Assembly (NCBI RefSeq): GCF_018409545.1
Contig: NZ_AP024563.1
Span: 1,008,755 to 1,072,754, forward strand
Length of the DNA: 64,000 bases
Direction of reading: 5' to 3'
From: Allochromatium tepidum
GTDB taxonomy: Bacteria; Pseudomonadota; Gammaproteobacteria; Chromatiales; Chromatiaceae
The translations under genes and the position numbers were made by a program. Below are positions 1-64,000 of the stretch, in pieces; the first letter of the stretch is position 1, and each line of letters opens with the position of its first letter. The notes beneath the pieces were generated by a model. That model was not told the origin of the DNA. It made no database searches and saw only the letters and a list, made by a program, of their open reading frames with translations.

Positions 1-465
1 GAATACTATGGCGAGACCGACGCCATCGTTGCCAGGAAGCTGGCGATGGTCACTTCAGCCGGCATGACGCCCATTCTCTGCGTTGGCGAGACACTCGAAC
101 AACGCGAGCAGGGCTTCATGGAGCCCGTGATTGCGGGACAGATCGACGCGATCATCGAAGCCAACGGCATCGAATCCTTCGGTCGGATCGAAATCGCGTA
201 TGAGCCGGTCTGGGCGATCGGGACCGGCAAGACGGCCACGCCCGAGCAGGCACAAGATGTCCATGCCTTCATTCGTCGCCGTATCGCCGCGCATGACGCC
301 GCGATCGCCGAGAAGGTCCGGATTCTCTACGGCGGCAGCATGAAGCCGTCGAACGCCGCCGAGCTACTGGCGATGCCGGATATCGATGGCGGTTTGATCG
401 GCGGCGCCTCGCTGGTGGCCGAGGATTTTCTGGCGATCTGCCAGGCTGGAGAGACGGCGGCTTGA
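1..465 (+). CDS. tpiA: Triosephosphate isomerase, 3' part (cut by window edge)
   Basis: This is the C-terminal 154 residues of triosephosphate isomerase, which interconverts dihydroxyacetone phosphate and glyceraldehyde 3-phosphate in the cytosol. The reading frame is open from base 1 (EYYGETDAIVARK), so the start lies upstream of the window and the first Met codon at 46 is internal. The catalytic glutamate motif YEPVWAIGTGK and the phosphate-binding YGGSMKPSNA and GGLIGGASL segments are all visible. secG follows after 22 bases, the tpiA-secG order common in gammaproteobacteria, and both are probably one transcript. Identification is certain; only the N-terminus is missing. Confidence 0.97.
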   Translation, partial: EYYGETDAIVARKLAMVTSAGMTPILCVGETLEQREQGFMEPVIAGQIDAIIEANGIESFGRIEIAYEPVWAIGTGKTATPEQAQDVHAFIRRRIAAHDAAIAEKVRILYGGSMKPSNAAELLAMPDIDGGLIGGASLVAEDFLAICQAGETAA

Positions 466-487
466 GACGCCCATTGTTGAGTAACGC

Positions 488-955
488 ATGCAAACGATTC
501 TGACGGTCCTCCAAGTCTTTCTGTCGCTGGGTCTGATTGGTCTGGTGCTGATCCAGCATGGCAAGGGCGCGGATGCCGGCGCGGCCTTCGGCAGTGGCGC
601 CTCGGCGACGGTCTTCGGCGCCCAGGGGTCGGGTTCGTTTCTGACGCGGCTCACGGCGATCCTGGCGACGCTGTTCTTCCTGACGAGCATGGCCCTGGCC
701 TATTATGCGACTCAGGCTAGTGGCCCGGCCGGTTTGATGGATAAAATGGGCGACGCGATCATCGTGCCGTCGTCCTCACCGGTCGAATCCGTGCCGCGCC
801 CGACGAGTTCGGATGTGCCGGCGATTCCAGGTGCAGGTTCGATATCCGACGTGCCCATGAGCGCTGATGTTCCGGTCGCGCCCATTGAGAGCACTCCGAG
901 CCGGGATGACTCGGTTGAAGTGGGTAATGATGGGCAGGACGCTGAAGAGCAATGA
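488..955 (+). CDS. secG: Protein translocase subunit SecG
   Basis: SecG is the small membrane subunit of the SecYEG protein export channel. The 155-residue protein has the family's two hydrophobic helices (about residues 3-23 and 54-74), separated by the conserved cytoplasmic loop with GLVLIQHGKGADAGAAFG. After the second helix comes a long proline, serine and acidic tail (about residues 85-155). That tail makes the protein longer than E. coli SecG (110 residues), a variable feature of the family. The gene follows tpiA closely and precedes tRNA-Leu, as in many relatives. Confidence 0.95.
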   Translation: MQTILTVLQVFLSLGLIGLVLIQHGKGADAGAAFGSGASATVFGAQGSGSFLTRLTAILATLFFLTSMALAYYATQASGPAGLMDKMGDAIIVPSSSPVESVPRPTSSDVPAIPGAGSISDVPMSADVPVAPIESTPSRDDSVEVGNDGQDAEEQ

Positions 956-966
956 TTTCAGTTTTA

Positions 967-1051
967 GCCGACGTGGTGAAATTGGTAGACACGCTATCTT
1001 GAGGGGGTAGTGGCGCAAGCCGTGCCAGTTCGAGTCTGGCCGTCGGCACCA
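967..1051 (+). tRNA. tRNA-Leu(GAG)
   Basis: An 85-base leucine tRNA. The acceptor arms GCCGACG and CGTCGGC pair perfectly, and the CCA end is encoded. The anticodon loop TTGAGGG gives anticodon GAG on the stem CTATC/GGTAG. The long variable arm and the GTTCGAGTC T-loop are typical of class II tRNA-Leu. It lies between secG and a terminator and is probably co-transcribed with secG. Confidence 0.97.
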
Positions 1052-1057
1052 ACAATG

Positions 1058-1093
1058 AACGGCATATCGCCCACGCGGTATGCCGTTTTTCTT
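1058..1093 (+). terminator. Rho-independent terminator after tRNA-Leu
   Basis: A 9-bp perfect stem (AACGGCATA with TATGCCGTT) with a 12-base loop, followed by a T run. It lies seven bases after the tRNA and would end the tpiA-secG-tRNA transcript before the nuo operon. Confidence 0.88.
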
Positions 1094-1153
1094 TGCGTCA
1101 TAGATAATTATCTAATGCTTTGAAAAATCAAATAATTTGGATTGATGGCAGGG

Positions 1154-1183
1154 TTGACAGCGCGCCAAACCCTGCACTAGACT
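1154..1183 (+). promoter_or_regulatory. Candidate sigma-70 promoter of the nuo operon
   Basis: A consensus -35 TTGACA (1154-1159) and a -10-like TAGACT (1178-1183) are separated by 18 bases. They sit about 45 bases before the nuoA start in the only sizeable gap upstream of the operon. The -35 is perfect and the -10 matches four of six positions. Function is inferred. Confidence 0.55.
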
Positions 1184-1229
1184 CCCGATTCCGCCGCGCA
1201 TATTAGAAAAATGACAGAGAGGGGACAGC

Positions 1230-1576
1230 GTGCTCGACAACTATCTGCCGATCCTGATCTTCATCCTGGTCGGGATTCTGGTTGGCGTGGGACCGCTGGT
1301 CATGGGCTATCTGCTCGGGCCACGGCGTCCCGATAGCGAAAAGGATTCCCCCTACGAGTGCGGCTTCGAGGCGTTCGAGAGCGCCCGCATGAAATTCGAC
1401 GTCCGGTACTATCTGGTCGCCATCCTGTTCATCATCTTCGATCTGGAGATCGCGTTCCTCTTCCCCTGGGCCGTTGCGCTCGGTGAGCTGGGCCTCTTCG
1501 CCTTCTGGGCCATGGTCGTGTTTCTCGGGATCCTGGTCGTTGGCTTCATCTATGAGTGGAAGAAGGGGGCCCTGGA

Positions 1577-1586
<10 letters not shown>
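1230..1586 (+). CDS. nuoA: NADH-quinone oxidoreductase subunit A
   Basis: Membrane subunit A of respiratory complex I, lying at the junction of the membrane and peripheral arms. The 118-residue protein has three predicted transmembrane helices. The conserved loop between the first two carries YECGFEAF and the stretch [26 protein letters not shown] is the family signature. The start is GTG at 1230, preceded by the strong Shine-Dalgarno GAGAGGGGA. An ATG at 1211 is out of frame. The gene opens the nuo operon and its last 10 bases overlap nuoB. Confidence 0.97.
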
Positions 1587-2053
<467 letters not shown>

Positions 2054-2068
2054 GTCCTTTCGGAGATC

Positions 2069-2776
2069 ATGGTGACACACATCCTGACCCGCACCGCCAG
2101 GGTGGACGCGCTCGCCGCGGCCATTCGCGCGCATTTCGCCGAGTCGGACTTCGAGCTGATCGACGCCTTCGACGAGCTGACCCTGGTCGTGCCCGCCGAG
2201 CGACTGCTCGACACGGCGCGGACCCTGCGCGATCACGACGACTTCCGCTTCGAGCAGTTGATCGATCTCTGCGGCGTCGACTATGCCGCCTATGGTCGCT
2301 CGGAGTGGGAGACCGACGAGGCGTCGACGACGGGCTTCGGGCGTGGCGTCGATCGCGATCTCCGGATCGAGACGGACGATCCCAAGCGTTTCGGCGTGGT
2401 GGTCCATCTGCTCTCGCTCGCCCACAACCATCGGTTGCGGCTGCGCGTGCATGTCGGTGCGGATGCGCCCATCGTCGATTCGCTGATCCCGGTCTGGGAC
2501 GCGGCCAACTGGTTCGAGCGTGAAGCCTTCGATCTCTACGGTATCCTCTTCCGGGGGCATCCGGATCTGCGCCGTATCCTCACCGACTATGGGTTCGTCG
2601 GCCACCCGTTCCGCAAGGACTTCCCCGTCAGTGGTCAGGTCGAGATGCGTTACGACCCCGAGCTCAAGCGCGTCGTCTACGAGCCGGTCTCCATCGAGCC
2701 GCGCGTGCTGGTGCCGCGCGTGATCCGCGAGGACAGCCGTCACACAGGTTCCGGCGAGGAAGCCCGTCATGCCTGA
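2069..2776 (+). CDS. nuoC: NADH-quinone oxidoreductase subunit C
   Basis: The 30-kDa peripheral-arm subunit, here a separate 235-residue protein rather than the NuoCD fusion of E. coli. The family signature is visible: [19 protein letters not shown] followed by [20 protein letters not shown]. The region around residues 70-110, with the segment [16 protein letters not shown], is a somewhat longer loop than in short homologues. It starts 15 bases after nuoB with an upstream GGAG and overlaps nuoD by 8 bases. Confidence 0.96.
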
Positions 2777-4025
2777 GATCCGCAATTACACCCTGAACTT
2801 CGGCCCTCAGCATCCGTCGGCGCACGGCGTGCTGCGTCTGGTGCTGGAGATGGACGGCGAGGTCATCGAGCGCGCCGATCCGCATATCGGCCTCTTGCAT
2901 CGCGGCACCGAGAAGCTGGCCGAATACAAGCCGTACAACCAGTCCATCGGCTACATGGATCGTCTGGACTATATATCCATGATGTGCAACGAGCACGGCT
3001 ATGTGCGCGCGATCGAGAAGCTGCTCGGCGTCCAGGTGCCGGAGCGCGCGCAATACATCCGCACGATGTTCGACGAGATCACGCGCATCCTGAACCATTT
3101 GATGTGGCTCGCGGCTCATGCGCTCGACATCGGCGCCATGAGCGTCTTCCTCTACTGTTTCCGTGAGCGCGAGGATCTGCTCGACTGCTATGAGGCGGTC
3201 TCGGGGGCGCGGATGCACGCGACCTATTATCGTCCGGGCGGTGTGCATCGCGATCTGCCCGACACCATGCCGCGCTACGAGGGTCAGTCCAAGTGGCACA
3301 GTGCGCGCGAGATCGTCCAGCGCAACAGCGCCCGCGACGGCTCGCTGCTCGACTTCATCCAGGACTTCACAGACCGCTTCCCCGGTCATGTCGACGAGTA
3401 CGAGACCCTGCTCACCGACAACCGTATCTGGAAACAGCGCACGGTCGATATCGGTGTGGTCTCGCCCGAGCGGGCGTTGCAACTCGGCTTCACCGGACCC
3501 ATGTTGCGCGGCTCGGGCATCGAATGGGATCTGCGCAAGAAGCAGCCCTATGCCGCCTATCATCAGGTCGATTTCGATATTCCGGTCGGCGTGAACGGCG
3601 ACTGCTACGACCGCTACCTGGTACGCATGGAAGAGATGCGCCAGTCCAACCGCATCATCCGTCAGTGCGTCGATTGGCTGCGCGCCAATCCGGGGCCGGT
3701 CTCGATCGACGACCACAAGGTCGTGCCGCCCAAGCGTGCCGAGGTCAAGGAGAGCATGGAAGCCTTGATCCATCACTTCAAACTCTTCACCGAGGGCTAT
3801 TGTCCGCCGCCGGGCGAGGTCTATGCGGCGGTCGAGGCGCCCAAGGGCGAGTTCGGCTGCTACATCGTCTCGGATGGGGCCAACAAGCCCTATCGGTTGA
3901 AGGTGCGCGCGCCCGGTTTTCCGCATCTGGCCGCGCTGGATGAGATGTCCAGGGGCCACATGCTGGCCGACGTGGTGGCCATCATCGGCACACTGGATAT
4001 CGTGTTCGGGGAGATCGACCGCTGA
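2769..4025 (+). CDS. nuoD: NADH-quinone oxidoreductase subunit D
   Basis: The 49-kDa subunit that forms the quinone-reduction cavity together with NuoB. The 418-residue protein begins [20 protein letters not shown] and contains [29 protein letters not shown] and the C-terminal [11 protein letters not shown] and PGFPHLAAL motifs, all standard for NuoD. It is descended from the [NiFe]-hydrogenase large subunit, but the metal-binding cysteines are absent, as expected. The stop overlaps the nuoE start (TGATG). Confidence 0.97.
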
Positions 4026-4552
4026 TGAGCTTTCGCAACGCACCCCTGGCCGTCGTGCATGATGTCGACAAATCCGAGCTGTTCACGCCCGAGATCCGCG
4101 CGGCCATCGACGCGCACATCGCCAAGTATCCGCCCGAGTGGAAGCAGTCGGCGGTGATGCCGGCGCTGTCCATCGTCCAGGAGGCCAACGGCGGCTGGCT
4201 GACGACCGAACTGATGGACGACGTGGCGGCCTATCTCGATATGCCGGCGGTCTCGGTCTACGAGGTTGCGACCTTCTATGGCATGTACGATCTGGAGCCG
4301 CAGGGTCGGCACAAGGTCTGTGTCTGCAACAGCATCTCGTGCATGCTCAATGGGTCGGAGGAATTGATCGAGCATGTCGAGCACAAGTACGGCGTCAAGG
4401 TGGGCGGGACCACGGCCGATGGGCGGTTTACGCTCAAGGAGGTCGAGTGTCTGGGGGCCTGTCGCGATGCACCGGTGGTGCTGTTGGACAAGGTCTATCA
4501 CGAGAAGCTGACGCCTGAGGCGCTCGATCAGCTGATCGACGGGTTGGAGTAA
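4025..4552 (+). CDS. nuoE: NADH-quinone oxidoreductase subunit E
   Basis: The 24-kDa thioredoxin-fold subunit of the NADH-oxidising module, carrying [2Fe-2S] cluster N1a. The likely ligands are C101 and C106 (CNSISC) and C142 and C146 (ECLGAC). An additional cysteine at 99 precedes the first pair. The 175-residue length and the motif VYEVATFYGMYDLEP are typical. It overlaps the nuoD stop by one base and is followed by nuoF after 6 bases, so the NADH module is tightly coupled. Confidence 0.97.
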   Translation: MSFRNAPLAVVHDVDKSELFTPEIRAAIDAHIAKYPPEWKQSAVMPALSIVQEANGGWLTTELMDDVAAYLDMPAVSVYEVATFYGMYDLEPQGRHKVCVCNSISCMLNGSEELIEHVEHKYGVKVGGTTADGRFTLKEVECLGACRDAPVVLLDKVYHEKLTPEALDQLIDGLE

Positions 4553-4558
4553 AGGGGC

Positions 4559-5842
4559 ATGGTCGAACGTCAGAATACCGTTTGCTTCCGCAATCAGCAT
4601 CTCGATTTGGCGATCCGGCACACGCTGGCGGCGTATCGCGATCTCGGCGGCTATGCGCAGTGGGAGCGGATTTTGCGTGAGCGTCCCGATCCGGCCGATC
4701 TGATCGAGGAAGTCAAGCGCTCGGCTCTGCGTGGGCGCGGCGGCGCGGGCTTTCCGACCGGGTTGAAGTGGAGCTTCATGCCGCGCACGGCACCGGGGCA
4801 GAAATATATCGTCTGCAATTCCGACGAGGGCGAGCCGGGCACCTGTAAGGATCGCGATATTCTGCGCTACAACCCGCATCAGTTGATCGAGGGGATGGCG
4901 ATTGCGGGGTATTGCATCGGCGCGACCGTGGGTTACAACTATATTCGCGGAGAGTTCTACGAGCCGATCGCGCGGTTCGAGGAAGCCGTGCGCGAAGCCT
5001 ATGCCGCCGGGTTGCTCGGGCGCGATATTCAGGGGTCGGGGGTGAACTTCGATCTCTATGCGCACCTGGGTGCGGGCGCCTATATCTGCGGCGAGGAGAC
5101 GGCGCTGCTCGAATCCATCGAGGGCAAGAAGGGGCAGCCGCGTTATAAGCCGCCGTTTCCGGCTCAGGTCGGTCTCTATGGGCGGCCGACGACGATCAAC
5201 AATACCGAGTCGCTGGCGTCGATTCCGGTGATCCTGGAGAAGGGCGGGCAGTGGTTCCTGGAGCAGGGGCGGCCGAACAATGGCGGGCCGAAGCTGTTCT
5301 CGGTGTCGGGGCATGTGAATGCGCCGAACAATTTCGAGGTGCCGCTGGGGACGCCGTTCCGGGCGTTGCTGGAGATGGCGGGCGGCGTCAAGGATGGGCG
5401 TAAGTTGAAGGCGGTGATTCCAGGCGGTTCCTCGGTGCCTGTGGTGCCGGGCGAGATCATGATGGACGTCGATATGGATTACGACTCGATTGCCAAGGCC
5501 GGCTCCATGCTCGGCTCGGGCGCGGTCATCGTGATCGCCGAGGGAACCTGCATGGTCAAGGTGCTCTACAACCTGTCGCACTTCTACATGCATGAGTCCT
5601 GCGGTCAATGCACGCCCTGCCGCGAGGGTACCGGCTGGCTGGCGCGGGTCATCAAGCGCATCCTCGACGGCCGGGGGCGTCCCGAGGACTTGGAGCTACT
5701 TGATAGCGTCGCCGGACGCATCGGCGGCAAGACCATCTGCGCCCTGGGCGATGCGGCGGCGATGCCGGTGCAGAGTTTCCTCCAGCATTATCGGCATGAG
5801 TTTGCGTACATGATCGAGCATGGGCGGAGTCTTGCAGCTTGA
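4559..5842 (+). CDS. nuoF: NADH-quinone oxidoreductase subunit F (NADH/FMN subunit)
   Basis: The 51-kDa subunit that binds NADH and FMN and carries [4Fe-4S] cluster N3. The glycine-rich nucleotide site [13 protein letters not shown], the FMN region [15 protein letters not shown] and the cluster ligands in [13 protein letters not shown] and CALGDAAA are all present. The product is 427 residues. The third base of many codons here is G or T rather than the usual C. The frame is intact, but the operon is broken immediately downstream by a 1.4-kb TA island before nuoG resumes. Confidence 0.97.
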
Positions 5843-5916
5843 TGCAAGCTTGAGCCACCTAGGCAGGGTATCTTTTCTGACAAGATGGACTAAGAAGCTG
5901 AGTTCGTCTTCAACTT

Positions 5917-6172
5917 ATGAAAAAGCGCAAGCTTCTCCTGAAACTGCTATCCGGTTCCAAGAATATCCGGTTTTCGGAAGCAGTAGTAATAGCTGAAGCT
6001 TTCGGCTTCCGATTGGACAGAGTAAATTGAAGTCATCATATTTTCGTTCATCCGAAGATTCCGGAATTGTTGAATCTGCAAGATTTGCAGGGCAAGGCGA
6101 AGCCCTATCAAGTCAAGCAATTACTCCAAATTGGCAGAAATTCACAATCTTCAACTGGAAGACGAATCATGA
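5917..6172 (+). pseudogene. hicA-like toxin gene, broken by a stop codon and a frameshift
   Basis: Translation from the ATG at 5917 gives a HicA-type mRNA-interferase N-terminus (KRKLLLKLLSGSKNIRFSEA, then AFGFRLDRVN). It hits an in-frame TGA at 6028-6030 exactly where the family has Gly in the GSHHIF motif. The same frame then resumes with SHHIFVHPKIPELLNLQDL and GKAKPYQVKQLLQ, so the lesion is a single GGA-to-TGA change. One extra base around 6133-6134 throws off the last residues (AEIHNLQLEDES). The catalytic histidine lies beyond the stop, so toxin activity should be lost. The remnant overlaps the hicB ATG in the usual ATGA manner. Confidence 0.85.
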
Positions 6173-6376
6173 AAGATTATCACATCAACATCTTTATATA
6201 GTGATGAAGATGATGGCTACATTGCTGACATTCCGGATTTGAAAGCCTGTTCTGCATTCGGCGAAACGCCGAACGAAGCGTTGACGGAAGTTCTGAAAGC
6301 CAAGGAAAGCTGGTTGGCCTCCGCGGAGACGCACAGCAAGCCAATTCCGCCACCAGAATACCGTCCGGTCATCTGA
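6169..6376 (+). pseudogene. hicB-like antitoxin gene, frameshifted
   Basis: The start MKDYHINIF at 6169 runs into a stop after a one-base insertion near 6196. In the shifted frame the rest of a HicB-type antitoxin is clear: YSDEDDGYIADIPDLKACSA, then GETPNEALTEVLKAKESWL and the terminal KPIPPPEYRPVI. The usual partially RNase H-like HicB core is therefore present but split. It overlaps the end of the hicA remnant by four bases. With the toxin also dead there would be no selection to keep it. Confidence 0.85.
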
Positions 6377-6443
6377 TGCGATTTCTCTGTTTTTATATCA
6401 AAGCCATAGCTTTTAAAAAGCTGAGTATAAAAGATTAAGTGCC

Positions 6444-6662
6444 ATGACTAGTCTGCTTGAAAAAGCTTTTGATCTTGCTTCAAAGCTTTCCGCTTTAGAG
6501 CAAAATATTCTTGCTAGAATACTTCTTGATGAGATTGAGTCAGAAAAAAAATGGGATGAGCTTTTTGCTGAATCGGAAGACTTTTTAGCTCAGATGGCTG
6601 TCGAGGCTCTGCGGGAAGAAGCGCAAGGCATGACAACAGAGCTAGACTTTAATAAACTGTGA
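6444..6662 (+). CDS. Antitoxin of a RelE/ParE-type toxin-antitoxin pair
   Basis: A 72-residue acidic, mostly helical protein (begins MTSLLEKAFDLASKLSALEQ) whose stop overlaps the start of a RelE-like toxin gene, the usual antitoxin-first order. It ends EEAQGMTTELDFNKL, an extended acidic tail of the kind that wraps the toxin. No ribbon-helix-helix or helix-turn-helix motif is certain by eye. It is A+T-richer than the surrounding nuo genes, pointing to acquisition. The role as antitoxin rests on size, order and partner. Confidence 0.75.
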   Translation: MTSLLEKAFDLASKLSALEQNILARILLDEIESEKKWDELFAESEDFLAQMAVEALREEAQGMTTELDFNKL

Positions 6663-6940
6663 TATCAAAAGCCACCGAAAAATTCTGGAAATGCTTTCGG
6701 GTATTGCCGCGCGATATTCAACACAAGGCTAAAGATGCCTATGCCTTATTTCGTGAAGATCCGTGGTATCCAAGTTTGAACTTCAAAAGAGTTCATTCGA
6801 GTCTTCCAGTTTACTCCGTGCGCATTACGAAAGATTACAGAGCAGTCGGAATTTTGAGCGGTGAAAAAATCGTGTGGTTTTGGGTGGGAACTCATGCCCA
6901 ATATGACGGCTTGCTGAGACAGTTGAAAACCGCAAGCTAA
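6659..6940 (+). CDS. RelE/ParE-family toxin
   Basis: A 93-residue basic protein with the compact RelE/ParE fold pattern: two N-terminal helices, then strands ending in VYSVRITKDYRAVGIL and the C-terminal strand EKIVWFWVGTHAQYDGLL. RelE relatives cleave ribosome-bound mRNA and ParE relatives poison gyrase; the sequence alone does not say which applies. It starts with GTG at 6659, overlapping the antitoxin stop (GTGA), so the two are translationally coupled. The frame is intact, unlike the adjacent hicAB. It lies on the coding strand of nuo, between nuoF and nuoG. Confidence 0.82.
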   Translation: MISKATEKFWKCFRVLPRDIQHKAKDAYALFREDPWYPSLNFKRVHSSLPVYSVRITKDYRAVGILSGEKIVWFWVGTHAQYDGLLRQLKTAS

Positions 6941-7223
6941 CTAAGCAGCGGGCATCCGTCATTGTTTCGATCGCCGCATTTCTAGCTCTTAGCTCTAGCG
7001 TCGCTTTGCCAAACGAACCGTTGCTGGTCACAGCCGATGCTTCCACGCTGGAGTATGGGAATGAGCAGAAAAATATTAAAGCGTGTCGCACCGCAATAGC
7101 GGCATCATCGCTAAAGGCTCCAGTCGGGAGCAGAGCCTACAGGCCCTGCCGGTGAAAAGCCGGTGCCCATTCAAAAATTCCGCCCCTAAGATATAGGGCC
7201 GGCTTTCAACCGGAAAGGTTTTG
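6941..7223 (+). other. Gap before nuoG: no gene, contains a long inverted repeat
   Basis: No convincing gene is seen in these 283 bases. A short open stretch directly after the toxin reads like a hydrophobic segment (VSIAAFLALSSSVALP), but it has no start of its own and no recognisable family. The 3' end carries the inverted repeat described separately, next to the nuoG Shine-Dalgarno. This is probably scar sequence from the island insertion. Confidence 0.5.
7149..7213 (+). repeat. Inverted repeat abutting the nuoG ribosome-binding site
   Basis: The arms CCGGTGAAAAGCCGG (7149-7163) and CCGGCTTTCAACCGG (7199-7213) are complementary at 13 of 15 positions, across a 35-base loop. The right arm ends at 7213 and shares its last bases with GGAAAGG (7212-7218), the likely Shine-Dalgarno for nuoG. 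Folding could limit nuoG translation, or the repeat may be the end of a small mobile sequence. The function is inferred. Confidence 0.5.
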
Positions 7224-9623
7224 ATGACGGACAAGATCAACATCGAGATCGATGGCCGCGTCTGCGAGGCGGCGCCGGGCGAGATGATCATCGCGGTCGC
7301 CGATCGCGAGGGCATTTCGATCCCCAGGTTCTGCTATCACAAAAAGCTGTCCATCGCGGCGAACTGCCGGATGTGCCTGGTCGAGGCCGAGCAGGGGGGG
7401 CGCCCCTTCCCCAAGCCGGTGCCGGCCTGCGCGACCCCGGTCGGGGAGGGCCTGAAGGTCCGGACCCGCTCGCCCAAGGCGATCGAGGCCCAGCGCGCCA
7501 CCATGGAGTTCCTGCTCATCAACCATCCGCTCGACTGCCCGATCTGCGATCAGGGCGGCGAGTGCGAGTTGCAGGACGTGGCCATGGGCTATGGCGGCGA
7601 TGTCTCGCGCTTCAGCGAACGCAAGCGCGTGGTGCTGGACGAGGATCTCGGTCCGCTGATCGCCACCGACATGACGCGCTGCATCCATTGCACCCGCTGC
7701 GTGCGTTTCTTCGCCGAGATCGCCGGTGTGCGCGAGCTGGGCGCGACCGGACGCGGCGAGGACATGCGCATCGGCACCTATATCGCCCACGCGGTCACGC
7801 ACGAGCTGGCGGGCAACGTCATCGATCTCTGTCCGGTCGGGGCGCTGACCTCCAAGCCCTATCGCTTCACCGCGCGGCCCTGGGAGCTGACCGGACGTGC
7901 CGGCATCGCGCCGCACGACGGACTCGGCTCCAACCTGCGGCTGCATGTGCGGCGCGGTCAGGTGATGCGCGTGCATCCCAACGACAACGAGGCGGTCAAC
8001 GAGATCTGGATCTCGGATCGCGACCGCTTCAGCTATGCCGGTCTCAATGGCGCGGATCGTCTGAAAGCACCGATGGTCAAGCGCGACGGTGAGTGGCATC
8101 AGGTCGAGTGGACCGAAGCCCTGACCCATGTCGCCGAGCGGCTCAAGGCGGCGGACAGCGCCGACCTGGGCTGGCTGATGGCGCCCAATGCGACGCTGGA
8201 AGAACTCTATCTGGCGGCGCGGATCGCGCGCGGTCTGGGTTGCGACAACATCGACCACCGTCTGCGCCGGCAGGATTTCCGCGCCGATGCCGCCGATCCG
8301 CTGTTCCCCTGGCTGGGGCTGCCGGTCGCCGAACTGCCGCGACAGAAGGCGATCCTGCTGATCGGCTCGCACATCCGCCAGGAACAGCCGCTGCTCGCAC
8401 ACCGCATTCGTCAGGCCGCGCTGGATGGGGCCGAGGTGCTGTGCGTCAATCCGCTGGAGCTGGAACTCAACCATCGCTCGACCCAGATCCTCAGCGCACC
8501 GGCGCGGATGGTTGCGGATCTCGCCGCCATCGCCAAGGCACTCGACGCGCGCGGCTCGGGCGTGCCGGCTGACCTGATCGGCGCGAGCGAACCGACCGAC
8601 GCGCATGAAGCCTTCGCCCAGGCACTGAAACAGGCGGACGGGCAGGGCGTAGTACTGCTCGGCGCGCTGGCCGAAGCCCATCCCGATTACAGTTTGCTCA
8701 AGGCGCTGGCGGGCGTGATCGCTGAAGCGGCCGGTGTGCGCGTCGGCTATCTGCCGGCCGCCGCCAACAGCATCGGCGCGCATCTGGCCGGCGCCCATCC
8801 GGCGATCCTGCCCGGTGCGCATCCGGCCGAGACGCCCGGACTGGCCGTCGGCGCCATGCTCGACAAGCCGCTCGCTACCCTGGTGCTCTGGGGCCTGGAG
8901 CCGGATCGCGATCTGATCGACCCGGCCCGCGCCATGGCCGCCTGCGAACAGGCAAAGTTCGTCGTCGCCGGCTCGGCCTTCGATGCACCGTCACTGCGCG
9001 CGGCCGCCGACGTGCTGCTGCCGATCGGTGCCTTTGCCGAGACCTCCGGCACCTTCGTCAACGCGAGCGGCACCTGGCAGTCGTTCCAGGGCGCCGTGGC
9101 CCCGCCGGGCGAGGCGCGTCCGGGCTGGAAGGTGCTGCGTGTCCTGGGCAACCTGCTGGATCTGTCCGGCTTCGAGTATCGCGACACAACCGAGATCCGC
9201 GAGGAACTGGCCGCGCTCTGCGCCGAGGCCACGCCCGACAACACCCCGCGCGCGACCCAGGCCGTCGCCGGCCCGACGCTCACCGCCGAGTCGGGCTTGA
9301 CGCGCGTCGGCGCCGTGCCCTGCTACTCGCTCGACCCGCTGGTGCGTCGCGCCCCGGCACTCGCCCGGATGCCCGGCGCCGAGTTCGCCGTCCGGCTGCA
9401 TCCGGATCAGGCGGCCGAACTGGGTCTGGCCGCCGGCGACTGTGTGCGCATCACCCAGGGCGAGACCCAGGCCGAGACCCATCTGTTCCTGGATGCCCGA
9501 GTCGCGGTCGGCGCGGCGCTCATTCCCGCCGCCGTCCCCGGCAGCGAAGGGCTGGGAGCCATGATGGGTCCGGTCGGACTCGAACGTCTCAGCGGCCGCT
9601 CGGCCCACGGCGAGAGAGGATGA
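7224..9623 (+). CDS. nuoG: NADH-quinone oxidoreductase subunit G
   Basis: The 75-kDa subunit that threads iron-sulfur clusters N1b, N4 and N5 between FMN and the membrane arm. Cluster ligands are visible in [36 protein letters not shown] and [14 protein letters not shown]. The rest is the degenerate molybdopterin-oxidoreductase-like domain, about 550 residues. The ATG at 7224 is preferred to the TTG at 7221 because of spacing from GGAAAGG. The product is 799 residues, normal for proteobacterial NuoG, though shorter than the 908-residue E. coli protein. It is separated from nuoF by the TA island but is intact. Confidence 0.97.
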
Positions 9624-9630
9624 GGCAGTC

Positions 9631-10665
9631 ATGATCGAACTATGGAACAGCCTGCCGGTCTTGATCCAAATCCTGCTCAAGATCGCCGCCATCATCCTGC
9701 CGCTGCTCGGACTGGTGGCCTACTACACCTATGCCGAGCGCAAGGTCATCGGCTACATGCAGGTACGCATCGGACCCAACCGGGTCGGCTGGCGGGGACT
9801 CCTCCAGCCGATCGCCGACGCGGTCAAGCTGCTGATGAAGGAGATCGTCATCCCCACCAGGGCGGACAAGACGCTCTTCCTGCTCGCGCCCATGATCGCC
9901 ATCGCCCCGGCGCTCGCGGTCTGGGCGGTCTTCCCCTTCGACGAGGGATTGGTGCTGGCCGACATCAATGCCGGACTGCTCTACATCCTGGCGCTCAGCT
10001 CGCTCGGGGTCTACGGCATCATCATCGCCGGCTGGGCCTCGAACTCGAAATACGCCCTGCTCGGTGCCATGCGCTCGGCGGCGCAGATGGTCGCCTATGA
10101 GATCGCGATGGGCTTCGCGCTGGTCGGGGTGCTGGTCGCGGCCGGAAGCCTCAATCTGGGCGACATCGTCGCGGCCCAGGAAGGGAGCCTCTTCACCTGG
10201 TTCTGGCTGCCGCTGCTGCCGCTGTTCGGCGTCTATCTGATCTCGGGCGTCGCCGAGACCAACCGCGCCCCCTTCGACGTCGCCGAGGGCGAGTCCGAGA
10301 TCGTCGCCGGTTTCCATGTCGAGTATTCGGGCATGGCGTTCGCGGTCTTCTTCCTCGCCGAATATGCCAACATGGTGCTGATCTCGGCCCTGACTGCGCT
10401 CATGTTCCTGGGCGGCTGGCTCTCGCCGCTGCCGGCGGACTGGAGCGAAGCCAACCGGCTCCTGGGCGACGGCTTCCACTGGCTGTTGCTCAAGACCTTC
10501 GCCTTCATGTTCCTGTTCCTGTGGCTGCGGGCGACCTTCCCGCGCTACCGCTACGACCAGATCATGCGCCTGGGCTGGAAGGTCTTCATTCCGATCACGA
10601 TCGTCTGGATCCTGGTCGTGGCGCTCGCGGTGGTCTATCGACTGCCGCCCTGGTGGTCGGCGTGA
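9631..10665 (+). CDS. nuoH: NADH-quinone oxidoreductase subunit H
   Basis: Membrane subunit H, which completes the quinone chamber at the junction with the peripheral arm. The 344-residue protein has about eight hydrophobic helices. Conserved cytoplasmic loops are [34 protein letters not shown], the acidic quinone-side loop [20 protein letters not shown] and [19 protein letters not shown]. It follows nuoG after 7 bases. Confidence 0.97.
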
Positions 10666-10679
10666 TCTGGAGACCTGAG

Positions 10680-11171
10680 ATGTTGCAAACCGCCCGCGAC
10701 TATCTGCGCAGTCTGACCCTGTCCGAGCTCTTCAAGGGGCTGTCGGTGACGGGCCGGTACTTCTTCAAGCGCAAGTTCACCGTCCAGTATCCGGAAGAAA
10801 AGGCGCCGATCTCGCCACGCTTCCGCGGACTCCATGCCCTGCGCCGCTATCCCAACGGAGAGGAACGCTGCATCGCCTGCAAGCTGTGCGAGGCGGTCTG
10901 TCCGGCGCTGGCCATCACCATCGAATGCGAACCGCGCGAAGACGGCTCGCGCCGCACCACGCGCTACGACATCGATCTGTTCAAGTGCATCTACTGCGGC
11001 TTCTGCGAGGAGTCCTGTCCGGTCGATTCGATCGTGGAGACCGGCATCTATGAATACCACTTCGAGACGCGCGGCGAGCACATCCTGACCAAGGACAAGC
11101 TGCTCGAAATCGGCGACAAATACGAAGCCGAGATCGCCGCCGCACGCGCGGCCGACGCGCCCTATCGTTGA
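10680..11171 (+). CDS. nuoI: NADH-quinone oxidoreductase subunit I
   Basis: The TYKY subunit, carrying [4Fe-4S] clusters N6a and N6b that pass electrons to N2. Two ferredoxin motifs are visible, [12 protein letters not shown] and [12 protein letters not shown], in a 163-residue protein. The frame is open further upstream, but the ATG at 10680, preceded by GGAGA, gives the normal length and starts just after nuoH. Confidence 0.97.
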
Positions 11172-11186
11172 GCGGGACGACACCTC

Positions 11187-11825
11187 ATGGCTGAAAAATT
11201 GATCTTCTATGTCTTGGCGGTCATCACGCTCTGGGCGTCGGTGATGGTCATCACCCGCAAGAACCCGGTGCATTCGGTGCTGTTCCTGGTGCTGGCCTTC
11301 GTCACCAGTGCCGGACTCTGGGTGCTGCTGGAGGCCGAATTCCTCGGCATCGTGCTGATCCTGGTCTATGTCGGCGCGGTGATGGTGCTGTTCCTGTTCG
11401 TCGTCATGATGCTCGACATCGATCTGGCGACCATCCGTGCCGGCTTCGTGCAGAATCTACCGCTGGCGGGGCTGATCGCGGCGATCATGGCGGTCGAGAT
11501 CCTACTCATCGTCGGGCCGGGCAACTTCGGCCTAGACGCCTTCCCCAAGCCCGAGCCGCTGGGGGCCGAAGTCAGCAATACCCGTGAACTGGGCCTGCTG
11601 CTCTATTCGGTCTACATCTATCCGGTCGAGATCGCCGCCTTGATCCTGCTGCTGGCCATCGTCGCCGCCATCCGGCTCACGCTGCGCCGGCGTCCCGACA
11701 ACAAATACGTCGATCCGGCCAGACAGGTACGGGTGCGCAAGGGACCGGATCGGGTGCGGCTGGTCAAGATGGCCGCCGAGGACGTGGTCCCGGTCGCTAC
11801 CGCCGAGAAGGGAGAGAGCCAATGA
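11187..11825 (+). CDS. nuoJ: NADH-quinone oxidoreductase subunit J
   Basis: A membrane subunit with five hydrophobic helices. The third includes the conserved [20 protein letters not shown], whose pi-bulge in known structures is linked to the coupling water wire. The product is 212 residues with a basic C-terminal tail ([20 protein letters not shown]). Its stop overlaps the nuoK ATG by four bases, so translation is coupled. Confidence 0.96.
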
Positions 11826-12127
11826 TCGCGCTGTCGGACTATCTGATCCTGGGCGGGTTGCTGTTCGCCATCGCCGTGGCCGGGATCTTCCTCAACCGCA
11901 AGAACCTGATCCTGCTGTTGATGTGCGTCGAACTGATGCTGCTCGCGGTGAACATGAACTTCGTCGCCTTCTCGCACTTCCTGGGCGACATGACGGGGCA
12001 GGTCTTCGTCTTCTTCATCCTCACCGTGGCGGCGGCTGAAGCGGCCATCGGGTTGGCCATCCTGGTGGTGCTGTTCCGCAACCGCCGCACCATCAACGTC
12101 GAGGATCTCGACGCGCTCAAGGGTTAA
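11822..12127 (+). CDS. nuoK: NADH-quinone oxidoreductase subunit K
   Basis: A small three-helix subunit of the proton channel beside NuoJ, related to MrpC. The 101-residue protein contains the two buried glutamates needed for pumping, in [14 protein letters not shown] and [13 protein letters not shown]. It overlaps nuoJ by four bases and precedes nuoL by three. Confidence 0.97.
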
Positions 12128-12130
12128 ACG

Positions 12131-14137
12131 ATGGAAAACGTCTATCTGACCATTGTGCTCGCGCCGCTGCTCGGCGCCATCGTCGCCGGCTTCTTCGGCG
12201 GGCGGATCGGACGCCGGGGCGCACATCGCGCCACCATCGCGGGCGTGGCCGTCTCAGCCGTGCTGTCGCTGTGGGTGCTGGCGCGCTTCATCTGGGGTGA
12301 GGCGACGGTCTTCAACGGCCCGGTCTACACCTGGCTGGTCTCGGACGGGATGCATTTCGAGGTCGGCTTCCTGGTCGACAAGCTGACGGCGGTGATGATG
12401 GCCACCGTCACCTTCGTCTCGCTCATGGTGCATCTCTACACCATCGGCTACATGGCCGACGACGAGCACAACTGGCCGCACGGGGCGCTGTCGGGCAAGA
12501 ACAGCTATCAGCGCTTCTTCAGCTATATCTCGCTGTTCACCTTCTCGATGCTGATGCTGGTGATGTCGAACAACTTCATGCAGTTGTTCTTCGGCTGGGA
12601 GGCGGTGGGTCTGGTGTCCTATCTGCTGATCGGCTTCTGGTCGACGCGCGAGAGTGCGGTGTTCGCCAACCTCAAGGCGTTCCTGGTCAACCGCGTGGGT
12701 GACTTCGGGTTCATTCTCGGCATTGCGGCGATCGGCATGTATTTCGGCTCGATGGACTATGCCGAAGTCTTCGCCCAGGCGCCCGCGCACGCCGACACCC
12801 AGGTCGCGCTCTTCGGCGGGGTATCGCTGATGACGCTGATCGGCATCCTGCTCTTCATCGGCGCCATGGGTAAGTCGGCGCAGGTGCCGCTGCACGTCTG
12901 GCTGCCGGATTCGATGGAGGGTCCGACCCCGATCTCGGCCCTGATCCATGCCGCGACCATGGTCACGGCGGGCGTGTTCATGGTGGCGCGGATGTCGCCG
13001 CTCTATGAACTGTCGGAGACGGCGCTGAGCTTCATCCTGATCGTCGGCGCGAGCACGGCGTTCTTCATGGGCCTGATCGGTCTGGTGCAGAACGACATCA
13101 AGCGCGTGGTCGCCTATTCGACCCTGTCGCAGCTCGGCTACATGGTGACGGCGCTCGGCGCTTCGGCCTATGCGGCGGGCATCTTCCATCTGATGACCCA
13201 TGCCTTCTTCAAGGCGCTGCTGTTCCTGGCCGCCGGTTCGGTCATCATCGCCCTGCATCACAAGCAGGACATCAGCCACATGGGCGGTCTGCGCAAGTAC
13301 ATGCCGATTACCTGGCTGACCGCCCTGATCGGCTCGCTGGCGCTGATCGGCTTTCCCGGTTTCTCCGGCTTCTTCTCCAAGGACGCCATCATCGAAGCGG
13401 TGGGGCATTCCGAACTCTTCGGCGCGGGCTATGCGTCGCTGCTGCTGACGGCGGGCGTCTTCGTCACGGCGCTCTACAGTTTCCGCATGTATTTCCTGGT
13501 CTTCCATGGCCGCGAGCGCATGGACGAGCACACCCGGCATCATCTGCACGAGTCGCCCTGGGTGGTGACGGTGCCGCTGGTGCTGCTGGCGATTCCGTCG
13601 GTGTTCATCGGCTGGTTTGCCGTCGAGCCGATGCTGATCGGCGACTGGTGGACGACCGGCGACTGGAGTCCGATCGTCGTCGCCGCGTCGCATGACACGC
13701 TCCAGCCGTTGCGCGAGCACTGGCACGGTCAGGCGGCCTTCGTCGAGCATGGGACGCACGCCTTGCCCTTCTATCTGGCGATGGCGGGTCTGGCGCTGGC
13801 GGCGCTCATCTGGTGGGTGCTGCACGCCTGGAATCCGCGCATCGACGAGCTGCTCCAGGTGTTCGGCGGGCCGGTGACGCGCGTGCTCCAGGACAAGTAC
13901 GGTTTCGACGACTTCAACCAGCGTTTCTTTGCAGGCGGCAGTCGCGATCTGGGGCGCAAGCTCTGGATCACGGGCGACCGTACCGTCATCGATGGTGCGA
14001 TGGTCAACGGCTCGGCGCGTACCGTCGGGCGGCTGGCGCTGCACTTCCGACATCTCCAGACCGGATATCTCTACCACTACGCCATTGCGATGATCGTCGG
14101 GCTGGTCGGCCTGCTGACGGTCTTCGTGACGCTCTGA
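12131..14137 (+). CDS. nuoL: NADH-quinone oxidoreductase subunit L
   Basis: The distal antiporter-like proton-pumping subunit with the long lateral helix. The 668-residue protein contains FFGWEAVGLVSYLLIGFW, the channel motif MGKSAQVPLHVWLPDSMEGPTP and the lysine-histidine track around KRVVAYSTLSQLGYM and MTHAFFKALLFLAAG. The extra C-terminal helices (about residues 560-668) fit the lateral arm. The large antisense reading frame across this gene is not a gene. Confidence 0.97.
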   Translation: MENVYLTIVLAPLLGAIVAGFFGGRIGRRGAHRATIAGVAVSAVLSLWVLARFIWGEATVFNGPVYTWLVSDGMHFEVGFLVDKLTAVMMATVTFVSLMVHLYTIGYMADDEHNWPHGALSGKNSYQRFFSYISLFTFSMLMLVMSNNFMQLFFGWEAVGLVSYLLIGFWSTRESAVFANLKAFLVNRVGDFGFILGIAAIGMYFGSMDYAEVFAQAPAHADTQVALFGGVSLMTLIGILLFIGAMGKSAQVPLHVWLPDSMEGPTPISALIHAATMVTAGVFMVARMSPLYELSETALSFILIVGASTAFFMGLIGLVQNDIKRVVAYSTLSQLGYMVTALGASAYAAGIFHLMTHAFFKALLFLAAGSVIIALHHKQDISHMGGLRKYMPITWLTALIGSLALIGFPGFSGFFSKDAIIEAVGHSELFGAGYASLLLTAGVFVTALYSFRMYFLVFHGRERMDEHTRHHLHESPWVVTVPLVLLAIPSVFIGWFAVEPMLIGDWWTTGDWSPIVVAASHDTLQPLREHWHGQAAFVEHGTHALPFYLAMAGLALAALIWWVLHAWNPRIDELLQVFGGPVTRVLQDKYGFDDFNQRFFAGGSRDLGRKLWITGDRTVIDGAMVNGSARTVGRLALHFRHLQTGYLYHYAIAMIVGLVGLLTVFVTL

Positions 14138-14161
14138 CGCCGATAAGGGAGAAGACTTGGC

Positions 14162-15736
14162 ATGAACGCTTTACCCTTACTCACGCTGACCATCTGGCTG
14201 CCGATCATCGGCGGGTTGGTGGTGCTGGCGAGCGGCGATCAGGAAAAGACGCTGTCGAAATGGACGGCGCTGGCCTTCGCGGTGCTGACCTTTGTGGTCA
14301 GTCTGGGGCTATGGATCGGCTTCGACCCGACCACCGCCGAGATGCAGTTCGTCGAACGCGCGCCCTGGATTCCGAGCTTCAACGTCGAATACTTCCTCGG
14401 CGTCGATGGGCTGTCGATGCCGCTGATCGTGCTGACGACCTTTATCTCGATCTTCGTCATCATCGCCGGCTGGGAGGTCATCCGTTACAAGCCGAGCCAG
14501 TACATGGCGGCGTTTCTGATGATGGAAGGCATCATGGTCGGCGTGTTCTCGGCGCTCGACGCGGTGCTGTTCTATGTGTTCTGGGAGGCGATGCTGATTC
14601 CGATGTTCATCATCATCGGGGTCTGGGGCGGGCCGAACCGGGTCTATGCGACCATCAAGTTCTTTATTTATACCTTCCTCGGATCGGTGTTCATGCTGGT
14701 CGCGCTGATCTATATGTACTTCCAGTCGGGCAGTTTCAGCATTCTGGATTTCCATGCGCTCGAACTGGGGATGACGGCGCAGACGCTGATCTTCATCGCG
14801 TTTTTCCTGGCGTTTGCGGTCAAGGTGCCGATGTTTCCGGTGCATACCTGGTTGCCGGATGCGCACGTCGAGGCGCCGACCGGCGGTTCGGTGATTCTGG
14901 CGGCGATCATGCTCAAAATCGGCGGGTATGGTTTTCTGCGGTTCTCGCTGCCGATCACGCCGGATGCGAGCGCGGATCTGGCTTGGGTCATTATTGCGCT
15001 GTCGTTGATCGCGATCGTTTATATCGGTTTCGTGGCGCTGGTGCAGCAGGATATGAAGAAGCTGATCGCTTATTCGTCGATTGCGCACATGGGTTTTGTG
15101 ACGCTGGGCTTTTTTATCGTCTTTAGTCTGACGCTCAATCCGAGCGTGACGGGTGGGGCGGTGATGGGCATCGAGGGCGGCATGGTGCAGATGATCTCGC
15201 ATGGGTTCATCTCGGGGGCGCTCTTCCTGTGTGTCGGGGTGCTCTATGATCGGGTTCATTCGCGTGAAATCGCCGATTATGGCGGTGTCATCAATACGAT
15301 GCCCTGGTTTGGGGCGTTCATGGTCTATTTCGCGATGGCCAATGCCGGATTGCCGGGGACGTCGGGATTCGTCGGCGAGTTCATGGTGATTCTGGCGACC
15401 TTCAAGGCGAGTTTCTGGTGGGCGCTGCTGGCGGCGACGACGTTGATTCTGGCGGCGGCCTTTACGCTGTGGATGGTCAAGCGGGTCGTCTTCGGCGAGG
15501 TCAAGAACGAGAAGGTCGCGGCTTTGGCCGATTTGGATTTGCGGGAGCGGATCAATCTGGGGGCGCTGGCGGCGGTGGTGCTGCTGTTTGGGCTGTGGCC
15601 CGCGCCGCTGGTCAACGTCATGCATGTGACGGTTGAGAACTTGGTCGAGCAAGTCGGGGTCTGCAAGCTGCCTGAGGCGGAGCGTGGGGAGTGTGTCCTA
15701 GCCCAGCCCGAGACCGTCGCCAGCGTTGCGCGCTGA
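14162..15736 (+). CDS. nuoM: NADH-quinone oxidoreductase subunit M
   Basis: The middle antiporter-like pump subunit, 524 residues with about 14 helices. Diagnostic motifs are FYVFWEAMLIPMFIIIGVWG, AFAVKVPMFPVHTWLPDAH, the channel lysine region QQDMKKLIAYSSIAHMGFV and the broken helix around MISHGFISGALFLCVGVLYD. It starts 24 bases after nuoL with GGGAGAAG upstream and ends 32 bases before nuoN. Confidence 0.97.
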   Translation: MNALPLLTLTIWLPIIGGLVVLASGDQEKTLSKWTALAFAVLTFVVSLGLWIGFDPTTAEMQFVERAPWIPSFNVEYFLGVDGLSMPLIVLTTFISIFVIIAGWEVIRYKPSQYMAAFLMMEGIMVGVFSALDAVLFYVFWEAMLIPMFIIIGVWGGPNRVYATIKFFIYTFLGSVFMLVALIYMYFQSGSFSILDFHALELGMTAQTLIFIAFFLAFAVKVPMFPVHTWLPDAHVEAPTGGSVILAAIMLKIGGYGFLRFSLPITPDASADLAWVIIALSLIAIVYIGFVALVQQDMKKLIAYSSIAHMGFVTLGFFIVFSLTLNPSVTGGAVMGIEGGMVQMISHGFISGALFLCVGVLYDRVHSREIADYGGVINTMPWFGAFMVYFAMANAGLPGTSGFVGEFMVILATFKASFWWALLAATTLILAAAFTLWMVKRVVFGEVKNEKVAALADLDLRERINLGALAAVVLLFGLWPAPLVNVMHVTVENLVEQVGVCKLPEAERGECVLAQPETVASVAR

Positions 15737-15768
15737 TCCATCCTGAATAACCGAACAACGGATTTGGA

Positions 15769-17211
15769 ATGCCCATGACATTCGACGCAGCCAATCTGCT
15801 CCCCATCCTGCCCGAGATCGCCATCCTCGTGACCGCGAGCGTGGTGCTGATCCTGGATCTTTATCTCAAAGACCAGGACAAGGGCCTCAACCACAGCCTG
15901 ACCCTGCTCGGTCTGGTGATCGCCATCGCGCTGACCGGCCTCGTCGGCGGCGGCGAGGCTCAGGTGTTCTTCGACGGCAACCTGATCCGCGACGCCATGA
16001 CCGACCTGCTGCGGGGCGCGATCCTCATCGTCAGCATCCTGACCTTCGTCTATGCGCGCCCCTGGCTCCAGGATCGCGGGATGCTGGTCGGCGAGTTCTA
16101 TGTCCTCGGACTGCTGGCCGTGCTCGGAATGCTGATCATGGTCTCGGCCAACGGCTTCCTGACCCTCTATCTGGGCCTCGAACTCCAGGCACTCGCCCTC
16201 TATGCCCTGGTCGCCTTCGACCGCGACTCCAGCAAGGGCGCCGAGGCCGCGATGAAATACTTCGTGCTCGGCGCGCTCGGCTCGGGTCTGCTGCTCTATG
16301 GCGTCTCGATGATCTATGGCGCAACCGGCTCGATCGAATTCGGCCCGGTCGCCGCCGCCGTCGCCGAGCAGGGGATGTCGAACAAAGTGCTGGTATTCGG
16401 CATCGCCTTTCTGGTGATCGGCATCGGCTTCAAGTTCGGCGCCGTGCCCTTCCACATGTGGGTGCCCGACGTCTATGAGGGCGGGCCGACCCCGGCCGTG
16501 CTGATCCTGAGCAGCGCGCCCAAGATCGCCGCCTTCGCGCTGGCGGTGCGGATGCTGGTCGATGGTCTGCCGACGCTCCACCCGGACTGGCAGGGAATGC
16601 TGGTCATCCTGGCCGTGCTCTCCATGGGTCTGGGCAATCTGGTCGCCATCGCCCAGTCCAACATCAAGCGGATGCTGGCCTATTCGACCATCTCGCATGT
16701 CGGCTTCATCTTCCTGGGACTGCTGGCGGGCTCCGAGCAGGGATTCGCCGCCGCCATGTTCTACACCATCGTCTATGCCGTGATGTCGGCGGGCGCGTTC
16801 GGCATCCTGCTGATCCTGAGCCGTCAGGGCTTCGACGCCGAGCGGCTGGAGGATCTCAAGGGCCTGAACGACCGCGATGCCTGGTACGCCGCCATGATGG
16901 CGCTGATCATGTTCTCCATGGCCGGTGTGCCGCCGACGGTCGGCTTCATGGCCAAGCTGCTGGTGCTGGAGGCCGTGATCCGGATCGATATGGTCTGGCT
17001 GGCGCTGGTCGCCGTGTTCTTCTCGATCATCGGCGCCTTCTACTATCTGCGGGTAGTCAAGTTCATCTACTTCGACAAGCCCGCCGAGGATGCGCCGGCG
17101 CTGGTCACGAGCAGCGGGGTGCGCTTCGCCATGTCGCTCAACGGTCTGGCACTGCTGGCACTCGGACTGTTTCCGGCCGGACTGCTCACGATCTGTCAGG
17201 CCGCGTTCTAG
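15769..17211 (+). CDS. nuoN: NADH-quinone oxidoreductase subunit N
   Basis: The third antiporter-like pump subunit, 480 residues with 13-14 helices. Visible motifs are [36 protein letters not shown] and [21 protein letters not shown] second ATG two codons downstream could also be used, and the upstream Shine-Dalgarno is weak. It is the last nuo gene; dapA follows after 86 bases. Confidence 0.97.
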
Positions 17212-17227
17212 CGGTCGGTGGCGGCGG

Positions 17228-17257
17228 TTGTCTCCGACAACCCGCGCAAGCTACTAT
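17228..17257 (+). promoter_or_regulatory. Candidate promoter for dapA
   Basis: TTGTCT (17228-17233) and TACTAT (17252-17257) are spaced 18 bases apart in the gap between nuoN and dapA, about 40 bases before the dapA start. Both boxes are moderate matches. This would let dapA-bamC be expressed independently of nuo. Confidence 0.35.
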
Positions 17258-17297
17258 GTCGCCTTATTTTCAGGCATCGTTTGAGCGGGGTTGGAGC

Positions 17298-18173
17298 ATG
17301 TTTCGCGGCAGCATCGTGGCACTCGTCACGCCCATGCACGCCGATGGGGAGATCGATGACGCGAGCCTGCAACGACTCGTCGATTTCCATGTCGCGCAGG
17401 GTACCTCGGCCATCGTCTCGGTCGGCACCACGGGCGAGTCGGCCACGCTCGACGAGGACGAACACTGCGCCGTCATCCGGCGCACGGTCGAGTTCGCCGC
17501 CGGGCGTCTCCCGGTCATCGCCGGCACCGGCGCCAACTCGACCCGCGAGGCGATCACGCTCACGCGCTGCGCCCGCGAGGCCGGGGCCGATGCCGCGCTG
17601 CTGGTGACGCCCTACTACAACAAGCCCACCCAGCAGGGAATCTATCTGCACCACAAGGCCGTCGCCGAAGCCGTCGACATCCCGCAGATCCTCTATAACG
17701 TCCCAGGCCGCACCGCCTGCGACATGCTCCCCGAGACCGTCGCCCGGCTCGCCGAGATCGACAACATCGTCGGTCTCAAGGAGGCCACCGGCGATCTGGC
17801 GCGCGTCGAGCGTCTGCGCGCCGACTGCGGCCCGGACTTCGCGCTCTACAGCGGCGACGACGCCACCGCGCGCGAGTTCATGCTGCACGGCGGCGACGGC
17901 GTCATCTCGGTGACGGCCAATGTCGCGCCGCGTCTGATGCAGGCCATGTGCGAGGCCGCGCTCGCCGGCGATCGCGAACGCGCCGAGGCGATCGATGGCC
18001 GGCTCGCGGCCCTCCATCGCGATCTCTTCGTCCAGTCCAACCCGATTCCGGTCAAGTGGGCCGTCGCCGAGATGGGACTCTGCCAGGCCGGTATCCGCCT
18101 GCCCCTGACCTGGCTGACCGAGGAGTGCGAGCCGCGCGTGCGTCAGGCCATGGTCCGGGCCGGACTGCTGTGA
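17298..18173 (+). CDS. dapA: 4-hydroxy-tetrahydrodipicolinate synthase
   Basis: Condenses pyruvate and aspartate semialdehyde, the first committed step of lysine and diaminopimelate synthesis. The 291-residue TIM-barrel protein shows [13 protein letters not shown], the catalytic tyrosine in LYNVPGRT and the Schiff-base lysine in GLKEATGD. The frame is open upstream, but the ATG at 17298, preceded by GGTTGGAG, matches the family start [13 protein letters not shown]. bamC follows, the conserved dapA-nlpB arrangement. Confidence 0.97.
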
Positions 18174-18220
18174 CACCTGTAACCCGACCAAACGATTTCC
18201 AGGTTGAGAGGTTCTTGACT

Positions 18221-20666
<2,446 letters not shown>

Positions 20667-20669
20667 GAC

Positions 20670-20858
20670 TCAGAAGAGGAAATTGAGACTACAGGCCGGG
20701 ATGAAGAAAGCGGTCTTGAGTTCGAATCCGGCGGCGGTCACGCTATGGATATGTTTGGGCAACAGGCGTTCGAGCAAACTGCCGGAGGTTTCAATAGCGT
20801 GACGGGCCTGTGACATCAGAGTACTCTGCTCGCGCGGTGTTGTAGGGGTACGACACAA
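20670..20858 (-). pseudogene. C-terminal remnant of a DDE transposase
   Basis: The minus-strand reading frame gives ARHAIETSGSLLERLLPKHI followed by HSVTAAGFELKTAFF and ends CSLNFLF. This pattern (an ET...ERLLPKxIHxVTAxGFELK tail) is familiar from the C-termini of DDE transposases; the exact IS family is not certain. Only about 60 residues remain, so it is dead. It begins four bases after the truncated end of katG and probably marks the element whose insertion or excision removed the katG 3' end. Confidence 0.55.
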
Positions 20859-20937
20859 TGCAAGCTAACCCCGATGGATGTCAACCCTTCAAGGTGGCAA
20901 CTTGGGTGTTATACTGCCTCGACTCATTTCACGCCCT

Positions 20938-21022
20938 GCCCGGGTGGCGAAATTGGTAGACGCAAGGGACTTAAAATCCCTCGACTTCGGTCATGCCGGT
21001 TCGAGCCCGGCCCCGGGCACCA
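20938..21022 (+). tRNA. tRNA-Leu(UAA)
   Basis: An 85-base tRNA-Leu with acceptor arms GCCCGGG and CCCGGGC, an encoded CCA and the anticodon loop CTTAAAA (anticodon TAA) on the stem AGGGA/TCCCT. It has a long variable arm and a GGTTCGAGCC T-arm. It lies just upstream of ubiA. Confidence 0.97.
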
Positions 21023-21113
21023 TGCATTTCATACGGCTTGGGTCGTCGTCGACCGGCGCGGGTGTAATTCCGGCACGGCCTTGCCGCGAAGACAGGCGAT
21101 TCGATACCTCCCC

Positions 21114-22016
21114 ATGAGCATCCCCGAGCTGAACGTCCGGATCCAGCGTCCCACAGGCTGGCGCGATCGTCTCCATAGCTACTATCTGCTGGTGCGTCTG
21201 CATCGGCCGATCGGCATCTTCCTGCTGATGTGGCCGGCGCTCTGGGCGCTGTGGCTGGCCGGCGAGGGGCAGCCGCACTGGTCGGTGGTGCTGATCTTCG
21301 TGCTGGGCGTGGTGCTGATGCGCTCGGCCGGTTGCGCCATCAACGATTACGCCGATCGCGACTTCGACGGCCATGTGGCGCGCACCAATCAGCGTCCGCT
21401 GGCCACGGGGCAGGTGACGCCGCGCGAGGCGATCGGGGTGTTCATCGTCCTGAGCCTGATCGCCTTCGCCCTGGTGCTGCAACTGAACCGGCAGACCGTT
21501 GCACTGTCCTTCGTCGCCCTGGCGCTGACCTTCGTCTATCCCTTCATGAAGCGCTTCACCCATGTGCCGCAGCTCTTTCTCGGCGCGGCCTTCGGCTGGG
21601 CGATCCCCATGGCCTTCACCGCCGTCACCGGCAGCATTCCGTTCTATGCCTGGGTGCTGTTCGTCGCGACCCTGATCTGGGCGCTCGTCTACGACACCCA
21701 GTACGCCATGGTCGATCGCGAGGACGATCTCAAGATCGGCATCAAGTCGACCGCCATCCTCTTCGGACGCTGGGACCGGTTGACGATCGGGCTGTTGCAG
21801 CTCCTCATGCTCGGGCTGCTGGTCTGGATCGGCGAGGAGACGGGGCGGGGCGTCTTCTATCAGCTCGGACTGCTGGCGGCGGCCGCGCTGGCGGTCTATC
21901 AGCAATATCTGATCCGCCGACGCGATCCGTCGCTCTGTTTCCAAGCCTTCCTCAACAACAACTACTTCGGCATGGCCGTCTTCACCGGCTTGGTCCTCGA
22001 CTACGCTGTTGCCTGA
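21114..22016 (+). CDS. ubiA: 4-hydroxybenzoate octaprenyltransferase
   Basis: An integral membrane prenyltransferase that attaches the polyprenyl tail to 4-hydroxybenzoate in ubiquinone synthesis. The two Asp-rich Mg-diphosphate motifs are present, NDYADRDFDGHVARTNQRPL and YDTQYAMVDREDD, with about eight or nine helices in 300 residues. The ATG at 21114 is chosen because upstream codons in the frame run through tRNA-Leu. It converges end to end with hpt, the stop codons being adjacent. Ubiquinone is the acceptor expected for the nuo complex here. Confidence 0.95.
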   Translation: MSIPELNVRIQRPTGWRDRLHSYYLLVRLHRPIGIFLLMWPALWALWLAGEGQPHWSVVLIFVLGVVLMRSAGCAINDYADRDFDGHVARTNQRPLATGQVTPREAIGVFIVLSLIAFALVLQLNRQTVALSFVALALTFVYPFMKRFTHVPQLFLGAAFGWAIPMAFTAVTGSIPFYAWVLFVATLIWALVYDTQYAMVDREDDLKIGIKSTAILFGRWDRLTIGLLQLLMLGLLVWIGEETGRGVFYQLGLLAAAALAVYQQYLIRRRDPSLCFQAFLNNNYFGMAVFTGLVLDYAVA

Positions 22017-22568
22017 TCAGAAATCGACGTCGGCCACGGCGTAGATTCCGCGAGCGTTGCGGAAATAATTCTTGTAGTCGAGCCCATAGCCATAGAGATA
22101 GCGGTCGGGCACCCGGATGCCGACCACATCGGCCTCGCAGGCATGATCGTGCTCCTTTTCGACCAGCACTGCCGAGGTCACGCTCGCCGCGCCGTCCTCT
22201 TGGCAGGCCCGCACGATCTGCTCCAGCGTGATGCCCTCGTCGAGGATGTCGTCGAGCACCAGTACATGCTCGCCGCGAATGGCCTCGGACGGACGATGGC
22301 GCCAGCCGATCTCGCCGCCGCGCGTGGCTCCCTGGTAGCGGCTGGCATGGATGTAGTCGAGCCTGAGTTGGAAATCGAGCCGGGGCAGCAGCAGCCCGGC
22401 GACGACGGTCGCGCCGGTCATGACGCAGAGCACCAGCGGATCCTTGTCCGCCAGGCGCACAGTCAGATCGGCCGCCATGCGATCGAGCGCGGCCTCCATT
22501 TCCTCGGCCGTGGCCAGGCATTCGGCACGGTTCGCAACGGCGGCGTAAGTCTGTGGGTCGAGCTTCAT
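22017..22568 (-). CDS. hpt: Hypoxanthine-guanine phosphoribosyltransferase
   Basis: A cytosolic purine-salvage enzyme of 183 residues. It has the PRPP-binding signature VLVLDDILDEGITL, the pyrophosphate-loop area VLCVMTGATVVAGLL and the C-terminal YLYGYGLDYKNYFRN that closes over the base. The specificity (hypoxanthine against guanine) is inferred from the family. Its ATG overlaps the nagZ stop by four bases (ATGA), so the two are one operon, nagZ-hpt, as in several gammaproteobacteria. Confidence 0.92.
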   Translation of the reverse strand: MKLDPQTYAAVANRAECLATAEEMEAALDRMAADLTVRLADKDPLVLCVMTGATVVAGLLLPRLDFQLRLDYIHASRYQGATRGGEIGWRHRPSEAIRGEHVLVLDDILDEGITLEQIVRACQEDGAASVTSAVLVEKEHDHACEADVVGIRVPDRYLYGYGLDYKNYFRNARGIYAVADVDF

Positions 22569-23647
22569 GATTGGGTTCTTGGCTCCGGAGTCGTGGGATC
22601 GTCGAGCGGCAGCTCGAGCGAATCATGGGATTCGAGTTCGGCGATATGGCCCAGGGCGCGATGCCATTCGGGGCTTTCGTGCAGGCGGACGCGATCGAGC
22701 GGCTTGCGCCCGTGCATCCGTAGCAGCCGCAGACTGGTCGCGGGGTCGCGATGGTCTTTGAAGGCCGCAAGAATCGAAACAGCCGCCGGACGATTGTTGC
22801 AGATCAGCAGCATATCGCAACCGGCCGCCGCTGCGGCTTGAGCCCGCTCGACATGGCTACCCCCCGCGCCGGCCGCCTCCATATTGAGATCGTCGCTGAA
22901 GATGACGCCCTGGAATCCGAGCTGCCGGCGCAGGATCTCGCGCAACCAGATCGGAGAGAACCCGGCCGGGCGCGGATCGATGCGCGGATAGATCACATGC
23001 GCCGGCATCATCGCCTCCAGCCCCTGGTCGATGAGACGGCGGAAGGGCACCAGATCCTCCAGATCCAGATCGACGAAAGGACGCTCGTCGTGCGGCAGTT
23101 CCGTATGCGAATCGGCCTCGACCCCGCCATGCCCCGGAAAATGCTTGCCGACGCTGGCCATGCCCGCCTGACGCGCACCGCGCATCCAGCTCGACGCCAG
23201 CTCGCCGACCGCCTGCGGATCAGGGCTGAATCCGCGATCACCGATCACCCGGCTGATGCCCCGATCCAGATCCAGCACGGGCGCGAAGCTGAAATCCACC
23301 CCGACCGCGCGCAACTCGGCGGCCATCAGCCAGGCGATGGATTCGCAGACGGCACGCGCATGCGCCGGACGCTCGCGATGGAGCAGGCCCAGACGCCCTG
23401 CCGGCGGCAGGCGCGTGAAGCCGTCGCGGAAACGCTGCACCCGTCCGCCTTCCTGATCGACGCCGATCAGCAGTGCCGGCTCGCGCACCGCATGGATGGC
23501 GGCCGTCAGCGCCGCGAGCTGCTCGGGCGATTCGTAGTTGCGCGCAAAGAGGATGACGCCACCGACGGCCGGATGGCGCAGCAGTTCGCGATCCTCGGCG
23601 TCGAGCGCCGTTCCCGCGAGATCGAGCATGATGGGGCCGAGTGGCAT
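22565..23647 (-). CDS. nagZ: Beta-N-acetylhexosaminidase NagZ
   Basis: A cytosolic glycoside hydrolase of family 3 that removes N-acetylglucosamine from muropeptides during cell wall recycling. The 360-residue protein has the family motif GKHFPGHGGVEADSHTELP, which includes the catalytic His-Asp loop, and the nucleophile region VIFSDDLNMEAA. The start at 23647 (MPLGPIMLDLAG) is preferred to an upstream in-frame Met because homologues begin there. It is translationally coupled to hpt. Confidence 0.95.
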   Translation of the reverse strand: MPLGPIMLDLAGTALDAEDRELLRHPAVGGVILFARNYESPEQLAALTAAIHAVREPALLIGVDQEGGRVQRFRDGFTRLPPAGRLGLLHRERPAHARAVCESIAWLMAAELRAVGVDFSFAPVLDLDRGISRVIGDRGFSPDPQAVGELASSWMRGARQAGMASVGKHFPGHGGVEADSHTELPHDERPFVDLDLEDLVPFRRLIDQGLEAMMPAHVIYPRIDPRPAGFSPIWLREILRRQLGFQGVIFSDDLNMEAAGAGGSHVERAQAAAAAGCDMLLICNNRPAAVSILAAFKDHRDPATSLRLLRMHGRKPLDRVRLHESPEWHRALGHIAELESHDSLELPLDDPTTPEPRTQS

Positions 23648-23904
23648 GGGCAAACCCGTCGCTGAGGCATTCGGCGCCAGCTTAGCGAGCCGACAGACGG
23701 GCGGCAACCCGAAACGCGGAACCCATCACAGTTTCCGAACTCCAATCCGCGCTCAAACCCTGATAAGCTCCGGTCGACAGGGAGTCATCGCGAACCACCC
23801 CATTGGATTTACAGCCCCAGACCCGATCTAACCCGTCAAGACAGGCGAGGGTCCAGACACCGCGCCCCGACTCCAGATCCGGTCAACGAGGACAGCTCCG
23901 AACC

Positions 23905-25824
<1,920 letters not shown>

Positions 25825-25868
25825 GTGTCCCGCGCCTCATCGGGCGGTGTCGAGACCGCCCAAAGATG

Positions 25869-25895
25869 AAAGCCCCGCTTCGGCGGGGCTTTTTG
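25869..25895 (+). terminator. Rho-independent terminator after ftsH
   Basis: A perfect 10-bp GC-rich stem (AAAGCCCCGC with GCGGGGCTTT) with a TTCG tetraloop and a T run. It lies about 45 bases beyond the ftsH stop, and its symmetry would let it also serve the converging bolA-like gene. Confidence 0.95.
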
Positions 25896-25924
25896 TTGCG
25901 TCAAGAACGATCGCGGGGGAGTGC

Positions 25925-26164
25925 TCAGCGTTGGGCGGCCTGTTGAGCCGGCGTGCGCGCCTTGATGGAGAGCGCGTGCAGCTCGCCGCCGGCGACCTGC
26001 TCCCGGACCGTCTCCATGATGAGACGCTCGCGCTTGAGCAGCGACAGTCCCTCGAAGGCCTCGCTGACGACGATGGCCTCGAAATGCTCGCCATCCCCCG
26101 TGACCTGGACCTCGGCTCCGGGTAAGCCAGTACGAATCAGTTCTGCAACGGCTTCGGTTTCCAA
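25925..26164 (-). CDS. BolA/IbaG-family protein
   Basis: A 79-residue BolA-fold protein, closest by pattern to IbaG (TEAVAELIRTGLPGAEVQVT, then HFEAIVVSEAFEGLSLLKRE). Such proteins pair with monothiol glutaredoxins and handle [2Fe-2S] clusters. The characteristic histidine in GGELHALSIKARTP is present. No ATG is available. The start is TTG at 26164, preceded by an ideal GGAGGA seven bases upstream. It follows prfC by 29 bases on the same strand. Confidence 0.88.
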   Translation of the reverse strand: METEAVAELIRTGLPGAEVQVTGDGEHFEAIVVSEAFEGLSLLKRERLIMETVREQVAGGELHALSIKARTPAQQAAQR

Positions 26165-26193
26165 GTAGGAATCCTCCAGTATGAAATCTCGAT

Positions 26194-27774
<1,581 letters not shown>

Positions 27775-27836
27775 GATGTCGGGATCGGTTCGGATGGATG
27801 GCGCGCTGAAAGACGATCGATTATAGCGGTTTACGC

Positions 27837-29243
27837 TCAGGACTCATGGGCGCCGTTCAGCCGCCGGCGTCCGCGTTCGATCGCGGCGCGTACCTGCGCC
27901 GGCGCCGTACCGCCGATGTGATCGCGCGCGGCGACCGAGCCTTCTAGCGTCAGTACGGCGAAGACGTCCTCATCGATGGCATCCGAGAATCGGCGCAGTT
28001 CAGCGAGCGTCAGCTCGGCCAGATCGCGCCCTTCGCGCACGCCGAGCGCAACGGCCTTGCCGACGATCTCATGGGCGTCGCGGAAGGGGATGCCCCGGCG
28101 CACCAGATAATCGGCCAGATCGGTGGCGGTGCTGAAGCCCTGTTTGGCCGCTGCGCGCATCCGGTCGCGGTTGCAGGTGACATGCGCCATCATGTCGGCA
28201 TAGACCTTGAGCGAGCCCTTGAGGTTGTCGACGGTATCGAACAGCGGCTCCTTGTCTTCCTGATTGTCCTTGTTGTAGGCCAGCGGCTGGGATTTCATCA
28301 GGGTCAGCAGCCCCATCAGATGACCGAAGATGCGCCCGCTCTTGCCGCGCACCAGCTCGGGCACGTCGGGGTTCTTCTTCTGCGGCATGATCGAGGAGCC
28401 GGTGCAGAAGCTGTCCGAGAGCTCGACGAAGCCGAACTGGGCCGAGGACCACAGGATCAGCTCTTCCGAGAAGCGCGACAGATGCATCATCAGGATTGCG
28501 GCGTCCGCCGTGAACTCGATGGCGAAGTCGCGATCCGAGACGGCGTCGAGCGAGTTCTCGGCCGGGCGGTCGAAGCCGAGCCGCTCGGCGGTGTAATGGC
28601 GGTCGATGGGGTAGGTGGTTCCGGCGAGTGCCGCCGCGCCGAGCGGCATGACGTTCATCCGGCGGCGGCAGTCGACCAGACGCTCGCGGTCGCGCTCCAG
28701 CATCTCGAACCAGGCCAGCATGTGATGACCGAAGGTGATGGGCTGGGCGACCTGGAGATGGGTGAAGCCGGGCAGGATGGTGTCGGCCTCGCGCTCGGCC
28801 AGATCCAGGAGCGCGGTTTGCAGACGGACGATCTCGGCGCGGATGGTGTCGATTTCGTCGCGCAGCCAGAGACGCACGTCGGTGGCGACCTGATCGTTGC
28901 GCGAGCGTCCGGTGTGGAGCTTCTTGCCCGCGTCGCCGATGTCGGCGGTCAGCGCCGACTCGATGTTCATGTGCACGTCTTCGAGCCGGATCGACCAGTC
29001 GAACTCACCGGCGTCGATGCGCGCGCGCACCCGTTCCAGGCCGGCAACGATGGCGTCGTGCTCGGCCTCGGTCAGGATGCCCTGACGCGCGAGCATGGAG
29101 GCATGGGCGATCGAGCCCCGGATGTCGTAGCGATAGAGTCGGCGGTCGAAGTCGACCGAGGCGGTGAAGGCTTCGACGAAGGCGTCGGTCGGGGCATTGA
29201 AGCGCCCGGCCCAGGGCTTGGCGGAGGAGTTCGAGTCTGACAT
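27837..29243 (-). CDS. argH: Argininosuccinate lyase
   Basis: Catalyses the last step of arginine synthesis, splitting argininosuccinate into arginine and fumarate. The 468-residue protein carries the superfamily signature [15 protein letters not shown], the N-terminal KPWAGRF and the substrate region [12 protein letters not shown]. The ATG at 29243 ([11 protein letters not shown]) is preferred to the TTG four codons upstream. It appears monocistronic or leads into prfC. Confidence 0.97.
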
Positions 29244-29380
29244 GAACAGGTCCAACGGCTGAAAAGGGAATGATTTTACACCCAGACCGGACAGGCCCTA
29301 ACATGCGGGCCATGTTCCGGCAATTCCAAATTTAAGACCACTCTGTCATCATGGTCTTTGATGAAAGCCCCCATGCCCCC

Positions 29381-29848
29381 TCAGCGCCGAGTCCGGTGCC
29401 GTGGAGGAGGCTGGGCCGGTTGGAGGGCCTCCGGCATGCACTCAAACAAGTCTTCCCGGGCGGCAAAGAGGACGTATTGGGTCAAGGCGCGTAGATGCTC
29501 GAAGAAGGTGCGGCGTGAGGGGAGCTGTTGGCGCACGCGGTGATGGAGGGTATCGAAGTGATCGAGGATGGAGTGCGTCAGAAAGGCCGGCTCGACGAAC
29601 AGCTCAAACACCGACTCCGGGGGAATGGGGTCGAGTAGGTTGCGAATCTGCTGGTCGCTCGGGATCTGATCGACCCCAAACAGCGTGGCCGCGTTATTGG
29701 CTCCGCGCTCGTACTGCATCCGGCGCTGAAACTGGTGGTTGCCGCCTTTACGCGCATCGGGTAGTGCATACGACACCTCGCGCACGCGCGCTACCAGTGT
29801 CGCGGGAGAAAGCTCCGGGGTGGGGGGAGGGATCGACTGGACAACCAT
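29381..29848 (-). pseudogene. Internally deleted transposase remnant
   Basis: A 155-residue frame whose start (VREVSYALPDARKGGNHQ) and following segment (NNAATLFGVDQIPSDQQIRN, LLDPIPPE) match the N-terminus of a common large transposase. It then skips the DDE core and goes straight to a C-terminal tail (PSRRTFFEHLRALTQYVLFA). A smaller deletion lies between GGNHQ and FQRRMQ. The open frame continues upstream only through antisense tRNA sequence, so the Met at 29848 is taken as the start. It cannot encode an active enzyme. The exact IS family is uncertain. Confidence 0.7.
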
Positions 29849-30024
29849 CGGCTTATCCGCGGCGCTGTGATGAATCGCTCGAAAGCCCCTGATAGCACTA
29901 AGGAGGTTGAATTTGGAATTGCTGGTCGTGAAACGCAATGGTTGACAGCCGCCGGATCGATGACTATCATGCCGCTTCTTCGGTTCCGGGATGCCTTGAG
30001 ACGCTCCGGATACGCATCCGAAGC

Positions 30025-30101
30025 CGGGGTATAGCGCAGTCTGGTAGCGCGCCTGCTTTGGGAGCAGGATGTCGGGGGTTCGAATCCCTCTACCCCGACC
30101 A
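30025..30101 (+). tRNA. tRNA-Pro(UGG)
   Basis: A 77-base tRNA with acceptor arms CGGGGTA and TACCCCG, an encoded CCA and the anticodon loop TTTGGGA giving TGG. The first of a four-tRNA cluster. Confidence 0.97.
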
Positions 30102-30157
30102 CATGCCTTCCAAAGCGACGGGATCGCGCGGAATGCGTGACGAACCGCACCCGATAA

Positions 30158-30234
<77 letters not shown>

Positions 30235-30309
30235 TTACGCGAATCCGGGGATGCCAAGGCGGCATCGAATGCGATATGATTCGACACGGACGAGTCGAGC
30301 GGTTTCAAT

Positions 30310-30386
30310 GGTGGACGTAGCTCAGCCGGTAGAGCGCAGGATTGTGGATCCTGTGGTCGTGGGTTCGATCCCCATCGTCCACCCCA
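30310..30386 (+). tRNA. tRNA-His(GUG)
   Basis: Acceptor arms GTGGACG and CGTCCAC with the histidine-specific extra G at -1 (30310) opposite C73, and an encoded CCA. The anticodon loop TTGTGGA gives GTG on the stem CAGGA/TCCTG. The third of the cluster. Confidence 0.97.
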
Positions 30387-30402
30387 AACAATGCAAGTCA
30401 AA

Positions 30403-30478
30403 GGGCTGTTAGCTCAGCTGGTAGAGCAGTGGACTCTTAATCCATCGGTCCGGGGTTCGAATCCCTGACAGCCCACCA
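30403..30478 (+). tRNA. tRNA-Lys(CUU)
   Basis: A 76-base tRNA with acceptor arms GGGCTGT and ACAGCCC, an encoded CCA and the anticodon loop CTCTTAA giving CTT, so it reads AAG. The last of the cluster, directly before a terminator. Confidence 0.96.
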
Positions 30479-30483
30479 ACACA

Positions 30484-30527
30484 AAACGAAGGCTTACAGG
30501 TTCATGACTTGTAAGCCTTCGTTTTTT
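30484..30527 (+). terminator. Rho-independent terminator of the tRNA cluster
   Basis: A 14-bp stem (AACGAAGGCTTACA with TGTAAGCCTTCGTT) with a short loop, followed by six T residues. It begins six bases after tRNA-Lys and ends the Pro-Arg-His-Lys tRNA transcript. Confidence 0.95.
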
Positions 30528-30582
30528 GTACGGTCGATTCTTCGACTCAGACATCGAGCGGTTACGCGGGTAGGCAGCCCCT

Positions 30583-32661
30583 GTGTGTCGGTCTTCAAAG
30601 CTCCTGCTGACCTCGATCCTCCTCATCGCCTCGGCCGGCGGTGTCCGGCTGTGGCTGGACGCCTGGATCGAGGCCACGCCCCTGCCTGACCTGGAGTTCG
30701 CAACCTCGCCCCAGATCCTCGACCGCGAGGGACGGCTGTTGCGCGCCTTCGCCGTGGCCGACGGTCGCTGGCGTCTGCCGGTCGCGCTCGACGCGGTCGA
30801 TCCGCGCTATCCGGACAGGCTCCTGGCCATCGAGGACCGGCGCTTTCGCGACCATGCCGGCGTCGATCCGTTAGCGCTCATGCGCGCGGCCTGGCAATGG
30901 CTCAGACAGGGGCGCGTCGTCTCCGGCGGCTCGACGATCAGCATGCAACTGGCGCGTCTGCTCGACGGGCGCTCGACCCGCGACCTCGCCGGCAAACTGC
31001 ATCAGATGCGTCTGGCCCTGGCCCTGGAACGACGGCTGGACAAGGACGCCATCCTCTCCGCCTACCTCGATCTGACGCCCTATGGCGGCAACATCGAGGG
31101 TCTGCGTTCCGGTGCTTTGGCCTGGCTGGGCCGCGAGCCGCACCGATTGACGGCGGCGGAATCCGCGCTCCTGATCGCGCTACCCCAGGCGCCCGAGTCG
31201 CGTCGTCCCGACCGTGATGCGGCGGCCCTGCGGCGGGCGCGCGATGCCATCCTCCAGCGCCTCCACGCCGCCGGCCGCATCGACGCGATCGAGCTGGCCG
31301 GCGCCTTGCGCGAGCCGGTGCCGAGCGTGCGCCGTCCCTTTCCGATGCTCGCCGCCCATCTGGCCCGGCGTCTGCATCGCGCCCATCCCGAACGCCATGT
31401 CCAGCGTCTGACCCTCGATGCCCGCTTGCAGGAGCGCCTGGAAACCCTGGCCGCCGAGCGCGCCCGCGCCCTGGGCGATCGTGTCTCGCTCGCCATCCTG
31501 GTCGCCGATCACGCCACGGGCGAGGTTCGGGCCTCGGTCGGTTCGCCCGATCCGCTCGACGAGGCGCGCCGGGGCCATATCGACATGACCCGCGCCATCC
31601 GTTCGCCCGGATCGACGCTCAAGCCGCTGATCTATGGTCTGGCCTTCGAGGACGGCATCGCTCATCCCGAGAGCCTGATCGAAGACCGTCCGACCGGCTT
31701 CGACGGCTATGCCCCGACCAACTTCGATCGCACATTCCAGGGCACGGTCTCGGTACGCCGCGCCCTGCAAGCCTCGCTGAACATCCCGGCGGTCCGGCTA
31801 CTGGACGCCGTGGGACCGGCGCGTCTGGCGGCCCGTCTGCGCCGCGCCGGGGTCGAGCCGGCCTTGCCTGAACTCTCGGCGCCCGGTCTGGCCATCGGCC
31901 TGGGCGGGGTCGGGGTGACGCTCACCGATCTGGTCCGACTCTATGCCGCGATCGCGCGCGGCGGCTCGCCGGTCGTGCTGCGCGAGTCACTGGAGCGCGA
32001 CAGTCCGGGCAGCGCATCGGCGGCGTGCCCGTCGCGTCCGGTGCTGGACGAGCGCGCCGCCTGGATGGTCGGCTCCATCCTCGCCGGGGCGCCGGCCCCG
32101 GATCGCGCCACGGCCGACCGGATTGCTTTCAAGACCGGCACCTCCTACGGCTATCGCGACGCCTGGGCCATCGGCTTCGACGGACGCTGGGTGGTGGGTG
32201 TCTGGACCGGCCGGGCCGATGGCGCCTCCGTGCCGGGTCTGGCCGGGATCGAGGCCGCCGCGCCCGTGCTCATCGACGTCTTCGCCCAGCTCGGCCCGCG
32301 CACGCCGCTGCCGGCGCCGCCGCCCGGCGTGCGGCCCATGAGCTACGCCCAACTACCCGAGATCCTGAGGCATGTGCCGGCGGCACGGCGCGCGACGGCT
32401 TCGGCCACGGCGCTGGAGATCGCCTATCCGCCGCCGGGGGCGCGGATCGATCTGGGGTTCGGCGCCTCCTCGACCGAATCGCTGGCACTCAGGGTCCGGG
32501 GCGGCACACCGCCTTTCACCTGGTTCGCCGACGGCGGACCCATTGCCCGCGAACCCTTTGCCAGAACCACGCGCTGGACGCCGACGGGTCCGGGCTATGT
32601 GACGCTGCTCGTCGTCGACGGACGCGGCGAGTCGGCGCGGGTGCGGGTCAGACTCGATTGA
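30583..32661 (+). CDS. pbpC: Penicillin-binding protein 1C
   Basis: A bifunctional peptidoglycan synthase anchored in the inner membrane. The 692-residue protein has an N-terminal helix (about 7-24), a glycosyltransferase-51 domain with catalytic E84 in EDRRF and SGGSTISMQLARLL (114-127), and a transpeptidase domain with active S344 in SPGSTLKP and KTGTSYGYRD. It closes with the PBP1C C-terminal domain (about 600-692). The start is GTG at 30583 with only a weak Shine-Dalgarno. The alpha-2-macroglobulin gene often found beside pbpC is absent here. Confidence 0.94.
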   Translation: MCRSSKLLLTSILLIASAGGVRLWLDAWIEATPLPDLEFATSPQILDREGRLLRAFAVADGRWRLPVALDAVDPRYPDRLLAIEDRRFRDHAGVDPLALMRAAWQWLRQGRVVSGGSTISMQLARLLDGRSTRDLAGKLHQMRLALALERRLDKDAILSAYLDLTPYGGNIEGLRSGALAWLGREPHRLTAAESALLIALPQAPESRRPDRDAAALRRARDAILQRLHAAGRIDAIELAGALREPVPSVRRPFPMLAAHLARRLHRAHPERHVQRLTLDARLQERLETLAAERARALGDRVSLAILVADHATGEVRASVGSPDPLDEARRGHIDMTRAIRSPGSTLKPLIYGLAFEDGIAHPESLIEDRPTGFDGYAPTNFDRTFQGTVSVRRALQASLNIPAVRLLDAVGPARLAARLRRAGVEPALPELSAPGLAIGLGGVGVTLTDLVRLYAAIARGGSPVVLRESLERDSPGSASAACPSRPVLDERAAWMVGSILAGAPAPDRATADRIAFKTGTSYGYRDAWAIGFDGRWVVGVWTGRADGASVPGLAGIEAAAPVLIDVFAQLGPRTPLPAPPPGVRPMSYAQLPEILRHVPAARRATASATALEIAYPPPGARIDLGFGASSTESLALRVRGGTPPFTWFADGGPIAREPFARTTRWTPTGPGYVTLLVVDGRGESARVRVRLD

Positions 32662-32850
32662 CTTCGGTCATCATGCATCTTTGCGACTCACCGTGTCGCA
32701 CTAAATTTCTATACTTGACAGTCGTTTGTCGAATTTCGACGCTGTGTAAGGCTGAAGGCTGCAAGACCCGACGAACGGTCTTTGCTCTGAGCCGAAAACG
32801 TATACACTAAGACACGAATCGAGCCATCGACTGTCAAGGATCCTGATACG

Positions 32851-33518
32851 ATGCGCCCTTCGAAACACCTCTTCACCCCGGCTCGGTTCCTGCTTGTGAG
32901 CCTCTCACTGTCGCTGACCAGTCTGGTCGCAATCGCCGCCGATTCCAAAGCGCGCGAGCGCGAGGATCTGCCGGCCCTGCTGGAAGGCGAGACCGCGCTG
33001 GCTACCAAGAGCGGGATGAACGCCGACTTCGTCCCCGGCATGGCCACCATCCTCGACCTGGTACTGGACCGATGCCGAGCGCGATCTGACGCTGTCGATG
33101 AATCTCGCCGGCATCGAGGATGCGGATTCCGGCGTGTTCGTGCGCGAATCGGTCTGGCGGACATCTGTTTTTTGCTCCGAACCGAAGGCGATCCAGGAGG
33201 AGTTGCGCGCGGCCTTCTTCACGGATCCACTGACCGGGCTCTACAACAGGCGCTACATCTACCAGTGCCTCGTCCACGAGATCGATCTGGCCAGCGGTCG
33301 CCAGGCTGGAATGGGCGGCGTCGGGGCTCGAACCGACGATCAGCGGCGGCGTGGCCCAGTATCAGGGCGAGACGCTCGACGCCTTCGTGGATGTGGCTGA
33401 CCGCTGGCTCTATATGGCCAAGGAAGGCGGGCGCAACCGGATTCTGGCCGCGCCCGCCGGTGTCATGCCGGACGAGCCGGGCTTCTCGACCGCCCCGACG
33501 GGGCGCGAGACGCCGTAG
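32851..33518 (+). pseudogene. Diguanylate cyclase (GGDEF) remnant
   Basis: Three frames are needed to read it. The start MRPSKHLFTPARFLLVSLSL looks like a signal peptide (ending AIAAD) and leads to LPALLEGETALATKSG. A second frame holds AIQEELRAAFFTDPLTGLYN, the beginning of a GGDEF domain. After a deletion a third frame gives TISGGVAQYQGETLDAF and WLYMAKEGGRNRI, the end of such a domain. The GGDEF signature itself is gone, so no cyclic-di-GMP could be made. Confidence 0.82.
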
Positions 33519-33559
33519 CGACGGCGATGCCGGCGGCTTCAGGCGTGTCGGTTCATCCC

Positions 33560-34816
33560 TCAGCCCTTCATCGACGAGAAGAACTCGTCGTTGGTCTTGG
33601 TCGCCTTGAGCTTGTCGTGCAGGAATTCCATCGCGGCCAGTTCGTCCATCGGGTGCAGGATCTTGCGCAGGATCCACATCTTCTGAAGCTCCGCCTGCCC
33701 CATCAGCAGCTCTTCGCGCCGCGTGCCGGAACGGTTGATGTTGATCGCGGGGAAGATGCGCTTCTCGGCGATACGGCGATCCATGTGGATCTCCATGTTG
33801 CCCGTGCCCTTGAATTCCTCATAGATCACATCGTCCATGCGCGAGCCGGTGTCGACCAGCGCCGTGGCCAGAATGGTCAGTGAGCCGCCTTCCTCGACGT
33901 TGCGCGCGGCGCCGAAGAAGCGCTTGGGTCGTTGCAGGGCGTTGGCGTCGACACCGCCGGTGAGCACCTTGCCGGAGGAGGGCACCACGGTGTTGTAGGC
34001 GCGCGCCAGACGGGTGATGGAGTCGAGCAGGATGACCACGTCGCGCTTGTGCTCGACCAGCCGCTTGGCCTTCTCGATCACCATCTCGGCGACCTGGACG
34101 TGACGGGTGGCCGGCTCGTCGAAGGTCGAGGAGATGACCTCGCCGCGCACCGAGCGCGCCATCTCGGTCACTTCCTCGGGACGCTCGTCGATCAGGAGCA
34201 CGATCAGATAGCAGTCGGGATGGTTGTGGCCGATGGATTGCGCGATGTTCTGCAGCATCATGGTCTTACCGGCCTTGGGCGGCGAGACGATCAGACCGCG
34301 CTGCCCCTTGCCGATGGGCGCGATCAGATCGATGGTGCGGGCCGTGATGTCCTCGGTGCTGCCGTTGCCGATCTCCAGCGTCAGGCGCTGCTGGGCGAAG
34401 AGCGGCGTGAAGTTCTCGAACAGGATCTTGTTCTTGGCGTTCTCTGGGCGGTCGTAGTTGATGTCGTTGACCTTGAGCAGCGCGAAATAGCGCTCGCCGT
34501 CCTTGGGCGGACGGATCTTGCCCGAGATGGTATCTCCGGTGCGCAGCGCGAAGCGCCGGATCTGACTCGGCGAGACATAGATGTCGTCCGGCCCGGCCAG
34601 ATAGGAGGCATCGGCCGAGCGCAGGAAACCGAACCCATCCGAGAGGATCTCGAGCACGCCGTCGCCGTAGATGTCCTCGCCCTTCTTGGCCTGGGCCTTG
34701 AGGATGGCGAAGATCAGATCCTGCTTGCGCGAGCGGCCGACGCCTTCGATGTCCATGGATTGCGCCAGGGCCACCAGGTTGGGCACCGGCATCTTCTTGA
34801 GTTCAGTTAGATTCAT
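33560..34816 (-). CDS. rho: Transcription termination factor Rho
   Basis: A hexameric RNA-dependent ATPase that terminates transcription. The 418-residue protein begins [20 protein letters not shown], has the RNA-binding fold with [13 protein letters not shown], Walker [12 protein letters not shown], Walker B in [16 protein letters not shown] and the Q/R-loop region [13 protein letters not shown]. The ATG at 34816 is chosen because upstream codons in the frame are not Rho-like. The order rhlB, trxA, rho matches E. coli. Confidence 0.98.
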
Positions 34817-35018
34817 CACGGTTGTGTTCGTCAGGACGGATGTCTGGGTTGGCGGCCGCGCTTCGCTGTGGAGGCGATGTCGTCGGGGCGTGCGGCGAGG
34901 GCGGCGGGCCGGGTGGAGATGAGGGCGTCCGGATGGACGCCCCGCGTGGATTCGGTCGTGGGTGAGTGTCCTCGACGGCACGGCGGGCCGCGCCTGGGGT
35001 CTCAATCGAGCGCGCGGC
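34817..35018 (-). other. Leader between trxA and rho
   Basis: About 200 bases without a gene. Rho is autogenously attenuated in enteric bacteria within a leader of similar position, but no specific element can be identified here by eye. The stretch is very GC-rich. Confidence 0.35.
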
Positions 35019-35345
35019 TCAGAGGTTGCTGTCGATGAAGGCCGTCAACTGGGACTTGGAGACGGCGCCGACCTTGGTGGCCTCGACTTCGCCGCCGCGG
35101 AAGAGCATCAGGGTCGGGATGCCGCGGATACCGTAGCGGGGCGGGGTGTTGGGGTTCTCGTCGATGTTGAGTTTGGCGATCTTGACGCGCCCGGCGTATT
35201 CGTCGGCGATCTCGTCGAGCACGGGAGCGATCATCTTGCAGGGTCCGCACCAGTCGGCCCAGTAGTCGACCAGCACCGGATCGGGGGATTTCAGAACCTC
35301 TTCTTCGAAAGAGTCATCGGTCACATGGACGATGCGATCGCTCAC
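35019..35345 (-). CDS. trxA: Thioredoxin 1
   Basis: A 108-residue cytosolic disulfide reductase with the canonical active site [19 protein letters not shown] and the cis-proline segment [13 protein letters not shown]. The start is GTG at 35345, with GGGAGA eight bases upstream. It lies between rho (downstream, same strand) and the divergent rhlB. Confidence 0.98.
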
Positions 35346-35454
35346 TGAAGTCGTCTCCCATTGTATTTATATGGACTTGATGGATTGGCGAAGGGCGTGA
35401 AGGCTCGCCGGAGCGGCGTCGCGCGTGGATCGGAACGAGGATGGGGCCTGTGAA

Positions 35455-35484
35455 TTGGCGTTGGTATCGGCCCTTGAGTAAGAT
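35455..35484 (+). promoter_or_regulatory. Candidate promoter for rhlB
   Basis: TTGGCG (35455-35460) and TAAGAT (35479-35484), spaced 18 bases, lie about 100 bases before the rhlB start in the divergent gap shared with trxA. The match is moderate and function is inferred. Confidence 0.35.
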
Positions 35485-35582
35485 GCTATTTGATCCAAAG
35501 CGAAGGTAATTTGCAAGCCTTGCCGTCCGCGAGGCTTCGAAACCGCTCAGCAGGCCAACCCGGACGTTCACCGACAGCTTCA

Positions 35583-37469
35583 ATGACCGACACACATCTG
35601 ACCTCGACCCGCTTCGACAGTCTCGCGCTCGATCCCCGGATCCTCGCCGGTCTCGCCGACGCCGGCTTCACCCATTGCACCCCCATCCAGGCCGAGACCC
35701 TGCCGATCGCCCTGGAAGGCCGGGACATCGCCGGACAGGCCCAGACCGGCACCGGCAAGACGGCGGCCTTCCTGGTGGCGCTGATGCAGCGTCTGTTGCA
35801 TCAGCCGCCTGGAGCCGTGCCCGAGTCGGCGGCGGCGCCTGAGACACCCGTCTCGGCGGACGACTCGCCGGAGACCGAGTCGCCTGAGCCGGCAGCCGCG
35901 CTCGAAGCCGAATCCGCGTCTGAGCCTGAGCCGATGCCCGCACCGGCCGCTTCCGCCAAGCGTCGCCGTGGCCCACGGGCGCTGGTGCTGGCGCCGACGC
36001 GCGAGCTGGCGGTGCAGATCCACAAGGACACCCTGTCTCTGGCCAAACACACGGGTCTGCGCTCGACCGTGGTCTATGGCGGCACCGGCTATCAGCAGCA
36101 GCGCGACGAGCTGGCGCGCGGGGTCGACATCCTGATCGGCACGCCCGGACGCCTGATCGACTACTACAAACAGCACGTCTTCGATCTGCGCAGCATCGAG
36201 GTGGTGGTGCTCGACGAGGCCGATCGCATGTTCGATCTCGGCTTCATCAAGGACATCCGCTATCTGTTCCGCCAGATGCCGCCGGTCGAGCAGCGGCTGG
36301 GGATGCTGTTCTCGGCCACGCTCTCCTATCGGGTCACGGAGCTGGCCTACGAGCACATGAACCATCCGCGTCTGGTCAAGATCGAGACCGAGCAGGTCAC
36401 GGCCGACCGGGTGCGTCAGGTCTGCTACATGACCGCCAACGAGGAGAAGATCCCGCTGCTGCTGGGGCTGATTCGCGGCTGGCCGGACGGGCGCATCATC
36501 GTCTTCGTCAACACCAAGCGCGAGGCCGACCGCGTCTGGGGCTATCTCCAGGGCAACGGCATCGACACCGCCGTGCTCTCGGGCGACGTGCCCCAGCCCA
36601 AGCGGTTGAAGCTGTTGCGCGACTTCACCAACGGCACGCTGCCGGTGCTGGTCGGCACGGACGTGGCCGCGCGCGGTCTGCACATCCCGGACGTGACCCA
36701 TGTGGTCAACTACGACCTGCCCGAAGACCCGGAGGACTATGTGCACCGCATCGGTCGCACGGCGCGCGCCGGGGCGGCGGGGGATGCGGTCAGCTTCGTC
36801 TGCGAGACCTATGCTTTCTGTCTGCTCGACATCGAGCAGTACATCGGGGCCAAGGTGCCGGTCGAGCCCGTCGATCCGGCGCTGCTCGCCGAGGTCGATC
36901 CGCGCAGCCGCATTCGGCCGGATCGCGCCGATCGTGAGGAACGGCGTGATGGGCGCGGCGGGCGTGGCACACGCGAGCGCGGCGTAGGTGCGCCGGACGG
37001 TGCATCGGTCGAGGCCGGCGCACCTACGCCGCGTCCGCGTCAAGATCGTCCGGTCTCGAACGCGCCCGCCCGCCTCAGGACGCTCGACGAGAGCTTCCTC
37101 GACCAGATCGTCGACGAGTGGCCTGAGCGCACCGGGCCGGAGCTGGAGATCCCGGACATGCCGATCATCCGCCGGATCAAGCGTGTGCGCGGTCAGCTCG
37201 AACCGGCGGCCCTGACCAGTCCGCCGGTCAAGCCGCGTGAGCCGGTCGAGAAGTCATCGGCCAAGGCCCGGCCCGCCGAGACGCCGCGTCCGGCGGGTAC
37301 GAGCGTGGAGCCGACCGGCGAGGCACCGGCCGCCAAGGTCGATGCGGAATCCGCCGAGGCCAAATCCGGCAAGCGGCGTCGGCGTCGGCGCAAACCGACA
37401 GTGGAGGGGCGTTCCGCTCAGACCGAGACGGAGACGGTTTCGGATCAGGCGCCCGAGACCGTGGACTGA
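35583..37469 (+). CDS. rhlB: DEAD-box RNA helicase, RhlB-like
   Basis: An ATP-dependent RNA helicase, in E. coli part of the degradosome. The 628-residue protein has motif I AQTGTGKT (53-60), motif [16 protein letters not shown], motif III SAT and the C-terminal [20 protein letters not shown] and [15 protein letters not shown]. Odd for the family is an acidic Ala/Pro/Glu-rich insert of about 55 residues (about 74-127) between motifs I and Ia. A long basic and acidic low-complexity tail follows residue 440. The ATG at 35583 is preferred. The trxA-rho neighbourhood supports the RhlB assignment. The end overlaps the converging HAD gene by 25 bases. Confidence 0.9.
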
Positions 37470-38152
37470 GCCGAGGCGGCGAGTCCGGGCAGCAGCGCCG
37501 AGAAGTCGCTGATCGCCGGAAACTCGTCGGTTCGGCGCGGCGGTTGTTTGGAGTCGGGTGCCGGCACGGCCAGCAGTTGACTGAAGCCATACGCACGCGC
37601 CGCGCGCAGGACATCCAGGTCGTCGTCGACGAAGAGCGTGCGCTCGGGGTCGAACGGCTCGATCGCCTGGAACGCCGGCCAGAACTCGGGCGACTCCTTG
37701 GCGATCCCGAGATCGTGCGCCGAGATCACGCGCTCCAGATGACCGGCGAGCGGCGTGCGTTCGAGCTTGAGCGCGAGTGTCTTCTGATGGGCATTGGTGA
37801 CGAGGACGCGCCGCTTGCCGAGCGCGGCCAGGGCTTCCAGGAAGTCCGGCACATGCGGATGGACCGCGATCAGATGCTCGACCTCGCGCTTGAGCAGCAC
37901 GATGTCCAGACCCAGCTCGCGGCTCCAGTGATCGACGCAATACCAGTCGAGCGTGCCCGCGATGTCGCGATACCGGGCGTGCAGCTCGGCGCGGGCCGCC
38001 TCGAACGACAGGCCGCGCGCCTCACCATAGCGGCGCGGGACGTGTTCGAGCCAGAAGTGATTGTCGAAATGCAGATCGAGCAGGGTGCCGTCCATATCGA
38101 GGAAGACAGTGTCGATTTGGGTCCAGTCGATGGGGTCATTGGTCGTGGTCAT
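37445..38152 (-). CDS. HAD-family GMP/IMP nucleotidase, YrfG-like
   Basis: A 235-residue HAD hydrolase. Motif I is [18 protein letters not shown], motif [18 protein letters not shown] and the terminal acidic motif [13 protein letters not shown]. The N-terminal block [20 protein letters not shown] and the closing region match YrfG, which dephosphorylates purine nucleotides; that substrate is inferred. The ATG at 38152 gives the normal length. It converges with rhlB. Confidence 0.85.
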
Positions 38153-38226
38153 ACGGCATCGGGCTCGAAAGGCGTCAAGTTGTCGCAGATTGTAGACAGG
38201 TTTTTCAAAAAATCGGGACGCTTTTC

Positions 38227-41200
38227 GTGCCACTCCTTGACCCAGACATCGACCCGGCCGTCGAAGCCTTCATCGCCCGCTGGAGCAGCGGCGCCGGCCA
38301 CGGCGGCAACGAGCGGGCCAATCTCCAGATGTTCATTCTGGAACTCTGCGCGCTACTCGACCTGCCGCCGCCCGATCCGGCCGGGTCCGAGCATAGCGAC
38401 AACGCCTATGTGTTCGAGCGCAAGCTGATCGAGCGTTTCGCCGATGGCGGTCGGACCACGCGCGCTGTGGATTGCTACCGGCGCGGCTGCTTCATCCTCG
38501 AAGGCAAGGACACCGGCAAGCGGACCGGCAGCGGCGGCTGGGACACGGCCATCGTCAAGGCGCGTCAGCAGTCGGAAAATTACATCCGCTGTCTGCCGCC
38601 CGACGAAGGCCGTCCGCCCTTCGTCGTCATCGTCGATGTCGGGCGTTCGTTCACGCTCTATGCCGAGTTCAGCCGTTCGGGCGGGCACTATGTCGCCTTC
38701 CCGGACGCGCGTCGTCACACCATTCGTCTGGAGCAGTTGCGCGACCCCGAGATCCGGGAGCGTCTGCGGGCGCTCTGGCTCGATCCGCTCAGTCTCGATC
38801 CGAGCCGCCGCGCGGGGCAGGTCACGCGCCGGATCGCCGATCGGCTGGCCGGATTGGCCAAGTCGCTGGAGTCCGACGGGCAGGCCGCCGAGCGGGTCGC
38901 CGGGTTTCTGATGCGCTGTCTGCTGACCATGTTCGCCGAGGACGTGGGGCTGTTGCCCGAGCGCAGTTTCACCGAGCTGCTCAAGCGGTTGCAGGCCAAG
39001 CCCGAGTCTTTCGCGCCGCAGTTGGCGAGTCTGTGGCGGACGATGAACAGCGGCGGGTTTGCGCCGGCGCTCGATGCGGCGCTGCCGCGTTTCAATGGCG
39101 GGCTGTTCGCCGAGCCCGAGGTGATCGCGCTGTCGGCGGCGCAGATCGGGCTGTTGATCCAGGCCGCCGAGGCCGATTGGCGCGAGGTCGAGCCGGCGAT
39201 CTTCGGTACGTTGCTGGAGCGGGCGCTCGATCCGCGCGAGCGGCACAAGCTGGGGGCGCACTATACGCCGCGTGCCTATGTCGAGCGGCTGGTGTTGCCG
39301 ACGGTGATCGAGCCGTTGCGTGCGGAGTGGGCGGAGGTGCAGGCGGCGGCGCTCAATTATCACGCGCGCGGACGGACGGCGGAGGCGGTGGCGGAGATCC
39401 GCGCCTTTCATCATCAGTTGTGCTCGACGCGGATTCTGGATCCGGCGTGCGGGAGCGGGAATTTTCTCTATGTGACCCTGGAGCACATGAAGCGGCTCGA
39501 AGGCGAGGTGCTGGAGGTGCTGGGCGGTCTGGTCAAATCCGGGGCGTTCGAGCTGGCGGGGCTGACGGTCGATCCGCATCAGTTTCTGGGGCTGGAGGTC
39601 AATCCGCGTGCGGCGCGGATCGCGGAGCTGGTGTTGTGGATCGGCTATCTGCAATGGCATTTCCGCACCTATGGCAATGTCAATCCGCCGGAGCCGGTGT
39701 TGCGGGATTTCCACAATATCCGGCATCGGGATGCGTTGATCGACTATGCGGCGGTCGAGCCGGTGTTGGATGCAGATGGCCGGGCGGTGACGCGCTGGGA
39801 TGGCGTGACGCTGCGGGTCAGTCCGGTGACGGGCGAGGCGATTCCGGACGAGTCGGCGCGGGTGGCGCAGGTGCGGTATGTCGAGCCGCGTCGGGCGGAG
39901 TGGCCGGAGGCGGATTTCATCGTCGGCAATCCGCCGTTCATCGGGGCCGCGACCATGCGGCGGGCGCTCGGGGACGGCTATGTGGAGGCGGTGCGCCGGA
40001 CCTGGCCGGAGGTGCCGGAATCGGCGGATTTCGTCATGTACTGGTGGCATATCGCGGCGGAGACGGTGCGGGCGGGACGGGCGAAGGGTTTTGGGTTCAT
40101 CACGACCAATTCGATTCGGCAGACCTTCAATCGGCGGGTGATTCAGGCGCAGCTTCAGGCCAAGCCGCCGCTGGCGCTGGCGTTTGCCATTCCCGATCAT
40201 CCCTGGGTGGATGCGGCGGATGGGGCGCAGGTGCGGATTGCGATGACGGTGGGTGTGGCCGGGGAGTACGAGGGGCGGTTGCTTCAGGTGCGCGAGGAAC
40301 TTGGAAGCGATCGGGATGGCGTGCAGGTCGAGTTGCTGGAGCGGTCGGGGCGGATCTTTGCCGATTTGAAGATCGGGGCCAATGTGGCGGGAGCTGTGCC
40401 GTTGCGTGCGAACCTGGGCCTCAGTTCCCCCGGCGTCAAGCTGCACGGCGCCGGGTTCATCATCACGCCGGAAGAGGCGCGTCAACTCGGTCTTGGCGCG
40501 ATCGACGGACTGGAGCGTCATATCCGAGCCTACCGCAATGGCCGCGATCTGGCCGACAAGCCGCGCGGCGTCATGGTCATCGATCTGTTTGGGTTGACTG
40601 CCGATGAAGTGCGCGAGCGCTTCCCGACGGTCTATCAATGGCTGCTGGAGCGGGTCAAGCCGGAACGCGATCAGAACAACCGCGCGACCTATCGCGACAA
40701 CTGGTGGCTGTTCGGCGAGGCTCGACGCGATTGGCGCACCATGTCAGCCGGATTACCGCGCTTCATCGCCACCGTCGAAACGACGAAGCACCGGATCTTT
40801 CAGTTCCTCGACGCCGCGGTCCTGCCCGACAACATGCTGGTCAACATCGCCGGCGACGATGCCTTGATCCTCGGCATCCTGTCGAGCCGTCCGCATGTCG
40901 TCTGGGCGCTGGCGGCGGGCGGTCGACTCGGGGTGGGCAACGATCCCCGCTACAACAAAACCCGCTGCTTCGAGACCTTCCCCTTCCCCGACGCGACACC
41001 CGAGCAAGCCGCCACCATCCGCGAGCTGGCCGAACGGCTCGACGCCCACCGCAAGCGCCGGCAGGCCGCCCATCCCGAACTGACCCTGACCGGGATGTAC
41101 AACGTGCTCGAAAAACTGCGCGCCGGCGAGCCGCTCACCGCCAAGGACAAGACCATCCACGCTCAAGGACTGGTCTCACTGCTCGCCGAACTGCACGACG

Positions 41201-41751
41201 CCCTCGACCGCGCCGTCTTCGCCGCCTATGGCTGGGACGATCCGGCCGAACGGCTGATCGGTCGCCCCGGAGCCACCACCCCGCTTCCCGACAAACCCGA
41301 AGCCCAGACCGAGGCCGAAGAGATCCTGCTGCAACGTCTGGTCGAACTCAACGCCGAACGCGCCGCCGAGGAAGCACGCGGCCGGATCCGTTGGCTCCGT
41401 CCCGACTACCAGAACCCCGACGCCGCACCCACCCCCGAACAGACTACCGCGCCACTGGAGACGGAGACCGACCTCGCGCCGGATACCGAGACGCCGCCCC
41501 GCACCGACACCGGCGCCCCCGCCAAGCTCAAAAAACGCCCCTGGCCGAAAGGAATGCGCGACCAGATCGCCGCCGTGCGCGAAACCCTAAACGACGAAGC
41601 CCTGACCCTGGACGCCCTGGTCGCCGGCTTCAAAGACCCGAAGAAGACCGCCCCTTTGATCGCCGACGCCCTCGCCGCTCTCGCCGAACTGGGTCTGGTC
41701 CAACGCGAGGGGGAACGCTACCGGATGGCCGGGAGCCGGGCGGGCGGATAG
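38227..41751 (+). CDS. MmeI-like type IIG restriction-modification enzyme
   Basis: A 1174-residue single-chain restriction and methylation protein. The N-terminal domain has D82-X9-E92-X-K94 (D...LEGK), exactly the MmeI nuclease spacing. A helical spacer leads to an adenine methyltransferase with [16 protein letters not shown] (342-357), motif [11 protein letters not shown] (404-413) and motif [10 protein letters not shown] (563-570), then a target-recognition region (about 700-950). Unlike the 919-residue MmeI, it carries an acidic linker (about 1060-1100) and a small basic winged-helix-like end domain. The start is GTG with a weak Shine-Dalgarno. No separate methylase, specificity subunit or helicase is nearby, so it probably works alone on a short asymmetric site. 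It is as GC-rich as its surroundings. Confidence 0.85.
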
Positions 41752-42049
41752 GCCAAGAACGATGCGGTGCTCAAAGGCGAGAACCTGATCGATCTCGTCA
41801 ATGCCAAGCGCCCGGCGGGGTACCGGATTGGGACGTTGGAGCGATGACGACAAGGGACTGTCCGAGTACAGATGCAAGCCCCCGGCTTTAGCCGTGGGGT
41901 ACATGACGGACAACGGATCGCTATCATGCCTCATTAGACGATCGCCTGATCGACCTCAGCGTCGTCGACGATCGAGGCGGCGCAAGGCCGCTTGTGGCAA
42001 GTGGTGATGCCGTTATGGCTGGAACAGCAGAAGCAGGTGATGCACCAAT
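41752..42049 (+). other. Gap with mobile-element debris
   Basis: About 300 bases after the type IIG gene. The first 90 read as an unrecognised open stretch (DAVLKGENLIDLVNAKRPAG, then YRIGTLER). An IS200/IS605-like hairpin end follows at 41876-41912, and the last part belongs to the antitoxin-like fragment annotated separately. No complete gene is present. Confidence 0.5.
41876..41912 (+). mobile_element. Orphan IS200/IS605-type terminal hairpin
   Basis: The stem CCCCGGCT and AGCCGTGGGG with the flank GTACATGAC is a recurring end motif of IS200/IS605-group elements. No transposase body is adjacent, so it is a leftover end or a minimal non-autonomous copy. It differs from the ends of the tnpB element at 46580. 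Confidence 0.5.
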
Positions 42050-42066
42050 ATGGCCTGGACGATTGA
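41950..42066 (+). pseudogene. Fragment resembling the 3' end of an antitoxin gene
   Basis: An open stretch without its own start gives AAQGRLWQVVMPLWLEQQKQ and ends VMHQYGLDD, overlapping the next ATG by 17 bases. That ATG opens a RelE-like N-terminus (MAWTIEFSALARKN). Order, overlap and size suggest the tail of an antitoxin gene in front of its toxin gene. The family is not recognised with certainty. Confidence 0.4.
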
Positions 42067-43093
42067 GTTTTCGGCCCTGGCTCGAAAGAACCTCATTTCA
42101 GTGCTGATCGTGTTCAGCTCGGCGGCGCCGGCGTTCGATCGACCCGACGACCTGGATCCGGAGGGCGGCACGGCAATGCAGCGTGTCAGCGAGACGGCCG
42201 CGTATCCGGACTGGTTCCTGTCGGGCCGGCTCGACATCCGCGCCGACCTCGAAGCCGCCATCGCCGCCGGCAAGCGCGGACTCATGGTCTATTTCGGCCA
42301 GGATCACTGCGTCCATTGCGAGCGATTCATGCGCGTGAACCTCGCCGATCCGGATCTCGTCGCCTATCTCCGCCGTCATTTCGACCTGGTGTCCGTCGAC
42401 ATCCATGGCCGTGCCGAGATCAGGACGTTGGACGGCGAGCGACTCGACGAACACACCTGGGCGCGACGCGAGCAGACCGATTTCACACCCTCGCTCCTGT
42501 TCTACGACGCCGAGGGTCGGCTGGCGCTCAGACTGCGCGGCTACTATCCGATCTATCCGTTCCGGGCGGCGCTCGAATACGTCGCCGACGGTCACTACCA
42601 GCGTGAGTCCTTCGACGACTATCTGGCGCGCGGCGACGAGCGTCTGGTCTTCGACAGCGAGGATCTCAACGACCAGCCCTTCTTCAGTCCGCCGCCCCAT
42701 GTGCTCGACCGCCGGATTCGGGCCGAGCGCCCGCTGGCGGTGTTCTTCGAGCGCGGCGACTGTCACCCCTGCGACGTGCTCCACGGTCGGGTGCTGCGCG
42801 TGCCCGAAATCCGATGTCGCTTCGAGGCGCTCGACACCGTCCAGCTCGACCGGCGCTCCGACACGCCCGTCATCACGCCCGACGGCGAGCGCACCACGGC
42901 CCGCGCCTGGGCCGATGCGCTCGGAATCCGGCACGCACCGGCGATCCTCTTCTTCGATGAACGGGGCCGTGAGTTACGGCGGCTCGATTCGGTTGCGGAC
43001 TTCTATCGCCTGCATCAGGTGTTCGACGACATCCTCGCTCAGGACGAACGCGACCGGGACCGCCGTAGCGCAACACCCTCGCACCGACCCTGA
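42050..43093 (+). CDS. Two-domain thioredoxin-like protein with a toxin-derived N-terminus
   Basis: A 347-residue, probably periplasmic protein with two thioredoxin-like domains. The first has C87-V-H-C90 in YFGQDHCVHCERF and the second C238-H-P-C241 in FFERGDCHPCDVL. Residues 1-13 (MAWTIEFSALARK) look like the beginning of a RelE/ParE toxin. They run directly into a signal-peptide core LISVLIVFSSAAPA followed by FDRPDD. Apparently a TA gene was fused in front of an older secretory thioredoxin, replacing its start and basic n-region. A later ATG at 42176 would lose the export signal. Thiol-disulfide exchange near sulfur or cytochrome c metabolism is possible but not shown. pta lies 129 bases downstream. 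Confidence 0.7.
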   Translation: MAWTIEFSALARKNLISVLIVFSSAAPAFDRPDDLDPEGGTAMQRVSETAAYPDWFLSGRLDIRADLEAAIAAGKRGLMVYFGQDHCVHCERFMRVNLADPDLVAYLRRHFDLVSVDIHGRAEIRTLDGERLDEHTWARREQTDFTPSLLFYDAEGRLALRLRGYYPIYPFRAALEYVADGHYQRESFDDYLARGDERLVFDSEDLNDQPFFSPPPHVLDRRIRAERPLAVFFERGDCHPCDVLHGRVLRVPEIRCRFEALDTVQLDRRSDTPVITPDGERTTARAWADALGIRHAPAILFFDERGRELRRLDSVADFYRLHQVFDDILAQDERDRDRRSATPSHRP

Positions 43094-43222
43094 ACGACGT
43101 GTGACGCCGATGTCACGGACTCGTCGCCCCTCGTCGGGGAGAATCTGGTATTTTGGCGCCATGCAGCATTTCAGCGACCGCGCCAGAGGCGCGGCCGAAC
43201 CCTTTCCCGTCAGAGTGAGATC

Positions 43223-45346
43223 ATGCAAAGCATCTATATCGCCGGCGCCGGCGCCGGTAGCGGCAAGTCGGTCGTCGTCCTGGGTTTCATGGAGATGTTG
43301 TCGGCGGTGGGCCGCCGGGTCGGCTTCTTCCGGCCCTTCGCGCCCCAGGGCGCCGAGCTGGACAATCTGACCGCCCTGATCCGCGCGCGCTACCACCTGC
43401 CCTTTCCACCCGAGATGCTCTACGGCTGCACCGTGGAGACGGCGCGCCAGTTCATCGGCAGCGGGCGCTACGACGAGCTGCTCAAGCTCATCATGAACAA
43501 GTTCAAGATGCTCGAAGAGCAGTGCGATCTGGTCGTCTGCGCCGGCACCGACTACAACGGACTCATCCCCTCGCTGGAGTTCGGGTTCAACGTCGATCTG
43601 GCCAACAACTTCGGGTGCAGCCTGGTGGCCGTGGTCAAGGGCTTCGGGCGCACCCCGCAGGAGGCCTGGGACGCGCTGCATATCACGCACGAACTGATGC
43701 GCGAGCGCGGCGCCGATTTTTTGGCCAGCGTAGTCAACGGCGTGTCCCCCGAGGATCTGGAGACCGTGCGCGGCCGGGTCCAGCACCTGCTCACCGAGAC
43801 CGAGACCGTCTATGTGCTCCCGGAACAACCGACGCTCGGGATGCCGACCGTGGGCGAGATCCGTCAGGCGCTCGGTGCCGAATGTCTCTACGGCGAGGGC
43901 GATGCCCTGCACCAGGTCGTCACCAACTACAAGATCGCGGCCATGGAGATCCCGGACTTCCTGCGCTATGTCGAGGACGGCTGTCTCATCATCACGCCCG
44001 GCGACCGCTCCGACATCATCCTGGCCAGCCTGGCCGCCGATGTCTCCACCGCCTTTCCGCGCGTGGCCGGGCTGCTGCTCACCGGCGGATTGCGACCGGC
44101 CGAGAAGGTCCGCGACCTGATCGAGGGTCTGCGCCGCACCAAGGTCGCCATCCTCCAGGTGCCGACCGACACCTTCACCACCGCCATGCACGTCAGCCGC
44201 ATCGAAGCCGGTCTGCTGCCGGGCGACGATCGCAAGCTCGCCGCCGCGCTCGGTGTCTTCGAGGCGAACGTCGATCTCGACGAGCTGCGCGGACGCATCG
44301 CCGTGCATCATTCCGAGCGTGTCACGCCGCTGATGTTCGAGTACGAGCTGATCCGCCGCGCCAAGTCCAGACGCCGGCACATCGTACTGCCCGAGGGCGG
44401 TGACGAGCGCATCCTGCGCGCCGCCGAGATCCTGAGTCTGCGCCAGGTCGCGGACCTGACACTGCTGGGTAATCCGGAGCGCATCCGGCGACGCGCGGCT
44501 GAACTGGGTCTGCACCTCGACGGCATCCGCCTCATCGACCCGGTCGACTCGCCCGATCGCGTCCGCTATGCCAAGACCTATTACGAACTACGCAAGCACA
44601 AGGGCATCTCGGAACAGATGGCCTACGACATCCTCCAGGACGTCAGCTATTTCGGCACCCTGATGGTCTATCACGGCGATGCCGACGGCATGGTCTCGGG
44701 CGCGACCCACACCACCCAGCACACCATCCGGCCTTCGTTCGAGACGCTCAAGACCAAGCCGGGCGTCAAGCTCGTCTCCAGCGTGTTCTTCATGTGCCTG
44801 CCCGATCGGGTGCTGGTCTATGGCGACTGTGCCGTCAATCCCAATCCGGATTCGGAGGAACTGGCCGACATCGCCATCAGCTCGGCGCAGACGGCGACGG
44901 CCTTCGGCATCGAGCCGCGCATCGCCATGCTGTCGTATTCGAGCGGAAGCTCGGGCAAGGGCGAGGACGTCGACCGGGTGCGCGAGGCGGTGCGCTTGGT
45001 GCGCGAGCGCCGGCCCGATCTCAAGGTCGAGGGACCGATCCAGTACGACGCGGCGGTCGACATCGAGGTCGGGCGCTCCAAGATGCCCGACAGCGAGGTG
45101 GCGGGTCATGCCACGGTGCTGATCTTCCCCGACCTCAACACCGGCAACAACACCTACAAGGCGGTGCAGCGCAGTGCCGGCGCCGTGGCCATCGGACCTG
45201 TGCTCCAGGGGCTGAACAAGCCGGTCAACGATCTCAGTCGCGGCTGTACCGTGACCGATATCGTCAACACTGTGGCCATCACCGCCATCCAGGCGCAGGA
45301 TGCGTCCGGCGCGACCATCACCGGCAACGAGGAAACGGCTCAATGA
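43223..45346 (+). CDS. pta: Phosphate acetyltransferase
   Basis: Interconverts acetyl-CoA and acetyl phosphate. The 707-residue long-form enzyme has an N-terminal P-loop-like AAA domain (AGAGAGSGKSVVVLGFME), a central DRTGG domain and the catalytic PTA domain (from about residue 385) with MVSGATHTTQHTIRP and SYSSGSSGKGEDVDRV. The stop overlaps the ackA ATG (AATGA), so the pair is translationally coupled. Together with AckA it gives acetate overflow or uptake and ATP. Confidence 0.97.
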   Translation: MQSIYIAGAGAGSGKSVVVLGFMEMLSAVGRRVGFFRPFAPQGAELDNLTALIRARYHLPFPPEMLYGCTVETARQFIGSGRYDELLKLIMNKFKMLEEQCDLVVCAGTDYNGLIPSLEFGFNVDLANNFGCSLVAVVKGFGRTPQEAWDALHITHELMRERGADFLASVVNGVSPEDLETVRGRVQHLLTETETVYVLPEQPTLGMPTVGEIRQALGAECLYGEGDALHQVVTNYKIAAMEIPDFLRYVEDGCLIITPGDRSDIILASLAADVSTAFPRVAGLLLTGGLRPAEKVRDLIEGLRRTKVAILQVPTDTFTTAMHVSRIEAGLLPGDDRKLAAALGVFEANVDLDELRGRIAVHHSERVTPLMFEYELIRRAKSRRRHIVLPEGGDERILRAAEILSLRQVADLTLLGNPERIRRRAAELGLHLDGIRLIDPVDSPDRVRYAKTYYELRKHKGISEQMAYDILQDVSYFGTLMVYHGDADGMVSGATHTTQHTIRPSFETLKTKPGVKLVSSVFFMCLPDRVLVYGDCAVNPNPDSEELADIAISSAQTATAFGIEPRIAMLSYSSGSSGKGEDVDRVREAVRLVRERRPDLKVEGPIQYDAAVDIEVGRSKMPDSEVAGHATVLIFPDLNTGNNTYKAVQRSAGAVAIGPVLQGLNKPVNDLSRGCTVTDIVNTVAITAIQAQDASGATITGNEETAQ

Positions 45347-46584
45347 AGGTTCTGGTTCTCAACTCGGGCAGTTCCTCGATCAAATATCAGCTCTTCCGGG
45401 TCGAGGACTGGCAGGCGCCGGCCTCGGGTCTGGTGGCGCGCATCGGCGAGCCGGAGGGCGAGATCAAGCTCAACTGGCTCGACGGCGATGAGGCATCGCA
45501 TTCCAGCCAGGAAGCGCTGCCGATCCCGAATCATGAGCAAGGCATCGATCACATCATCCGCGCCCTGCGCGACAGCGGCGTGCTGGTCGAGGTCTCGGAG
45601 CTCGCCGCCATCGGCCATCGCGTCGTGCATGGCGGGGTGCGTTTCAAGCAGCCGGCGCGCATCGACGACTCGGTGATCGCGGCCATCCGCGAGGTCGTTC
45701 CGCTCGCTCCGCTGCACAATCCCGGTCATCTGGCCGGCATCGAAGCGGCGCGCGCGCACTTTCCGGGCGTGCCGGCGGTGGCGGTCTTCGATACGGCCTT
45801 CCATCAGACCATGCCGCCTTCGGCCTATCGCTACGCCATCCCCGAGGCGCTCTATACCGAGCATCGCATCCGCCGCTACGGCTTCCACGGCACCTCGCAT
45901 CACTATGTCGCCAAGCGTGCGGCTGAGCTGCTCGGTAAACCGCTCGACCAGTGCAATCTGATCACCCTGCATCTGGGCAACGGCGCGAGCGCTACGGCGA
46001 TTCGTGCCGGGCAGTGCGTCGACACCTCCATGGGCCTGACGCCGCTCGAAGGGCTGGTCATGGGCACGCGCAGCGGCGACATCGATCCGGCGGTCGTCAT
46101 CTACCTGTGCAAGCATCTGGGGCTGGACGCCGACGAAATCGACCGGCTGCTCAACCGTCAGAGCGGCCTGCTGGGACTGTGCGGCGTCAACGACATGCGC
46201 GAGATCGACCAGTTGGCCGCCGCCGGCGACGAGCGCGCCGAGCTGGCGATCGCCATCACCACGCACCGGCTCAAGAAATACATCGGCGCCTATTACGCCG
46301 AGCTGGGCCGGGTCGATGCCGTCGTCTTCACCGGCGGCATCGGCGAGAACGCGGCCGAGATCCGTCGCCGTGCCTGCGAAGGACTGGAGCGCCTGGGCAT
46401 CCGGCTCGACACCGAACTCAACGAGTCGCGCGCCCTGCGCGGCGAGCGCTGCATCAGTGCGCCCGATGGGGAGGTCCGGGTACTGGTCGTCCCGACCAAC
46501 GAGGAACTGGAGATCGCCCAGCAGGCGTTGCGGACGGTCGCGGGAGAGGATGGATCTGGGATCATCCACCCAAGTACGCGTTGA
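45343..46584 (+). CDS. ackA: Acetate kinase
   Basis: Converts acetyl phosphate and ADP to acetate and ATP. Family motifs are KVLVLNSGSSSIKYQLF, the catalytic region VFDTAFHQTMP, RRYGFHGTSHHYVA, HLGNGASATAIRAG and FTGGIGENAAEIRRR. The 413-residue chain continues about 12 residues past the usual end (NEELEIAQQALRTVAG). Its TGA (46582-46584) lies in the TTGACATCCTCCCCGCCC right end of a tnpB element, so the element supplies the stop codon. The catalytic part is complete and the protein is expected to be functional. Confidence 0.95.
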   Translation: MKVLVLNSGSSSIKYQLFRVEDWQAPASGLVARIGEPEGEIKLNWLDGDEASHSSQEALPIPNHEQGIDHIIRALRDSGVLVEVSELAAIGHRVVHGGVRFKQPARIDDSVIAAIREVVPLAPLHNPGHLAGIEAARAHFPGVPAVAVFDTAFHQTMPPSAYRYAIPEALYTEHRIRRYGFHGTSHHYVAKRAAELLGKPLDQCNLITLHLGNGASATAIRAGQCVDTSMGLTPLEGLVMGTRSGDIDPAVVIYLCKHLGLDADEIDRLLNRQSGLLGLCGVNDMREIDQLAAAGDERAELAIAITTHRLKKYIGAYYAELGRVDAVVFTGGIGENAAEIRRRACEGLERLGIRLDTELNESRALRGERCISAPDGEVRVLVVPTNEELEIAQQALRTVAGEDGSGIIHPSTR

Positions 46585-46766
46585 CATCCTCCCCGCCCTA
46601 AAGGACGGGGATTCCCAGGGTACGGCTCCCCGGCCGGGCGGTCCTCGCGAATCGCCTTTCCTGCTTCAATGCGGGATGACGCGTAGACCGGCTCAACCAC
46701 CGCCGTTCCGCCGTCAGCACCCGCTCCACAGGCTTTACGTCCCGGACGTCCTCCGGTAGTCCCAAC
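46585..46766 (-). ncRNA. Probable omega-RNA / right-end region of the tnpB element
   Basis: In characterised TnpB systems the guide RNA scaffold is transcribed from the 3' end of tnpB through the right end, and the guide is the sequence just outside. Here 182 GC-rich bases with several potential stems lie between the tnpB stop and ackA, in the right orientation. The guide segment would then be antisense to the last codons of ackA. Position and orientation support this; the RNA itself is inferred. Confidence 0.4.
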
Positions 46767-48002
46767 TCACTCATGCACCCGCAGGGCGTCCGCGCCCTGG
46801 AGGATGGCCTGGCCTGCCGCCAGGATGTTGCGCGCCGCATTCAGATCGCGGTCATGGCGCGTGCCGCACGCCGAACAGGTCCAGTGGCGGTCGCTCAGGC
46901 GCAGCGCCCGATGCAGGTGTCCGCAGCGGCAACAGCGCTGACTCGACGGATACCAGCGGTCGATCAGTACCATGGTGCGCCCGTACCATTGGGCCTTGTA
47001 GTCGATCTGACGGCGGATTTCACCGAACCCCACGTCCAGGATCGCCCGGTTGAGGCCCGCTTTCCGGCGAACCCGTTTCCCCGGCTGCTCGGCTGTTCCC
47101 TTGGCGCCGGCGGTCAGGCCCCGGACGTAGAGATCTTCCATCGCGATCACTTGGTTCTCGCGCACGATGGTGGTAGTGGTTTTGTGCTGCCAGTCGCGGC
47201 GCACATTGGCTTGGCGCTCCATGATGCGCCCCACTTTTTTGTGGGCGTTGTGCAGGTTGTTGGAGATCGGCAGGCGCGTGCCTTTGGGCAGCGGCGCCTG
47301 GGGATCCAGGCCCAGGGCTTTCTTGGCCGCCGCCACCTTGCGCCGGCAGGCGCGTTGATAGCGCCGCTTGCGCTGTTCGAGCCGCTTGAGCGCCTTGGGT
47401 GGCTGAAAGCGCCGGCCGGTACTCAGCACCAGTTCCTTGACGTTGAGGTCAATACCCGTTTCCTGGGTCGTCGCCGGCAACGGCTGGACGTTCGCCTCGA
47501 TCAAGAATGAGACGTAGTATTTTCCGCCCGTGGTGCGGGTGACGGTCACAGAGGACGGCGCCGCGTCTTTCGGTAACGGTCGTGACCAGCGGATGTCGAG
47601 CGGTTCGCGCTGTTTAGCCAAGGTCAGCCGCCCGTCGCGGAACGTAAAGCCATTGCGCATGTAGGAGCAGGACTGATCGCCCCGGCGCGACTTATAGGCC
47701 GGATATCCGGCCTGTTTTTTGAAGAACCGCGCGAAGGCCGCGTCCAGATGCCGCAGCGCCTGTTGTAGGATGACGCTGGAGACCTCGGCGAGCCAGGCGG
47801 TGTCCGGGGCTTGCTTCAGGACTTTCAGTTGCCCGGCGAGGTCTTTGTAGTAGAGGCGCCGGCCGTGCTGATAGAAGGCGTCGGTGCGCTGCTGAAGACC
47901 CCAGTTATAGATCCAACGCGCGCAGCCAAACGAGCGGGCCAACTGCTCGGCCTGCTCCTCCGTCGGATAGAAACGATAGCGGTAGGCGCGTTGAACGATC
48001 AT
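46767..48002 (-). CDS. tnpB: RNA-guided endonuclease TnpB (transposon-encoded)
   Basis: A 411-residue TnpB, ancestor-type relative of Cas12. The N-terminal helix-turn-helix/wedge region begins MIVQRAYRYRFYPTEEQAEQ. The RuvC catalytic residues appear intact: D185 in GIDLNVK, E289 in IAMEDL and the final aspartate in RHDRDLNAARNIL (D386 by alignment; D384 adjacent). The zinc finger uses C357/C358, C360, C376 and C379 (CCRCGH...CSACG). Length is normal and no frameshift is seen, so it may be active. There is no Shine-Dalgarno before the ATG. Confidence 0.92.
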   Translation of the reverse strand: MIVQRAYRYRFYPTEEQAEQLARSFGCARWIYNWGLQQRTDAFYQHGRRLYYKDLAGQLKVLKQAPDTAWLAEVSSVILQQALRHLDAAFARFFKKQAGYPAYKSRRGDQSCSYMRNGFTFRDGRLTLAKQREPLDIRWSRPLPKDAAPSSVTVTRTTGGKYYVSFLIEANVQPLPATTQETGIDLNVKELVLSTGRRFQPPKALKRLEQRKRRYQRACRRKVAAAKKALGLDPQAPLPKGTRLPISNNLHNAHKKVGRIMERQANVRRDWQHKTTTTIVRENQVIAMEDLYVRGLTAGAKGTAEQPGKRVRRKAGLNRAILDVGFGEIRRQIDYKAQWYGRTMVLIDRWYPSSQRCCRCGHLHRALRLSDRHWTCSACGTRHDRDLNAARNILAAGQAILQGADALRVHE

Positions 48003-48009
48003 GGCGCAT

Positions 48010-48015
48010 ATTATA
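48010..48015 (-). promoter_or_regulatory. -10 box very close to the tnpB start codon
   Basis: A consensus TATAAT lies on the minus strand, ending eight bases before the tnpB ATG. A possible weak -35 (GTTTTT) sits 17 bases further upstream. Transcription would start at or next to the ATG, giving a leaderless mRNA. This fits the lack of a ribosome-binding site. Confidence 0.55.
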
Positions 48016-48097
48016 CACTAACTATAGCTTGTAAAAACACCCCTTTCGCCCTTCGGGCGAGCGCCTTATATCCCCGCCCTGAAGGACGGGGTTTTAC

Positions 48098-48312
48098 GGC
48101 GCACTGGATAAAAAGTGGCGGCCGATGAGAAGGCCGCCGAAGGACGCACAGCTAGGGATCGTGAGAGCGCTTGCTGATCGAACCGCACGCCCGTGACGGC
48201 CTGTCATGACCCGAAACGGGGATCGTTCGCTGTGGAACCGTGCCGAAATCACCTTGGGGTGCGGTTCGATCCTGTCTTGGTTCAAACGTTAGCACAACGC
48301 TGGAGGCCAAAA
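48098..48312 (+). other. Gap between the tnpB element and the PEBP gene
   Basis: Beyond the element's left end nothing convincing is seen for about 200 bases. The frame of the PEBP gene is open here, but it lacks homology upstream of 48313. A purine-rich TGGAGGCC directly before 48313 is a good ribosome-binding site. Confidence 0.4.
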
Positions 48313-48798
48313 ATGGCACTGGTTCTCAAATCCGACGCATTCGTCGATGGCGGGTCCATTCCGCGTGACTACACCTGCGATGGTGAGGATCGTTCTCCAC
48401 CACTGAGTTGGGAGAACCTGCCGGAGGGCACTCGGAGTCTGGCGCTGATCGTCGACGATCCCGATGCGCCCGATCCGGCCGCGCCGCGCATGGTCTGGGA
48501 TCATTGGATCCTCTACAACATCCCGCCGGAGTGCGGCGGACTGCCCGAGGAGGCGGCGCGTCATGGATTGCCCGAGGGCACGGGGCAGGGGATCAATAGC
48601 TGGGGGCGGACGGGGTACGGCGGACCCTGCCCGCCGATCGGGCGTCACCGCTATTTCCATCGGCTCTATGCGCTGGACGTGCGGCTACCGGAGGCGCTGG
48701 GGACGCCCGGCAAGGACGATCTGCTGCTGGCGATGGACGATCACATCCTGGCCCATGCCGAGCTGGTCGGAACCTATGAAAAGTCCGTCGCGGACTGA
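48313..48798 (+). CDS. YbhB/YbcL-type phosphatidylethanolamine-binding-like protein
   Basis: A 161-residue PEBP/Raf-kinase-inhibitor-like protein. Signature segments are DYTCDGEDRSPPLSW, SLALIVDDPDAPDP, WDHWILYNIPP and YGGPCPPIGRHRYFHRLYAL, covering the conserved anion-binding pocket. The bacterial role is not established. There is no signal peptide. The ATG at 48313 has a TGGAGG upstream. It converges with ccmI after a 71-base gap. Confidence 0.92.
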   Translation: MALVLKSDAFVDGGSIPRDYTCDGEDRSPPLSWENLPEGTRSLALIVDDPDAPDPAAPRMVWDHWILYNIPPECGGLPEEAARHGLPEGTGQGINSWGRTGYGGPCPPIGRHRYFHRLYALDVRLPEALGTPGKDDLLLAMDDHILAHAELVGTYEKSVAD

Positions 48799-48869
48799 GC
48801 CGAACTCGATGATCGGAAATCGTGCGCTGGGCGCCAGGACTCAGAAGTCCTGTACGCCCGTTTTGGCGT

Positions 48870-50162
48870 TCAGGGCCGCACTTGATCGATCCGGATCTGG
48901 ACATCGGTCTGGGCATCGCGCTGAACCGGTCCCGATTCGCCGAACAGATCGCCCGACTGAGGTGTGGCCTCACCGCTCTTCGAGATCCGCGCTCCGACCC
49001 GAACCTGCTCGAAGGCCGACAGCCGCAGGGCCGGGTTCATGGCCTGGCTGTCGTCGAGCGTCACGGTGGCGGGCAGATCCTTGGCCTGAAGACGCTGCAC
49101 GGCCAGCGGCATCGGTGGCCCTTGAACGGCACGCGCGAAGACGAAGACCGTATCCTCGGGCGAGACGCGATCCGAGAGACTCGGGTCGAGGCTGACGGCC
49201 ACGGTCAGACTCGCTTGGGAGTCGGCTTGGGACGCCGCCTGTGAGGTAGGCGCGGTTTCGGGCGCTGTCGTTTCGCTCGACGTTGCGGAAGCAGTCTCGG
49301 CTGGAACCCCGGCGCGACGCTGGGCTTCGTCCATCATCTTTCTGAGATTGCCGGCTTCCTCGCTCGCCGGGTCGAGTTCGTCGAGGATACTCTGCCAGGT
49401 GGTCCGCGCGGCCTGATACTGACCCCGCTGGAAGGCGACCAGACCCGAGAACCAACGGGCGTTGGAATTGGTCGGCTCCAGGGTCAGCGCCTCGGCGATC
49501 AGTTCAGCCGGGCGTCCCAGCAGACTCTTGTCGGGATCGGCCAGTCCCAGCACCTCGGCATAGGCGATCTTGAGTTCGACCTCGTTGGGTGCGAGCGTAT
49601 AGGCGCGCTCCATGGCCTTGACGCCGGCGTTGAGCCGACCCATGGCCAGATAGGTGCGGCTGAGCATCATCCAGCCATCGATGTTCGCCGGTTCCTGTTC
49701 GAGCCGTTTTTCCAACTGCTGAACCAGCTCCTCCAGCGAGGCGGCCTTGGCGTTGGGGCTGTCCGCCATGGCGGCCGCCTGGCGCTGGTCGATCAGGTCG
49801 GTTCGACCGAGTTCCAGATAGGCGAGCACGGTGGCGGCCGGGACGATGATGGTCAGGATCAGCGCCATCGCCCAGCGGCTGAAGGCCGAGCTCGAACGCG
49901 CGGCCGCAGCGGTCTCGGCACCGTCCAGGTCGTAGAGCAACTCGCGCTCCAGATCGCGCCGTGCGGCGTCGTACTGTTCCTTGTCGAGAAAACCCGCTTC
50001 CAGGTCGGCATCGAGTTCCTTCAGACGCTGCTGGAAGACCTCCAGGTTGAGCCGATCCTGACCGGGCGCGGTATCCGGCGGCGTGGGGCGCACCAGAGGC
50101 GCGAGCACGAAGACGAGCGACAGAGCCAGCAGAAGGCCGGCGAGAATCCAGAAGATGATCAT
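48870..50162 (-). CDS. ccmI: Cytochrome c maturation protein CcmI
   Basis: An apocytochrome c chaperone of System I. The 430-residue protein begins with a helix (about 3-22), a cytoplasmic helical loop (NLEVFQQRLKELDADLEAGF), a second helix near 95-115, then periplasmic TPR-like repeats (about 145-290, with DGWMMLSRTYLAMGRLNAGV). A Ser/Thr/Ala-rich linker and a beta-rich C-terminal domain follow. In E. coli this part is fused to CcmH; here it is separate. It is the last gene of the ccm operon. Confidence 0.93.
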   Translation of the reverse strand: MIIFWILAGLLLALSLVFVLAPLVRPTPPDTAPGQDRLNLEVFQQRLKELDADLEAGFLDKEQYDAARRDLERELLYDLDGAETAAAARSSSAFSRWAMALILTIIVPAATVLAYLELGRTDLIDQRQAAAMADSPNAKAASLEELVQQLEKRLEQEPANIDGWMMLSRTYLAMGRLNAGVKAMERAYTLAPNEVELKIAYAEVLGLADPDKSLLGRPAELIAEALTLEPTNSNARWFSGLVAFQRGQYQAARTTWQSILDELDPASEEAGNLRKMMDEAQRRAGVPAETASATSSETTAPETAPTSQAASQADSQASLTVAVSLDPSLSDRVSPEDTVFVFARAVQGPPMPLAVQRLQAKDLPATVTLDDSQAMNPALRLSAFEQVRVGARISKSGEATPQSGDLFGESGPVQRDAQTDVQIRIDQVRP

Positions 50163-50168
50163 GGGGTT

Positions 50169-50663
50169 CTAGTCGTGTTGGTCGCCGGTCTGGGCGAGTA
50201 GCTGTTGCAGTCGGGCGCGTTCGGCCTCGCTCAGATCCTGCTCGGGTTCGGCCTTCTTGCGCTGGAGCGTGCGCGCGAGCAGATAGGCGCCGAAGCCGAC
50301 GAACAGGAAGGGGCCGAACCAGAGGATGAGGGTCGAGGGTCTGAGCGGCGGCTCGTAGAGCACGAAGTCGCCATAGCGCTCGACCAAAAAGTCGATGACC
50401 TCCTGACGGCTCCGGCCCTCCTGCATCATGCGATAGATCTCCTTGCGCAGATCCTGAGCGACGCCGGCCTGTGAGCCGGCGAGCGACTCGTTCTGACAGA
50501 CCAGACAGCGCAGCTCGCCGGTGAGATCGCGGAATTCCTGGGTGCGTGCCGGATCCTCGAAGGTGAACTCTTCCAGGGTGAAGGCGTGAGCCGGAGCGGT
50601 CGTCAGCAGGGCGCCGGCCAGCATCAGCGCGGCCGCGAGCGACTGGGTCTGAGTCCGGATCAT
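50169..50663 (-). CDS. ccmH: Cytochrome c maturation protein CcmH
   Basis: A periplasmic, membrane-anchored thiol oxidoreductase that reduces apocytochrome c for heme attachment. The 164-residue protein has a signal peptide (ending APAHAF), the active site LRCLVCQNESLAGSQA and a C-terminal helix (LILWFGPFLFVGFGAYLLA). It overlaps ccmG by four bases and lies six bases before ccmI. Confidence 0.96.
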   Translation of the reverse strand: MIRTQTQSLAAALMLAGALLTTAPAHAFTLEEFTFEDPARTQEFRDLTGELRCLVCQNESLAGSQAGVAQDLRKEIYRMMQEGRSRQEVIDFLVERYGDFVLYEPPLRPSTLILWFGPFLFVGFGAYLLARTLQRKKAEPEQDLSEAERARLQQLLAQTGDQHD

Positions 50664-51205
50664 GGTTTGCCCCCTTGGTAGCGCGCGACGATGGGCCGGA
50701 TCTCTTCGGCCCAGACCTGGGCGTCGATCGGTCCGACCCGCTTGTGACGGATGATGCCCTCAGCGTCGACGATAAAGGTCTCGGGCGCGCCATAGATGCC
50801 CCAGTCGATGCCGGCTTGGTTATCCGGGTCGTAGAGGGAGACCGTATAGGGATCGCCGTAGCGTTGGAGCATGGCCAGCGCCTCGGGTCGGGTATCCTTC
50901 CAGTTGAAGCCGATCACGCGCACACCGTGCTCGCGCGCGATACGCATGAGTTCGGCGTGTTCCTGACGGCAGGACGGGCACCAGGAGGCCCAGACGTTCA
51001 CCAGCGACACCTGGCCGATGAGAATGTCGCGGGTCAGGGTCTGGTTGGGATCCTTGAGATCGGGCAGGCTGAACTCAGGCGCCGGCTTGTCGACCAGCGG
51101 CGAGGGGATCTTGCGCGGGTCCAGTTGCAGCCCGTAGAAGAGCAGGGCAGCCAGGGCCAGAAAGATCCCGAGCGGGATGAGGGCGCGTTTGGCGGATGTG
51201 TTCAT
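50660..51205 (-). CDS. ccmG: Thiol:disulfide interchange protein CcmG (DsbE)
   Basis: A periplasmic thioredoxin-like reductant for cytochrome c assembly. The 181-residue protein has an N-terminal anchor helix (about 8-26), the redox site NVWASWCPSCRQEHAEL, the conserved NWKDTRPEALA acidic loop and the cis-proline GAPETFIVD. It lies between ccmF and ccmH with tight spacing. Confidence 0.96.
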   Translation of the reverse strand: MNTSAKRALIPLGIFLALAALLFYGLQLDPRKIPSPLVDKPAPEFSLPDLKDPNQTLTRDILIGQVSLVNVWASWCPSCRQEHAELMRIAREHGVRVIGFNWKDTRPEALAMLQRYGDPYTVSLYDPDNQAGIDWGIYGAPETFIVDAEGIIRHKRVGPIDAQVWAEEIRPIVARYQGGKP

Positions 51206-51215
51206 AGTCGATCCT

Positions 51216-53201
51216 TCAAGCCTTGGCGAGCGCGGCGTCGGACGGAACGGTCGCGGTCTGGCGGACGGTACGATAACGCCGGTCCGTCGCGGCCAGCGTG
51301 CCGCCGATGGCCATCAGGATGCAGCCGAGCCAGATCCAGCGCACATAGGGTTTGTAATAGAGGCGCAAGGCCCAGTCGCCCTGATCACCGACCGGCTCGC
51401 CGAGCGAGATATAGATGTCGCGCAGCAGACCGGCGTCGATCGCCGCTTCGGTCATGGGCATCCCGCCTGAGACATATTTGCGCTTCTCGGGATAGAGGCG
51501 GGCGATCTCGCGCTCACCGCGATAGACGACGAAGTCGCCCCGGAACGCCTGATAGTTGGGTCCGGGCACGGCCGTCACGCCGTTGAACTGGAAGCGATAG
51601 CCGGAAGCCTCGTGACTGGTGCCGGGCGACATGCGCACGTCGGTCTCTTCACCGTGGATGGAGACCATGGTGACGCCGACGATGAAGACCGCCAGCCCCA
51701 GGTGCGCCAGCCACATGCCGTAATAGCCGCGACTGTTGCCCATGAGATCGGCCTTGAGACCGCGCAGTCCGCCCTTGTGCCTGAGCCGGTCGAACAGACT
51801 GAGCAGGTGGGACGCCGCCAGCCACACCGCCATGCCGACGCCGAAACCGACCGCCAGAGGCCCCTCGGAGACACCCGGAAATCCAGTGACCACGAAGGCC
51901 GCGATGCCGAGTGCCAGCGCGATCCAGAGCGCGCGCACCAGACGCCAGGCCTCGTCGTGCTTCCAGTGCACATGCGGCCCGATGGCCGTGGCCAGGATCA
52001 GCAGCGGCGACAGGGCGACGAACATCTTGTTGAACCAGGGGAAGCCGACCGAGATCTTGCCCCAGCCCGCCGCCTCGTAGATCAGCGGGGCCAGGGTGCC
52101 GAACAGCACCAGCGCCGCCAGGGTGGCGAGCAGCAGATTGTTGATGAGCAGGAAGGTCTCGCGCGAGAGCAGATCGAAGCGCCCGCCGCCGGAGATCGTC
52201 GGCGCGCGCCAGGCATAGAGCGCGAGCGAGCCGCCGATGACCACGCACAGGAACAGCAGGATGAAGCTGCCGCGCGTCGGATCCGTGGCGAAGGCATGGA
52301 CCGAGGTCAGCACGCCCGAGCGCACCAGGAAGGTGCCGAGCAGCGAGAGCGAGAAGGTCGAGATCGCCAGCAGCACCGTCCAGTTCTTGAAGGCCGCACG
52401 CTTCTCGGTCACGGCCAGCGAGTGCATGAGCGCCGTGCCGACCAGCCAGGGCATGAAGGAGGCGTTCTCGACCGGATCCCAGAACCACCAGCCGCCCCAG
52501 CCGAGTTCGTAGTAGGCCCACCAGGAGCCGAGCGCGATGCCGATGGTCAGGAACACCCAGGCGACCGTGGTCCAGGGCCGCGACCAGCGTGCCCAGGCCG
52601 CGTCCAGCTTGCCGCCGATCAGCGCGGCGATGGCAAAGGCAAAGGCGACCGAGAAGCCGACATAGCCCATGTAGAGCATCGGCGGATGGATCGCCAGTCC
52701 CGGATCCTGCAACAGCGGATTGAGGTCACGGCCTTCGAGCGGCGCCGGGAAGATGCGGGCGAACGGGTTGGACGTCAGCAGCATGAACAGCAGGAAGCCG
52801 ATGGCGATCATCGCCTGCACCGAGATGACGCGCGCGATCATCGGCAACGGCAGGTTGCGGCTGAAGTGCGCGACCGCCGCGCCCCAACCGGCGAGCATCA
52901 GCACCCACAGCAGCAGCGAGCCTTCGTGCGCACCCCAGATGGCCGAGACCTTGTAGAGCGTCGGCATCAGGGTATTGGAATTGGACGCGACATAGAGGAC
53001 CGAGAAGTCGTCGCCCAGGAAGGCGATCAGCAGACAGAGGAACGCGATGCCGATGAAGGTGAGCTGACCCCAGGCCAACGGACGCGCCATGGCCATCCAG
53101 GCGCGGTTGCCGGTGAAGCTGCCGATCAGGGGGATGCTCGCTTGTGCAAGCGTCAGCATCAGCGCCAGCAGCAGGGCGAAATGACCGAGTTCAGGGACCA
53201 T
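51216..53201 (-). CDS. ccmF: Heme lyase CcmF
   Basis: A large membrane subunit of the cytochrome c synthetase complex, 661 residues with about 15 helices. The tryptophan-rich WWD heme-handling motif is visible in WAYYELGWGGWWFWDPVENA, with flanking histidines (for example in WGAHEGSLLLWVLMLAGWGA). The periplasmic C-terminal part begins near GEETDVRMSPGTS. Its first codon overlaps the ccmE stop. Confidence 0.97.
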   Translation of the reverse strand: MVPELGHFALLLALMLTLAQASIPLIGSFTGNRAWMAMARPLAWGQLTFIGIAFLCLLIAFLGDDFSVLYVASNSNTLMPTLYKVSAIWGAHEGSLLLWVLMLAGWGAAVAHFSRNLPLPMIARVISVQAMIAIGFLLFMLLTSNPFARIFPAPLEGRDLNPLLQDPGLAIHPPMLYMGYVGFSVAFAFAIAALIGGKLDAAWARWSRPWTTVAWVFLTIGIALGSWWAYYELGWGGWWFWDPVENASFMPWLVGTALMHSLAVTEKRAAFKNWTVLLAISTFSLSLLGTFLVRSGVLTSVHAFATDPTRGSFILLFLCVVIGGSLALYAWRAPTISGGGRFDLLSRETFLLINNLLLATLAALVLFGTLAPLIYEAAGWGKISVGFPWFNKMFVALSPLLILATAIGPHVHWKHDEAWRLVRALWIALALGIAAFVVTGFPGVSEGPLAVGFGVGMAVWLAASHLLSLFDRLRHKGGLRGLKADLMGNSRGYYGMWLAHLGLAVFIVGVTMVSIHGEETDVRMSPGTSHEASGYRFQFNGVTAVPGPNYQAFRGDFVVYRGEREIARLYPEKRKYVSGGMPMTEAAIDAGLLRDIYISLGEPVGDQGDWALRLYYKPYVRWIWLGCILMAIGGTLAATDRRYRTVRQTATVPSDAALAKA

Positions 53202-53677
53202 CAGTTGGCCGCTCCGCTGTTTGACTGGCCGGCGGCGGCGTTGGTCACGCCCTCGGCATGGGCGGTCTGGAGCGTGCCGGCGACCTCGGGCGGCATGTAT
53301 TCCTCGTCATGCTTGGCCAGGACTTCCTCGGCCTGGAACACGCCGTCCGGGCGCAGCCGGCCCTTGGCGACCACGCCGGTTCCTTCCTTGAACAGATCCG
53401 GCAGGATGCCCGAGTAGGCGACCTTGACGGTCGCGGCATTGTCGGTGACTTCGAAGTTGACCAGCAGCCCGTCGTCCTGGCGCTGGAGCGTCCCCTCGCG
53501 CACCAGTCCGCCGAGTCGGAAGACGTGATCGGCCGGCGCTTCGTTGGCCAGCACCTGCGTGGGGCTGAAGAAATAGGAGAGATTGCTCTGGAGGGCGGTG
53601 ATGGCCAGGGTCGAGGCCGCGCCGATCCCCAGGATCGCCAGACCGACGAAGACCAGTCGTTTCTGTCGTGCTTTCAT
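53201..53677 (-). CDS. ccmE: Heme chaperone CcmE
   Basis: A periplasmic heme shuttle anchored by one N-terminal helix (about 8-26). The covalent heme-binding histidine is in VLAKHDEEYMPPEV, and the OB-fold core includes FRLGGLVREGTLQRQ and FEVTDNAATVKVAYSGILPD. Length is 158 residues. It lies between ccmD (nine bases upstream) and ccmF. Confidence 0.97.
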   Translation of the reverse strand: MKARQKRLVFVGLAILGIGAASTLAITALQSNLSYFFSPTQVLANEAPADHVFRLGGLVREGTLQRQDDGLLVNFEVTDNAATVKVAYSGILPDLFKEGTGVVAKGRLRPDGVFQAEEVLAKHDEEYMPPEVAGTLQTAHAEGVTNAAAGQSNSGAAN

Positions 53678-53686
53678 GTCGAAATG

Positions 53687-53857
53687 TCACTCCGGGCGCG
53701 AGGATTGGGACAGTCTGGCCAATCGACTCAATCGCGCCAAAATGGTTCGATGCTGGAGACGCAATTGCAGCACCTCGGCCACCAAGACCAGCGCCACCAT
53801 GCCGTAGGCGCCCCAGACGAAGAAGGCGTAACCGCCCTGAGAAAAGAATTCGCTCAT
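53687..53857 (-). CDS. ccmD: Heme exporter accessory protein CcmD
   Basis: A 56-residue single-helix protein that helps release holo-CcmE from the CcmABC complex. It reads MSEFFSQGGYAFFVWGAYGM, then VALVLVAEVLQLRLQHR, the typical CcmD N-terminus, helix and basic tail. Its start overlaps the end of ccmC by four bases. It is short and easily missed, but position and sequence leave little doubt. Confidence 0.93.
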   Translation of the reverse strand: MSEFFSQGGYAFFVWGAYGMVALVLVAEVLQLRLQHRTILARLSRLARLSQSSRPE

Positions 53858-54612
53858 CGTGAATGCTCCCGGTTCAGCAGTTCCTGGACCCAGCTCGCTT
53901 CGGCCTCGCGCGTGAGGATGATCGAGCGCAGTCGCATGAAGCCGGTCGCGAACGCGTACATCCAGAACGCCAGCGTCATGGTCAGCATCGAAAACAGGAT
54001 GTTGCTGTCGATCTTGCCCAGTCCCGAGCGCTGGTGCAGGGCCGCGCACTGGGTCGGGTCGGGGCAGTTGATCGACCAGTAGATGACCGGAACCATCACC
54101 AGCCCGACGATCGCCAGCAGGGCCGAGGCGCGATCGGCGCGGCGGGTGTCGTCGATCGCCGAGTGCAGCGCGATATAGCCGATATAGAGGAAGAACAGCA
54201 CCAGCTCCGAGGTCAGACGCGGATCCCAGTCCCAGTAGGTGCCCCAGCTCGGACGGCCCCAGAAGGCGCCGGTCCAGAGTGCTAGAAAGGTGAAGACCGC
54301 ACCGGTCGGCGCCACCGCATTGGCCATCATGAACGACAGCCGGGTGTTGAACACCAGCCCGATCGCCGCCCAGAACACCATCACGATATAGAGCCACATC
54401 GACATCCAGGCCGCCGGCACATGGATGAAGATGATGCGGTAGTACTCCTTCTGCGCGTTGCTGCCGCCGAGCTGATCGGGCGTCTGGAAGAAGCCCCAGT
54501 AGAGGCCGATCACCAGCAGTACGCCGGTCAGGATCCAGAAGGGGCGGGTGAGACGGCCTGCGAGCGGATAGAAGGTCGCGGGCGAGGCGAATTTGAACCA
54601 GTTCAGGGTCAT
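53854..54612 (-). CDS. ccmC: Heme handling protein CcmC
   Basis: The membrane subunit that loads heme onto CcmE. The 252-residue, six-helix protein has the WWD-type motif around GAFWGRPSWGTYWDWDPRLT and conserved histidines in IFIHVPAAWMSMW. The ATG at 54612 is chosen over a TTG at 54618. The upstream ribosome-binding site is poor and the ATG lies two bases after the methyltransferase stop, so translation probably depends on read-through coupling from the inserted methyltransferase gene. Confidence 0.96.
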   Translation of the reverse strand: MTLNWFKFASPATFYPLAGRLTRPFWILTGVLLVIGLYWGFFQTPDQLGGSNAQKEYYRIIFIHVPAAWMSMWLYIVMVFWAAIGLVFNTRLSFMMANAVAPTGAVFTFLALWTGAFWGRPSWGTYWDWDPRLTSELVLFFLYIGYIALHSAIDDTRRADRASALLAIVGLVMVPVIYWSINCPDPTQCAALHQRSGLGKIDSNILFSMLTMTLAFWMYAFATGFMRLRSIILTREAEASWVQELLNREHSR

Positions 54613-54614
54613 GT

Positions 54615-56102
54615 TCAAGTGCTCAGTTCTAGCGTGAATTGCATTTCGGATTGAATCGCTATTTTAGGTTTTTTCGCCAGTTTCAACCAATTCAGAGTAT
54701 TCAGAATAGCTGTCTTGATGGGTCGTTTTTCATCCCAAAAGATCAATGATGACAAAAGTTTCAAGGATGGTTCTGCCGTAATCAAAGCGAACGCTTCTCG
54801 CGCATCCGTTTCCTGCTCAAAGGAAAGATAATAAACTGTGTCATCAAACATGACAGCCTTGTCTTCTACTGGGCCGATCAGGCGAAAATTGAGCGATTTA
54901 TAAAGGCCGCAAATAGCGATTCGCCAGGGGCGGAAAGCATAATCACCGATGCCGAAAATTGAAAACCTGGGATTATTTTTGTAGATCGAGCTGCGTCTGG
55001 AATCAAGCAGTGTGGCGTGACGCTCAAGATAGTTCCATGTCTTCGGATGAAGATCGCGCATTCTGTCGGTTCTTTCGCCGACGAAATGCTGTGTCACCAC
55101 AATGAATTTTTCGCGCCATGGCTTGCCGCTTCCAATATCGGATCCTTTCATCAAAGGAAACAGATAATCATGTTCAATATCAACGACTTCACCAAAGCCA
55201 TTGACGAATCGATCCGGCATGCGCGTCAATTCCATCACAGGCGCGGCATCATGTTTGATTCCTGAGCGCCATTTTTGCGGGCATGTTCCAAACAAAAAAG
55301 ATGAAGTATCGAATGCATCAAGATCACTAACCGTCAAGCCGTGTCGATAGCCGACTTTGATCCCGTGATCACTTTGAAAATCACTGTATACGGTATATTG
55401 CGTTAATCGATCTGATGGGTCAGCGGATAATCGAATAAATAAAAGACAGGCTTCAACGGAAGCATTGAACGATTTTTTAGCGTCGATTGCAAACAGGCTC
55501 GCTTCACGAATCGGCAGATTCTGCCGTTGCAACTGTGCTAATACTTTTCTTGCCACGGCAGTTTTGACCAGCATGGCCAAATCGCCGGAGCGCCCCTGAA
55601 GACAGCGTAAAATTTCCAACAGCATCCATTCGGAAATATCAAAATTTGACTTTCCAGTTAGCGCATCAAATCCGCTTTGCTTTGAAAAATTGCTTTTTTT
55701 CGGAAGATTTTCGCCTTCGATTGTGCCCAAAGTCGAGTTCGTGACCCATGGAAGATTCCCTAAAACGAGTATCGAGCCTGAACAGGCGCGCAGTATGTTA
55801 TCCCAATCTAGTGCAAAAAAATCAGCCTGTACAAGCTTGATTTGTGATTGATTTTTTAAGCCGTGCAGTTTTTCGCGCAAGGCATCAAGATAAGCGTGAT
55901 TGATTTCAAATCCGTAAATTTCATGGCTTGCTGGAAAAGCTGATGCCGCTGCTAAAATAAAAGCTCCCACACCGCATGTTGGTTCAATGATAACATTTGG
56001 AGAGATGCCGAAATTCAGCAACTTTTCGCAGACTGCCTGAGCTAAGTTATCAGGTGTCTGAAAATCGCCAAATTCGATTTTTTGTTTGCGATGTGCTGTC
56101 AA
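54615..56102 (-). CDS. Type II DNA adenine-N6 methyltransferase
   Basis: A 495-residue methyltransferase of the amino-methylating group. It begins near KIEFGDFQTPDNLAQAV (motif X), with motif I IEPTCGVGAFILAAA (39-53) and a motif IV variant VLGNLPW (113-119). NLPW in place of NPPY is seen in some N6-adenine enzymes. It starts with TTG at 56102, overlapping the endonuclease stop (TTGA). It is strikingly A+T-rich and Lys/Ile/Asn-rich compared with the ccm genes on either side, a sign of transfer. It should protect the site cut by the upstream endonuclease and ends two bases before ccmC. Confidence 0.87.
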   Translation of the reverse strand: MTAHRKQKIEFGDFQTPDNLAQAVCEKLLNFGISPNVIIEPTCGVGAFILAAASAFPASHEIYGFEINHAYLDALREKLHGLKNQSQIKLVQADFFALDWDNILRACSGSILVLGNLPWVTNSTLGTIEGENLPKKSNFSKQSGFDALTGKSNFDISEWMLLEILRCLQGRSGDLAMLVKTAVARKVLAQLQRQNLPIREASLFAIDAKKSFNASVEACLLFIRLSADPSDRLTQYTVYSDFQSDHGIKVGYRHGLTVSDLDAFDTSSFLFGTCPQKWRSGIKHDAAPVMELTRMPDRFVNGFGEVVDIEHDYLFPLMKGSDIGSGKPWREKFIVVTQHFVGERTDRMRDLHPKTWNYLERHATLLDSRRSSIYKNNPRFSIFGIGDYAFRPWRIAICGLYKSLNFRLIGPVEDKAVMFDDTVYYLSFEQETDAREAFALITAEPSLKLLSSLIFWDEKRPIKTAILNTLNWLKLAKKPKIAIQSEMQFTLELST

Positions 56103-56767
56103 GGCTGGTTGCCTGTATAAATTGCAATCACGCCGTTGACGGTACCCGCCTGATCAATCGCTCTTGAGTATTGCAAGCGCCATTGCAGCGCATTGGATAT
56201 AGTCAAATAGCCTTGTTTTGGGGGAGTATTTTTGATTTCTGTTGCAAGTTTGTGCAACTCGATTTCATCAATCGGAAGATTTTTTTCGAACAGATAGGCT
56301 ATCAGGTCTTCAGTGTTGCCTTCGTTGTCTAGAATATTGCGCAAACCTTTGGTCAGCTGAAAATCAGCTGTTTGACCAGCTTCAATAAAAATGGTGTGAA
56401 TAATGTTTAATGTCGCCGTGCGCAATGCTTCATCATCTTTTTTGTCGTAGACAAAGATAATCAAGGAATAACCTAATCCATATATTTTTTGACGCGCCGA
56501 CTTAAACGGGCATGACGATTGAGGCTGCCGAATGCTCGTAACCTTCATATCAACATTCAGATCTGGAAAATCAATACCGTTGGCGGAATTTCCTGCTTCG
56601 AATGTATAGGCTTTATTTTTGAGGTAAGCGCGAAATTTATGTTCAAGATAGGTGCCGACCGCTTTGCCGTCTGTGACGCCAAACAGCGATGGTTCGGAAT
56701 GCCCGCTTTCATCTTTAGAAAATTTACTCGCCTCAGCGCAAAGATGCGGAATGGTTAATTTTTTCAA
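56099..56767 (-). CDS. Probable type II restriction endonuclease
   Basis: A 222-residue protein directly upstream of, and overlapping, a DNA methyltransferase. A PD-(D/E)XK-like active site is visible as D66-F-P-D69...D73-M-K75 (GIDFPDLNVDMKVTS), the EcoRV/HincII style with Asp in place of Glu. An upstream helix carries E42 (GTYLEHKFRAYLK). No family name can be assigned by eye. The start is TTG at 56767 with CAGGAA seven bases upstream, 19 bases after the ccmB stop. Composition is A+T-rich like its partner. The endonuclease role rests on the motif and the pairing. Confidence 0.75.
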   Translation of the reverse strand: MKKLTIPHLCAEASKFSKDESGHSEPSLFGVTDGKAVGTYLEHKFRAYLKNKAYTFEAGNSANGIDFPDLNVDMKVTSIRQPQSSCPFKSARQKIYGLGYSLIIFVYDKKDDEALRTATLNIIHTIFIEAGQTADFQLTKGLRNILDNEGNTEDLIAYLFEKNLPIDEIELHKLATEIKNTPPKQGYLTISNALQWRLQYSRAIDQAGTVNGVIAIYTGNQP

Positions 56768-56786
56768 AGCGAATTCCTGACAAGCG

Positions 56787-57458
56787 TCATTCCAGCGAAA
56801 TCTTGAGCGCCGCCGCCGAGGCCAGTGGCGCCAGTGTCAGTGCCGCGAGCAGAAAGGCACTCAGCAGCATGAGATAGGGTTCGGTGTCGACGAGCGCGAT
56901 GCGGGCGACCTCGATCGCGCCGGCGCCATAGACCAGTACCGGAATATAGAGCGGCAGAATCAGCAGCGAGAGCAGGATGCCGCCGCCGCGCAGCCCGAGC
57001 GTGAGCGCCGCGCCGATGGCCCCGATCAGACTCAGGATCGGCGTGCCGAGCAGGAGCGACAGCATCATGATCCCGATCTGTGCGTCCGACAGATGGTACT
57101 GCATCCCGACCAGCGGGGCGATCAGCACCAGCGGCAATCCGGTCAGCAGCCAGTGCGCGCCGACCTTGGCCAGCACCAAGAGCGACAGCGGCTGGGCGGT
57201 CAGGAGCATCTGCTCCAGCGTCCCATCCTCATAGTCCGCCGCGAACAACCGCTCCAGCGCCAGCATCGAAGCCAGCAGCGCCGCGACCCAGACCACGCCC
57301 GGCCCCAGGATCTGCAACACCTGACGCTCGGTGCCGACCCCGAGCGGAAACAGACTGACCACGATCACGAAAAAGAACAGCGTCGTCAGCACATCGGTCC
57401 GCCGCCGCATGGCCAGCAGCAGATCGCGCTTGAGGACACACCAGAATACAGCCCACAT
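56787..57458 (-). CDS. ccmB: Heme exporter permease CcmB
   Basis: The six-helix permease of the CcmABCD ABC-type complex, 223 residues. Conserved segments are LKRDLLLAMRRRTDVLTTLF, LERLFAADYEDGTLEQMLLT and GTPILSLIGAIGAALTLGLR. It follows ccmA after seven bases. Immediately downstream the operon is interrupted by the restriction-modification pair before ccmC. Confidence 0.96.
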   Translation of the reverse strand: MWAVFWCVLKRDLLLAMRRRTDVLTTLFFFVIVVSLFPLGVGTERQVLQILGPGVVWVAALLASMLALERLFAADYEDGTLEQMLLTAQPLSLLVLAKVGAHWLLTGLPLVLIAPLVGMQYHLSDAQIGIMMLSLLLGTPILSLIGAIGAALTLGLRGGGILLSLLILPLYIPVLVYGAGAIEVARIALVDTEPYLMLLSAFLLAALTLAPLASAAALKISLE

Positions 57459-57465
57459 GATGGCG

Positions 57466-58083
57466 TCAGTCTCCCAGATCCAGACGGGCGACCTGGCCCG
57501 AGGTCAGCGGCACTTCCTGGTGTGTGGTCAGGACCGCCAGCCCGCCGCCGGCCACATGCTCGGCGATCAGTCCCTGGAGCAGGGCCACGGCCTCGACATC
57601 GAGCGCCGTAAACGGCTCGTCCAGCACCCAGAGCCTGGCGCGACTGAGGATGAGCCGCGCCAGGGCTACGCGCTTCTTCTGCCCCTGCGAGAGCATCCGC
57701 GTCGGCAGATCCTCGAAACCGCGCAAGCCGATACGCGCAAGCGCCTGCCGGACGTCATCGATCCCGACCGGGTCGCCGTCGAGCCGCGCCGCGATCGACA
57801 GATTCTCGATCCCGGTCAGATCGGACTTGATGCCGTTGAGATGACCGAAATAGAGCAGCTCGCGCCGATAGTCCTCGGCCAGGGCGCGGATCGACTCGCC
57901 GCGCCAGCGCACCTCGCCCGCGTCCGGGGTGAAGAGTCCGCACAGGGTTCGCAACAGCGTGGTCTTGCCGCTGCCGTTGCGACCGCGCACATGGAGCAGG
58001 GTTCCAGGCTCCAGCGCCAGATCCAGCCCGCTGAACAGCCGCCGGTCGCCGCGTCGGCATTCGAGTCCGATGACCTCAAGCAT
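57466..58083 (-). CDS. ccmA: Heme exporter ATPase CcmA
   Basis: The ABC ATPase that powers release of holo-CcmE from CcmC. The 205-residue protein has Walker A GRNGSGKTTLLRTL, the signature LSQGQKKRVALARL and Walker B LWVLDEPFTALD. It overlaps the end of rlmKL by eight bases, so the ccm operon may be read from a promoter ahead of rlmKL. Confidence 0.96.
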   Translation of the reverse strand: MLEVIGLECRRGDRRLFSGLDLALEPGTLLHVRGRNGSGKTTLLRTLCGLFTPDAGEVRWRGESIRALAEDYRRELLYFGHLNGIKSDLTGIENLSIAARLDGDPVGIDDVRQALARIGLRGFEDLPTRMLSQGQKKRVALARLILSRARLWVLDEPFTALDVEAVALLQGLIAEHVAGGGLAVLTTHQEVPLTSGQVARLDLGD

Positions 58084-60283
58084 GGCGGGCCTCGTCGTCG
58101 CTTCGGCCCGGCCAGCTCGGCTGGGACTCCGGATGCCGGATCACCCAGCAGTTGTGGATGCGCGGATTGCGGGCGAAGTCGCGCGGCAGGGTCTGGGCGC
58201 TGATGTCGCTGACCTCGAAGGGCGCCAGCCCCTCCAGATCGATGCGGAACCGGCGCAGATTGTTCGAGAAGATCAGCCGCCCGCCGGGTTCGAGCAGACG
58301 CATGGTCGCCTGGATGATGTCGACATGGTCGCGCTGGATATCGAGCGTGCCCTGCATCCGCTTGGAGGTCGAGAAGCTCGGCGGGTCGAGAAAGATCAGA
58401 TCGAAGCGGCGTTGTCCGAACATGGAATCGATCCAGCGCAGACAATCGGCTTGGATCAGCTGATGATTCGGCCCCCGGATGCCGTTGAGTTCCAGATTGC
58501 GTCCGGCCCATTCCAGATAGGTGCGCGACAGGTCGACCGTAGTGGTCGAGGTCGCGCCGCCCTTGGCCGCGTGCACGGTCGCGGTGCCCGTGTAGGCGAA
58601 GAGGTTGAGGAACCGCTTGCCGTCGGCGAGCGAGCCGATCAGTCGCCGCACGTCGCGATGGTCGAGAAAGAGCCCGGTGTCCAGATAGTCCTCGAAGTTG
58701 ACCAGGAACCTGAGGCCATATTCAGAGACTTCGTGGAAATGCCCGGTCTCGGCCAGCCGCTCGTACTGGGCGCCGCCCTTCTGCTGACGGCGGACTTTGA
58801 GGAACACCTGCTCGCCCGGCACCTCCAGCACCTCGGGGATCAGCCCCAGCGCCTCGCGTAGCCGCCGGCGCGCGCGCTTGGGATCGACGCTCGGCGGCGC
58901 GGCATATTCCTGGACATGCACCCAGCGCCGGTCGCCCTCGTAGAGATCGATGGCCAGTGCATATTCGGGCAGATCGGCGTCATAGATCCGCAGACAGTCG
59001 ATGCCCTCGTTCTGACGCCATTTGCGCAGCGCCTTGAGGTTTTTCACCAGCCGGTTGGTGAGCATGGTCGCGCCCGCACTGCGCTCTTCGGGCGGCAGGG
59101 GATGCGGCAGATGGCTCATGAAATAACGCGGCTCGACCTGAAAACTCAGTAGCCGGCACTCGATCGGGCCGTTGTAGAGACTGTGTATCTTGGTCGCCCG
59201 CAGACCCAGGCTCTTGCCCAGTTCAGGATTGGCCGTGAAGACGGCGGCACGCCAGCCGAGAAAGCGCTCCTTGAGCACCGAGCCGAGCCGCGCATAGAGC
59301 CGGCTCAGATCCTCGTCGGCGCCGAGCCGTTCGCCATAGGGCGGGTTGACGATCACCAGCCCCTCGTCGTCCTCACGTCCGGGCCGGCAGTCGGACAGTT
59401 CGCGGCGTTCGAAATGGGCCAGTCCGGCGAGTCCGGCACGCTCCAGATGATGCAGCGAGGTGCGGACGGCGTTGGGGTTGACGTCATAGCCGCGCAGCGA
59501 GCCGAGCCGCTTGAGCCCGGCCGTGCGGCGCAGACGCGCCTCGGCCAGCAGTCGCTGCCAGGCCGTTTCGTCGTGCTGCGTCCAGCCATGGAAGCCGAAG
59601 CGCTCGCGCAAGAGACCAGGCGCGATGTCGGCGGCGATCAGCGCGCCTTCGATAATCAACGTACCCGAGCCGCACATGGGATCGAGCAGAGCACCGCCCT
59701 CGGCCGCGATCTCGGGCCAGCCGGCGCGCAGCAGGAGTGCAGCGGCCAGATTCTCCTTGAGCGGCGCGGCCGAACCCGCCTCGCGATAGCCGCGCTGATG
59801 CAGCGACTCGCCCGAGAGATCCAGGCTGAAGGCGAGACTGTCTCGATTTCCGTAGAGATGAATGCGCAGATCCGGATAGTCGGGATCGACGCTCGGTCGC
59901 CGCCCGTAGAGCCGGTTGAAGCGATCGGCGATGGCGTCCTTGACCTGGAGGATGGCGAAATGCGGATTGGTGACGCCCTCAAGCGCGCCGTCGAACTGGA
60001 TGGCGAAGGTGCGATCCGGGGTCAGATGATCTTCCCAGGGGATCTCCAGCGCACTGTCGTGGATCTCGTCCGGGCCGCTCAACGACACCTGTGTCAGCGG
60101 CAGGAGAATGCGGTTGGCGATCCGCGACCAGAGACAGGCACGGTAGCCGTCCTCGATCCGGCCCGAGAAACGCGCCCCGCCGCGCGTCTCGGCGGCCCCC
60201 GCCATCCCGAGTCGGGTCAGCTCCTCGGCGAGCAGACTGCCCATGTGCTTGGGGGCGGAGGCGAAGAAGAGATGATCGGACAT
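58076..60283 (-). CDS. rlmL: Fused 23S rRNA methyltransferase RlmKL
   Basis: A bifunctional enzyme methylating 23S rRNA at G2445 (m2G) and G2069 (m7G) in E. coli numbering. The 735-residue chain has a THUMP domain (about 45-155), the RlmL catalytic domain with LDPMCGSGTLIIEGAL and VIVNPPYGERLG, and the C-terminal RlmK domain with FLNLFAYTGTATVHAAKGG and LIFLDPPSFSTSKRM. The start at 60283 (MSDHLFFASAPKHM) matches homologues. Its end overlaps ccmA by eight bases. Confidence 0.96.
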   Translation of the reverse strand: MSDHLFFASAPKHMGSLLAEELTRLGMAGAAETRGGARFSGRIEDGYRACLWSRIANRILLPLTQVSLSGPDEIHDSALEIPWEDHLTPDRTFAIQFDGALEGVTNPHFAILQVKDAIADRFNRLYGRRPSVDPDYPDLRIHLYGNRDSLAFSLDLSGESLHQRGYREAGSAAPLKENLAAALLLRAGWPEIAAEGGALLDPMCGSGTLIIEGALIAADIAPGLLRERFGFHGWTQHDETAWQRLLAEARLRRTAGLKRLGSLRGYDVNPNAVRTSLHHLERAGLAGLAHFERRELSDCRPGREDDEGLVIVNPPYGERLGADEDLSRLYARLGSVLKERFLGWRAAVFTANPELGKSLGLRATKIHSLYNGPIECRLLSFQVEPRYFMSHLPHPLPPEERSAGATMLTNRLVKNLKALRKWRQNEGIDCLRIYDADLPEYALAIDLYEGDRRWVHVQEYAAPPSVDPKRARRRLREALGLIPEVLEVPGEQVFLKVRRQQKGGAQYERLAETGHFHEVSEYGLRFLVNFEDYLDTGLFLDHRDVRRLIGSLADGKRFLNLFAYTGTATVHAAKGGATSTTTVDLSRTYLEWAGRNLELNGIRGPNHQLIQADCLRWIDSMFGQRRFDLIFLDPPSFSTSKRMQGTLDIQRDHVDIIQATMRLLEPGGRLIFSNNLRRFRIDLEGLAPFEVSDISAQTLPRDFARNPRIHNCWVIRHPESQPSWPGRSDDEARHA

Positions 60284-60366
60284 GCGGTTGGCGGAACTCC
60301 GGGGGATGCGCTGAACCTGACTGTCGGGTTCATCTGCCGAGCCGATCGAGCCGGGCGTGCGGCCCC

Positions 60367-60789
60367 TCAATCCTTTTTCAGCAGATCACCGAGACCGGCG
60401 AAGGGGTTGAAGGTCGCCGCCGAACCGCCGTCGGCGCTCGCTTTGGCCGGCTTGCCGGTGCCGCGCGCAAGTGCGGCCAGATGCTCTTCGTACTTCTGGT
60501 GCTCGTTGTCGTGACAGTAGATACACAACAGCTCCCAGTTGCTCCCATCGGGCGGGTTGTTGTCGTGATCCATGTCCTTGTGATGCACCGTCAGCTCGCG
60601 CAGATTCTCGCGCGTGAAGGTGCGGGCGCAGCGTCCGCAGACCCAGGGATAGAGCTTCAGCGCCTGATCGCGATAACCGGCGGCGCGTTCCTCGCTCGCC
60701 TTGCGCGCGCTGGCGACCACCTGATCGAGCTTGGCGGTATCGATGGGTTTGCCGGTCTTGCCATGGCGGGGAGGGTTATGCGTGGCCAT
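60367..60789 (-). CDS. YajD-like HNH nuclease-family protein
   Basis: A 140-residue HNH protein. Zinc-binding cysteines appear as CGRCARTFT and CIYCHDNEH, and the nuclease core is ELTVHHKDMDHDNNPPDGSN. It resembles E. coli YajD, whose substrate is unknown. It lies upstream of rlmKL on the same strand with an 83-base gap, and tRNA-Leu follows on its other side. Confidence 0.88.
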   Translation of the reverse strand: MATHNPPRHGKTGKPIDTAKLDQVVASARKASEERAAGYRDQALKLYPWVCGRCARTFTRENLRELTVHHKDMDHDNNPPDGSNWELLCIYCHDNEHQKYEEHLAALARGTGKPAKASADGGSAATFNPFAGLGDLLKKD

Positions 60790-60814
60790 GTTATCGATGT
60801 CGTCTCAGGAAGGA

Positions 60815-60899
<85 letters not shown>

Positions 60900-60997
60900 G
60901 ATCCGGGCATTCTAGCCTGATTTCGGAAAAATCGGTATGGATGCTTGATCGGTTTGATCGGTGTAGCCGTCGCTGTCGCCGAGCGGTGGGGGGCGGA

Positions 60998-61045
60998 ACC
61001 TGGGATGTGGGGGCGTATTACGGAACACGCCCGCACGTCCCAGGT
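60998..61045. repeat. Long inverted repeat between tRNA-Leu and the rhodanese gene
   Basis: The arms 60998-61016 and 61027-61045 (19 bases each, beginning ACCTGGGA and ending TCCCAGGT) are complementary at 17 positions around a 10-base spacer. The repeat lies just past the stop of the rhodanese gene and could act as its terminator, though neither side has a clear T run. It may also be a small repetitive extragenic element. Confidence 0.6.
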
Positions 61046-61050
61046 AATAC

Positions 61051-61725
61051 TCATGGCTGAACGCTGGTCAACCCGACGCTCAGCCAGTCCTGCATCCCGC
61101 CGCGATACCACTTGAGCTTGTCCGGCGGATAGCCGATGCCGACCAGGGTCTTGATGTTGGCCGTCGACTGCGGGCACCAGATGCCGTTGCAGAACAGCAC
61201 CAGCGTCTTGGCGTTGGTGAAGTCCCAGCCACCGGTCGACGGATCTCGGACGACGTTGAATTGATCGCGCAGCGTCTGCTCGAAGGTATCGGCCTCGCCC
61301 GGCGTCTCGAAGGTGCCGGTCTTGTCGCGGCTGATCCGGTTCCAGGGGATGTTCACCGAACCGGGAATGGTACCGCGCATGACCCAGTCCGGGGTGCGCG
61401 AGTCGACCAGCAGGATGTCCGTGTCGCCCTGCGACATCCGTTGCAGATAGTCCAGCACATCCAGCTCACCGATGGTCTCGACGCCCTCGACCACCACCAT
61501 GGGTTGCACGCAGAAAGGCGGACAGCCGCGATCGGTCTTCCGGTAGATCTCCGGCAAGGTGGCGTTGAGATCGTGTCCGCGCTGGATGGTGACGGTCTGG
61601 CCGTTGTGTCGGACCTGGACGCTTTCGAGCGTCGGCGTGATCTTGTTGCCGGCCGCGAGCGCGAGGGCCGGGATGCCGAGGCAGAGCGCAAGGGCCGTGA
61701 GACGCAAGAATCGGGTGCTGGACAT
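61051..61725 (-). CDS. Periplasmic rhodanese-like protein
   Basis: A 224-residue exported protein with a signal peptide (about 1-24, ending ALALAAG) and a C-terminal rhodanese domain. The active-site loop is LVLFCNGIWCPQSTANIK, with C179 as the expected persulfide cysteine and a second C184 nearby. The earlier pair C68-P-P-F-C72 precedes the domain. Conserved rhodanese segments are LLVDSRTPDWVMRGTIPGSV and WYRGGMQDW. The ATG at 61725 has GGAGA upstream. A sulfur carrier or transferase role is plausible for a sulfur-oxidising host but is not demonstrated. Confidence 0.83.
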   Translation of the reverse strand: MSSTRFLRLTALALCLGIPALALAAGNKITPTLESVQVRHNGQTVTIQRGHDLNATLPEIYRKTDRGCPPFCVQPMVVVEGVETIGELDVLDYLQRMSQGDTDILLVDSRTPDWVMRGTIPGSVNIPWNRISRDKTGTFETPGEADTFEQTLRDQFNVVRDPSTGGWDFTNAKTLVLFCNGIWCPQSTANIKTLVGIGYPPDKLKWYRGGMQDWLSVGLTSVQP

Positions 61726-61997
61726 ACTGCGAGTCTCCTGAACGCTGTGATGGATGATCGCCGATGACGGCTCGGCGCTATCGAGACCGATCGAGCACAT
61801 CGGCCGGAAAGTCCGCGTGCTGTTCGCCGAGCGCCTGATCGTAACTCAATTCGCCCTGATATTCGGCATCGCGAGAACATTCGCGCCAACCCAGGCATTG
61901 CCGATTACGCCGGTGCCATCATTTGGTACTTTCAGGGCATCGGCCGGTGGCCGAGTCGACAGGCCCTCCGTCAGCATCCATCACGCGGCGAATCACT
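61726..61997 (+). other. Gap upstream of the rhodanese and CBS/kinase remnant
   Basis: About 270 bases shared between two divergent features. No complete gene and no clear promoter pair is seen by eye. Confidence 0.35.
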
Positions 61998-62738
61998 ATG
62001 TTCTTCCCTAAACTGTGCACGATTGCAACGACCGAGGTGATCACGCTGCCGGCGACGGCCACGCTCGCCGAGGCCGCCGGCACCATGAAGCGCCATAACG
62101 GCCCAGGAAGCCGCCGAGCGTGCCAGTCGGGCCAAGAGTCAGTTCCTGGCCAACATGAACCATGAGATCCGCACACCCATGAACGCCGTGATCGGCCTGA
62201 GCGATCTGCTCCTGGAGACGCCGCTCGACGCCAAGCAGCGCGACTATCTGGGCAAGATTCGCGATTCTTCGCGCCTGCTGCTTGGGATCATCAACGACAT
62301 CCCGGACTACTCCAAGATCGAGGCCGGCAAGCTGGATCCGGCGCTCCAGTCGTTTTCCCTCGATGATCTGCTCGATCAGATGCGCACGCTCTTCGGCAAC
62401 GCCGCCGATGCGCGGGGTATCGAACTCATCTTCGATCTGGCCGTTTCGTCACGCCATCGGGTCGTGGGCGATGCCTTGCGCCTGGGGCAGGTGCTGATCA
62501 ACCTGCTCAGCAATGCCGTCAAGTTCACCGAGCGGGGGGCGGGTCGTGCTCTCCATTCGGCAGCTCGACACGGGAACCGCATCGGCGCGTCTGCGTTTCG
62601 AGGTGCGTGACACGGGCATCGGTATCGCGCCCGAGCAGCAGGCGCGACGGGCAGTCGTTGTCGCTGCTCATGATCGATATCGACCAGTTCAAGCCCTACA
62701 ACGATCACTATGGTCATGGGGGCGGGAGAGGAGCAAAA

Positions 62739-63066
62739 AACAGTTCTTGATTTTTTCTTCATTTTTCATCAGGATTTTTCACTGTAGATAGGTTATCTAC
62801 AAGCGTGAAGGTTTCACGCTCCATGGTCAGGGTCAACGTCGAATCGCAAGGTTGTTCTCTGTTCAGGATGAACGCCGAGGCAATTTTTATGGCGCAAGCT
62901 GGGTTTCGACGGCCGACACGGCCCATGTTGCCGGTGTTGACCGGCCATTCGGTTGGGACTGCTCAACCCGGACTCCAGTTGCTCGCCCACCAGGGCGCTA
63001 TCAACGGAGAGCGAATCACTTAAAAACCACCATAAGCAACTTTGTTTAGGGTTTTAGGAACAGTTC
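62739..63066. mobile_element. Insert inside the GGDEF remnant, flanked by an 8-base repeat
   Basis: AACAGTTC occurs at 62739-62746 and again at 63059-63066, where the second copy is the native EQF codons of the GGDEF domain. The 312 bases between are A+T-rich on the left, contain twin hairpins (62784-62820) and have no coding capacity. This looks like a small non-autonomous insertion with a target duplication, although no terminal inverted repeats are evident and a deletion junction is an alternative. Confidence 0.4.
62784..62820. repeat. Twin perfect hairpins with identical GGT loops
   Basis: GTAGATA-GGT-TATCTAC (62784-62800) and AGCGTGAA-GGT-TTCACGCT (62802-62820) lie one base apart. Both stems are perfect (7 and 8 bp) and both loops are GGT. 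They resemble protein-recognised hairpins of mobile or extragenic palindromic elements rather than a terminator. Function is unknown. Confidence 0.7.
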
Positions 63067-63406
63067 GCGGTCGTGCTGCCCGAGACCGACGAAGCGGGTG
63101 CCGAAACGCTCGCCCGGCGTCCGCACGAAGCCGTGCGCGCGCTGGGGATCGAACATGCCTACTCGGACGCGGCGCCCCATGTCACGATCAGCGTCGGTGT
63201 CGCCACGCATTCGCCGCAGCAGCCGAAACGCGACGCCGAAGCATTGAAGCGGAGTGCCGATCGGGCGCTGTATCAGGCCAAGTCCCAGGGCCGCAATCGC
63301 ATTTCCTTCGAATGACCGAGCGGGACGTGCCGGAGGCCGCGTCCCGCCCGCTTCCTGCATCGAGCCAAGCCGAATCGATCGGACTTGGCTCGATTCGAGC
63401 CGGATC

Positions 63407-64000
63407 TCAGTGATCTACCGCACCCTCGGCACCGATGCCGGTCTCACAGCGGATGCGCTGCGCCTCGAAGGCGTGACGCTCACGCTTGGCCTGCTCGGAG
63501 TTGTCGAGCAGCGAGACGATCCAGATGCAGAAGAACGCCAGCGGCATCGAGACGATCGCCGGGTTGTTGAGTGCGATCAGCCCGACCGGCTTGCCGTCGG
63601 CATCCATATGGCCCAGCACGTCGCCCCACACCGCCTTCGACAGCACGGTGAGCGCTACGGCGCTGATCAGACCGACCAGACCGCCGACCAGGGCGCCTTT
63701 GGTGGTCATCTTGCCCCAGAAGATCGAGGCGACCAGCACCGGGAAGTTGGCGCTCGCGGCGATGGCGAAGGCCAGACCCACCATGAAGGCCACGTTCTGG
63801 CTCTCGAAGGCGATACCGAGCGCAATGGCCAGCAGACCCAGACCGAAGGTCGCGATCTTGGAGATGCGGATCTCGGTGGTCTCGTTGCTGCGACCGCGCG
63901 CGATGACGCTGGCGTAGAGGTCGTGCGAGATCGCCGAGGCGCCGGCCAGGGTCAGACCCGCGACCACCGCCAGGATGGTGGCGAAGGCCACCGCCGAGAT
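63407..64000 (-). CDS. Sodium:solute symporter, ActP-like, C-terminal part (cut by window edge)
   Basis: The last 197 residues of a sodium:solute symporter, running off the right edge; the GTG at 63991 is internal. Helices include AFATILAVVAGLTLAGASAI, NVAFMVGLAFAIAASANFPV, LVGGLVGLISAVALTVLSKA and SMPLAFFCIWIVSLL. The pattern SAVAFATILAVVAGLTLAGA and SHDLYA matches the cation/acetate symporter ActP. Acetate uptake would fit the nearby pta-ackA, but a related substrate cannot be excluded. Confidence 0.85.
   Translation of the reverse strand: MSAVAFATILAVVAGLTLAGASAISHDLYASVIARGRSNETTEIRISKIATFGLGLLAIALGIAFESQNVAFMVGLAFAIAASANFPVLVASIFWGKMTTKGALVGGLVGLISAVALTVLSKAVWGDVLGHMDADGKPVGLIALNNPAIVSMPLAFFCIWIVSLLDNSEQAKRERHAFEAQRIRCETGIGAEGAVDH

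Follow-up and report, generated by a model that had tools for sequence, protein, structure and literature searches.

A Type II restriction-modification pair between ccmB and ccmC of Allochromatium tepidum, an instance of recurrent addiction-type inserts in ccm and nuo operons

Introduction

Under selfish-gene theory, restriction-modification (R-M) and toxin-antitoxin (TA) modules maintain themselves because cells that have lost them are killed. To our knowledge, the places in chromosomes where such modules settle are poorly explained.

The closest described systems are the R-M pairs of the PabI family studied by Kojima and Kobayashi (PMC4615327), which, in the passages of that paper available to us, lie on the same strand inside operons or clusters of functionally linked genes, and whose mobility was shown by comparing relatives. 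The same passages state the insertion of R-M genes into operons as reported earlier, a statement not found in the available passages of PMC2614495, the work cited for it as ref. 22, and propose the maintenance of operons via post-segregational killing as possible. Operon insertion of R-M genes and their possible role in operon maintenance are already published, as far as these passages go, in PMC4615327. Searches of the open-access literature turned up nothing direct on ccm or nuo operons that carry TA or R-M modules. Here we describe a Type II R-M pair that belongs to a known family and lies in a known kind of position, within the ccm operon of A. tepidum (the host), and compare the site across its relatives.

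Results

An R-M pair separates ccmB from ccmC

The window is the whole 64-kb stretch of A. tepidum DNA that was analysed. The genes run on its minus strand in the order ccmA, ccmB, insert (R and M), ccmC, ccmE and ccmF, and those around the insert are as follows.

57466..58083, minus strand: ccmA, the upstream gene of the operon (NF010061, 265.5 bits; TIGR01189, 223.5 bits; both above cut-off)
56787..57458, minus strand: ccmB, directly upstream of the insert (PF03379; TIGR01190, 247.7 bits, above cut-off)
54613..56786, minus strand: the insert, 2174 bp from the ccmB stop to the ccmC ATG
56099..56767, minus strand: R, Type II restriction endonuclease gene, TTG start, 222 aa (NF052465, PDLC03454)
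54615..56102, minus strand: M, Type II DNA methyltransferase gene, TTG start, 495 aa (PDLC03310)
53854..54612, minus strand: ccmC, directly downstream of the insert (PF01578, above cut-off; TIGR01191, 174.4 bits, slightly below the cut-off of 186)

Between the ccmB stop, which ends at 56787, and the TTG start of R at 56767 lie 19 nt. R and M overlap by 4 nt (TTGA, 56099-56102), and 2 nt separate the M stop, which ends at 54615, from the ccmC ATG, which begins at 54612. The G+C content is 0.425 for R and 0.441 for M, compared with 0.63-0.68 in the five ccm genes measured, and the GC3 of the pair is 0.42 compared with 0.84-0.89. The preliminary description of a co-oriented, A+T-rich pair, 19 bases past the ccmB stop and 2 before the ccmC ATG, can be seen in the sequence on every point. 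When composition is measured in 600-bp windows, only two parts of the 64-kb stretch fall below 52% G+C, namely the R-M insert and a second insert between nuoF and nuoG. Its ccmC is 84-97% identical to the same-genus copies.

None of the 20 listed repeat families or pairs of at least 11 nt frames the insert, and insertion with target duplication or terminal inverted repeats was rejected on this ground. No mobility gene is visible in the insert, and a promoter scan gave one match compared with 2.3 expected in shuffles. The ccmB stop is followed by the same letters (TGA-CGCT) in the same-genus genome G007 and in the window, suggesting that the insert starts right after the ccmB stop. The pair sits within a 3.2-Mb contig and both borders retain ccm sequence resembling that of relatives. 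An assembly join error at 54615 or 56767, which had been raised as an alternative, is thus unlikely.

R and M belong to a known Type II family

R passes the curated NCBIfam model for a Type II endonuclease, NF052465, with 347.1 bits (cut-off 290), scores 354 bits against the PADLOC model PDLC03454 and has no Pfam match. M scores 681.7 bits over residues 2-475 against the PADLOC Type II methyltransferase model PDLC03310, and its Pfam matches, all to methyltransferases, are sub-threshold. The initial reading of the genes as a Type II R-M pair therefore stands, for R by a curated cut-off and for M by the PADLOC model. In R, residues E42, D66, D73 and K75 are invariant across the 10 homologues aligned and, read by eye, may form a PD-(D/E)XK-like core. 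A Foldseek search with the structure predicted for R by AlphaFold (pLDDT 87.8) placed MutH, SwaI and HincII among the top matches, all weak and none at E 0.001 or better.

Motif IV of M (residues 116-119) reads NLPW and departs from the consensus (D/N/S)PP(Y/F/W); all ten other aligned homologues have NPPW. M could be impaired by this change. NLPY is found in active KsgA-type N6-adenine methyltransferases, so M with NLPW may also be active.

The pair was acquired and has scattered homologues

Wherever both genes of a homologous locus can be read, R and M are neighbours and their order is kept. A search for M in 210 genomes of the host's family found some match in 11 and a near full-length match in four, namely A. 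tepidum and the genomes G015, G441 and G549, the last three about 46% identical. An M homologue was present in none of the seven same-genus genomes of this search and, near full-length, in 3 of the 202 family genomes outside the genus. None of these three homologues sits at ccmB-ccmC: the ccmB-ccmC gap is 114 bp in G441 and 16 bp in G549, and in G015 the homologue lies on a contig other than that of ccmB and ccmC. Of the 369 genomes in a class-wide sample, a further five (G231, G101, G015, G215 and G209) carried a near full-length homologue and one, G075, a fragmentary one.

Homologues of R were found on 9 of 72,556 plasmid records and at four genome_contigs loci from other phyla. The plasmid homologues of R and M came from Aeromonas, Klebsiella, Nostoc and lactic acid bacteria, the best being about 65% (R) and 49% (M) identical. 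Since R is at most about 65% identical to any plasmid, phage or other-phyla homologue, no near donor was found. Carriage by phages was rejected: an R homologue occurred in one of 50,697 phage records, an unannotated one, and among the viral_contigs 0 of 28 candidate stretches were confirmed.

The insert was acquired horizontally: no M homologue was found in any of the seven same-genus genomes, and ccmB and ccmC lie 5-10 bp apart in five of them (G001, G003, G004, G005 and G007), which thus show the empty site. An ancient resident pair was rejected because of this absence of M and the foreign codon use. The earlier proposal that the pair was inserted agrees with these results, as the same pair with matching codon use is absent at the site in relatives.

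One M homologue, carried by a Nostoc plasmid, bears the label 'type II restriction enzyme NspV homolog', a single annotation placed on an M-like gene. NspV recognises TTCGAA. The observed/expected ratio of this site was 0.63 in the host and 0.58 and 0.73 in two relatives with no M match (G001 and G007). Avoidance of TTCGAA as a mark of long residence was therefore rejected, the site being no more avoided in the host than in these two relatives; the result fits either a recent arrival or a different target site.

The flanks of ten loci with homologues of the R-M pair were read. A seamless position in an operon was found only in G231 (on both sides) and G101 (on its one readable side). In G231, which belongs to the same class and another family, hisZ and purA flank the homologous pair (L190 1579-3785), which follows hflC on the same strand; the spacers measure 3 nt ahead of R and 21 nt past M, and the G+C of the pair is 0.42 compared with 0.60-0.63. 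In G101, of the same genus as G231, M extends to purA and R is cut by the contig end. Four further loci have a same-direction housekeeping neighbour on one side: alr in G015, ligA in L047, a phosphomethylpyrimidine kinase gene in G441 and, in G209, what we take by eye to be secA. The loci of G215, G549, G075 and L045 show no operon embedding.

Unrelated modules occupy the ccmB-ccmC border in relatives

Gaps between ccmB and ccmC were computed for the 146 genomes common to the listed CcmB matches (150 of 198) and the listed CcmC matches (150 of 201). The two genes lie on the same contig and strand in 136 of these genomes, with a median gap of 145 bp and a range of 5-735 bp outside the host, where the gap is 2,174 bp. 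They are apart in the other 10, some of these possibly through contig breaks; in G545, for example, ccmB is about 260 bp from a contig end. The statement that ccmB and ccmC are normally adjacent is broadly true on these counts.

A gap of at least 350 bp was observed in 13 of the 136 co-linear genomes, the host included, and 10 of the 13 hold an R-M or TA-type module or a remnant of one, all co-oriented with ccm. G002 has a PIN-domain frame with a 73-aa frame, and G403 and G404 carry relatives of this module (44-45% identical; the PIN score of G403, 20.9, is below the cut-off of 23.6). DUF4160 and DUF2442 frames occupy the gap in G406, G407 and G477, and we assume that DUF4160/DUF2442 pairs are predicted TA modules, an assumption behind three of the ten counted modules. 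Another two of the ten, in G402 and G405, are a ribbon-helix-helix antitoxin-like frame alone, and G574 has PhdYefM with YoeB. For the modules of G404, G405 and G407 the assignment follows from similarity to a neighbour that was scanned. The three remaining long gaps (G529, G542 and G463) consist of repeats or of sequence with no recognisable module. In all, ccmB-ccmC hosts at least five types of module, spread over four genera. The names VapC-like remnant, SecA, branching enzyme and polysaccharide genes, given by eye, are presumptive.

A side observation concerns the downstream junction: in G002, G403 and G404 (L049 5709; L089, L090), the last frame of the TA-type insert overlaps ccmC, its stop being the TGA within the ATGA at which ccmC begins.

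The flanks were read in four genomes in which ccmC lies away from ccmB (G006, G408, G560 and G452). In G006, TraY-type, ParE, DUF4160 and DUF2442 frames lie upstream of ccmC, and ccmB is on a separate contig next to unrelated genes. Three 52-nt repeats, at least 60% alike, bound the two TA-type modules of G006 (L050 5770-6961), and a fourth match to their pattern is on another contig (C51). These repeats were rejected as a general carrier of modules, the pattern having four matches in G006 and none in nine other genomes. In the single-contig genome G452 (L096, L097), ccmB and ccmC are about 1 Mb apart on opposite strands. The remnants in G402 and G405 together with the displaced ccmC genes suggest that the junction can be rearranged with no visible loss of ccm genes. 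The claim in the preliminary description that the host cannot easily shed the cassette is weakened by both kinds of case.

Inserts occur at other ccm borders and in the nuo operon

The neighbouring borders served as controls. For ccmA, 149 of the 150 listed matches were used, a second G404 copy being dropped; for ccmE, 127 of 150 were used, genomes absent among the listed CcmC matches being dropped by eye. At ccmA-ccmB, 145 listed genomes gave no separation and one gap of at least 350 bp. At ccmC-ccmE, a span that includes ccmD, 127 listed genomes gave three separations, five gaps of at least 350 bp and one reordering. Genes apart or separated by at least 350 bp were more frequent at ccmB-ccmC (23/146) than at ccmA-ccmB (1/145); the Fisher p of about 1e-6 overstates the difference, since the genomes are related. 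The difference between ccmB-ccmC and ccmC-ccmE was weak (Fisher p 0.04, relatedness ignored).

Between ccmC and ccmE, G402 has a BrnT toxin gene in the operon direction, and in G406 (L163 1807-5166) HicA and Uma2 genes accompany one for a Type IIG restriction-methyltransferase, each of the three in the operon direction. G560 has 12.8 kb of mostly opposite-strand genes, presumably of polysaccharide type, and G022 and G527 have longer spacers only.

The nuo operon was chosen as an outside control. Spans from nuoB to nuoN were obtained for 95 genomes, a part of two lists of 150 matches, with both genes on the same contig. The median span is 14.5 kb; eight of the 95, the host among them, exceed 15.1 kb, and the inserts were read in six of these eight (all but G431 and G560). 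The host insert, co-oriented with nuo and AT-rich, has the following features.

5843..7220, plus strand: nuoF-nuoG insert, 1,384 bp
6659-6940, plus strand: ParE-like toxin gene (PF24732, 55.4 bits, above cut-off)
6444-6662, plus strand: 72-aa reading frame adjoining the ParE-like gene, with no Pfam match

Decayed-looking frames were also noted in this insert, upstream of the ParE-like gene and the 72-aa frame.

Among relatives, a PIN frame was found at nuoM-nuoN in G001; DUF4160, DUF2442 and HicB at nuoM-nuoN in G002; a UPF0150/HicB-like frame at nuoF-nuoG in G477; and a HepT-like frame beside a nucleotidyltransferase-like frame, the latter below its cut-off, at nuoL-nuoM in G550. No module was recognised in the nuoF-nuoG insert of G007. 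TA-type genes are thus present in five of the six nuo inserts read, and all assigned frames run with nuo. The control showed the same habit and did not single out ccm; an insertion specific to ccm was rejected, similar inserts being present in the nuo operon of the host and of relatives.

Discussion

The insert is one instance of a recurrent pattern and not a speciality of ccm, since modules also occur at ccmC-ccmE and in nuo operons, and a homologous R-M pair has hisZ and purA as its neighbours. In this family, long housekeeping operons (ccm and nuo) repeatedly take in small AT-rich modules of the addiction type, R-M or TA, in the direction of the operon.

We consider it likely that the insert is a complete-looking Type II R-M cassette of horizontal origin and recent arrival, transcribed by read-through and held by ordinary post-segregational killing, as a case of this pattern. 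The pair would be transcribed from the ccm promoter, a reading suggested by the lack of any promoter of its own that stands out and by the 2-nt spacing to ccmC, in an insert with neither mobility gene nor terminal repeat. Methylation by M would protect the genome, and R would kill cells that lose the pair. Both protective methylation and killing on loss are established for Type II systems generally. The co-orientation would reflect survival, as a reversed or terminator-bearing insert would silence the operon from ccmC onwards. This insert may be tolerated because it is co-oriented and keeps the ccmC start 2 nt past a stop codon, resembling the close ccmB-ccmC spacing of relatives.

The preliminary description went further and proposed embedding as a second form of addiction: loss of the cassette or polar damage to it would hurt ccmC and the genes behind it, which would protect the cassette from deletion and link restriction to heme delivery. 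The recurrence of addiction-type modules in two respiratory operons, co-oriented where they could be identified, is in line with this idea, as is the proposal, in the available passages of PMC4615327, of operon maintenance through operon insertion. However, a simple filter gives the same pattern, as only co-oriented, non-polar inserts survive in operons, and a precise deletion would give back the ancestral junction. The G402 and G405 junctions retain an antitoxin-like frame alone, and ccmC is apart from ccmB in several relatives. Selection for embedding itself is rather unlikely. Slightly better placed, although still rather improbable, is a passive hot spot, a ccmB-ccmC border that takes any DNA in genomes rich in TA and R-M modules, addiction playing no role. 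Below the 350-bp cut, gaps vary widely (5-345 bp) with no module, three long gaps are repeats or unassigned sequence, and the genes are apart in 10 of the 146 listed genomes, all of which such a hot spot would accommodate. It accounts less well for the nuo inserts, which are biased alike, and for the finding that all ten assignable coding inserts of at least 350 bp are addiction-type, a raw count that carries no background rate.

That the host benefits from a joint control of restriction and cytochrome c maturation, through redox state for example, is very unlikely. The shared orientation and tight spacing would allow co-expression, but the pair is not conserved, M having no homologue in the seven same-genus genomes, and in relatives the position is filled by unrelated modules. 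An assembly or annotation artefact is the least credible reading and can hardly be entertained, given the contig context and the ccm-like borders and given that R and M are both intact and homologous to real R-M pairs.

Beyond the single cassette of recent arrival that we favour, a broader reading can be offered only tentatively. Unrelated modules (Type II and IIG R-M, PIN, ParE-like, YefM/YoeB, BrnT, HicA/HicB, DUF4160/DUF2442 and MNT/HepT-like) might enter respiratory operons co-oriented as promoter-less passengers, the operon serving as both promoter and deletion shield, with ccmB-ccmC and nuoF-nuoG/nuoM-nuoN as favoured docking points at which modules turn over.

What merits follow-up is that, within one family, addiction-type modules of unrelated kinds recur in ccm and nuo operons. 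In closely related genomes a single border is occupied by several unrelated modules, by a decayed form in one case, and is empty in five, which makes the effect of operon embedding on the rate of module loss testable. The effect of a module on operon expression can be tested in the same set of genomes, and the host window offers two inserts, one in ccm and one in nuo.

Compared with known systems, the ccm pair resembles the family defined by NF052465/PDLC03454 and PDLC03310 in its scores and in the gene order of the homologues, and differs from those homologues in the NLPW of M and in its embedding in ccm. A candidate link to NspV-type R-M is the single annotation of a Nostoc-plasmid M homologue; the host shows no avoidance of TTCGAA. 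The TA modules that relatives carry in their ccm and nuo operons, which are two short adjoining genes, share with the host insert the same places, the same orientation and, mostly, the AT-rich composition; the host ccm insert differs in being an R-M pair with unrelated proteins. Like the operon-inserted R-M pairs described in the available passages of PMC4615327, the ccm pair lies on the same strand between genes of a conserved operon and is absent at the site in relatives. Unlike the PabI family described there, PabI being a DNA glycosylase, it belongs to a different R-M family and interrupts other host genes. Those passages mention no junction to which TA and R-M modules of unrelated kinds have come repeatedly, as they have to the ccmB-ccmC border.
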